In this document: in pieces, positions 1 through 32,697 of the stretch
How positions within the stretch are numbered: the stretch's first letter is position 1
Layout: the number at the start of each line of letters is the position of its first letter
Source of the DNA: Thermoplasmatales archaeon
GTDB lineage: Archaea > Thermoplasmatota > Thermoplasmata > Methanomassiliicoccales > Methanomethylophilaceae
Reading direction: 5' to 3'
Length of the DNA stretch: 32,697 nucleotides
Assembly: GCA_012515075.1 (NCBI GenBank)
Contig: JAAYZC010000026.1
Span: forward strand, 1-32,697
Position numbers and translations under genes: made by a program
The notes under the pieces: model-generated
The model's input: the letters and a program-made list of their open reading frames with translations, nothing else
Database searches by the model: none
What the model was told of the DNA's origin: nothing

Positions 1-1045
1 CGGGCTTCTCCTCGGGAGCGTCCTCGGCGGGCTTCTCCTCCCTGGCCTCCTTCTTCTTGAATCTCTCGGCGGCCTCGGAGCTGAAGCGGCCCTCGGAGCG
101 CTCCTCGCGTCTCGGGCGCTCCTCGCGTCCCCTCTCGCGGCGGTCTCCGCGGGGGCGTCTGGATTCCTCGGGCTCCTCCTCGGGCTCGGCCGTCTCCTCC
201 TTGGCCTCGTGGGCGATGCCGTTCATCTCCATGTACTGGTCGCCGGGGACCTTGTTGCGGAGGCACTTGATGACCTGTTTGGGCGTGAGCTCCTCCACCT
301 CGTGGGCGCGGGGAGCGCGGGCGACGAAGTCGATCTCCGCCACCTGGAACAGCTCTCTGAGGATCAGCTCCCCTCCTCTGTCGCCGTCGACGAAGGCCGT
401 CGCGACCCTCTCCCGGGAGAGGTCCTGCACGGTCTTGGGTATGTTGGTGCCCTCGACGGCTATGGCGTTCTTTATGCCGCACTTGAGCAGATTGAGAACG
501 TCGGACCTTCCCTCGACGATTATTATCGATTCGGAGTCCTTGACGTTGGGTCCGGCGGGGCACTTGTCCCTGCCGTAGGAGGTTATCTCCTCTATCTGTA
601 TGCTCTGCCTTATGCTGTCGGTAAGGTCGAAGCTGCTTCCCTTGGACTGCTTTATCATCTCGTTGAGCAGCTCCTTGGCGCGCTCGACGACCATCTCCCT
701 CTTGGTGACGCGGACGTCCTCTATGCCGAGGACCTTGATCCCGGCTTTGCAGGGGCCGATGCGGTCCACCGTCTCCAGGGCGGAGGCGAGTATGGCGGTC
801 TCGACCTGGTCCAGGCTCGAGGACATGTAGATGACTCCCTCGGACTTGCCTCCCTTCGAAGAGACCTCCACCTCGATCCTGCCTATCCTTCCGGATTTCT
901 GGAGATCCCTGAGGTCCAGCTCGTCCCCGAGCAGACCTTCCGTCTGACCGAAGATCGCACCGACGACATCCGGCTTCTCCACGATGCCGTCGGCAGTTAT
1001 CTTCGCTTTCACCATGTATTTCGTTGTATTCGGATCTATGTTCAT
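1..1045 (-). CDS. dnaG: Archaeal DnaG-type primase (partial, 3' end outside window)
   Basis: Reading the minus strand from the ATG at 1045 gives a protein starting MNIDPNTTKYMVKAKI with a central TOPRIM domain. Visible motifs are the conserved glutamate in IIIVEGRSDVLNLL (about residue 178) and the metal-binding VDGDRGGELI (about 219-225). After the TOPRIM domain comes PKQVIKCLRNKVP and a long low-complexity Glu/Arg/Pro/Lys tail that runs off the window, so the C terminus is missing. Archaeal DnaG is known to have primase activity and to associate with the exosome as a poly(A)-binding subunit; which role dominates here cannot be seen. A GGAGG ribosome-binding site lies about 6 bases before the ATG. 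The leader between this start and the nearest strong TATA box is unusually long (about 230-250 bases). Confidence 0.93.
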   Translation of the reverse strand, partial: MNIDPNTTKYMVKAKITADGIVEKPDVVGAIFGQTEGLLGDELDLRDLQKSGRIGRIEVEVSSKGGKSEGVIYMSSSLDQVETAILASALETVDRIGPCKAGIKVLGIEDVRVTKREMVVERAKELLNEMIKQSKGSSFDLTDSIRQSIQIEEITSYGRDKCPAGPNVKDSESIIIVEGRSDVLNLLKCGIKNAIAVEGTNIPKTVQDLSRERVATAFVDGDRGGELILRELFQVAEIDFVARAPRAHEVEELTPKQVIKCLRNKVPGDQYMEMNGIAHEAKEETAEPEEEPEESRRPRGDRRERGREERPRREERSEGRFSSEAAERFKKKEAREEKPAEDAPEEKP

Positions 1046-1293
1046 GTGAACCCTCCCGGGTGTACGGAGGGAGAATCTATCCCCTGGACTGCGCTGATGT
1101 TGGCGGCCCCCTATACGGGAGTCTGACTTCGTTTCGTCTCGATCCTAAACCGCTATCGTATGGACGGGCCCCTCTGTTCGGGTGCCCGTCGGTGTCGGAC
1201 TTCCCCTTCTCTCGGAAGGGGTGATGTATTGTGATAGTGAATCAGTGAATCAGGGAGATAGATGCATCCCTTGCAACCCACACCGCCGATGTA
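1046..1293 (-). other. Structured leader or candidate small RNA upstream of dnaG
   Basis: No plausible gene is found here. Perfect inverted repeats lie at 1203-1209/1215-1221 (7 bp, 5-base loop) and at 1163-1169/1184-1190 (GACGGGC/GCCCGTC). The second has extra pairing inside its loop. The only strong TATA box facing dnaG is at about 1294-1304, so a transcript starting near 1270-1275 would carry all of these structures before the dnaG ATG. It could be a long 5' UTR, a separately processed RNA, or both. I could not match it to RNase P RNA, SRP RNA, a tRNA or a riboswitch class by eye. Confidence 0.4.
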
Positions 1294-1308
1294 CATTATA
1301 TACTTTTT
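1294..1308 (-). promoter_or_regulatory. TATA/BRE promoter facing dnaG
   Basis: On the minus strand the sequence reads AAAAAGTATATAATG, a purine-rich BRE-like run followed by a near-ideal archaeal TATA box. Transcription would start about 25 bases downstream, near 1270-1275, well before the dnaG start at 1045. Confidence 0.6.
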
Positions 1309-1312
1309 CTGT

Positions 1313-1326
1313 CCGGCATCTGCCGG
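1313..1326. repeat. Short perfect hairpin after the YhaN-like gene
   Basis: CCGGCA at 1313-1318 and TGCCGG at 1321-1326 form a perfect 6-bp stem with a 2-base loop, about 9 bases past the stop of the minus-strand ATPase gene. In the gene's direction it is followed by A-rich rather than T-rich sequence, so it does not look like a classical terminator. Confidence 0.4.
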
Positions 1327-1334
1327 GGATGTTT

Positions 1335-3755
1335 TCAGAGGGTGATACGGACGGTCTCGCCTTCTGAGGCGAACAGGTCGTAGGTCCCCGGGTCGCAGGA
1401 GAACACCAGCACCTGCTGGTCCCGGGCGAAGTCGTGTATGGCCCGGCACGCGCCGCGGCGTCTCCCCGGGTCGAACCTGACGAGAACGTCGTCCAGTATG
1501 AGCGGCATGCGCTCGGAGCCCGTCTCCTTGGCCACCGCCATCTTGAGCGACAGGAGCACCTGGTCTCCGAGGCCGCTGCTCCACTGCCTGTCGGTCTTCT
1601 TCTCGTCGTCCCGGTCCCTCACGGCTATGTCCTTCACCCGCGGATCGCTTTCCAGCTGGTATCTGCCCTCGGTCATCAGCCCCAGGTACACGTTGGCCCT
1701 TCCCACGACCGACGGCTGGCGTGTATCGTAGACCTCGTCACAGACGCGGTCCGTCAGCGCCTCGGCCAGGCTGAGGGTCCCCCATCTCCTGCATGCCTCC
1801 TTCATCTGGACCTCGGCGGTGCTCCTCTGCAGGTAGAGACCCTCCAGGTCGCTGTCCCCCAGTATCCTCTCCATCTCCCCGTTCATCCTCCCGACCTTCT
1901 CCCTGAGCTCGTTGATCCTCGCGCCGTGGTCCTTCGTCTCCAGAGGGGCGCCTCCTTCCCCGATCATCCTCAGCAGGTCCTCCAGATGCATCCTGGCGGA
2001 GCCCTCCATGCTCTTCACGAGGTCCTCCTCCTTCTCCCGGAGCCTACCAAGCTCCCGGTTGTCCCCGCATATGCGCAGGAAATCCTCCTCCGTGCCGTAT
2101 CCTCTGAGGAACTCCTCCATACTCCCCGCGTTCGAGACCTTCTCCTGTTCGAGGACGTCCAGGGCACCGCGGGCCTCCGCCACTTCCAGGGCCAGTGATA
2201 GCAGTCTGTGGGCGCGCCCCACGTCCTGTCCGAAGGAGGACCTCTCCATCTCCAGGGATGCGAGGAGACGATCGACCCTGTCGGTCTCCGCAGCGGCCTC
2301 GGATCTCAGACGGTCGAGCTCCGCAGAGGACCGCTTGATCCTGTCCTCGGTGTCGATCATGTCCTCCAGGTCCCGGTTGGTGCCCCTTATGTCCTCCGGC
2401 CGGGTGCCGGGGAGGTACCCCAGGGACACCGCGGTCTCCCCCCAGTCGGCGGAAGGGTCCGCGGCGGTCTCCCTCCTTCTCCTGCGCGCCAGTACCATGT
2501 GTATCGCCCCGGCGGCAGCGGCGGCCGCCCCGCCTGCTATCACGAAGGGCATGAGGTCGCCCAGGAAGATGCCGGCCGCGACCGCCAGCATCCCGGCCGC
2601 CAGCAGCGCCGGGCCCGCCGCGCGGTTGGCCGAGGGCTCCTCTGCAGGGTCTCCGGGCGCCTCCAGGACCTCCCGGGCCCTCCTCAGCCCCTCATCCCTG
2701 TCCACCTTGCGGGCCTGCTCCGGGGTCATGCCCGTCTCGGCCACACGCGAATCCATCCTTCCCCTGTCGGAGTCCAGCGAGGATGCCAGTTCATCCATGC
2801 GAGCCTCCCTGGCGTCGTGGGCTCCCTCGGACCTCCACAGCTCCTCTATCAGGCCGCGCTGGGATGTCACCGCCTCCGGATCCACGCCGCCCAGATCCTC
2901 CAGCCTTCTCTCGAGTTCCGCGGAGGCCTCTGTGATGCGGGCCCCGATGCCGCTCTTCCGACGTTGCAGCTCCCCGTAGGCGGATTCGGCCCCCTCCTCC
3001 AGGGATGCGGAGTACTCCAATTCGGTCATCCTCCTCCTGATCGAGGCCAGGTTCTCGGCGTTGGCCTTCTGCGACATTATGATCCCGACCCTCCTCCTCT
3101 CGTCCCCGGCGATCCTCTGGAGCTCCTCCAGCTCCTCCAGCTCCTCCCCGGTCCTCTCCAGCTCCATCGCCAGGTCCCCGTACTTCTGGTTCCTGGACCG
3201 GGCCCGCTGTATCTCCGAGTCTATGTCCTCCATCTTCTTGCTGAGGGAGCCTATCACCTTGTTCTCGGTCATCCTCTCGGGGTTCATCAGCTCCTTCATC
3301 TCCTTTTCCAGGCCCTCGGTCACGGACGGGACCATTTCGCCGCCCGGTATCGCAAGGAACCTGCTCTTTATCTCGTCGGAACCCAGTATTTCCGCCTTGG
3401 CGAGGTCCTCCAGGCCCATTGCGAAGACGCTGCGGTAGAGCTGCGCATCCATCTTCACCGTCTCGGAGGGCAGGTGTGTGCCGTTCGCCTCTGTGACCTT
3501 CCTGCCCTCCCTCACAAGGGTCTTCGACTCTCCGCTGTCCATGATGACCCTCATCCTGCCGGAGTCCCTGCCGGTGTACGCGGGGTACGCGTTCCTTATG
3601 CTGGAGGGGAACAGGGTGCTCCGTATGAACTCCATCAGGGTTGTCTTGCCGGCCTCGTTGTCGCCGGTTATCACCGTGACACCCTCGCCGATGCCCTCGA
3701 GCCTCCTGTCCCGGGTCCTTCCGAAGGACTCTATCAGGACCGACGCTATTCTCAT
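1335..3755 (-). CDS. YhaN-like SMC/Rad50-type ATPase with internal membrane segments
   Basis: An 806-aa protein starting MRIASVLIESF. The Walker A motif GDNEAGKTT lies at residues 31-39. Long charged coiled-coil stretches follow, then a hydrophobic double segment at about residues 375-423 that looks like two membrane helices, then more coiled coil. The C-terminal ATPase half has a signature-like WSSGLGDQVLLSL (near 723) and the Walker B LILDDVLVRFD (near 748). This order, including the mid-protein membrane segments, matches the YhaN branch of SbcC/Rad50 proteins; Bacillus YhaN is longer (over 900 aa). The start is fixed by the ATGA overlap with the nuclease gene just upstream. The two probably form an SbcCD-like DNA end-processing complex, possibly at the membrane. 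The longer open frame upstream of 3755 is only a shadow of the nuclease gene. Confidence 0.87.
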   Translation of the reverse strand: MRIASVLIESFGRTRDRRLEGIGEGVTVITGDNEAGKTTLMEFIRSTLFPSSIRNAYPAYTGRDSGRMRVIMDSGESKTLVREGRKVTEANGTHLPSETVKMDAQLYRSVFAMGLEDLAKAEILGSDEIKSRFLAIPGGEMVPSVTEGLEKEMKELMNPERMTENKVIGSLSKKMEDIDSEIQRARSRNQKYGDLAMELERTGEELEELEELQRIAGDERRRVGIIMSQKANAENLASIRRRMTELEYSASLEEGAESAYGELQRRKSGIGARITEASAELERRLEDLGGVDPEAVTSQRGLIEELWRSEGAHDAREARMDELASSLDSDRGRMDSRVAETGMTPEQARKVDRDEGLRRAREVLEAPGDPAEEPSANRAAGPALLAAGMLAVAAGIFLGDLMPFVIAGGAAAAAAGAIHMVLARRRRRETAADPSADWGETAVSLGYLPGTRPEDIRGTNRDLEDMIDTEDRIKRSSAELDRLRSEAAAETDRVDRLLASLEMERSSFGQDVGRAHRLLSLALEVAEARGALDVLEQEKVSNAGSMEEFLRGYGTEEDFLRICGDNRELGRLREKEEDLVKSMEGSARMHLEDLLRMIGEGGAPLETKDHGARINELREKVGRMNGEMERILGDSDLEGLYLQRSTAEVQMKEACRRWGTLSLAEALTDRVCDEVYDTRQPSVVGRANVYLGLMTEGRYQLESDPRVKDIAVRDRDDEKKTDRQWSSGLGDQVLLSLKMAVAKETGSERMPLILDDVLVRFDPGRRRGACRAIHDFARDQQVLVFSCDPGTYDLFASEGETVRITL

Positions 3756-4945
3756 CTTCCTGCCTCCATCAGCCTCTCCGCCAGCAGACGGGACGCATCC
3801 CTGACCATGGCCTCCAGCTCCCCGTCTTCCATGGCTTCGAACACGCGGCGCACGTTCTGGGAGGCCTTGGTTCTGCATATCTCGTCCAAAATCGCCTCGC
3901 GTCCCTCGCCGGTCAGGCGGTCCGCCTCGGTGAGGGCCGCGTCCACGAAGTCCCCCGACCCCCTGCGGGCTTCCAGGTCCACGCTCTCCGAGGTCTGGAG
4001 TTCCAGACCGACGAGCCTGCATCCGGAGGCTTTCGCGATGGCCTCCGCGGCCCCCTCTGTGTTCAGACGCAGCATCCGGTCCAGGTCCCCCCTGCCGGTC
4101 AGGGTCAGCCTGACCAGGGACCCTACGCCGACCGTCGCTGAAATCTCCTCGACCAGGCCGTCCAGGTCCTTCCCCGTTATGTCGATCGAGACGCTCTCCC
4201 ACAGTATGCTGTGGGTGGGCAGGAACTCCATGCCCGAGACCCCGCCGTCCTCGACGGTGACCAGGTAGGCGCCCTTCTCCCCCGTCTCCCGGGGGTTGCG
4301 CCCCTGGGTGTTCCCGGGGTACACTATGTACGGGTCCCTCCTGATCACGGACCTGGTGTGCACATGGCCCAGGGCCCAGTAGTCAACGCCCCTTCCCGTC
4401 ATGGCTTCCGATCTGCACGGGGAGTACATGCCGCTCCCCTCGGGGGCGTCGACCTCGCAGTGCAGCACCGCTATGGTGAACAAGGAAGGGGATCCGGAGA
4501 TCCTCTGAGTGAGGTCCTCGGTCACGTTCCTCCTGTCGTAGCTTATCCCGGTTATCTCCGTCACCGGGGAGTCCGCGTCCGGGTACATCACGGACGCGCC
4601 CTCGGGAGGGAAGACGAAGGCGTTGTCCGGGAGGGGTATGCAGTCCTCCCACTCCCTCCTGTAGTCGTGATTGCCGTACGCTATGTAGCAGGGCACGCCC
4701 GCTCTGCGCAGGGCCTGCGCGAAGAGATGCCTGACCCTGGGGGACTGGGTCTCCTCGTCGAAGACATCGCCCGCGAAAACAACGAAGTCGACGTCCTTCT
4801 CCGAGACGGCATCCACTATCAGGTCCAGGGCCTTGAACGTGGCCTCCCTCATGGCCTTGCCCAGGTCCTCGTCCTCCGCGGAGACGCCGACGAACCTGCA
4901 TCCGAGGTGCAGGTCGGCGCAGTGTATGAATCTGAAAGAGGGCAT
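3752..4945 (-). CDS. YhaO/SbcD/Mre11-like DNA repair metallophosphoesterase
   Basis: A 397-aa calcineurin-like phosphoesterase. All metal-binding motifs are visible near the N terminus: FIHCADLHLG, FAGDVFDE, AYGNHDYR, then VLHCEVDAP and ALGHVHTR. The C-terminal part resembles the capping/partner-binding region of YhaO and SbcD, and the length is close to Bacillus YhaO. It should be the Mn-dependent nuclease partner of the downstream ATPase, whose ATG overlaps this stop (ATGA). I chose the ATG at 4945 (MPSFRFIH) because a TATA box (TTTATATG, 4967-4974) sits about 26 bases upstream, which fits a leaderless message. An in-frame ATG at 4969 lies inside that TATA box and is unlikely. Confidence 0.9.
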   Translation of the reverse strand: MPSFRFIHCADLHLGCRFVGVSAEDEDLGKAMREATFKALDLIVDAVSEKDVDFVVFAGDVFDEETQSPRVRHLFAQALRRAGVPCYIAYGNHDYRREWEDCIPLPDNAFVFPPEGASVMYPDADSPVTEITGISYDRRNVTEDLTQRISGSPSLFTIAVLHCEVDAPEGSGMYSPCRSEAMTGRGVDYWALGHVHTRSVIRRDPYIVYPGNTQGRNPRETGEKGAYLVTVEDGGVSGMEFLPTHSILWESVSIDITGKDLDGLVEEISATVGVGSLVRLTLTGRGDLDRMLRLNTEGAAEAIAKASGCRLVGLELQTSESVDLEARRGSGDFVDAALTEADRLTGEGREAILDEICRTKASQNVRRVFEAMEDGELEAMVRDASRLLAERLMEAGR

Positions 4946-4966
4946 ACCCTTGTATCGTCCGCGTTT

Positions 4967-4974
4967 CATATAAA
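4967..4974 (-). promoter_or_regulatory. TATA box of the yhaO-yhaN operon
   Basis: TTTATATG on the minus strand is centred about 26 bases before the ATG at 4945, so the message probably begins at the start codon. Confidence 0.6.
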
Positions 4975-4983
4975 CAGGTACCT

Positions 4984-5041
4984 GGGGGATCACCGAAAGT
5001 TCCCCCGCAGCTGGCACCGCCGGAGGGGAACCTCGTTCGGC
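4984..5041. repeat. Two hairpins in the divergent yhaO/cbiP spacer
   Basis: GGGGGA (4984-4989) pairs with TCCCCC (5001-5006). A second, better stem pairs GCCG-GAGG (5019-5026) with CCTC (5031-5034) and CGGC (5038-5041) around a GGAA loop and a 3-base bulge. Both lie upstream of the two predicted transcription starts, so they would act as DNA elements or belong to an unrecognised RNA. Confidence 0.35.
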
Positions 5042-5068
5042 AGGTTCTTATGAACCTTGGCGTATACA
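5042..5068 (+). promoter_or_regulatory. cbiP promoter with inverted-repeat operator candidate
   Basis: A perfect inverted repeat, AGGTTC (5042-5047) / GAACCT (5052-5057) with a TTAT spacer, sits just upstream of a TATA-like TATACA (5063-5068). The TATA centre is about 25 bases before the ATG at 5090, consistent with a leaderless cbiP message. The repeat is well placed for a transcription factor binding beside the BRE. Confidence 0.45.
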
Positions 5069-5089
5069 TCCACCATAAAGGGGCGCAAC

Positions 5090-6901
5090 ATGAGGAGCAT
5101 AAAGAAGAAAGTGGCCGAGGAGATGAAGAGGGGGCACAGGGGGCCCGACGCCGGATGCCCCTACCACCCCTCCCATTTCAAAGGGCAGGACTGCACCTTC
5201 TGCTACTGCCCGTTCTATCCCTGCAACGACACCGATCTGGGAGCCGACATAGGCTCCAAGAGGGGAGGGACGGTGTGGGACTGCACGGACTGCCTGTTCA
5301 TACACAGGACGAACGTCTGCCGGTTCATACTGTCCGAGTTCGAGAGGCAGGGGATAACCGACCCCGGGGACCCCCGCATACCCGGGATACTGCCGGAGGC
5401 CAAGCGCCGCTTCTTCAGGACGGGCAGGGCCCTGATGATACTGGGCGCAACGTCGGACGCGGGCAAGTCCGTGACCGTGGCCGCCCTCTGCCGCATCCTC
5501 AGCCGTAAAGGGCATCTGGTGGCCCCCTTCAAGGCACAGAACATGAGTCTCAACTCCCGGGTGACCAGGAAGGGCCACGAGATAGCCATGATACAGGTAC
5601 TCCAGGCCATGGCCGCGGGGATAAAGAACCCGGACTATCACATGAACCCGATCCTCCTGAAGCCCAAGGGGGACACCGTGTCGCAGGTGATGGTCGAGGG
5701 CAGGCCCTTCGGGGACTACGACGTCGGCCGCTACTACGGGGAGTTCGTCCCCGGACCCGGCAGGGAGATCGTGAAGAGGAACGCGGACTTCCTCAAGGCC
5801 AGATACGATTTCGTGATCATGGAGGGCGCCGGCTCCCCCGCGGAGATCAACATTTACGACAGGGACATAGCGAACATGGGGGCCGCCAGGCTCGCGGACG
5901 CGGACTGCATACTGGTCGTCAACGTGGAGTGGGGCGGGGCGTTCGCTTACGCCCTGGGAACCCTGGAGCTGCTGGAGGACCAGGATCGCAGAAGGCTGAA
6001 GGGGATAATACTCAACAACGTCCGCGGGGACCCCTCCAGGATGGAGGACGGTGCGAGGAGGCTGGAGGAGATCGCAGGGGTGCCTGTCCTCGGCATTGTG
6101 CCCCATGCCGACGTGAGGCTGCCGACCGAGGACTCCGGGTCCTTCCGCGGAAGGGACTCCGTGGGTAGCGGCAGGATAAAGGTGGCGGCGATAAAGCTCC
6201 CCAGGATAGCCAACTTCACAGACCTGGACCCGCTTTTCCTGGAGGACACCACGGTCAAGTTCGTCACGGACCCCAGGGAGATACCGGGATTCGACGCGAT
6301 AATCATACCCGGGACCAAGAACACCGTGGAGGACCTGGCCTGGATGAAGGAGTCCGGCATGGCTGACGCCGTGAAGGCCATGAAGGGGAAGGTCCCGATC
6401 CTGGGCATATGCGGAGGATACCAGATGATGGGGCGCACCCTGAGGGACCCGAAAGGTCTCGAGGGCAGCCGCCCGGGTACCCACGAGGGGCTGGGGCTCT
6501 TCGACACCGAGACGGAGTGGGACGAGTACAGCAAGAGGGTCCGGCAGGATTCCGCGGTCCTCATATCCACCGGGGAGCCCGTGGACGGGTACGAGATACA
6601 CATGGGGATGAAGGTCCGCGACGGGGAGGCCCCGCTTTTCAGGGTGGACAACTTCAACGAGAGCTTCGACGAGGGGTCGGTCAGGGAGGACGAGATGCTT
6701 TTCGGTTCCTATCTCCACGGACTGCTGGACCGGCCGGCGTTCAGGAGGTACTTCCTGTCGTTCGCCTCCAGCGGGGAGGGGGAGGTCGGCACCGAGGACT
6801 ACGACCGCGACGTCGACGAGAACCTGGACAGGCTGGCGGACGTGTTCGAATCCAGTCTGGACATGGACGCCCTGATGGGCATACTGGGGGTGAGGCCGTG
6901 A
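5090..6901 (+). CDS. cbiP: Cobyric acid synthase CbiP with N-terminal Cys-rich domain
   Basis: A 603-aa protein. Residues about 20-80 hold eight cysteines (23, 35, 38, 40, 45, 65, 68, 77) plus nearby histidines, resembling the 'cysteine-rich small domain' (PF04071) found near archaeal cobalamin genes. The CbiP/CobQ synthetase domain starts near 115 with the nucleotide-binding loop ATSDAGKS and the family motif FKAQNMSLNS. The C-terminal class I glutaminase has the nucleophile in ILGICGGYQMMG (Cys441) and its histidine in SYLHGLLD (His543). CbiP amidates the b, d, e and g side chains of adenosylcobyrinate a,c-diamide using glutamine and ATP. I prefer the ATG at 5090, about 25 bases after a TATA-like box; an in-frame TTG at 5057 would add 11 residues. 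The stop overlaps the next gene (GTGA). Confidence 0.92.
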   Translation: MRSIKKKVAEEMKRGHRGPDAGCPYHPSHFKGQDCTFCYCPFYPCNDTDLGADIGSKRGGTVWDCTDCLFIHRTNVCRFILSEFERQGITDPGDPRIPGILPEAKRRFFRTGRALMILGATSDAGKSVTVAALCRILSRKGHLVAPFKAQNMSLNSRVTRKGHEIAMIQVLQAMAAGIKNPDYHMNPILLKPKGDTVSQVMVEGRPFGDYDVGRYYGEFVPGPGREIVKRNADFLKARYDFVIMEGAGSPAEINIYDRDIANMGAARLADADCILVVNVEWGGAFAYALGTLELLEDQDRRRLKGIILNNVRGDPSRMEDGARRLEEIAGVPVLGIVPHADVRLPTEDSGSFRGRDSVGSGRIKVAAIKLPRIANFTDLDPLFLEDTTVKFVTDPREIPGFDAIIIPGTKNTVEDLAWMKESGMADAVKAMKGKVPILGICGGYQMMGRTLRDPKGLEGSRPGTHEGLGLFDTETEWDEYSKRVRQDSAVLISTGEPVDGYEIHMGMKVRDGEAPLFRVDNFNESFDEGSVREDEMLFGSYLHGLLDRPAFRRYFLSFASSGEGEVGTEDYDRDVDENLDRLADVFESSLDMDALMGILGVRP

Positions 6902-7725
6902 GGATAATGTTCCTCGGCACCTCGTCGGGCGCCGGCAAGACGACCATGGCCGCGGTCTACTGCAGGCATCTGGCCTCGAAGGGCGTGCGCACGGCGCCTT
7001 TCAAAGCCTCCAACCTCTCCCTCAACTCCTACGCCACCTCCGAGGGAGGGGAGATAGGCATGGGCCAGGCGTTCCAGGCCTGGGCCTGCGGCGCGGAGCC
7101 CTCCGTGGAGATGAACCCCGTGCTGCTGAAGCCATCCGGAGGCAGGATGCAGGTCATACTGAGGGGCAGGCCCTTCGCGGAGGCCTCCGTGGGCCAGGAT
7201 CCTGACACGGAGATGATGGCGGCCGAGGCGTTCCGGGCGTTCGACTCCCTGTCCTCCCGCTACGACGCGGTGGTCTGCGAGGGATCGGGGTCTCCGGCGG
7301 AGATCAACCTGCTGGACAGGGACATCGCCAACATGAGGATGGTCCGCGAAAGGGGCATACCCGCGGTCCTGGTCGCCGACATCGAGAGAGGAGGGGTGTT
7401 CGCCGTGATATACGGCACGTGGAGGCTGATACCGGAGGAGGACAGGCACCTGCTCAGAGGATTCATAATAAACAGGTTCCGCGGGGACCCCTCGCTGCTC
7501 CGTTCCGGGATAGAGAGGATGGAGGAGCTCACGGGGATGAAGTGCCTGGGCGTCATGCCCTACGCGGATCTGAGGTTCCCGGAGGAGGATTCGCTCTCCG
7601 AGGGCCGCGGCAGGCTGGAGGGAGGGGACCTGCGCGGAGCATTCATGGACAACCTGGACGAGCTGCTGGAGATCGCCAGGGAATCGCTGGACATGAGGGC
7701 GCTGGACAGGATCGCCGGCGGATGA
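6898..7725 (+). CDS. CbiP-like ATP-dependent synthetase domain protein lacking glutaminase
   Basis: A 275-aa paralogue of the preceding CbiP. It starts at a GTG that overlaps the cbiP stop (GTGA) with a GGTGAGG ribosome-binding site. It keeps the P-loop (GTSSGAGKTT, residues 7-16), the FKASNLSLNS motif, the central GSGSPAEINLLDRDIANM block, and IINRFRGDPS...MPYADLRFPEEDS. The glutaminase domain is absent. The last residues (DNLDELLEIARESLDMRAL) still resemble the extreme C terminus of CbiP (ENLDRLADVFESSLDMDAL), so it looks like an internal deletion rather than a simple truncation. Without glutaminase it would need free ammonia, the CbiP glutaminase in trans, or a different acceptor. It may act on a cobalamin-type intermediate; its real substrate is unknown. 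Confidence 0.85.
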   Translation: MRIMFLGTSSGAGKTTMAAVYCRHLASKGVRTAPFKASNLSLNSYATSEGGEIGMGQAFQAWACGAEPSVEMNPVLLKPSGGRMQVILRGRPFAEASVGQDPDTEMMAAEAFRAFDSLSSRYDAVVCEGSGSPAEINLLDRDIANMRMVRERGIPAVLVADIERGGVFAVIYGTWRLIPEEDRHLLRGFIINRFRGDPSLLRSGIERMEELTGMKCLGVMPYADLRFPEEDSLSEGRGRLEGGDLRGAFMDNLDELLEIARESLDMRALDRIAGG

Positions 7726-7736
7726 TCATCCGCCGG
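7715..7736. repeat. 22-bp perfect palindrome over two convergent stop codons
   Basis: The sequence is a perfect palindrome centred between 7725 and 7726, where the stop codons of the CbiP-like gene (+) and the ubiquitin-like gene (-) abut. Each strand reads Gly-Gly-stop, so both proteins end in -GG. As RNA it forms a stem on either transcript and could serve as a two-way terminator; there is no clear T-run. Confidence 0.6.
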
Positions 7737-7917
7737 AGGCCACGCGGATCGCCCTGACCCTCAGGTCCTCGGTCAGCAAGGTGTCCATGGGTATCGGGAC
7801 GCCGTCAGAGAGGAAGAGATAGGAGTCGGGGGGGATACCCAGGGAGACCATGGCGGACTCCACGGTCCCCCGGGAGCCCACGTCCTCCGTCCTGTCACCG
7901 AACAATATGACGGCCAT
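7726..7917 (-). CDS. ThiS/MoaD/SAMP-like ubiquitin-fold sulfur carrier protein
   Basis: A 63-aa protein, MAVILFGDRTED at the start and RVRAIRVASGG at the end. It shows the ThiS/MoaD/Urm1 pattern: a short beta-hairpin, GTVESAMVSLGIPPDSYLFLSDGVPIP in the middle, then an acidic turn (TLLTEDLRV) and a C-terminal di-glycine. Such proteins carry sulfur as a C-terminal thiocarboxylate, or in archaea can be conjugated to lysines (SAMPs), after activation by an E1-like enzyme. No E1-like, thiamine or molybdopterin gene lies nearby, so the pathway is open. I chose the internal ATG at 7917; the upstream frame to 7980 adds a charged, non-family N terminus. Confidence 0.75.
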   Translation of the reverse strand: MAVILFGDRTEDVGSRGTVESAMVSLGIPPDSYLFLSDGVPIPMDTLLTEDLRVRAIRVASGG

Positions 7918-7970
7918 GCCCGTATTATGCGCATCCCGGTTATCATCTTTGCGCCCCGTGTCCGGGGAAC

Positions 7971-7980
7971 GTTTTATCAA
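7971..7980 (+). promoter_or_regulatory. TATA box of the surface protein/exonuclease operon
   Basis: GTTTTATCAA is centred about 26 bases before the ATG at 8002, consistent with a leaderless message covering 8002-9125. Confidence 0.5.
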
Positions 7981-8001
7981 TGCCCGCGGGAATTCCCACT
8001 C

Positions 8002-8520
8002 ATGAGGCCGTCACCCGCCGTAATCCTGTCCTTCGCGGCCGTACTGCTGATTTCGGCGGTGCCCGGAGCGGACGCTGCGTCCTACCATTCCTTCACATGG
8101 GACCCAGAATACGACCTGGAAGGCATAGACGTCATCGTCGGGCACCCTGACCCCGCCCACATAGAGCACGGATCCACCGTGGGGTTCACCATAGCCTCGG
8201 ACATTTACGACGTGTCCCAGATGAGCATCTACGTCAGGGACTCCTCAGAGGAGGTGGTGGACCTGCACGAGGATGGGGAGGGGGCATATTCCCTGGTGAT
8301 GCAGGACGACTACGTCCTGACGCTGGGCGATTTCGTCCTCCTGCCCTCCGGAGGCTCAGAGGAGGACCCCGTGCCGGTCACGCCGGAAGCGGAGGGGCAG
8401 GCCGGGGACTACGCCCCCGCGGCGGCCCTCCTGGCCGCCACCCTCCTGGCCCTGGCGTCGCTCGCATACGGCACCGTCTCCGCGCTGAGGCCGCCGTACG
8501 GCAGGAAGGCGGTTCCGTGA
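8002..8520 (+). CDS. Predicted membrane-anchored extracytoplasmic protein, function unknown
   Basis: A 172-aa protein of no family I recognise. Residues 1-26 form a signal peptide with a hydrophobic core (ILSFAAVLLISAV) and an Ala-rich cleavage region (PGADAAS). A short acidic, beta-rich ectodomain follows (about 27-125). It ends in a proline- and glutamate-rich stalk, a single membrane helix (about residues 138-160, AAALLAATLLALASLAYG) and a short basic tail (RPPYGRKAVP). The topology is that of a type I surface protein with its bulk outside. The exonuclease gene starts at an overlapping GTGA, so they are co-transcribed, though a functional link is not obvious. The start is set by a TATA box 26 bases upstream. 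Confidence 0.75.
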   Translation: MRPSPAVILSFAAVLLISAVPGADAASYHSFTWDPEYDLEGIDVIVGHPDPAHIEHGSTVGFTIASDIYDVSQMSIYVRDSSEEVVDLHEDGEGAYSLVMQDDYVLTLGDFVLLPSGGSEEDPVPVTPEAEGQAGDYAPAAALLAATLLALASLAYGTVSALRPPYGRKAVP

Positions 8521-9125
8521 GCCGCCTGGATGACTTCCTGGTCGAGGACGTCTACGTCCTGGACACCGAGACCACCGGACTGAAGGGCGCCCCCGAGGAC
8601 GCGATCGTCGACATAGGGATATGCAGAGTGGACCTGGAGGCGGGCACCGTCGATACGGTGTACTCCTCCGTGGTAGGTCACGACGTCTCCCTGTGGAACG
8701 AGTACCGCCGGACCGCATGGATATTCGAGAACACCGACCTGACCCTGGAGATGGTGGCATCCGCCAAGCCCCAGGGGGAGGTCGCGGCGGAGGTCCGCAG
8801 CATACTGTCAGGGAAGAACGTGACCTCCTTCAACACGGAGTACGACCTCGGAAGGTTCCTCTACCTGCCCCCCTGGTCGTTGCGCGGCGTCTTCACGGAG
8901 TGCACGGACATAATGAAGGCGGCCACGCCGGTCTGCAGACTTCCGAGCCAGTATTATGGGAGGGAGTACCGCTACCCCCGCCTGGATACCGCCTACGCGA
9001 TGATCGTCGAAGGCGATCCAGCGGGTATAAACGGGGTGCAGGACCACCGCGCCCTGTCCGATGCGAAGGTGGCTTCCCACATAATGATAAGCCTCCGCCG
9101 CCGGGGGCTTTACTCCTTGCGGTGA
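8517..9125 (+). CDS. DEDDh-family 3'-5' exonuclease (DnaQ-like)
   Basis: A 202-aa single-domain exonuclease. ExoI is the DTETTG motif (Asp16, Glu18); ExoII is in TSFNTEYDLGRFL; ExoIII is DHRALSDAKV (His177, Asp182), giving the complete DEDDh set. Such proteins remove 3' nucleotides from DNA or RNA in proofreading, repair or RNA maturation; the substrate cannot be deduced. It starts with GTG overlapping the stop of the surface-protein gene. Its 3' end overlaps the convergent P-type ATPase gene by 16 bases. A paralogue without the catalytic residues lies at 11777-12334, on the other side of that ATPase. Confidence 0.87.
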   Translation: MSRLDDFLVEDVYVLDTETTGLKGAPEDAIVDIGICRVDLEAGTVDTVYSSVVGHDVSLWNEYRRTAWIFENTDLTLEMVASAKPQGEVAAEVRSILSGKNVTSFNTEYDLGRFLYLPPWSLRGVFTECTDIMKAATPVCRLPSQYYGREYRYPRLDTAYAMIVEGDPAGINGVQDHRALSDAKVASHIMISLRRRGLYSLR

Positions 9126-11716
9126 CCGTACACCCTTGTCATCTTCCGCCGGAACCAGGCGTCCGTGAACCTGTAGAGGAACATCAGCCTCCCGCTTCTC
9201 AGGGCGTAGCGGGAGACGAGGAACCAGACCGCGGTCAGGCCAGCCAGCGCCAGGAAGACCTCTAAGGTGACAGGCTGGAAACGGGATATCCCCAGAAGGT
9301 CGCAGAGCTCGGGTACGGGTACGGTGTAGACCAGTATCATCAGGCCGTACAGCAGGAACACCAGCACGGTGGGGCGGATGTCGGGGTGCGTGTTACCGTC
9401 GAGGGAGAGGAACCTCCATCTCGGGGTTATCATCAGCAGCTGCGTTATGCCGGCCATCACCAGGAAGATCAGCATGCCGTTCATGGCGTTGATCCCCGCG
9501 ATCCTCCCGATCTCGTGTATGGCGGGGTCCGTGACGTCGTATATGGTGGGCCAACCCATGGACGCGAGCTGCTTGTCCGTGTAATCCACCACGATCCATC
9601 CGTCGACGGTGCCCGTCCAGAACACGGCGTAGACTATCATCCCGAACACGGCTATGAGCGCGGCCATGGGGATCGCGAAGCTCATGACCCCCGGTAGCAC
9701 CGCCCCCTTGTTCTCCGAGGGAGCGGCCCATATGGCCATCATGAACGCGGATATGGATACGGTTATCACCGCATAATAGGATATCTGGGTCGGCAGCAGC
9801 GGCACTGCGTTGGCGCCGATCGCGGCGCCACCGATGAGTATCACGAGGACCAGCATGGCAAGCACGAAGTTGCGGGTCAGGTATAGCTTGAGTATGTCCC
9901 TCATGCCGGATACGGTCCTGCGCCCCTCCACAAGGGCGTCCGGGAGCGCGGAGAAACGGTCGTTGATGATTATCATATCCGCAACCCCGCGGGCGGCCCC
10001 GCTGCCGCTCTGCATGGCTATGCCGACCTGGGCCTCCTTGAGGGATTTGACGTCGTTTACGCCGTCCCCCACCATGGCCACGTACCTGCCCCTGTCCTTC
10101 AGCGTGGATATTATCTCCTGTTTGTGGTCGGGCTTCATGCGGCCGAATATGTTGGTATCCAGTATCGCCCTCGCCCGGTCCTCTCCCGAAAGGGCGTCCA
10201 GTTCGTCCCCGGACATTATCCTCCTCTCCCCGGGTATTTCCGCCAGCGTGAACAGGGCGTCCACGGTGGCGGGGTCGTCCCCGGATATCACCTTGAGGTC
10301 CATCCCGTTATCCAGGAACACGCCTATTGTCTCCCTGCAGTCGGGCCTGATCTCGTCGCTCACCAGTATGACGCAGACGACCTCCATGTCCTCCGGGACT
10401 AGGTATTCCGCGTCATCGGTGATGGGCCCTTCCCCGGCCCTGCACAGGACCAGGGTCCTGAGTCCTCTGGAGGATGCCTCCGCCAGGGCCTCCTCGGCTC
10501 CGGCGGCCGGACGGCATCGGGACCCAAGGGCGGACCATGCGCCCATGTAGAGGACGGTCTCCGATCCCCCCTCGGAGATCCTGACCGCGCTGTACTTCCT
10601 CTCCGATGAGAACTGTATCTCCTCCAGCAGGGAGAACGCGACGGTCCCGAGGGCGGCGGTCATGGCCTGGACGGTGCGGTTCTTGCTCCCGGTGGCGGAT
10701 GCGAACAGCGCGGCGAGACGTTCCGCCTCGTCCGGGTCCGTGAAGGGCACCATTCCCTCGTAGACGAGCCTGTTGGTGGTTATGGTGCCGGTCTTGTCCA
10801 TGCACACTGTGTCCACATGGCTCATGGACTCCACGGCGTTGGACCTCTGCAGCAGAACGCCCGAGTCCGCTATCCGGACGGCCGCTATCATATACGTTAT
10901 GACTATAAGCAGGAAAAGGGCGATCGGGACGATGTCTATTATGATGACCGCAGTCTTGACCAGGGTCTGCAGGTCGTTGCCGTAGATCATGTTGATGACG
11001 ACGGTCACGATGAGGTAGGCGAACGCTATGCCCATGAGGAACTTGGTCATGGCGGCGGTCTCCATCTGCAGGGGGGTGTTCTTCGTGGTGTACTTCTTGG
11101 CGCTGGCCAGCATCTTCGAGGCGAAGGAGTCGGCCCCGAAGGCGGTCACGCGGTAGTATCCTTCCCCGGTTACGCAGAACGACCCGGAGTACACCATGCT
11201 GCCCACCTTCTTCCTGACGGTGCTGGATTCGCCGGTCAGAAGGGATTCGTCCATCTCCATCGAGCGGAGCTCGAGCAGCTCGCCGTCCACCAGCGCCTGG
11301 TCCCCGGCCGTCAGGTGTATCATGTCGTCCTTCACTATCCCGGACTGGTCTATCTCGGTCTCCGCGCCGTCCCTTACCACCCTGACCTTCGGCCTCAGCA
11401 GCAGCGCTATGCTGTCCAGGCGGCGCTTGGCCCGTATCTCCTGGAAGGTGGCGACCAGTATGTTCATGATTATGATCCCGGTGGCCGCCAGCGCGTTGAC
11501 CGGATCGTTGAGTACGAGGAGGGCGGCTCCCAGGATGAAGAGTATTATGTTGAAGGACGTGAACACGTTCTTGAAAACGATGTCCCTGTAGGTCCTGCTC
11601 ACGGCCTGTTCGGACGAGTTCACCAGTCCTGCGGATCTCCTCTCCGCGACCTCCTGCGAGGTTAGCCCCTTTATATCCATCTCGGGGGACAAGGTTTTCT
11701 CGGTATAAATCGACAT
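9110..11716 (-). CDS. Cation-transporting P-type ATPase, CtpE/YoaB-like
   Basis: An 868-aa membrane pump. Visible are membrane helices M1-M2 (about residues 35-85), the actuator motif LLTGESSTV, helices M3-M4, the phosphorylation site MDKTGTITTN (Asp307), the hinge motif MVGDGVNDVKSL, and a C-terminal set of about six helices. The hinge block, followed by GIAMQSGSGAARGVAD and DRFSALPDALVEGRR, resembles Mycobacterium CtpE and Lactococcus YoaB. CtpE has been linked to calcium uptake, but the ion here is not certain. The M4 motif reads VPIALFLL where CtpE has VPEGL, so an acidic ligand is missing. I start at the ATG at 11716 (MSIYTEKT); the frame runs on upstream as a shadow of the neighbouring exonuclease-like gene. 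The 3' end overlaps the DEDDh exonuclease gene. Confidence 0.9.
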   Translation of the reverse strand: MSIYTEKTLSPEMDIKGLTSQEVAERRSAGLVNSSEQAVSRTYRDIVFKNVFTSFNIILFILGAALLVLNDPVNALAATGIIIMNILVATFQEIRAKRRLDSIALLLRPKVRVVRDGAETEIDQSGIVKDDMIHLTAGDQALVDGELLELRSMEMDESLLTGESSTVRKKVGSMVYSGSFCVTGEGYYRVTAFGADSFASKMLASAKKYTTKNTPLQMETAAMTKFLMGIAFAYLIVTVVINMIYGNDLQTLVKTAVIIIDIVPIALFLLIVITYMIAAVRIADSGVLLQRSNAVESMSHVDTVCMDKTGTITTNRLVYEGMVPFTDPDEAERLAALFASATGSKNRTVQAMTAALGTVAFSLLEEIQFSSERKYSAVRISEGGSETVLYMGAWSALGSRCRPAAGAEEALAEASSRGLRTLVLCRAGEGPITDDAEYLVPEDMEVVCVILVSDEIRPDCRETIGVFLDNGMDLKVISGDDPATVDALFTLAEIPGERRIMSGDELDALSGEDRARAILDTNIFGRMKPDHKQEIISTLKDRGRYVAMVGDGVNDVKSLKEAQVGIAMQSGSGAARGVADMIIINDRFSALPDALVEGRRTVSGMRDILKLYLTRNFVLAMLVLVILIGGAAIGANAVPLLPTQISYYAVITVSISAFMMAIWAAPSENKGAVLPGVMSFAIPMAALIAVFGMIVYAVFWTGTVDGWIVVDYTDKQLASMGWPTIYDVTDPAIHEIGRIAGINAMNGMLIFLVMAGITQLLMITPRWRFLSLDGNTHPDIRPTVLVFLLYGLMILVYTVPVPELCDLLGISRFQPVTLEVFLALAGLTAVWFLVSRYALRSGRLMFLYRFTDAWFRRKMTRVYGHRKE

Positions 11717-11743
11717 GGCGTCCCCGTGTCCGGGGTCGGAGGA

Positions 11744-11756
11744 AAGTACATACCGA
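11744..11756. promoter_or_regulatory. Shared near-symmetric TATA region for divergent genes
   Basis: AAAGTACATACC reads as a TATA-like element in both directions (GGTATGTACTTT on the other strand). It lies about 26 bases before the exonuclease-like ATG at 11777 and about 34 bases before the ATPase ATG at 11716, so one short element may serve both genes. Confidence 0.4.
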
Positions 11757-11776
11757 ATGCGAACGATGGGCAGGAC

Positions 11777-12334
11777 ATGGATCACGACGTCTACGTAGTT
11801 CAGATCGTGGCCGACGGACCGGACGGGTTCCCGGCCGACCACGTGGCCGAGATAGGGATATGCGGCGTCAGCCTTTCGCGCATGGATGCGGACTCGGTGT
11901 ACGGCGAAGTGGTGGCCCTGGACCCCAGGGAGCTGGGGAAGCGCAGGCTGGATTACCTGGAGGAGAGGGCCGGGATAACAGCCGGGGAGCTGTACGCCGG
12001 GACGCCCGAGGAAAAGGTCATAGGGGAGGTGAAGTCCCTGCTGCAGGGGGGGACGGTGGCCGCCTACGACATCAAGAACGTCTTCTACTACCATCTGCTG
12101 AACGGAGCCTGGGACCTCACGGGCACGGTCTCCTTCATGCCCGCGATATCAGCGCGGCTGGACAGGGGGTTCAGGCCCGCAGTCAGGGGGGACGAGAACA
12201 TCGGCATAAGGAAGGCCTACGAGGCCATGTGCCCCGGGGACCCCATGGGCGTCGGAGGGGGCAGCCGGGCGTTGGACTGCGCCCAGATGTCCGCCGCGGT
12301 CATGATGGAGCTCAGGCGTGCCGGCCGTTACTGA
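11777..12334 (+). CDS. Catalytically degenerate DEDDh exonuclease-like protein
   Basis: A 185-aa protein clearly related to the exonuclease at 8517-9125. Shared segments include DVYV at the start, EIGIC.V.L with SVY/TVY, EV.S(I/L)L in the middle and RAL..A......LRR.G.Y at the end. None of the catalytic residues survive: DTETTG is replaced by QIVADG, the ExoII segment reads AAYDIKNVFYY, and DHRALSDAK is replaced by GSRALDCAQ. It is an intact open frame, so this looks like a non-catalytic paralogue with a binding or regulatory role rather than a pseudogene. Start chosen by a TATA-like element 26 bases upstream; an upstream in-frame codon at 11726 is before that element. It overlaps the convergent TM2 gene by 23 bases. 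Confidence 0.78.
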   Translation: MDHDVYVVQIVADGPDGFPADHVAEIGICGVSLSRMDADSVYGEVVALDPRELGKRRLDYLEERAGITAGELYAGTPEEKVIGEVKSLLQGGTVAAYDIKNVFYYHLLNGAWDLTGTVSFMPAISARLDRGFRPAVRGDENIGIRKAYEAMCPGDPMGVGGGSRALDCAQMSAAVMMELRRAGRY

Positions 12335-12770
12335 AGACCCCGAACACGGAGCCGAAGAAAGCGTCGGCGAGCTGCGCCAGATACAGCGATATGTACATAA
12401 GTCCGACGATCAGCGCGGCTATGAACGCCAGGGTGGCGCCCAGCCATCCGCTCCCGGTCACGACCCTTATGAGGAAGACCAGCCCCCAGAAGAGCAGCAG
12501 CCCCGCCGCCAGGAAGAACCATCCCTTGGCCTCGCGGTGGTCGAGGTATATCTGGCCCAGGCCGTTGATGCCCACGAGGGGCAGGAAAGCGGCCAGTATC
12601 ATCGTCAGCGTGCGGCTCTTGTCCCGGGGTATGCCGCATCTCCCGCCCTCCTCCCTGAACGTTTCGCGGGAGACATCCTCCCGCGGTATATCCCTGTAGC
12701 AGCGGGGGCAGGTCAGGCTGTAGGAGGGCACAGTCTCGCCGCAGTGGGGGCATCTTCTGCTTCCTGTCAT
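12312..12770 (-). CDS. Zinc-ribbon and TM2-domain membrane protein
   Basis: A 152-aa protein. The N terminus is a four-cysteine zinc ribbon (CPHCGETVPSYSLTCPRCYRD, residues about 7-27). After a charged linker comes a TM2-type hydrophobic region: ILAAFLPLVGINGLGQIYLDH, then GWFFLAAGLLLFWGLVFLI, then a further helical pair (GATLAFIAALIVGLMYISLYLAQLADAFF). TM2 proteins with zinc ribbons are common in archaea and bacteria without an established function. The ATG overlaps the stop of the thioesterase gene (ATGA), so it is in an operon with it. Its last 23 bases are antisense to the end of the exonuclease-like gene. Confidence 0.83.
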   Translation of the reverse strand: MTGSRRCPHCGETVPSYSLTCPRCYRDIPREDVSRETFREEGGRCGIPRDKSRTLTMILAAFLPLVGINGLGQIYLDHREAKGWFFLAAGLLLFWGLVFLIRVVTGSGWLGATLAFIAALIVGLMYISLYLAQLADAFFGSVFGVFSNGRHA

Positions 12771-13210
12771 TCCATCACCCCCTCTCCCGACTTGAATCCG
12801 GTGCACACGCAGCTGGCGACCAGCTTGCCGTCGCCGTAGACGCGGATGTCGAAGACGTTGAAGGATCTGGATTCGTTGATGATGGAGGATTCGCACACCA
12901 GACGGTCGCTGACAGCGGGGCGGTGGTAGACTATGTTGCAGGAGTATCCAACGGACCTGCATCCGCACACGTTGCCCGCGAATCCGAAGGCGTGGTCCAC
13001 AAGCGCGAAGACCGCTCCCCCGTGCCCCACGCCGTTGCTGTTCAGGTGATCCGGCCTCATCTCCATGCTCAGACGGACATGCTCCTTCGTTATGCTCTCG
13101 ATCTCTATGCCGTTGGCTCTCGCGAACGGGGCGCCGTAGAGCTCGAGTATTATGTCCCTGTAACGGAGCAGACCCGGGTCCACTCTGCCTAGGATTTCTT
13201 CCTCCTCCAT
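12767..13210 (-). CDS. PaaI-type hotdog-fold thioesterase
   Basis: A 147-aa single-domain hotdog protein. The central helix and catalytic loop show the PaaI pattern HLNSNGVGHGGAVFALVDHA, with Asn/Gly/His-Gly-Gly before the long helix and the conserved acidic residue in LVDHA. The second half (YSCNIVYHRPAVSDRLVCESSIINESR..FDIRVYGDGKLVASCVCTGFK) is the typical five-strand sheet. PaaI-like enzymes hydrolyse acyl- or aryl-CoA thioesters; the substrate here is unknown. I chose the ATG at 13210 (MEEEEILGRV) because TTTCATAAAG lies about 26 bases upstream; a longer frame starts at 13243. It is the first gene of a two-gene operon with the TM2 protein. Confidence 0.87.
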   Translation of the reverse strand: MEEEEILGRVDPGLLRYRDIILELYGAPFARANGIEIESITKEHVRLSMEMRPDHLNSNGVGHGGAVFALVDHAFGFAGNVCGCRSVGYSCNIVYHRPAVSDRLVCESSIINESRSFNVFDIRVYGDGKLVASCVCTGFKSGEGVME

Positions 13211-13230
13211 GAGCCCACGTATGCGGTATC

Positions 13231-13240
13231 CTTTATGAAA
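13231..13240 (-). promoter_or_regulatory. TATA-like promoter of the thioesterase-TM2 operon
   Basis: TTTCATAAAG on the minus strand is centred about 26 bases before the ATG at 13210. It lies immediately past the stop codon of the next minus-strand gene upstream (13247). Confidence 0.4.
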
Positions 13241-13246
13241 CACTTG

Positions 13247-13816
13247 TCACAGGCCCATGTTGGTGCCGGTGAGTTCAACCTCCACCGTCACCATGCCGCC
13301 CGACTGGACGCCGGAGTAGACGATCCCGAGGGTGCTGCAGACCATGTCCAGATGGACCATGGTCTCGCTGTAGTCCGCGTCCCCGGACAGCAGAACCGCG
13401 TTACGGAGGCCGTTGACGGTCTCCGCCGTCGCATCGGACATCACCGGGTCTATCAGATGAGGGTCGTCCAGGTCGTACATGCACATGTAGACCGTGGGGA
13501 TGCCGAGGAAGTCGTCCAGGGTCATGTCCACCGTCACCTCATCGGTCTCCGTTCCGTCGTAGACGTACGTCAGGGTGATCGTGTACACATCGCCTTCCAC
13601 GGCGTCGACGCGGAACGTCTGCTCCACCGAGGATGAGCCGAACACGGAGGTGGACGATGAGGTGTACTGGAACCAGGACCCCTCCCTTAGGTCCAGGAAT
13701 GTCTCGGTGGCATCCGAGGGGGAGGGCCCCCTGTCGCCGTACATGGCGTAGCCGGCGAACATGCCGGCGAAAACGATGGCTGCGATGAGGGTCACCGTCA
13801 TCAATCTGCCGTTCAT
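13247..13816 (-). CDS. Membrane-anchored extracytoplasmic protein, function unknown
   Basis: A 189-aa protein with a single N-terminal hydrophobic segment (TVTLIAAIVFAGMFAGYAMYG, residues about 7-27) that could be a signal anchor, followed by an acidic, Thr/Val-rich domain predicted to be mostly beta (GSWFQYTSSSTSVFG, DVYTITLTYVYDGTETDEVTVDMTLDDF). No conserved domain is recognisable. The ectodomain pattern resembles many small surface proteins of methanogens that lack assigned functions. I chose the ATG at 13816 because the TATA box TATTTAATA (13840-13848) is about 28 bases upstream; an in-frame ATG at 13840 would overlap the TATA box. It is divergent from xseA. Confidence 0.72.
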   Translation of the reverse strand: MNGRLMTVTLIAAIVFAGMFAGYAMYGDRGPSPSDATETFLDLREGSWFQYTSSSTSVFGSSSVEQTFRVDAVEGDVYTITLTYVYDGTETDEVTVDMTLDDFLGIPTVYMCMYDLDDPHLIDPVMSDATAETVNGLRNAVLLSGDADYSETMVHLDMVCSTLGIVYSGVQSGGMVTVEVELTGTNMGL

Positions 13817-13839
13817 GGAGGTGGTGACCGATGTCCGCA

Positions 13840-13881
13840 TATTAAATACGTGCAGACCTGCGCCTTCGTCAACGATAAATC
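13840..13881. promoter_or_regulatory. Divergent promoters of the surface protein and xseA
   Basis: TATTTAATA (13840-13848, minus) is 28 bases before the ATG at 13816. GATAAATC (13874-13881, plus) is about 26 bases before the xseA ATG at 13904. Both fit leaderless transcription and set both start codons. Confidence 0.5.
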
Positions 13882-13903
13882 GGACGACGCCCATTGCCCG
13901 CTG

Positions 13904-15244
13904 ATGAACGAGACCCTGACCGTCACTCAGCTCAACACCCGGGCCCGCTCCCTCCTGGTGTCCTCGCCGGGCCTGAACGATGTATGGGTGCTGGGAGAGA
14001 TATCGAACTTCAAGAGGTACGGTTCGGGGCATTCCTACTTCACGCTGAAGGATTCCGGCAGCGAGATACGCTGCGCCATGTTCAGGCAGGCGCTCTCCCG
14101 CATAGATTTCGAGCCCGCGGACAGTATGAAGGTGACGGCCTTCGGACACATCGACATATATGTGGAGCGGGGTTCCTACCAGTTCGTGGTGGAGACCATG
14201 AAGCGCTCCGGTGTCGGGGAGCTCTACGCCGCATACGAGGATCTGAAGAGGAGGCTCGAGGCGGAGGGGCTCTTCGATCCCGCCAGGAAGAGGAGGCTCC
14301 CCGTGTACCCTCGGGTGATCGGGGTGGTGACCTCCGAGACGGGCGCCGTGATACACGACATAATCACGACCACCGGAAGGAGGTTCCCCGCCGACATCCT
14401 ACTATGCCCCGCCCAGGTACAGGGGGAGGGCGCCGCAGAGTCTGTGGCGGCGGGTATCGCGGTTCTCAACAGGGCCGGCGTCGACGTCATAATCGTGGGA
14501 CGCGGCGGCGGGTCGATAGAGGACCTCTGGGCCTTCAACGAGGAGAAGGTGGCCAGAGCCATAGCCGCGTCCGCCGCCCCCGTGATATCCGCAGTGGGGC
14601 ACGAGACCGACTTCACCATAGCCGACCTGGTGGCCGACTTCAGGGCCCCCACCCCCACGGGGGCGGCCGAGATCGCGCTGCGGGACCGGAAGGAGGTCGC
14701 GAAGCAGATCGATTCGCTGTCGCTGATGCTGGACCGGGCGCTGATGTCGGCGGTCGGGACCATGAGGAGCCGCTTCGGGATGCTGGATTCCAAACTGTCG
14801 CCCAGGAGAGCGGGGGACCTCGTCCGGACGCTCTCGCAGGAGCTCGGGGCCCTCCGTGGGAGGGCCGATGCCGCCCTGATGCGGAAGACCGACAGGATGG
14901 GGCGCGGATTCTACGTGCTGGATGCGAAGCTGGTCCCCAGAAGGGCCAGGGACGCCGTTATGCAGCACCAGATGAAGGTGGCCGACCTCTCGGATTCCAT
15001 GGCGCAGGCGGTGTCCAGGATGTCGGAAGGCCGGCGCAGGGACCTCGGTTTCCTCTCGGAGAGGCTGGAGGCTCTGGACCACCGCCGCGTCCTGGGCAGG
15101 GGGTACAGCTACGTGAGGGACCCCGGGGGGAGGGTGCTTTCCTCGGTGTCCCAGCTGGCGCCCGGATCCGGAGTGGAGATAGTGATGAGGGACGGGACGG
15201 CCCGGGCCGCCGTCGAGAGCGCAAGGAGGTATTCAGATGGATGA
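13904..15244 (+). CDS. xseA: Exodeoxyribonuclease VII large subunit
   Basis: A 446-aa protein matching XseA in order and length. The N-terminal OB-fold (about residues 1-100) has VLGEISNFKRYGSGHSYFTLKD and CAMFRQA. The catalytic core follows, with YPRVIGVVTSETGAVIHDI, the glycine-rich IIVGRGGGSIEDLWAFNEEKVARAI and the metal-site region SAVGHETDFTIADLVADFRAPTPTGAAE. A coiled-coil C-terminal arm contains two similar repeats (LDSKLSPRRAGD and LDAKLVPRRARD). ExoVII degrades single-stranded DNA from both ends. It is common in bacteria and patchy in archaea. Start chosen by the TATA-like box 26 bases upstream. The stop overlaps xseB by 8 bases. Confidence 0.95.
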   Translation: MNETLTVTQLNTRARSLLVSSPGLNDVWVLGEISNFKRYGSGHSYFTLKDSGSEIRCAMFRQALSRIDFEPADSMKVTAFGHIDIYVERGSYQFVVETMKRSGVGELYAAYEDLKRRLEAEGLFDPARKRRLPVYPRVIGVVTSETGAVIHDIITTTGRRFPADILLCPAQVQGEGAAESVAAGIAVLNRAGVDVIIVGRGGGSIEDLWAFNEEKVARAIAASAAPVISAVGHETDFTIADLVADFRAPTPTGAAEIALRDRKEVAKQIDSLSLMLDRALMSAVGTMRSRFGMLDSKLSPRRAGDLVRTLSQELGALRGRADAALMRKTDRMGRGFYVLDAKLVPRRARDAVMQHQMKVADLSDSMAQAVSRMSEGRRRDLGFLSERLEALDHRRVLGRGYSYVRDPGGRVLSSVSQLAPGSGVEIVMRDGTARAAVESARRYSDG

Positions 15245-15473
15245 GGAAGTGGATAAGATGACGTTCGAGGAGAGCCTGAAAGGGCTCGAGGAGATGGTGA
15301 GGAAGCTGGAGTCCGGGGAGCTGGACCTGGACAGCAGCCTGCAGGTGTACGAGAGGGCCATAGCCCTCAGGGACCACTGCAGGAGGATACTGGACGAGAG
15401 CGAGCGCCGTGTGCAGAAGATAATGGAGACCTCGGAAGGGACGGAGAGGAAGGACCTGCCGGTCTCAAAATAA
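15237..15473 (+). CDS. xseB: Exodeoxyribonuclease VII small subunit
   Basis: A 78-aa helical protein with the XseB signature TFEESLKGLEEMVRKLESGELDLDSSLQVYERA and a second helix with ILDESERRVQKI. Small subunits coat the coiled-coil arm of XseA and are needed for activity. An AGGAGGT ribosome-binding site lies inside the end of xseA, and the two frames overlap by 8 bases, so translation is probably coupled. The 3' end overlaps the convergent DUF4435 gene by 9 bases. Confidence 0.94.
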   Translation: MDEEVDKMTFEESLKGLEEMVRKLESGELDLDSSLQVYERAIALRDHCRRILDESERRVQKIMETSEGTERKDLPVSK

Positions 15474-16325
15474 CCAGAGGCCCATGCCGTTGGCCTCGCA
15501 CCATTCCCTGGTGCTCCTGTGGAGGCGGGTCTCCGCGAAATCGTCCTTTCCGTAGGCGAGCCTGAGGGACCCGGACAGTTCGCAGCCCCTGAGCCCGCGG
15601 CTGTTGAACGCGCCGAATATGGATCTCAATCCCAGCACCAGGATCTCCACGGTGTCGTGCCCCCTGCACACGTCCCAAGGGTCCCATTCCCTGCCCATCT
15701 CCCTTTTCAGCAGGCGCAGGAGCTCCCTTCTGTTCAGACCCGGGCTGTTCGAACGGAACAGTATCTCGTCCACCAGCCTTTCGGGGTCCGTCCTCAGGTC
15801 CCTCTCGTTCACGAATATCTCCGGGTCCAGGTCCTTGAAGGACAGGCCGAGCTTCTCGTTGCAGGATATGAACATCAGAAGGCCAACAGGGTAGCTGGCG
15901 TTCAGGAGGGCGTCCGTGACGCTTCCGTAGGCCCCCTCGAATCTCTCCAGGGCCTCCCTGTCGGCATACTCCCAGAGGACCTCCTGCAGGGCACCGCTCT
16001 TCATTATCATCATCTCGCAGTCCCTGCAGTCGGTAACGAATATCGGGGGCTGTCTGACCACCCCGTTCATCCTGTCGAGGTCCGAATCGACGATTCCCAG
16101 CGTCCGCCTGTCCTTCCTCTTCTCCATGCTCTCTTTAACCGAATAGCGGACGTTCTCCTTCGAGTGGCCTACGATGAGCCTGGTCCGGTCCACGTCTATG
16201 AACTTCCCGTAGAGGCGCAAGTCCGTTATTCCCTCCACGACCAGAACCGTCCCGTCGAAGGCGGACCTCAGCATCGAGATCTCGTTCGCTATGTCGGAGT
16301 ATGACAGGCATTTACGCACTTTCAA
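15465..16325 (-). CDS. DUF4435 TOPRIM-type nuclease, AriB-like (PARIS)
   Basis: A 286-aa protein with the DUF4435 pattern: VLVVEGITDLRLYGKF with the TOPRIM glutamate at residue 31, a GHSKENV segment, then LGIVDSDLDRM with the DxD pair at residues 80 and 82. A cysteine-containing TDCRDCEMMIM follows where the family has its DxE-type segment. In PARIS, AriB is a TOPRIM nuclease released from the AriA ATPase on infection; E. coli AriB cleaves tRNA-Lys. Here the gene starts within the end of the AAA ATPase gene (14-base overlap), so the two form one operon. DUF4435 plus ATPase pairs are not all proven PARIS, so the label is by architecture. The 3' end overlaps xseB. Confidence 0.8.
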   Translation of the reverse strand: MKVRKCLSYSDIANEISMLRSAFDGTVLVVEGITDLRLYGKFIDVDRTRLIVGHSKENVRYSVKESMEKRKDRRTLGIVDSDLDRMNGVVRQPPIFVTDCRDCEMMIMKSGALQEVLWEYADREALERFEGAYGSVTDALLNASYPVGLLMFISCNEKLGLSFKDLDPEIFVNERDLRTDPERLVDEILFRSNSPGLNRRELLRLLKREMGREWDPWDVCRGHDTVEILVLGLRSIFGAFNSRGLRGCELSGSLRLAYGKDDFAETRLHRSTREWCEANGMGLWLF

Positions 16326-17352
16326 CCCTCAGTTCCCGGGCCTGGTCCCACCTGTCGTGTATAACCTGGGGGGACTGGGTGGCCACGATCATCTGAACAC
16401 CGCGGAGCCTGGATATGTCCGTCAGTATGTCTCCTATCCTGTGCTGCCAGGACACGTGCATGGATATCTCGGGTTCGTCTATTATGGCCAGGGAACCCGG
16501 TGAAGCGTGGAACAGGAGGCAGTAGAACATTATCATCACCTGCTTCTCCCCCGCGGAGAGCCGGCCCAGAGGCAGGGATATGCCGCTGTCCATCCTGACC
16601 TCCATCTTGGCATCCTCTATGAACAGGCTCTTGTTGACCAGGAGCCCGTTGACTATGTCCTTGTACACGACGATGGATTCGGCCAGAGTGTAGTTGCGGT
16701 CGACGTACTCGGAAAGGGAGAATGCCAGCTCGGTGTAGTCCTCCCTGTACTCAGCCACCTCGTATCTGGAGGGCGGGAACCTGTAGCCTGCGGGCATCTC
16801 GGGCTCGAAGCCCGCCTCGTTGAGGAAATCCAGCTTGGCCTTAAGGTTCTTGCACCAGAACACCAGCTCGTCGTCGCCGTACTCCTTCCGCCCCTCCTTG
16901 GGCACGGGCAGGAGCTCGGAGTGGTCCGCGGCGAGCCTTATCCTGTCGGCCAGCTCGGAGGCGTAGGATTCCAGCGCGGGAACGAGCCTGCCGTCCTTCT
17001 TCCTGACAGTCAGCCTCTCGGAGGAGATGTATACGACGTTTAGTATTTCCGCGACCTCGGATGGATCCAGGATCTGCTCGAGCTCCGTCTTCTGCATCTG
17101 GATAGTCAGACCGTCCCTGCCGTTCTCCAAGATGAGGGTTGTGTCGTCGTCGAATCCGATGTCCAGCCTCGAGAAGGGCACCGAAGCGGTCTCCTCCGCG
17201 TCCCCCTTCAGGACGCTGCTCAGGAGTCTCATGAGTGTGCTCTTCCCGTATCCGTTGGGGGAGTGCACGAAGGTTAGGGGCTCGGGTCCGAAGCAGATGT
17301 TGTAATCGAAGGTCTCGAAAAGCCCGTATATCGTCACATTTCTGATCATCAT
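16312..17352 (-). CDS. ABC-type AAA ATPase, AriA-like (PARIS)
   Basis: A 346-aa ATPase starting MMIRNVTIYGLFETFDY. The Walker A motif is SPNGYGKST (residues 31-39), the ABC-like signature is GRLSAGEKQVMI (about 264-275), Walker B is SLAIIDEPEIS (about 287-297), and the end has MIVATQSPQVI. The insert between Walker A and the signature holds the helical region (KNLKAKLDFLNEAGFEPEM...YREDYTELAFSLSEYVDRN). This is the small AAA_15/AAA_21-like ATPase found with DUF4435 partners, as in AriA. In PARIS it forms a multimeric cage that senses phage anti-restriction proteins. The start is supported by a TATA box 26 bases upstream; the frame further upstream is a shadow of the TPR gene. Confidence 0.8.
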   Translation of the reverse strand: MMIRNVTIYGLFETFDYNICFGPEPLTFVHSPNGYGKSTLMRLLSSVLKGDAEETASVPFSRLDIGFDDDTTLILENGRDGLTIQMQKTELEQILDPSEVAEILNVVYISSERLTVRKKDGRLVPALESYASELADRIRLAADHSELLPVPKEGRKEYGDDELVFWCKNLKAKLDFLNEAGFEPEMPAGYRFPPSRYEVAEYREDYTELAFSLSEYVDRNYTLAESIVVYKDIVNGLLVNKSLFIEDAKMEVRMDSGISLPLGRLSAGEKQVMIMFYCLLFHASPGSLAIIDEPEISMHVSWQHRIGDILTDISRLRGVQMIVATQSPQVIHDRWDQARELRVESA

Positions 17353-17376
17353 ACGTATCCCGGAATCGCCCACTGT

Positions 17377-17427
17377 GTATAAGAACCTCTCCAGATTCGC
17401 TTCGCGGGCATCCGTAGGTTTATTTTT
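17377..17427. promoter_or_regulatory. Divergent promoters of the PARIS-like operon and the TPR gene
   Basis: CTTATACA on the minus strand (about 17377-17384) is 26-28 bases before the ATPase ATG at 17352. TTTATTTTT on the plus strand (17419-17427) is 26 bases before the TPR ATG at 17449. Both fit leaderless transcripts. Confidence 0.55.
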
Positions 17428-17448
17428 CGGAACGGTTTTAACCGACCG

Positions 17449-18300
17449 ATGGAAACGGACGATGCCTTCGAAAGAATAAACGCACACATCCGCGAGGGGC
17501 GGTACTCCTCGGTACGCCCGGAGGTCTATCGGATAGCCGAACTCTCGGAGGGCGACCCGTTCACCCTGATCAAATGCGCATCGCTGCTCAAGGTCATAGA
17601 CGAAGAGGAGGGCTGCCAGGATATCCTGGGTCGGGTGGAGGCCGCTCTCCCGGAGGGAGGGGAAGACAGGTTCGCCGCGGCCCAGGCCCTGCGGAGACTG
17701 GGGCGCCCCGGGGACGCCCTGCGGATCCTGCACGGAATGGGAGGGGATGATCCGGTGCTCAGGGAGGAGGCCGCGGCGCTCTCCTCGCTGGGAAGGCACG
17801 ACGAGGCCCTCTCCCGCCTGGAGGCTATCGGGGAAAAGCAGGCCGGGGACCGGACAGCCGAGGTCTCGGCGCTCTCCTCGCTGGGAAGGCACGACGAGGC
17901 CCTATCCCTCGCCGAAGGCATCCCGGAGGCGTCCGGGCCTTCCTACGATTCCATGCTGGCATTATGCAGGGTGCTGACCGTCATGGGCCGCAGCAAGGAC
18001 GCCGTGAGAAGGGCCCGGGCGTACCTCAGGGAGGAGGGCGGAGCCGATGGCAACGCCCTGGCGGCCGCGGTCATGTGGTTCAACGGCAAGACACCCGCGG
18101 CCGCGGGGTTCGCCCGCCGTGCGCTGGAGATCGACCACACCCATCAGGGGGCCGCAGAGACCATGGCCATGTGCCTTATAGAGAAAGGCAGGACGAAGGA
18201 GGCCAAGGTGCTCGCCGGGGCGATCAACCAGCACGATCCGGGCTCCGACGCGGCCATCCGCATACTGGACGCCTGCAGGCAGGCGGCCTCTCTGAGATGA
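17449..18300 (+). CDS. TPR-repeat protein
   Basis: A 283-aa soluble all-helical protein made of tetratricopeptide-like repeats. Units are visible as ALRRLGRPGDALRIL, ALSSLGRHDEALSRL, ALSSLGRHDEALSLA, VLTVMGRSKDAVRRA and MCLIEKGRTKEAKVLA, each about 31-34 residues apart. TPR proteins are protein-protein interaction scaffolds; no partner is indicated except the divergent PARIS-like operon upstream. There is no signal peptide. Two repeats share an exact 37-base DNA match, a sign of recent unit duplication. The last base abuts the stop of the convergent trkH gene. Confidence 0.82.
   Translation: METDDAFERINAHIREGRYSSVRPEVYRIAELSEGDPFTLIKCASLLKVIDEEEGCQDILGRVEAALPEGGEDRFAAAQALRRLGRPGDALRILHGMGGDDPVLREEAAALSSLGRHDEALSRLEAIGEKQAGDRTAEVSALSSLGRHDEALSLAEGIPEASGPSYDSMLALCRVLTVMGRSKDAVRRARAYLREEGGADGNALAAAVMWFNGKTPAAAGFARRALEIDHTHQGAAETMAMCLIEKGRTKEAKVLAGAINQHDPGSDAAIRILDACRQAASLR
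17774..17810 (+). repeat. 37-bp direct repeat, copy 1 (within TPR gene)
   Basis: Identical to 17867-17903. It encodes the TPR core ALSSLGRHDEAL. The copies are 93 bases apart, exactly 31 codons, so the duplication preserves frame and repeat spacing. Confidence 0.9.
17867..17903 (+). repeat. 37-bp direct repeat, copy 2 (within TPR gene)
   Basis: The second exact copy of the repeat at 17774-17810. The sequence between the copies differs, so either selection held the core or gene conversion has homogenised it. Confidence 0.9.
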
Positions 18301-19815
18301 TCAGAACCTCTTGCCGAAGAAGACCTTCCTGAGCCTGGACGCCCGGGTGTTGTGCCCCATTACGTACTCCTTCCAGAAGCCGGGGGTGAGCATCACCAGC
18401 GCGGTGGCTATCTCCAGACGGCCCACCCACATGATGAATCCCATGAACACTTTGGAGACATCGTCCAGTTCGGCGAAGGACCCGTAAGGGCCGTAAGGTC
18501 CCAGAGCGGGACCCACGTTGCATATGGCCGTTATCGCGGAGACGAAGGCGTCCTGAATCCCCATTCCCAAGGCGGCGAGGACGATCCCGGATACCATGAT
18601 GGTGCCCAGGAAAAGCATGAACACTATCACCGCTGAGGAGACGTAATCCTTCTCCACGGTGTCGCCGTCCACCTTCACGTCGTAGATGGCTCTCGGGTGT
18701 ATCAGGGCGTTGAGGCCGTTCAGTATGTACTTGTGCACTATCAGGAGCCTGCCCACCTTGATGCCTCCTGCCGTGGAGCCGGAGGAACCGCCCACGAGCA
18801 TCACGGCCAGGATCACGGCGATGGCCGCGCCGGCCCAGAGGCTGTAGTCCACGGTGGCGAACCCGGTGCTGGTGCCCAGCGAGACCACGGTGAAGAGGAC
18901 GTCCTTGTACTGCTCCAGGCCCCCTGCGCCCAACAGGACGAAGATTATGGCGGAGGCCAACAGGAACCACAGGACCATCATCACGAACTCGGAGCTCCTG
19001 AAGTAGGAGCGGGGGTCCCTCTTGTAGATGGCCTTGTAGTGGAGGTAGAAGTTCGTGCCGCCCAGGAGCATGAAGAGTATGACGATTGACTGGACCAGGC
19101 CGCCGTACCCGGCCAGGCTGTCGTTGGTGCACATGAACCCGCCGGTGGAGACGGTGGAGAACATCATGCAGAGGGACTCGTAGATGTCCACCCCCAGAAC
19201 GACCAGCGTAACCAGGAGCACCACGCTCAGTGCCCCGTATATGATGGCGAAGTGCTTGGCCGCATCGGCCATCCTGGCGGTGAAGTTCCTGCTCCCGGAG
19301 CCCGAGAGCTCGTTGTTGAAGAACGTGCGCCCGCCGAAGCCCAGCATGGGCATCAGGAAGAGGAATATCAGGATGGTGGCTATACCGCCCACCCACTGGG
19401 TCATCGATCTCCACAGCAGCAGGGACCGGGGCCAGGACTCTATATCGCTCATTATGGTGGATCCCGTGGTGGTGAATCCGCTGGCCGATTCGAATATGGC
19501 ATCCGCGGGAGGCATGCCGAACATGATGTAGGGGATGACGCCTATGGCCACGGCCGCAAGCCATGCGCATCCGATCATTATCAGGCCGTCGACGGCCTTC
19601 ATGGGGCCGTCGTGCATGCGGAACAGGGACATCATCAGCAGGGAGGCGCAGAGGCAGAAAGCCATGGGGGCCGCGAAGGGAAGAGGGTCCTCTCCGAGGA
19701 GCACGGCCGCCGAGACTGGTACGGCAAGCGACACGGAGATCCCGAAGACGATTATGCCCACCAGATGCACGGTGGGCCCTTCCCATCTCGCAGAACGGTC
19801 TATCTTGAACCTCAT
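18301..19815 (-). CDS. trkH: Trk-type potassium uptake membrane subunit
   Basis: A 504-aa integral membrane protein with the four pore loops of the TrkH/KtrB family: ASGFTTTGST (about residue 108), FSTVSTGGF (about 222), LGTSTGFATVD (about 315) and AICNVGPALGP (about 430), each with the selectivity-filter glycine between predicted helices. It mediates K+ uptake at the cytoplasmic membrane, gated by TrkA. The trkA gene ends 10 bases upstream on the same strand, so the pair is an operon. Its stop codon directly abuts the stop of the convergent TPR gene. Confidence 0.95.
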   Translation of the reverse strand: MRFKIDRSARWEGPTVHLVGIIVFGISVSLAVPVSAAVLLGEDPLPFAAPMAFCLCASLLMMSLFRMHDGPMKAVDGLIMIGCAWLAAVAIGVIPYIMFGMPPADAIFESASGFTTTGSTIMSDIESWPRSLLLWRSMTQWVGGIATILIFLFLMPMLGFGGRTFFNNELSGSGSRNFTARMADAAKHFAIIYGALSVVLLVTLVVLGVDIYESLCMMFSTVSTGGFMCTNDSLAGYGGLVQSIVILFMLLGGTNFYLHYKAIYKRDPRSYFRSSEFVMMVLWFLLASAIIFVLLGAGGLEQYKDVLFTVVSLGTSTGFATVDYSLWAGAAIAVILAVMLVGGSSGSTAGGIKVGRLLIVHKYILNGLNALIHPRAIYDVKVDGDTVEKDYVSSAVIVFMLFLGTIMVSGIVLAALGMGIQDAFVSAITAICNVGPALGPYGPYGSFAELDDVSKVFMGFIMWVGRLEIATALVMLTPGFWKEYVMGHNTRASRLRKVFFGKRF

Positions 19816-19825
19816 CTGAGCACCG

Positions 19826-21175
19826 TCACATCTCCGATAGCGCGTTGGTACCGAAGAGCCTCTCGAGCTTGGACACCTTCGTCATGTATGTGAAGAGCAG
19901 GACCTTGTCGCCGTTGCGGAAAACGGTGTCCATGCGAGGGTAGATTATCCGGCCATCGCGGACCACCGCGGCTATGCGGACCCCTTCCGGCAGGCGGACG
20001 TCCCCGAGATGCTCGTTGCATATCTTCGACTGGGAGGTCAGGGTCACGCTGAAGAACAGCTCCCCCTCGTGGTTCATCCTCATTATGGCCTGGTCGTCGG
20101 ATATGAGGGTCTTCGTTATCTCGTTCGCCACCACGCGGTGGTAGCCGATTATGCTCTCTATGCCCGTGTACTGGAATATGTCCTCGTACTCCCTCACCGA
20201 GTACCTCGATATGACCTTCTTTGTGCCCAGGTTCATGGCCACCATGCATGCGAGCAGATTCTTCTCGTCCACGTCCGTGACGCATATGAGGGCGTCGGCC
20301 CTGCCGACGTTCTCGGACCTCAGGATATGGGGGTCCACGGTGTTGGCGTTGACGACTATGACGTTGCTGAAGGTCTTGGAGAGCTGTCTGCAGACGGCCT
20401 CGTCCTCCTCTATCAGCTTGACGTACCTCTTCTTGCCCTCCAGCAGCCTGGCTGTGTGGGCGCCCACCACGCCCCCTCCGAGTATGACGAACTCGTTCGC
20501 GTCGTCCGTGACGCCCATCATGTCGTTGAAATCCTCGATGGCCTTGGGCGACCCCAGCACGCATATCCTGTCGTCCACGTGCAGCTCGGTGGTCTCATTG
20601 GCAAGGATGACGTCTTCCCCGCGGTACACGGCGACCACCGTGGACTCCGGCGGTATCTCGAGGTTTATCACGACCTGGCCCACGATCTTCGTGTGCTCCT
20701 TCGAGACCTTGAAGGTCGTCAGCACCATGTCCATGTTCACCAGGCTCTCGTAGTCCACCGCGTTCTCGAGGAGGGCGAGCTTCGAGATCTTGGTGGCGGT
20801 TATCATCTCGGGGGATATCAGCTGATCTATGCCCTCAACCCCCTCCGAGGACGTCTTCACTATGAAGTCGGGGTCGCTTATCCTCGAGACCGTCTTGATC
20901 TTCGGGGACACGCGCTTGGCCATCAGGCAGACGAACAGGTTGGAGTCGTCCCTGGATGTGGAAGCTATGACCGCCTCCGCTTTGTGTCTCCTTATGGCGC
21001 TCTCCAGAACGCGGGGGTTGGTGCCGTTGTCGCAGAGGACGGAGACGTTGAGCAGGCTCTTCGCGAACTCCGCTCTGGAGGGGCTCTCCTCCACGATGAG
21101 CACGTCGTGGACCTTGGACAGGGCCTCGGCCGCCGTGAAACCGACGGATCCCGCGCCCACTATTATTATGTTCAT
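19826..21175 (-). CDS. trkA: Trk potassium uptake regulatory subunit with two RCK modules
   Basis: A 449-aa cytoplasmic protein with two tandem RCK modules, as in bacterial TrkA. The first begins MNIIIVGAGSVGFTAAEAL (dinucleotide-binding GAGSVG, acid at the end of strand 2 in LIVEES) and has its TrkA_C part around residues 130-215. The second begins FVILGGGVVGAHTARLL, with IEEDEAVCRQL, and ends in a second TrkA_C (QSKICNEHLGDVRLPEGVRIAAVVRDGRIIYPRMDTVFRNGDKVLLFT). It binds NAD(H)/ATP and gates TrkH. Start chosen at the ATG at 21175, with a GGAG ribosome-binding site; everything upstream in that frame is a shadow of hisD. Confidence 0.95.
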   Translation of the reverse strand: MNIIIVGAGSVGFTAAEALSKVHDVLIVEESPSRAEFAKSLLNVSVLCDNGTNPRVLESAIRRHKAEAVIASTSRDDSNLFVCLMAKRVSPKIKTVSRISDPDFIVKTSSEGVEGIDQLISPEMITATKISKLALLENAVDYESLVNMDMVLTTFKVSKEHTKIVGQVVINLEIPPESTVVAVYRGEDVILANETTELHVDDRICVLGSPKAIEDFNDMMGVTDDANEFVILGGGVVGAHTARLLEGKKRYVKLIEEDEAVCRQLSKTFSNVIVVNANTVDPHILRSENVGRADALICVTDVDEKNLLACMVAMNLGTKKVISRYSVREYEDIFQYTGIESIIGYHRVVANEITKTLISDDQAIMRMNHEGELFFSVTLTSQSKICNEHLGDVRLPEGVRIAAVVRDGRIIYPRMDTVFRNGDKVLLFTYMTKVSKLERLFGTNALSEM

Positions 21176-21210
21176 CCGGACACTCCTGCCACGACGGGTA
21201 CACCTTTGTT

Positions 21211-21273
21211 GATATTTTAACAGTCGGGTGCCTCCTCTCGCGTGCCCGGCGAACCTCTCGCACAGTTTAAATC
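21211..21273. promoter_or_regulatory. Divergent promoters of trkA-trkH and hisD-ppk-ppx
   Basis: TTAAAATATC on the minus strand (21211-21220) would start a transcript near 21190, leaving a leader of about 15 bases before trkA. TTTAAATC on the plus strand (21266-21273) is 26 bases before the hisD ATG at 21296, giving a leaderless message. Confidence 0.55.
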
Positions 21274-21295
21274 CCACCTTATTAATCGCAAGGGC

Positions 21296-22561
21296 ATGTG
21301 GAAGCAGATCGAGGAGGGTTTCTGGGCCAAGAACCGTGAATCCAAGGTTGGCGATGTTTCGGACATCGTATCGGACATCATAGACCGCGTCAGGGAGGAG
21401 GGGGACAGGGCCCTGTTCGACCTCACCAGGAAGTTCGACAAGCTCGACCTGGACTCCCTGGCAGTCGGCCGCGACAAGATAGACGAGGCCTACGAGGACG
21501 TGGACCCCGTGCTGGTCGAGGAGCTGGAGGAGGCCGCCTACAACATACAGCGCTTCCACGAGCTGCAGCTCCCCAAGGACCTCTGGCTGACCGAGATGCA
21601 GCCCGGTGTGACCCTGGGGGTCAAGAGCACGCCGCTGGAGAGGGTGGGATGCTACATACCCGGCGGGAAGGCCTCGTACCCCAGCACCGTGCTCATGTGC
21701 GCCATACCCGCAAGGGTCGCCGGAGTGGACGAGGTCGTCTGCTGCACGCCCGGCCCGATAGACCCGGTCAGGCTGGTCGCCATGGACATAGCCGGAGTGG
21801 ACGAGGTGTATCAGGTGGGCGGCGCCCAGGCGATAGCGGCCATGGCCCTGGGGACGGAGTCCATCGAGCCCGTTCAGAAGATCGTCGGGCCGGGGAACGT
21901 CTTCGTCACATCGGCTAAGATGATGCTCCGTAACACCGTGGAGATAGACTTCCCGGCCGGACCCAGCGAGGTCGGGATCATAGCCGACGGCACGGCGAAG
22001 CCCGCCTTCCTGGCGGCGGAGATACTCGCGCAGGCGGAGCACGACCCGTCTTCGGCGGCGGTCATGGTCACCGACGACCCGTCGCTGCCCGCGAGGGTGA
22101 CGGCGGAGATTGAACGTCAGCTCGCAGGAGCTCCCAGGGCGAGTATAATAAAGGCGGCTCTGGAGAACTCCGGGTACATGATGGCCGATTCCCTGGAGCA
22201 CGCCGCCGCGATAATGAACGACATGGCGCCCGAGCACCTCTCGATACAGACGGCGGACGATTTCGGGATCCTCTCGATGATAAGGAACGCCGGATCGATA
22301 TTCATGGGCCCGTACACCCCCGTGGCGGCCGGGGACTACGCTTCGGGCACGAACCACGTGCTTCCCACCTCCGGGCACGCGGCCACGGCGTCCGGCCTCA
22401 ACGTGGCGCATTTCAGGAAGACTTCCACCATACAGATGCTGTCGAGGGAGGGCCTTTCAACGCTGGCGCCCACGATCGAGACCATATCCAGCGCCGAAGG
22501 CCTCCACGCCCACTGCGCGTCGGTCAGGATAAGAGGGGTCGGCGGCGAGCGCGGGGAGTGA
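21296..22561 (+). CDS. hisD: Histidinol dehydrogenase
   Basis: A 421-aa enzyme of the usual HisD length. Family blocks visible are LERVGCYIPGGKASYPSTVLM, the QVGGAQAIAAMALGT and IVGPGNVFVTSAK region, DFPAGPSEVGIIAD, AEILAQAEHDPSSAAVMV with the zinc-binding QAEHD, and FMGPYTPVAAGDYASGTNHVLPT. It carries out the last two steps of histidine synthesis, oxidising L-histidinol to histidine with NAD+. No other his gene is in the window. Instead the polyphosphate kinase gene follows at once, so hisD is the promoter-proximal gene of a hisD-ppk-ppx unit. The start is the ATG 26 bases after a TATA box; an upstream frame to 21242 is not supported. Confidence 0.96.
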   Translation: MWKQIEEGFWAKNRESKVGDVSDIVSDIIDRVREEGDRALFDLTRKFDKLDLDSLAVGRDKIDEAYEDVDPVLVEELEEAAYNIQRFHELQLPKDLWLTEMQPGVTLGVKSTPLERVGCYIPGGKASYPSTVLMCAIPARVAGVDEVVCCTPGPIDPVRLVAMDIAGVDEVYQVGGAQAIAAMALGTESIEPVQKIVGPGNVFVTSAKMMLRNTVEIDFPAGPSEVGIIADGTAKPAFLAAEILAQAEHDPSSAAVMVTDDPSLPARVTAEIERQLAGAPRASIIKAALENSGYMMADSLEHAAAIMNDMAPEHLSIQTADDFGILSMIRNAGSIFMGPYTPVAAGDYASGTNHVLPTSGHAATASGLNVAHFRKTSTIQMLSREGLSTLAPTIETISSAEGLHAHCASVRIRGVGGERGE

Positions 22562-22563
22562 AG

Positions 22564-24618
22564 ATGGATACCCCGGACCTCTACGACCGCAGTCTGTACA
22601 TCAACAGGGAGCTGTCCTGGTTGGAGTTCAACAGGCGTTGCCTCGCGGAGGCCAACGACCCGGAGAACCGTCTGCTGGAGAGGGTCAAGTTCCTGGCCAT
22701 ATGCCACGGGAACATGGACGAGTTCTTCATGATACGCGTTCCGGGGCTGATCCTGCGCAGGTCCCCCGGTATGATGCTGGACGCTCCCGACAACATGGAC
22801 CCGGACACCCTCATACGCACCCTGTCCTCCGAGGTCCAGGTGCTGGTGCGGGAGTACAGCGAATGCTGGAAGGAGCTGAAGCGCCTCCTCTACAGGGAGG
22901 GCGTGCGCATAAGGACAGTGGAATCCCTGTCCTCCGAGCAGAGGGCGTGGGTCTCCAACTTCTACAGGACCCGCGTGCACCCGGTGCTGACGCCTCTGGC
23001 CCTGGACGTCTCGCATCCGTTCCCGTTCATATCCAACAACTCCCTGAATCTCGCCGTGCGTCTTGACAGGAAGGGGGAGACCCTTCACGCCAGGGTCAAG
23101 ATCCCCGTCGGGACGTTCCCCAGGTTCGTCAGGATACCCTCCGAGCAAGGAGGCTCGGACTTCGTTCTGCTGGAGGACATCGTCAGGCACTCCGCCCACA
23201 TGCTGTTCCCCGGGCTCACCGTCGAGGGCGCTTATCCTTTCCGCGTCACCCGCAACGCCGACATCAAGGTGACCATAGACGAGGCCTGCGACCTCATGTC
23301 GGCCGTCGAGGAGAGCATAGAGGGCAGGGACACCGGTTTCGCCGTCAGGATGATGGTGGACGACGAGATGCCCAGGGACATGGTCTCCATGTTCGGCAAC
23401 AACCTGAAGCTGACGAAGATGCAGATACACAAGTCGGGCGGGGCGATGATGCTCACAGACCTCTGGGAGATAGCCAATCTCGACATACCGAGCCTCAGGG
23501 AGGAGCCCCTGACCCCCTTCACTCCTCCCGAGCTCTCGGAGGAGGCCTCGCTGTTCCCGGCCATAAAGGAGAGGGACTGGATACTCTACCATCCCTATGA
23601 GTCATTCTCCACCATAGTCAGGCTGATCAACGAGGCCGCTTCCGACCCCGGTGTCCAGAGCATAAAGATATGCCTTTACAGGGTGGGCAGGGACCCCCCG
23701 GTCGTACAGGCGTTGAGGAAGGCCAGGGAACGCGGTAAGACCGTCTCGGTGCTGATGGAGCTCCGGGCCAAGTTCGACGAGAGCAACAACATACTCTGGG
23801 CAAGGGAGCTGGAGAGGATCGGCGTGCACGTCGTGTACGGCCCAGTCGACCTCAAGGTCCACTCCAAGATGCTGCAGATAGTCCGGCTGGAGGGGGACAA
23901 GCTCGTCCGCTACACGCATCTGAGCTCGGGGAACTACAACGTGGGCACGGCCAGGCAATACGGGGACATATCCTTCCTGACGGCCAACCAGGAGATAGGG
24001 GAGGACGTGGGGGAGCTGTTCAACACCCTGACCGGGTACTTCGGCCCCAGGGTCTACAACCACATACTGGTGGCGCCGGTAACCCTCAAGGGCCGCCTCA
24101 TAGAGATGATAGACCGCGAGATCAGGCACATGTGCGCCTCCGGGGACGGGTACATAGCTTTCAAGGCCAACGGGCTGATAGACAGCGACATAATAGCCGC
24201 CCTGTACAGGGCGTCCATGGCCGGTGTCAAGGTGGACCTCAACATAAGGGGGCTCTGCTGCCTCCGCCCCGGTGTGCCCGGCATATCGGACAACATACGC
24301 GTCATAAGCATAGTGGACCGCTTCCTGGAGCATGCCAGGATATACTACTTCAACAACGGCGGGGACCCCGAGATGTACATGGGGTCCTCCGACATGATGC
24401 CCCGTAATCTGGTGGCCAGGGTGGAGGTCATCTTCCCGGTTCTGGACAGGGAGATGATGAGGCAGGTGAAGGAGAGCATACTCGACGTGCACCTGGCAGA
24501 CAACGTGAAGGCCAGGAATCTGCTGTCGGACGGGAGGTACGTGCCGGTGGAGAGGAGGGGCCCGCCACTCAGATCCCAGCAGTGGCTTCTGGAGAACAGG
24601 GGTATCTGGCATGGATGA
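22564..24618 (+). CDS. ppk: Polyphosphate kinase 1
   Basis: A 684-aa PPK1 with the N domain (INRELSWLEFNRRCLAEA), the H domain (HGNMDEFFMIRVPGL), and the two C-terminal phospholipase D-like domains. The autophosphorylated histidine is in DLKVHSKMLQIVR (His433 by this start), close to the E. coli position. YTHLSSGNYNVGTARQYGDISFLT and LCCLRPGVPGISDNIRVISIVDRFLEHARIYYF are family blocks. It polymerises the gamma-phosphate of ATP into polyphosphate, reversibly. A GGGGAG ribosome-binding site 5 bases upstream favours the ATG at 22564; an in-frame GTG at 22558 overlaps the hisD stop. The 3' end overlaps ppx by 8 bases. Confidence 0.96.
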   Translation: MDTPDLYDRSLYINRELSWLEFNRRCLAEANDPENRLLERVKFLAICHGNMDEFFMIRVPGLILRRSPGMMLDAPDNMDPDTLIRTLSSEVQVLVREYSECWKELKRLLYREGVRIRTVESLSSEQRAWVSNFYRTRVHPVLTPLALDVSHPFPFISNNSLNLAVRLDRKGETLHARVKIPVGTFPRFVRIPSEQGGSDFVLLEDIVRHSAHMLFPGLTVEGAYPFRVTRNADIKVTIDEACDLMSAVEESIEGRDTGFAVRMMVDDEMPRDMVSMFGNNLKLTKMQIHKSGGAMMLTDLWEIANLDIPSLREEPLTPFTPPELSEEASLFPAIKERDWILYHPYESFSTIVRLINEAASDPGVQSIKICLYRVGRDPPVVQALRKARERGKTVSVLMELRAKFDESNNILWARELERIGVHVVYGPVDLKVHSKMLQIVRLEGDKLVRYTHLSSGNYNVGTARQYGDISFLTANQEIGEDVGELFNTLTGYFGPRVYNHILVAPVTLKGRLIEMIDREIRHMCASGDGYIAFKANGLIDSDIIAALYRASMAGVKVDLNIRGLCCLRPGVPGISDNIRVISIVDRFLEHARIYYFNNGGDPEMYMGSSDMMPRNLVARVEVIFPVLDREMMRQVKESILDVHLADNVKARNLLSDGRYVPVERRGPPLRSQQWLLENRGIWHG

Positions 24619-26146
24619 GCCCGAGACCGTCGGGTTCATCGACGTGGGGACGAACTCCGTCCATCTGCTGGTGGTCGAGTTCCACAACGACTCGATGGGC
24701 ACGCCGATATACCAGGACAAGGAGGTCGTCCGTCTCGGGGAGAGCCTGTACCGCGACGGCAGGCTGGACAAGGCCGCCATAGACAAATGCAGCCTGGTCG
24801 TATCCAAGTTCTCCCAGATGTCCCGGGGCCTGGGGGCCTCCAAGGTCTACGCCTACGGTACATGCGCCTGCAGGGAGGCCGACAACAGGAACGAGCTTCT
24901 GGAGGCGATCAGGAAGGAGGGCCTGGATGTCCGCGTCATACCCGGGCTGGAGGAGGCCAGGCTGATAAGCCTGGGGGTCTTCGGCCCGACCGGCCCCAGG
25001 GAACGGACCCTGGAGATAGACATAGGGGGAGGAAGCACCGAGATAATACTGCGCCAGGGTGAGGAGAACCTCTTCCTGGACAGCCTGGACATGGGCGCTG
25101 TCAGATACTCCTACGGGCTGGGGGTAGACACCACGGTCCCGGTGTCCGATCGCGACTACGACGCCCTCCGCAGGCACGTCGACCTGGCATCGTTCAGGGC
25201 TGTCAGGGCTGTCAGGGACCTGGGTTTCGACAGGGCCGTCGGATCCTCCGGCACCATGATCAACCTGGCGGAGATGTGCGCCGCCAGGCGCGGGGGCGAC
25301 TCCTCGTACTTCACACACGATGAGCTGGTCAAGCTGATGTCCGAGATCCTGCCCATGACCTCCCAGCAGCGTGCCGACATACCGAAGATCAATCGCAACA
25401 GGGTGGACATAATAGTGGCGGGCGGCGCCATAGCCGAGGAGCTGATGCACCTCTTCGGCATAGAGAGGATCGAGATAAGCGAGCGGGGTCTGAAACAGGG
25501 GATGCACATAGAGTACCTCCTCAGGAGGGGGTACACAAACTTCGATGTGAAGGAATCCTCCGTGAGGGGGCTGGCGAACAGATGCCAGTACGACAGGGGA
25601 CATGCGGAGAGGGTCAGGGAGCTCTCTCTGGCGCTGTTCGACGGGATGAGGGAGCTGGGCCTGCACAGGATGGGCGACGACCTGAGGGGGCTCCTGGGGT
25701 ACGCCGCTCTGCTCCACGACATCGGCGAGTTCATAAGCTACACCAAGCACCACGTCCACTCCTACACCATAATACTGAACTCCTACATGCTGGGGTTCGA
25801 CTACCGCGAGCTGAGGGCCATGGCCCTGATGGCCAAGTTCCACCACAAGAAGTTCCCGAACAGGTACGACAGGCTGTTCAGGGACCTGGAGGAGGCGGAG
25901 ACCGACGACATACTCAGGTGCGCGATGATCCTGAAGACCGCCAACGTAATGGACAGGCACAGGAACGGCGCGGTGAAGGAGATAAGGCTCAGCGTGTCCC
26001 TGGGGGACCTGGTCGTAGAGATCGTCCCCCAGGAGGGGACGGACGTCAGCATGGAGATATGGAGGCTCGGCGCCATGTCCGAGGAGTTCTCGGCCGTGTT
26101 CGAACTCTGTCTGAGTCCGGTGCTAGAGGTTGGACGCTCCTTCTAA
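24611..26146 (+). CDS. ppx: Exopolyphosphatase/guanosine pentaphosphatase (Ppx/GppA) with HD domain
   Basis: A 511-aa protein, the length of two-module Ppx/GppA enzymes. The actin-like ASKHA part starts with VGFIDVGTNSVHLLVVE (phosphate loop), then EIDIGGGSTEI, and VGSSGTMINLAEM. The C-terminal part (about residues 320-511) is an HD-type helical domain with an intact metal motif: GHAERVRELSLALFD, LLHDIGEF, HHVHSY and FHHKKFP. Ppx shortens polyphosphate; GppA-type members also hydrolyse pppGpp. The start codon overlaps the end of ppk (8 bases), so kinase and hydrolase are made together. HD-domain activity would need testing. Confidence 0.94.
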   Translation: MDEPETVGFIDVGTNSVHLLVVEFHNDSMGTPIYQDKEVVRLGESLYRDGRLDKAAIDKCSLVVSKFSQMSRGLGASKVYAYGTCACREADNRNELLEAIRKEGLDVRVIPGLEEARLISLGVFGPTGPRERTLEIDIGGGSTEIILRQGEENLFLDSLDMGAVRYSYGLGVDTTVPVSDRDYDALRRHVDLASFRAVRAVRDLGFDRAVGSSGTMINLAEMCAARRGGDSSYFTHDELVKLMSEILPMTSQQRADIPKINRNRVDIIVAGGAIAEELMHLFGIERIEISERGLKQGMHIEYLLRRGYTNFDVKESSVRGLANRCQYDRGHAERVRELSLALFDGMRELGLHRMGDDLRGLLGYAALLHDIGEFISYTKHHVHSYTIILNSYMLGFDYRELRAMALMAKFHHKKFPNRYDRLFRDLEEAETDDILRCAMILKTANVMDRHRNGAVKEIRLSVSLGDLVVEIVPQEGTDVSMEIWRLGAMSEEFSAVFELCLSPVLEVGRSF

Positions 26147-26181
26147 AAAGGATAAATACGGAGACCTCGTTGGGGGTTCGA

Positions 26182-26240
26182 TGCAAAGGAGATGACCCCC
26201 TTGCAATGAAGACTCCCCGGAGTCCGATCATCTCCTTGCA
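26182..26240. repeat. Nested inverted repeat between ppx and nreA
   Basis: Outer arms at 26182-26195 and 26228-26240 (TGCAAAGGAGATGA against TCATCTCCTTGCA, 13 pairs with one bulged A) enclose a second hairpin, GACTCC/GGAGTC, at 26211-26216/26219-26224. In RNA this would be one long irregular stem with a terminal hairpin. It could end the ppx transcript, act on the nreA leader, or be a binding site; there is no T-run right after it. Confidence 0.5.
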
Positions 26241-26305
26241 CATACTTTTCCTATCCGCCCGCGGGAGCGGCGTTCGGCAAAGATTATCATCTCCGGAGGC
26301 TTGGA

Positions 26306-27589
26306 GTGGATGTCATGGGAGGCACGGATTTATTCGACAGGGCGATCGCTGAGGGGAACCCGGTGGTCAAGTCCGGGCTCTGCATCGTATGCAAAGGCGC
26401 CCGCAGGCTGTGCGGCAAGGACCGCTGCCCCCTGATGATAAGATTCTATTCACAGAGCAGGACCATGCCCCTGCTGGGGACCAAGGACCTGGAGGGCTGC
26501 AGCCCGCCTGCCGTTTTCGTCGGCCGCCACGGATACCCGAAGGTCGACATAGGCCCCCTGGTCCCTCCGGAGTTCGGCGACACCTCCATCATGGACCGTC
26601 CTGAGATGTGGGTCGGGAAGAGCATAGAGGAGATCACGGACTTCAGGTTCAGACTGGTCCGCGGGAAGTTCAGGATAGACGCCACCGACTTCAGGAAGTC
26701 GGGACGCATGGTGGACGGGATACAGGAGCTTGCGCTGACCGAGAGGCCCGTAGAGGTGGAGGCGAACTTCACCCAGAAGCCCAGCGGCAGGCTGGTGCTG
26801 GACGACGAGGTCCAGCCCTTCGGCCCCTCCGCGCGGATGGAGAGGATGAAGGTGGGCAGCGGGAGGTTCGAGAGGAATCTGGAGAAGAGCTTCTACGACA
26901 CCGACATGCGGGCCACGGAAGCAGTCATCGGCGCCTACCGCAACGGGACCCTGATATCCGAGATACAGAAGGCGTTCTCCGTAGGCACCATGGGTGTGGA
27001 CAGCCGGAGGCGCTTCGTCCCGACCAGATGGAGCATAACCGCCGTTGACGACATCATAGGCAAGGACATGCTCAAGACCACCAGATACAACGAGACAATA
27101 GACGATTTCAGGATATATCAGTGGGAGCAGCTGGACAACCGCTGGTGCATCCTGATGATGCCCTGCACCTGGAGGTACGAGCTGATAGAGGCGTGGTATC
27201 CCAACACCACCTGGAACCCCATGGGCAAGGGGATCGAGATGATATCCGACTGCGAGTTCTTCGACGGCCGGAGCCAGTACGCGCACATAGGGGGCTGCTA
27301 TTACGCCGCGAGGATGGCCGTCAACGAACTCCTCACCGAGCAGCGCAGGACCGCCGGCGTCGTCATATTCCGCGAGGCGCATCCGGGATACGTGATGCCC
27401 GTGGGCGTCTGGAATGTGAGGGAGAACGTCCGCGCGGCCCTCAGGACCAGACCGGGGAGCTACGACACGCTGGAGAAGGCCCTGCAGCACGTGGACCGTG
27501 TTATGGACATACCCCGCAAGACCTGGTTGGAGAACTCGGGCGTGCTGAGGGACTGGATGGTCCAGAGGAGGATAGATGACTACTACTGA
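26306..27589 (+). CDS. nreA: NreA-type archaeal DNA repair protein with PIP box
   Basis: A 427-aa NreA/Nre-family protein. The N-terminal zinc site is CIVCKGARRLCGKDRC (Cys26, 29, 36, 41), with RCPLMIRF after it. The conserved core includes VFVGRHGYPKVDIGPLVPP, MRATEAVIGAYRNG, RRFVPTRWSITAVDD and WYPNTTWNP. The last residues, QRRIDDYY, form a PCNA-interacting PIP box, as known for archaeal NreA, which was linked to repair of DNA damage such as mitomycin C lesions. The GTG at 26306 has GGAGG 6 bases upstream; the ATG at 26315 is 29 bases after a weaker TATA-like element (GATTATC) and is the alternative. It overlaps the radical SAM gene by 14 bases. Confidence 0.93.
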   Translation: MDVMGGTDLFDRAIAEGNPVVKSGLCIVCKGARRLCGKDRCPLMIRFYSQSRTMPLLGTKDLEGCSPPAVFVGRHGYPKVDIGPLVPPEFGDTSIMDRPEMWVGKSIEEITDFRFRLVRGKFRIDATDFRKSGRMVDGIQELALTERPVEVEANFTQKPSGRLVLDDEVQPFGPSARMERMKVGSGRFERNLEKSFYDTDMRATEAVIGAYRNGTLISEIQKAFSVGTMGVDSRRRFVPTRWSITAVDDIIGKDMLKTTRYNETIDDFRIYQWEQLDNRWCILMMPCTWRYELIEAWYPNTTWNPMGKGIEMISDCEFFDGRSQYAHIGGCYYAARMAVNELLTEQRRTAGVVIFREAHPGYVMPVGVWNVRENVRAALRTRPGSYDTLEKALQHVDRVMDIPRKTWLENSGVLRDWMVQRRIDDYY

Positions 27590-28370
27590 CCTCTACCGCT
27601 TCTCCGACAGCTCCCGGTGGGACGGGGTCTACGAGGTCGTCGAGTGCAGGAGGGCCCTTTCCCCATCGGCCCTTCCCGATATAGACTATGCCCTCAACCC
27701 CTACGGCGGATGCGAGCACGGATGCGTATACTGCTACGCCCCGGAGGTCACCCACACCCAGTGGAAGGACTGGAGGGTGGTCAGGGTGAAGGCCAACATA
27801 ACCGACAGGCTGACCCGGGAGCTGCCGGGGATAGCGGGAACGGTGGGGATCGGGACAGTGACCGACCCCTATCAGGGGGCGGAGGCCCGCTTCTGCCTGA
27901 CCCAGCAGTGCCTGGGCATCCTGCGCTCCAGGGACGTCAGGATACATCTTCACACCAAATCCGATCTGGTTCTCAGGGACATCGGTCTGCTCTCCTCCAT
28001 GAGGGGAGAGGTGGCGGTGACCATCACCACGCTCGACGAGAGGATCTCCAAGATGACCGAGCCCGGGGCACCGCTGCCCCGGAGGCGCCTGGAGGCCCTG
28101 AGGGAGCTGACCCGGGCCGGGATCGACACCTACGCCCTGGTGGGCCCGGTTCTGGATCATCTGGAGGGGGAGGAGGGGCGTTTCGTCGAGGCCCTGGCCT
28201 CAACCGGCGTGCGGAGGCTGCTGCTGGACACCCTGAACTCCCGCCCCCTTCTCGCAGGGAGGCTGTCCAGGATGGGCATCGGAGGATCCGCGGCCGCCAG
28301 GGAGCGCATAAGGTCGCTGGCGGAGGCCCAGGGCATGGATGTCAGGGACGTGTTCTCCGGGAAGAGGTGA
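27576..28370 (+). CDS. Radical SAM protein, SPL/Rv2578c-like
   Basis: A 264-aa radical SAM enzyme. The cluster motif is CEHGCVYC (Cys46, 50, 53) in the context YALNPYGGCEHGCVYCYAPE. A SAM-binding region follows (GIGTVTDPYQGAEARFCLTQQCLGIL, then HTKSDLVLRDIGLL and VAVTITTLDERISKMTEPGAP). This matches the SPL-family radical SAM proteins (spore photoproduct lyase-like, Rv2578c type), which act on nucleic acids or are uncharacterised. It starts 14 bases inside the end of nreA, so the two are co-translated. That makes a role in DNA repair a fair guess, though the photoproduct-lyase cysteine was not located. Confidence 0.87.
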   Translation: MTTTDLYRFSDSSRWDGVYEVVECRRALSPSALPDIDYALNPYGGCEHGCVYCYAPEVTHTQWKDWRVVRVKANITDRLTRELPGIAGTVGIGTVTDPYQGAEARFCLTQQCLGILRSRDVRIHLHTKSDLVLRDIGLLSSMRGEVAVTITTLDERISKMTEPGAPLPRRRLEALRELTRAGIDTYALVGPVLDHLEGEEGRFVEALASTGVRRLLLDTLNSRPLLAGRLSRMGIGGSAAARERIRSLAEAQGMDVRDVFSGKR

Positions 28371-28421
28371 TCACGGCCACCTACCAGATTACCTGCGGGT
28401 CATAGGTTATTGGTAGATATG

Positions 28422-28463
28422 TTAATATAGAAGGACAAAATTACTGATTCCCATAAACAGGAG
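28422..28463 (+). promoter_or_regulatory. Thermosome promoter and ribosome-binding site
   Basis: TTAATATA (28422-28429) is a good TATA box. The transcript would start near 28450, leaving a leader of about 25 bases with a GGAG element (28460-28463) before the ATG at 28474. This is one of few genes here with a real leader. The flanking sequence is AT-rich compared with the rest of the window. Confidence 0.6.
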
Positions 28464-28473
28464 ATGAAGTCTC

Positions 28474-30099
28474 ATGTACGGTTCTGGAAATCAACCAATA
28501 ATCGTGCTCAAAGAGGGCACGGAAAGGAGCAAGGACAAAGAGGCCCAGTTCAACAACATCGGAGCCGCCAAAGCGGTCGCCGACGCTGTGAGATCCACCC
28601 TCGGCCCCAAAGGAATGGATAAGATGCTGGTGAACACCATCGGGGACGTTGTCGTAACCAACGACGGTGCCACCATACTCAAGGAGATCGACGTTCAGCA
28701 CCCCGCCGCCAAGATGGTGGTAGAGGTGGCCAAGACCCAAGACACCGAGTGCGGAGACGGTACAACGACCTCCGTGGTGCTCGCGGGCGAGCTCCTCAAG
28801 CAGTCCGAGGAGCTCATAGACGCCAACATCCACCCCACCATAATAGCTTCCGGATACAAGATGGCCGCCAACAAAGCCATCGAGGTATTGAAGTCCATCT
28901 CCATAGACGCCAGAGACGAGGCCATACTCAAGAAGGTCGCCTCCACCGCCCTGACCGGCAAATCCGTCGGGGAGCAGGAGGATTTCCTCGCCGATATCGT
29001 CGTAAAGGCCTGCAAGACCATCGAGGTCGACGGCAAGGTGGACACCGACAACATCCGTGTGGAGAAGAAGGTCGGCGGCACGATCAGGGACACGTACCTG
29101 GTCCAGGGCGTGGTCATAGACAAGGAGAGGATACACTCCCGCATGCCCAAGCACATAAAGGGTGCCAAGATAGCCCTGTTCTCCTCCGCGCTCGAAATCA
29201 AGAAGACCGAGGTCGATGCCCACATAAGCATCAAGGACCCGTCATCCATGGCCGCCTTCCTCGCCGAGGAGGAGGAGACCATGAAGGCCATGGCCGACAA
29301 AATCAAGTCCGTCGGCGCCAACATGGTGTTCAGCCAGAAAGGTATCGATGAGCTCGTCCAGCACTATCTCTCCAAGAACGGCATAATGGCCGCCAGACGT
29401 CTCAAGCAGTCGGATCTGGAAGCCATAGCCAAGGCCACGGGCGCGACCATCGTGGGAGACGTCATGAGCATAAGCGAGAGCGATCTCGGAATCGCAGAGG
29501 AGGCCGAGGAGAAGCCCGTCGGAGAGGACGGAATGATATTCATAACCGGCTGCATGAACCCCAAGGCGGTCACCGTGTTCGCTAGGGGAGGCACCGAGCA
29601 CGTCCTGGAAGAGGTCGAGAGGTCCCTCCACGACGCCATCCGCGTGGTCGGAGTGGCCATGGAGGACGGTAAGGTCGTCGCCGGAGCGGGTGCCCCTGAG
29701 CTCGAGCTCGAGCTCAGACTCTCCGACTACGCCTCAACCGTCGGCGGAAGGGAGCAGCTCGCCATCGAGAAGTTCGCCAAGGCCATGGAGATCATTCCCT
29801 GGACCCTTGCCGAGAACGCCGGCATCGACTCCATAGACGCCATCATCAAGCTGAAGAACGCCCACGAGAAGAACAAGGACGGCAAGTACTACGGTATCGA
29901 CCTCGACACCGGAGAGGCCGTCAACATGCTCGACAGGAACGTCGTGGAGCCCCTCAAGGTCAAGATACAGGCCATAAGCTCCGCCGAGGAGGTGGCCAAC
30001 ATGATCCTCAGGATCGACGACGTCATAGCGTCCCGCAGGGCGCCCCCGCAGCCCCCCCAGGGAGCCGGTGGCATGGGCGGAATGCCCGGCATGATGTGA
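28474..30099 (+). CDS. ths: Thermosome subunit (group II chaperonin)
   Basis: A 541-aa archaeal chaperonin subunit. Visible are the equatorial ATP-site motifs [23 protein letters not shown] and [15 protein letters not shown] (catalytic Asp95), the apical protrusion region, [13 protein letters not shown], and the C-terminal tail [10 protein letters not shown] that lines the cavity floor. It forms the double-ring folding machine of the cytoplasm. Codon use is visibly different from its neighbours, with fewer agg/ggg codons and more of the preferred C-ending ones, as for a highly expressed gene. A strong hairpin follows 18 bases after the stop. Confidence 0.97.
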
Positions 30100-30117
30100 G
30101 CATCCCGAAACAGCAAC

Positions 30118-30144
30118 GGGGGGTCACCCCCCCAACACATTTTA
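30118..30144 (+). terminator. Thermosome terminator
   Basis: A GGGGGG/CCCCCC stem (30118-30123 with 30127-30133, short TCA loop) is followed by AACACATTTTATTCTT. Hairpin plus T-rich stretch suits a terminator of this highly expressed gene. Confidence 0.65.
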
Positions 30145-30234
30145 TTCTTGGTCATAAGCCGCAGATCGGCCATTACACGTCTCAGCAGGTCCGGCTGACG
30201 CAGAGAGCTGTTGTGTCTGACAGTTGTCTGCTCA

Positions 30235-30263
30235 TTTTTTATATCTATAATCCGATGACATCG
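30235..30263 (+). promoter_or_regulatory. Recombinase promoter with palindrome at the start site
   Basis: A strong TATA box, TTTTTATATCTATAA (30236-30250), is followed at once by the perfect palindrome CGATGACATCG (30253-30263), itself flanked by ATCCG/CGGAT. The palindrome sits between the TATA box and the ATG at 30278 and could be an operator, possibly for self-regulation by the recombinase. Confidence 0.5.
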
Positions 30264-30277
30264 ACGGATGGGTTGGG

Positions 30278-31060
30278 ATGCGTGCCGCACTCTACACGAG
30301 AGTGTCCACAGAGGATCAGGCCAGGGAAGGTTATTCCTTGGACGCTCAGACGAAGCGCCTTGAGGCCTATTGCAGATCCCGCGGGTGGACGGTCTCCGGA
30401 CTTTACAGGGATGAAGGCTGTTCAGGCCGCACCACAGACCGTCCCGAATATCAGAGGATGATGCACGAGTCCGAGGACTGGGATGTGCTGCTGGTCCTGA
30501 AGATGGACCGCATCCACAGGAACAGCGTCAACTTCGCCCTGATGATGGACGATCTCCGCAGGAAAGGCAAGGAGTTCAACTCCATGCAGGAGAGGTTCGA
30601 TACGACGACCGCCATGGGGCGATTCGTCATGGACATAGTGCAGAGGGTGGCGCAGCTCGAGAGCGAACAGATCGGGGAAAGGGTGAGGATCGGTATGGAG
30701 AGGAAGGCGAGATTCGGGAGCGGGCCGATGGGTTCAGGACACCCGTACGGGTATGTCTACAACGATGGGCGGCTGGAGGTGGTGGAGGATGAGGCGTACA
30801 CCGTCAAGGCCATATTCAGGCTTTACAGGAAGGGCAGATCCATGGAGGATATCGCCGGAGAGCTCAATGCGGCTCTGATCCCTGCCAAGAAGGGCGGCAA
30901 GTGGAACAAGCAGACCATATGCAACATACTTCACAATCCGATCTACGTGGGGTACACCAGGTGGGATGATGTTGTGAGGCCCGGGGAACACGCGGCTATC
31001 GTTGACACGAGTGATTTCGAATACATCAACGGGAGCGTATCCACGACCAACACCCTCTGA
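30278..31060 (+). CDS. Serine recombinase (resolvase and recombinase domains), short form
   Basis: A 260-aa recombinase. The catalytic serine is in YTRVSTEDQA (Ser10), with the rest of the resolvase core in GYSLDAQTKRLEAYCRSRGW, DEGCSGRTTDRPEYQRMM and VLKMDRIHRNSVNF, and the long E-helix (RFVMDIVQRVAQLESEQIGERVRIGM). A PF07508-type recombinase domain follows (GSGHPYGYVYNDGRLEVVEDEAYTVKAIF...NKQTICNILHNPIYVGYTRWDD). It then stops: the zinc ribbon and coiled coil of full-length large serine recombinases (about 450-600 aa) are missing. A related recombinase starts 3 bases after its stop. Confidence 0.9.
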   Translation: MRAALYTRVSTEDQAREGYSLDAQTKRLEAYCRSRGWTVSGLYRDEGCSGRTTDRPEYQRMMHESEDWDVLLVLKMDRIHRNSVNFALMMDDLRRKGKEFNSMQERFDTTTAMGRFVMDIVQRVAQLESEQIGERVRIGMERKARFGSGPMGSGHPYGYVYNDGRLEVVEDEAYTVKAIFRLYRKGRSMEDIAGELNAALIPAKKGGKWNKQTICNILHNPIYVGYTRWDDVVRPGEHAAIVDTSDFEYINGSVSTTNTL

Positions 31061-31063
31061 GCC

Positions 31064-31930
31064 ATGGCGTCCGAAGAGAGGGTTCGGGCAGCCGTTTATG
31101 CAAGAGTATCCACCGAGGAGCAGGCCCAGGAGGGGTACTCCCTCGATGCCCAGAGGCAGATACTCTCGGACAGATGCACCGCGGAGGACTGGGAAGTACA
31201 CGGAGTGTACGAGGACGAAGGCTATTCCGGTCGCAACATAAACCGTCCCGGCTACCGCAGGATGATGGCCGACATCGATTCCTGGGATGTGCTCATGGTC
31301 CTGAAGATGGACCGTATCCACAGGAACAGCCGGAACTTCATGGACATGATGGACCTCCTTGACCGCAAGGGCAAGAAGTTCGTATCATCCATGGACTCTC
31401 TGGATACCAGCAACGCCCTGGGCCGTTTCGTCGTGGACATGATACAGCGCATAGCCCAGCTGGAGAGCGAGCAGATCGGAGAGCGCACCTATCTGGGCAT
31501 GCGGGAGAAGGCCGAGACCATGGGGCCGGATCAGAAGAGGCGCACCATGGGGTTCACGCCTCCCTTCGGATACAGGCTCCTCCACGGTGGGCTCGAGGCG
31601 GACGAGGACGAGCTGCAGGTGGTCCAGGGCATATTCTGGATGTACATGGAGGGGGACAGCATGGACACGATATGCTACAAGCTCAACCGGGAAGGGATAA
31701 CGACCCGCCGCGGGAACCCATGGAACATATACAACATGAGGAACATCCTCCACAATCCAGTCTACGCCGGGTACATGAGGTGGGACGGGCTGCTGCTGCC
31801 TCACGATGCCGAGACGGCTGTCTCGGCAGAGGAGTTCAACAGCATCCAGGACCTCATGGCTTCAAGGGTCAGGGACCCCAGGAGAAGGAAGACCCTGCAT
31901 GTGCCCTGCATCCTTGAAGAGACCCCGTAA
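31064..31930 (+). CDS. Second tandem serine recombinase, short form
   Basis: A 288-aa paralogue of the preceding gene. The catalytic serine is in YARVSTEEQA (Ser16). GYSLDAQRQIL, DEGYSGRNINRPGYRRMM, VLKMDRIHRNSRNF and RFVVDMIQRIAQLESEQIGERTYLGM match the neighbour closely, and the recombinase domain ends with NILHNPVYAGYMRWDG. It also lacks the usual zinc ribbon and coiled coil. The two share DNA runs such as tggtcctgaagatggaccg, so they come from a tandem duplication or a common source. Three bases separate them, so they are likely translated together and may act as a heteromer. No att site or cargo is obvious. Confidence 0.9.
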   Translation: MASEERVRAAVYARVSTEEQAQEGYSLDAQRQILSDRCTAEDWEVHGVYEDEGYSGRNINRPGYRRMMADIDSWDVLMVLKMDRIHRNSRNFMDMMDLLDRKGKKFVSSMDSLDTSNALGRFVVDMIQRIAQLESEQIGERTYLGMREKAETMGPDQKRRTMGFTPPFGYRLLHGGLEADEDELQVVQGIFWMYMEGDSMDTICYKLNREGITTRRGNPWNIYNMRNILHNPVYAGYMRWDGLLLPHDAETAVSAEEFNSIQDLMASRVRDPRRRKTLHVPCILEETP

Positions 31931-31988
31931 TTATCAGATCCCCCGGTGTTCCCGGCATCCAGACAATGCGATCAACCTGGTGGCAGGT

Positions 31989-32018
31989 TACGGATCCCCG
32001 TATGATCGTGAGCTCACG
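31989..32018. repeat. Two adjacent palindromes downstream of the recombinases
   Basis: TACGG/CCGTA (31989-31993 with 31998-32002, 4-base loop) is followed five bases later by the perfect 12-bp palindrome CGTGAGCTCACG (32007-32018). They lie in the 155-base gap between recombinase stop and transporter stop. They may be terminators or binding/crossover sites for the recombinases. Confidence 0.45.
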
Positions 32019-32042
32019 CGGAAGGGAGAGTGCGGGGAGAAT

Positions 32043-32056
32043 CAAGAAAAAGGGTT
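32043..32056 (-). terminator. T-rich terminator of the transporter gene
   Basis: On the minus strand, about 30 bases past the transporter stop codon, the sequence reads AAAACCCTTTTTCTTG. A T-run like this is sufficient for archaeal termination. Confidence 0.45.
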
Positions 32057-32085
32057 TTGAAAGAGGTTTAGTTCCTGTTATTTTC

Positions 32086-32604
32086 TTACAGTACCGGGAG
32101 CTTACCTTCCAGCGCAAGGGCGTAGGACAGGTATATGGTCAACAGGAAGTTCAGCAGAGCCGCTCCTCCTATGAGCCAGTGCCAGTAGTCACCTGCGAGT
32201 GCCTGGAGTCCGCTGAGACCAACGAACAGGAAGATCAACGCGGTCGTGACCAGGATGAGAGACAGAGTCCTCGGGGTCTTTACGATCACAGACCATATTA
32301 TGGCCAGGATGAACGTAAGCGCGAAGGCGATGTTCTCCCATGGTCCCATTCCCAATCCGGTCATCGTTACTGCGGCACCCACGAGCATGAAGACTATGAA
32401 TCCGAAGTTGCTGTCGGATCTGTAGGCGAGCATAGCTACTACTATAATCAGTATCCCTAGCAGGACAAAGAACATTCCAGTCGGTACGGCGTAGTGGCCA
32501 GAAGGCTCTCCTACTAGTTGCAGGATTGCAAGCGGTAAAGAAACTACTGCGACCAAGAACAAACCCATCGCTGTGGGGTCCAGACATTTTTGGCATTCTA
32601 CCAT
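32086..32604 (-). CDS. GPR1/FUN34/YaaH (SatP-like) acetate transporter family protein
   Basis: A 172-aa membrane protein with six predicted helices. The N-terminal family motif (normally NPAPLGL) appears as DPTAMGLFLVAVVSLPLAIL. The last part, AGDYWHWLIGGAALLNFLLTIYLSYALALEG, is the typical GPR1/FUN34/YaaH end. Members transport acetate, succinate or ammonium-related substrates; the substrate here is not determined. The start has a GGAGG site 7 bases upstream. The gene and its surroundings are clearly richer in A and T than the rest of the window. Two inverted repeats lie between its TATA box and start, so it is probably regulated. Confidence 0.82.
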   Translation of the reverse strand: MVECQKCLDPTAMGLFLVAVVSLPLAILQLVGEPSGHYAVPTGMFFVLLGILIIVVAMLAYRSDSNFGFIVFMLVGAAVTMTGLGMGPWENIAFALTFILAIIWSVIVKTPRTLSLILVTTALIFLFVGLSGLQALAGDYWHWLIGGAALLNFLLTIYLSYALALEGKLPVL

Positions 32605-32619
32605 TCTATTTCCTCCAGT

Positions 32620-32665
32620 GAAGTCAGACTTCTATTGTAGAACCACAATAAAGGGTATATAAAAA
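32620..32665 (-). promoter_or_regulatory. Transporter promoter with two inverted-repeat operators
   Basis: The minus-strand TATA box TTTTTATATA (32656-32665) should start transcription near 32632. Between it and the start codon lie TATTGT/ACAATA (32633-32638/32645-32650) and the perfect palindrome GAAGTCAGACTTC (32620-32632) right at the predicted start. Both are well placed to be repressor sites. Confidence 0.55.
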
Positions 32666-32697
32666 TCTCGGTCGAAAACCTGCTTATCAGAAATAAG

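Follow-up and report, generated by a model that had tools for sequence, protein, structure and literature searches.

The locus described here raises the question of whether a CbiP-type synthetase that has no glutaminase domain, encoded immediately behind a full-length CbiP, is a working protein and, if so, what it does. The stretch of DNA that was analysed, designated the window, is an entire contig of 32,697 bp from an archaeal genome of 0.99 Mb (78.6% complete), whose named relatives are Methanomassiliicoccales, mostly Methanomethylophilaceae. The Methanomassiliicoccales are methanogens that depend on corrinoid methyltransferases.

PMC7242693, citing Williams 2007, describes CbiP as a single polypeptide that performs four amidations in sequence. 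The survey of 243 Methanomassiliicoccales genomes in PMC10804542 covers genes for both the synthesis and the salvage of B12 and does not mention, in its passages on these genes, the gene pair described below. No publication that treats a second or shortened CbiP of Methanomassiliicoccales was found in the literature search, and nothing in the literature searched describes a conserved CbiP without glutaminase that is coupled to a modified full-length one. What is already known is that glutaminase and synthetase can reside on separate chains (MurT-GatD) and that stand-alone synthetases of this fold exist (BioD).

The short protein and its gene

The features of the locus, in window coordinates, are:
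5057..6901, + strand, partner gene encoding zf-CbiP, a full-length CbiP with an N-terminal zf-like domain; the true start is likely the ATG at 5090
5150..5344, + strand, PF04071 zf-like Cys-rich domain of the partner; 7 Cys and 2 His are invariant in the aligned relatives
6179..6739, + strand, GATase_3 glutaminase domain of the partner (Pfam), missing from the short paralogue
6889..6901, + strand, SD-like GGTGA at 6889-6893, then the GTGA start/stop overlap at 6898-6901
6898..7725, + strand, short glutaminase-less CbiP-type synthetase, 275 aa, GTG start at 6898, TGA stop at 7723-7725
within 6898..7725, + strand, motifs of the short protein: P-loop GTSSGAGKTT, EGSGSPAEIN, DIERGG, NRFRGD and EDS
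7642..7722, + strand, C-terminal tail of the short protein, ending DNLDELLEIARESLDMRALDRIAGG, homologous to the extreme CbiP C-terminus

The position, strand and start of the short gene agreed with the preliminary description, and its overlap with cbiP is 4 nt, the GTG start at 6898 running into the cbiP stop codon (TGA, 6899-6901). The overlap and the preceding GGTGA suggest, on the nucleotide sequence, that the two genes may be translationally coupled. The short gene had been placed directly after a full-length cbiP, which is correct as to adjacency and length, but the neighbour is an unusual CbiP that carries the PF04071 domain and an altered synthetase motif. Divergently upstream of cbiP lies a Rad50/Mre11-like nuclease gene pair (window 1335-5017, - strand); similar neighbours were also seen in L085 (G010).

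In the short protein, Pfam recognised the CbiA nucleotide-binding domain with an overlapping AAA_26 match and nothing else, whereas the upstream partner gave CbiA, GATase_3 and the zf-like domain. No GATase match was obtained, and the glutaminase domain was absent across the whole clade of short proteins, so that the described loss of the entire domain was borne out. The two proteins are about 45% identical across the synthetase domain. The NCBIfam cobyric acid synthase model, NF001989, matched the short protein with 320.5 bits (cut-off 273) over profile positions 3-238 of 480 only, and TIGR00313 gave 288.3 bits, below its curated cut-off of 309.9. Because the score exceeds the NF001989 cut-off, the short protein is probably annotated automatically as 'cobyric acid synthase', a label that hides it.

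The canonical reference for residue conservation consisted of 26 CbiPs, plasmid-borne bacterial and haloarchaeal proteins together with Thermoplasmatota sequences, with the 506-aa Salmonella protein setting the numbering. The P-loop and the substrate-side blocks, which had been described as kept, are indeed conserved: the invariant canonical residues S12, G15, K16, P36, K38, N41, E132, G133, G135, E139, N141, D146, N149, D165, G169, G170, E234 and D235 were found at 97-100% in the short clade. Mutation of D146 in Salmonella CbiP is reported to blur the order of the amidations. The P-loop form SGAGKT, as opposed to SDAGKS, was considered as a meaningful CbiA-like trait and dropped; canonical CbiPs themselves vary at this position (G in 10, D in 7 and N in 4 of the 26).

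When a profile was built from the C-termini of the short clade, it aligned, past the glutaminase domain, with the very end of both canonical CbiP (P 8e-5) and the partner (P 8e-6). A search by sequence for a solved CbiP structure found none. The AlphaFold model of the short protein (pLDDT 91.2, pTM 0.91) is a complete dethiobiotin-synthetase-like fold that includes the tail, with helices predicted at high confidence for residues 245-263 and 266-274, in keeping with the retained CbiP C-terminal helix noted earlier. Since the tail is part of this confidently predicted fold, it has probably been kept for a structural reason: as modelled, it completes the synthetase fold, and the glutaminase would be inserted before it.

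Comparison with known systems places the short protein close to CbiP/CobQ (NF001989, TIGR00313), with which it shares the synthetase domain, the P-loop, the CbiP-specific substrate blocks, D146, the tail and the gene context. What sets it apart from CbiP proper is the defining glutaminase domain, looked for and absent: the whole of GATase_3, with its catalytic Cys and His, is gone. Its gene also follows that of a full-length paralogue and persists in genomes that have no corrin-ring genes. Dethiobiotin synthetase (BioD), also a stand-alone synthetase without a glutaminase, has the same fold and provided the best PDB matches (E 1.3e-9, probability 1.00), but identity is about 16-19%, the motifs are those of CbiP rather than BioD, and no BioD family model was among the profile matches to the short protein. 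The CbiA/CfbB a,c-diamide synthases belong to the same superfamily (synthetase plus GATase_3), although their profile matches to the short protein were marginal, 23.9 bits or less; separate CbiA/CfbB-type proteins are present in most genomes that carry the pair. In the MurT-GatD lipid II isoglutaminyl synthase, the synthetase and a CobB/CobQ-type glutaminase are separate, co-encoded polypeptides (PMC3267633). In that enzyme a Mur-family ligase works with a split-off glutaminase, whereas here it is the CbiP synthetase that is split off, and the partner, co-encoded by an overlapping gene, is a complete CbiP.

Distribution, age and selection

The distribution of the pair was determined in 61 genomes of the order Methanomassiliicoccales, the window's own and 60 relatives. 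The zf-CbiP and short genes occur together in 46 of the 61, in four families (f1, f2, f4 and f6), and the exact 4-nt overlap was present in 66 of the 83 loci read. The short proteins, which vary little in length over about 73 distinct sequences, form a single clade with a support of 100/100, as do the zf-CbiPs (100/100). A glutaminase-less clade in related archaea, which a phylogeny had been expected to reveal if it existed, is therefore real and old; the opposite pattern, relatives with a full domain and this copy alone recently truncated, was looked for across the 61 genomes and was not seen. An AU test of the two clades as sisters, which would correspond to a tandem duplication inside the order, gave p 0.425 and speaks neither for nor against it.

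Values of dN/dS among close pairs of short proteins were mostly 0.05-0.17, with those of the partner close by (0.04-0.11). The short clade is thus under purifying selection. The preliminary description had taken the retained tail to suggest a working, specialised protein. Purifying selection and the intact active-site residues agree with this, and we infer that the protein is catalytically active.

No short form was seen outside the Methanomassiliicoccales among 285 genomes of the phylum, where other members with a match had a single CbiP, mostly of about 470-520 aa. Among plasmid records (best 40 of 183 matches, ten loci read), there was no conserved short form outside Thermoplasmatota. One broken CbiP copy, which looks frame-shifted, was noted in a plasmid record (L112).

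The diverged full-length partner

The full-length partner is, judged by its sequence, the diverged member of the pair: a Cys-rich domain has been added and the charges at D165, R168 and K197 have been lost. The window's partner has the glutaminase residues Cys452 and His554 but reads NVEWGG where the canonical motif is D-I-D/E-R-G-G. In the alignment of zf-CbiPs (Salmonella numbering), D165 is replaced by N in 84 of 84 rows, R168 by W in 78 of 84 and K/R197 by N in 84 of 84, while the P-loop, E132 and E139 are retained, and the glutaminase Cys and His are present in nearly all. Because the diverged synthetase motif sits in the full-length partner, the division of labour between the two proteins looks reciprocal.

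The PF04071 domain was found in Methanomassiliicoccales only among the 133 genomes searched, apart from one sub-threshold match elsewhere. In Sulfurospirillum (L113:5006-5263), an annotated stand-alone Cys-rich small-domain protein is encoded between cobT and cobS, which hints at a cobamide-related role of the domain on its own.

Several genomes have gone further. In G053 (L076:2179-3375), the zf-CbiP is 398 aa long, with the glutaminase domain cleanly deleted and the C-terminal tail kept; the stretch was read without Ns, and an assembly error is still possible. The zf-CbiP glutaminase of G002 (L084) has neither the catalytic Cys nor the His, and in G008 (L083) the catalytic Cys is replaced by Ser. 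Glutaminase loss is therefore recurrent in this system, three lineages having a partner with the domain deleted or catalytic residues gone. As these three genomes keep the short protein, borrowing of the partner's glutaminase is not universal, and their pairs must obtain ammonia elsewhere.

Conversely, the ATPase site has been destroyed in the zf-CbiPs of G001 (L116:3816-5624), G024 and G034 (the set of loci also comprises L117 and L118); the P-loop and EGAGSPAEIN are gone, although the glutaminase Cys and the Cys-rich domain are still there. None of these three genomes has the short gene, and CbiB, CbiC and CbiD are likewise missing from them. The ATPase-dead zf-CbiP of L116 lies near cobS-like and cobT-like genes. 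In G038 (L081, family f3, 99% complete), a zf-CbiP with NIEWGG stands beside a CbiA-type gene and there is no short paralogue, so that an altered-motif zf-CbiP can persist without the short protein.

A putative two-subunit cobyric acid synthase and its alternatives

The leading reading, to which we give about even credence, is that cobyric acid synthase consists here of two subunits, the short protein being its synthetase subunit, with the partner's glutaminase or cellular ammonia as the nitrogen source. The short gene product, a CbiP synthetase domain plus tail with no ammonia source of its own, would be an ATP-dependent corrinoid-carboxylate amide synthetase, and it and the probably translationally coupled zf-CbiP would be the two halves of the enzyme. 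ATP would phosphorylate the side-chain carboxylates of the corrinoid at BioD-like P-loop sites, and ammonia would come from the glutaminase domain of the partner, or, where the partner no longer has it, from free ammonium. Pairing of the two synthetase domains may follow the dethiobiotin synthetase dimer. In BioD, the loop that corresponds to the one altered in zf-CbiP presumably reaches across the dimer to substrate held by the other subunit; a mixed dimer would then regain, in trans from the short protein's canonical DIERGG, the element lost by zf-CbiP.

Several observations count in favour of this two-subunit reading: 1) both genes occur together in 46 of 61 genomes, 2) they overlap by 4 nt in 66 of 83 loci, 3) the short proteins are a single clade under purifying selection, with their synthetase residues kept and a complete predicted fold, 4) it is the partner whose synthetase motif has diverged, with its P-loop and, in nearly all cases, its glutaminase residues retained, 5) the gene neighbours described below are corrinoid genes, and 6) the three genomes whose partner has a ruined ATPase site (G001, G024 and G034) have no short gene either. 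The main point against an obligate complex is G038, with its altered-motif zf-CbiP and no short gene. If the order-wide lineage does split the work of CbiP over two synthetase domains, as appears to be the case, it could serve as a natural experiment in what sets the sequence and specificity of the amidations.

The genomic context identifies the field in which the pair acts. Corrinoid metabolism is indicated by the gene neighbours in G037, where the pair is at the head of a cluster (L066) that continues with a BtuFCD-like transporter, cobD, cbiB, cbiS and a cobY-like gene, and in G044 (L070), where the order is cbiM, cbiA(-type), cbiP and the short gene. CbiD and CbiC were each found in 32 of the 61 genomes, and these are the same genomes. 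The pair occurs without cbiC and cbiD in 15 genomes, of which nine reach a completeness of 94% or more (G006, G008, G013, G037, G042, G045, G051, G057 and G059); the loci listed for this situation are L066, L069, L071, L075 and L077. Since the pair persists without these genes, at least part of its job would be on imported corrinoids, independent of de novo ring synthesis, and its survival in such genomes raises the question of how imported corrinoids are used in Methanomassiliicoccales. No CbiA/CfbB-type protein beyond marginal matches was found in G006, G037, G042, G045 and G057, which in a methanogen would mean no F430.

A more specific form of the two-subunit reading is a reciprocal specialisation in which ammonia and a modified synthetase site come from zf-CbiP, DIERGG is contributed in trans by the short protein, and the pair in salvage-only genomes re-amidates imported or damaged corrinoids. 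This is tentative, and we lean against it in its full form; we know of no corrinoid-repair activity in archaea.

A rather unlikely alternative is that the short protein is no subunit at all but an independent synthetase of corrinoid amides that draws on the free ammonium abundant in guts and digesters. Ammonia- and glutamine-dependent forms exist separately in other synthetase families, the glutaminase is missing from the short protein in all relatives, and the partner has lost glutaminase function in the three lineages described above. The glutaminase Cys and His are intact in most partners, however, and the adjacency and 4-nt overlap with zf-CbiP indicate a joint function.

It is unlikely that the short protein instead uses some amine in place of ammonia to form another corrinoid amide or ligation product, or that the pair serves to repair imported corrinoids that are damaged or have lost amide groups. 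The 15 genomes without cbiC and cbiD, among them five near-complete ones that also have no clear CbiA/CfbB-type protein, favour such a role, given that amidation of the b, d, e and g positions of a newly made ring should be needless in a salvage-only cell, as does the salvage cluster of L066, with its CbiS and BtuFCD-like transporter. On the other hand, the substrate-side motifs are ordinary CbiP ones, and no ligation step is visibly missing, CbiB being encoded alongside the pair in nearly all pair-bearing genomes. CbiB is the enzyme that attaches aminopropanol, and the short protein was for the same reason rejected as a substitute for it.

That the short protein serves zf-CbiP as a scaffold or regulator, without catalysis of its own, is very unlikely. 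The substrate loop SLNS is changed to SSKT, SSSW or SSKS in the divergent L076, L023 and L083, as might be expected of such a protein, but a scaffold would not need Lys14, Glu128, Glu135, Asn137, Glu230 and Asp231 (short-protein numbering), which are invariant in about 70 sequences. Finally, recent truncation, a pseudogene or an assembly artefact, for which the missing domain alone could be cited, has a negligible probability, truncation being ruled out by the distribution over 46 of 61 genomes and four families, the 100/100 support of an old clade, the near-constant length of its roughly 73 distinct sequences and the dN/dS values characteristic of purifying selection.

Follow-up and report, generated by a model that had tools for sequence, protein, structure and literature searches.

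A PARIS-type gene pair with a compact AriA at a shared chromosomal site in Methanomethylophilaceae

The gene pair and its predicted products

The window, that is, the whole 32,697-nucleotide stretch of DNA analysed, came from a Methanomethylophilaceae (Methanomassiliicoccales) assembly of 988,185 bases (78.55% complete). It encoded an ABC-type ATPase and a DUF4435 protein on two overlapping minus-strand genes, situated between xseAB, which we take to encode a bacterial-type exonuclease VII, and a TPR gene followed by trkH (Table 1). Both genes, the three ATPase motifs and the DUF4435 residues E31, D80 and D82 had been named in a preliminary description of this DNA and were confirmed at the positions tabulated. 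As most relatives of the DUF4435 protein begin two codons downstream of TTG 16325, GTG 16319 is the likelier start, in which case the two genes overlap by 8 nt.

Table 1. Positions of the gene pair, its predicted functional residues and the neighbouring genes in the window
Feature	Position	Strand	Remarks
ariA-like gene, compact ABC/AAA_21 ATPase, putative counterpart of the PARIS sensor/antitoxin	16312-17352	-	346 aa; PADLOC, Pfam and AlphaFold2 model
Walker A SPNGYGKST, ATPase residues 31-39 (K37)	17236-17262	-	N33, G36 and K37 in 56/56 family rows
ABC signature LSAGEKQ, ATPase residues 265-271	16540-16560	-	S266, G268 and E269 in 56/56 family rows
Walker B IIDEPEIS, ATPase residues 290-297	16462-16485	-	D292 and E293 in 56/56 family rows
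ariB-like gene, predicted DUF4435 TOPRIM nuclease	15465-16325	-	286 aa from TTG 16325; probable start GTG 16319
AriB predicted catalytic Glu, E31 (numbered from TTG 16325)	16233-16235	-	Invariant in 59/59 family rows
AriB predicted DxD metal-site pair, D80 and D82	16080-16088	-	Each invariant in 59/59 family rows
xseA (context, outside the system)	13850-15244	+	Convergent neighbour of the pair
xseB (context, outside the system)	15237-15473	+	Near the pair in 55/58 loci; within 300 bp in 52
TPR gene (context, outside the system)	17449-18300	+	Divergent; near the pair in 54/58 loci; within 300 bp in 41
trkH (context)	18301-19815	-	Near the pair in 49/58 loci

The ATPase matched Pfam AAA_21 at 56.9 bits (cut-off 27) and AAA_15 at 33.3 bits (cut-off 32.1). 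PADLOC placed AriA at the top (E 4.6e-21) and PtuA second (1.9e-16), and the AriA family model matched all 57 aligned ATPase rows. Many PtuA-type models matched the same 57 rows, so the name cannot rest on the ATPase alone. When the AlphaFold2 model of the protein (mean pLDDT 94.1) was aligned to PDB structures with VIA, the best match was AriA chain 8v46_B (Z 25.1, 331 residues aligned), followed by a retron-Eco7 ATPase (Z 18.3) and an SMC head (Z 18.2), Rad50 and SMC heads coming after AriA. A profile search against solved AriA gave E 8.5e-33, which together with the top Z score makes AriA the nearest solved relative by sequence and fold. Walker A, signature and Walker B were intact in the predicted AriA fold and in 56/56 family rows, across which W335 was likewise invariant.

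The DUF4435 protein scored 46.9 bits against Pfam DUF4435 (cut-off 27), and its only PADLOC match was AriB (E 6.1e-17), a value that, like that for AriA and the Pfam scores, lies far beyond chance. All 60 aligned AriB rows were matched by the AriB family model. Foldseek returned AriB chains 8v46_D and 8ux9_A as the sole PDB matches at E<=0.001 for its AlphaFold2 model (47 sequences, mean pLDDT 95.1). VIA-align gave Z 15.8 to AriB 8ux9_A (252 residues aligned), with AriB chains at 15.8 and 15.3 over 252 to 253 residues; OLD nuclease domains were the next family, with a best Z of 7.9, and RNase M5 was not among the VIA matches listed for this model. The TOPRIM fold, on which the preliminary description had staked its proposal, was thus recovered in the predicted structure. 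Searches against PDB sequences gave best matches of E 0.46 with phmmer and E 0.00089 with the AriB profile, the latter to a spike-derived construct with no single stretch passing; both were taken as chance. The TOPRIM Glu and DxD sat within the predicted AriB fold, and D35, D99, D102, H223, D224 and R255 were also invariant in 59/59 aligned family rows.

These 59 rows stand against 92 family genomes with AriB. Counts of residue conservation (59 AriB and 56 AriA rows) drop the last row, L119 from G109; alignments A1 and A2 exclude loci L190 to L211, including those of G003 and of the orphan AriA of G004, and A2 further excludes L078, L079 and L103, whose ATPase frames run past the usual end. 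The published rule for two-gene PARIS calls for an AAA_15 or AAA_21 ATPase (>=32 or >=27 bits) adjacent to a DUF4435 protein (>=27 bits) (PMC9122126), and the two adjacent genes exceeded these values for AAA_21 (56.9), AAA_15 (33.3) and DUF4435 (46.9). The PADLOC and Pfam matches and the structure models therefore support the AriA-AriB identity first suggested from the motifs.

Position, retention and descent within the family

We compared 58 family loci with about 5 kb of flanking sequence where the contig permitted. The order xseAB-ariB-ariA-TPR-trkH was widely shared in the family: xseB was convergent with the pair wherever it was near, the TPR gene was divergent likewise, and xseB, the pair, the TPR gene and trkH occurred together in 46/58 loci, the misses including contig ends. 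In four genomes (G056, G060, G068 and G069) the pair was not adjoined by xseAB and xseA lay elsewhere in the genome, and in G061 the TPR gene was on the AriA strand. By eye, parts of genera g6, g9 and g12 (L075, L081, L092, L101 and others) had extra open frames between the pair and its neighbours, resembling membrane-protein, methyltransferase and zinc-binding genes; genes thus enter at the edges of the locus, with the pair left in place. Within the order, xseA was seen in 95/102 family genomes and otherwise only in G109 and G136; as G109 is also the sole genome of the order outside the family found with AriAB, xseA and the pair may have been acquired together or be linked in function.

The divergent TPR gene, which had been proposed as an extra component, was found where described, but it had no PADLOC match and persisted in two genomes that lacked the pair (G005 and G006), and was rejected as a third component. 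Two nearly identical segments (ALSSLGRHDEALS) were seen by eye close together at 17766-17905 within this gene.

AriB was present in 92/102 Methanomethylophilaceae genomes, including 42/45 of those of best quality and 13/14 genera. There was a single match in 89 of the 92 genomes, and in G039, G080 and G085 the match was divided between two contigs, which we interpret as a single gene that had been split. A contig scan with the DUF4435 protein (P0002) alone gave no relative. AriA (E<=1e-15) occurred in 95/102 family genomes (147 order genomes searched, 96 positive), and none of the 92 genomes with AriB lacked AriA. As a control, Cas1 was found in 15/102 of the same genomes.

The ten genomes without AriB were G004, G005, G006, G028, G041, G059, G067, G070, G095 and G100. 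The contig stopped within AriA in four of these (G028, G041, G095 and G100) and within the TPR gene in G070. In G059 and G067 xseA, AriA, AriB, the TPR gene and TrkH were all sought and none was found, reflecting either loss of the whole block or an assembly gap. In G005 and G006, assemblies with 79% completeness and 6% contamination, xseB, the TPR gene, trkH and trkA were continuous and the pair was not found. G004 had retained AriA and lost AriB, with roughly 190-210 bp from xseB to ariA, and this one event was the only loss of a single gene between continuous flanks. The orphan AriA of G004 kept its ATPase motifs and had W335 replaced by proline and D333 by asparagine; in this one case, loss of W335 fits a C-terminal motif that would serve AriB. 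Within genus g4 (L192, L190, L210 and L211) we observed a minimal AriA with AriB in G003, AriA only in G004 and neither gene in G005 and G006, which looks like a decay series. The pair is dispensable in at least one genus, and clear losses were seen within one genus only.

This pattern bears on plain toxin-antitoxin addiction, in which the pair would be kept since losing AriA first is lethal, with no selected benefit to the host. Addiction would explain why AriB never occurred without AriA, why AriA alone is tolerated in G004 and why clear losses are confined to one genus, but two genomes lack both genes, and the invariance of both active sites is poorly accounted for, as a disarmed toxin would escape. 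We therefore consider addiction by itself an improbable explanation.

Trees of AriA+AriB and of XseA+TrkH+TrkA were compared for 55 loci having both pair genes and >=2 of XseA, TrkH and TrkA. All eight multi-member genera were monophyletic in both the pair tree and the flank tree; the flank tree contained 30/33 supported pair splits, and the pair tree 32/39 supported flank splits. Two supported pair splits, both within genus g9, conflicted with supported flank splits. Distances in pair and flanks correlated at 0.79 (maximum among 999 permutations, 0.23), and mean tree distances were 1.71 and 1.77, respectively. Linkage between pair and flanks leaves the genus codes as the sole independent yardstick in this test. 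In Methanomethylophilaceae the pair descends vertically and changes about as fast as the housekeeping genes beside it.

A mobile PARIS cassette that had recently entered between xseAB and trk would suit the two-gene layout and the housekeeping genes that bound the pair, and a single insert at this place had been the initial proposal. Other genera of the family have the same site, however, and the GC contents of three 1 kb stretches across the pair (0.633, 0.587 and 0.612) lay inside the window range of 0.579-0.688, with no break in composition. Given presence in 92/102 genomes, synteny and congruent pair and flank trees, recent insertion was rejected, and we give the mobile cassette next to no credence.

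For dN/dS we had 195 within-genus pairs with AriB dS<1.6, of which the lowest 40 were examined. AriB dS was below 0.5 in only five pairs, from genera g9 and g14, and in these dN/dS was 0.014-0.107 for AriB, 0.080-0.180 for AriA and 0.064-0.111 for XseA. Among the other 35, AriB exceeded 0.2 in 32 and reached 0.825, with XseA, TrkH and TrkA also rising; AriB was above the flanks in some pairs, such as G050-G055 (AriB 0.825, TrkH 0.761, TrkA 0.700, XseA 0.475). These 35 were taken as saturated and nothing was drawn from them.

Because pair and neighbours have similar rates of evolution, there is room for a housekeeping or stress role. AriAB might have been recruited in the family's ancestor to process RNA, to serve tRNA quality control or to answer stress by ATP-gated growth arrest, with no antiviral role. 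Near-universal presence at a fixed site, vertical descent at a neighbour-like rate, the low dN/dS of the five least diverged pairs and the patchiness of Cas1 in the same genomes all agree with such a recruited RNase. Set against it are G005 and G006, where neither gene lies between the continuous flanks, and G004, which lacks AriB; moreover, for both proteins the solved relatives with the highest scores are parts of PARIS, Rad50 and SMC heads coming next for the ATPase. On balance we regard this explanation as rather unlikely, though better placed than addiction. The preliminary description had held that a core, syntenic, ordinary housekeeping operon would speak against a defence pair; the locus proved to be core and syntenic, and may, though less probably, be an ordinary housekeeping operon.

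A compact AriA and related systems

The 76 extracted AriA frames (G109 included) spanned 265-478 aa with a median of 346, and the longest were those continuing past the usual end. In alignment A4, for which AriA frames of 330-365 aa had been pre-selected, 43/43 family rows were 342-359 aa. AriA of G003 was shorter still, with intact motifs and a central helical part that was nearly absent. Outside the family, AriA had 440 aa in G109, 443-454 in three Clostridia, 386 in Cellulosilyticum and 461 in an ignavibacterium. The solved E. coli AriA chain has 464 aa compared with 346 here, and the protein is accordingly not a full-length AriA; this is a difference in size, length not being among the published PARIS criteria. 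The missing residues fall between the two ATPase halves, which are separated by 108 residues compared with about 200 in solved AriA.

Elsewhere in the order the pair was found only in G109 (1/45 genomes), using the ATPase protein (P0001) and the Pfam DUF4435 model, which is less sensitive than P0002 and found 60/102 family genomes. In G109 the pair lay on a different contig from xseA. In 400 genomes of the class, sampled from a larger group, the AriB alignment model found 65 genomes, namely 63 of the family, G109 and G212. The next nearest AriB among the loci fetched was from Clostridia, 34-37% identical to the window protein, and AriAB occurred in 9/24 genomes of the clostridial family of G452. 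The clostridial loci (L181-L185, e.g., Cellulosilyticum ruminicola) share the gene order, with genes abutting or overlapping, but differ in AriA length (443-454 aa in L181-L183 and 386-394 in L184, depending on start); in L185 the AriA frame was 253 aa, at a contig end. By eye, several of the five loci had neighbours in common, presumably a GNAT-like, a NUDIX-like, an HD-GYP-like and a phosphorylase-like gene. The clostridial AriAB suggests another chromosomally settled lineage.

Plasmids gave two weak matches, one being an AAA ATPase and DUF4435 pair on a Rouxiella plasmid, in a stretch also carrying IS6 transposase genes, and phages gave no match. A fused AriAB was observed in G032 (L120:3774-5714; PADLOC AriAB E 2e-73); it likewise combines ATPase and DUF4435, but as one polypeptide at another locus, additional to the core pair.

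Nucleases of the OLD family combine ATPase and TOPRIM in a single polypeptide. The pair resembles them in joining an ABC ATPase to a TOPRIM nuclease, with Z 6.7-7.9 to the nuclease part, a far weaker match than to AriB, and differs in being two separate overlapping genes. The Septu and retron PtuA ATPases share the ATPase fold (Z about 17-18), PtuA models ranking second to AriA, but the partner here is a TOPRIM DUF4435 protein rather than the HNH protein PtuB, described as the partner of PtuA in PMC12409363. The labels OLD, Gabija and Septu were set aside, as AriA and AriB match better in PADLOC and by structure. PARIS of E. coli has the same gene pair, near full-length agreement of folds, TOPRIM E..DxD site and ABC ATPase motifs; the differences lie in the length of AriA and in the pair here being archaeal, fixed in the chromosome and inherited vertically throughout a family.

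A predicted RNase switch and its possible roles

In E. coli, an AriA hexamer is described as holding three AriB, which Ocr or other phage proteins release, after which AriB forms dimers and cleaves tRNAs, tRNA-Lys(UUU) among them, between positions 40 and 41 (PMC12409363, PMC11455837). The gene anatomy in Methanomethylophilaceae fits this scheme. We think it probable that the pair is a resident PARIS-type sensor-gated RNase module fixed in the family. By analogy with E. coli PARIS, the AriA ATPase would keep the AriB RNase inactive until some trigger, a viral protein being the likeliest, made AriA let go of it; freed AriB might then cut host tRNA, stopping translation and aborting the infection. 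None of the 92 genomes with AriB was without AriA, and the gene lost in G004 was AriB; both observations fit AriB being the dangerous partner. As AriA here lacks about 100 residues, possibly including the parts that bind the trigger, details of the E. coli mechanism may not apply. Such a compact-AriA module would have become fixed early on at a single site in the Methanomethylophilaceae chromosome and been inherited vertically rather than as a mobile element, with a resident role in immunity or as a toxin-antitoxin locus.

Vertical descent and a neighbour-like rate count against a plain immune reading. An immune module domesticated after fixation of a compact AriAB at the family base is a tentative possibility; the pair would now be a core, vertically inherited translation-arrest switch, acting, equally tentatively, as an innate immune guard or a stress response rather than as a mobile defence cassette. 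Unlike most defence systems the pair was not seen moving. Horizontal transfer is the general view of how defence systems spread, and a survey from 2026, covering 7,747 archaeal genomes, comes to that conclusion (PMC12988326).

The word PARIS does not occur in the main text of that survey or of PMC13356809. A literature search on defence systems as core genes gave nothing useful, and no title on core PARIS in Methanomethylophilaceae was among the matches listed, which is not proof of absence. A PARIS-type pair with a trimmed sensor at one site family-wide would show that a toxic switch of this kind can enter the core genome, and it also gives a handle on what AriA senses when carried by no mobile element, and provides natural mutants to compare, with AriA only or with neither gene. 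Gut methanogens belong to the family, and a growth-arrest switch built into them would matter in practice. Stable PARIS has a precedent in Neisseria meningitidis, for which PMC9090908 describes PARIS as one of four defence families and a defence content that tracks phylogeny.
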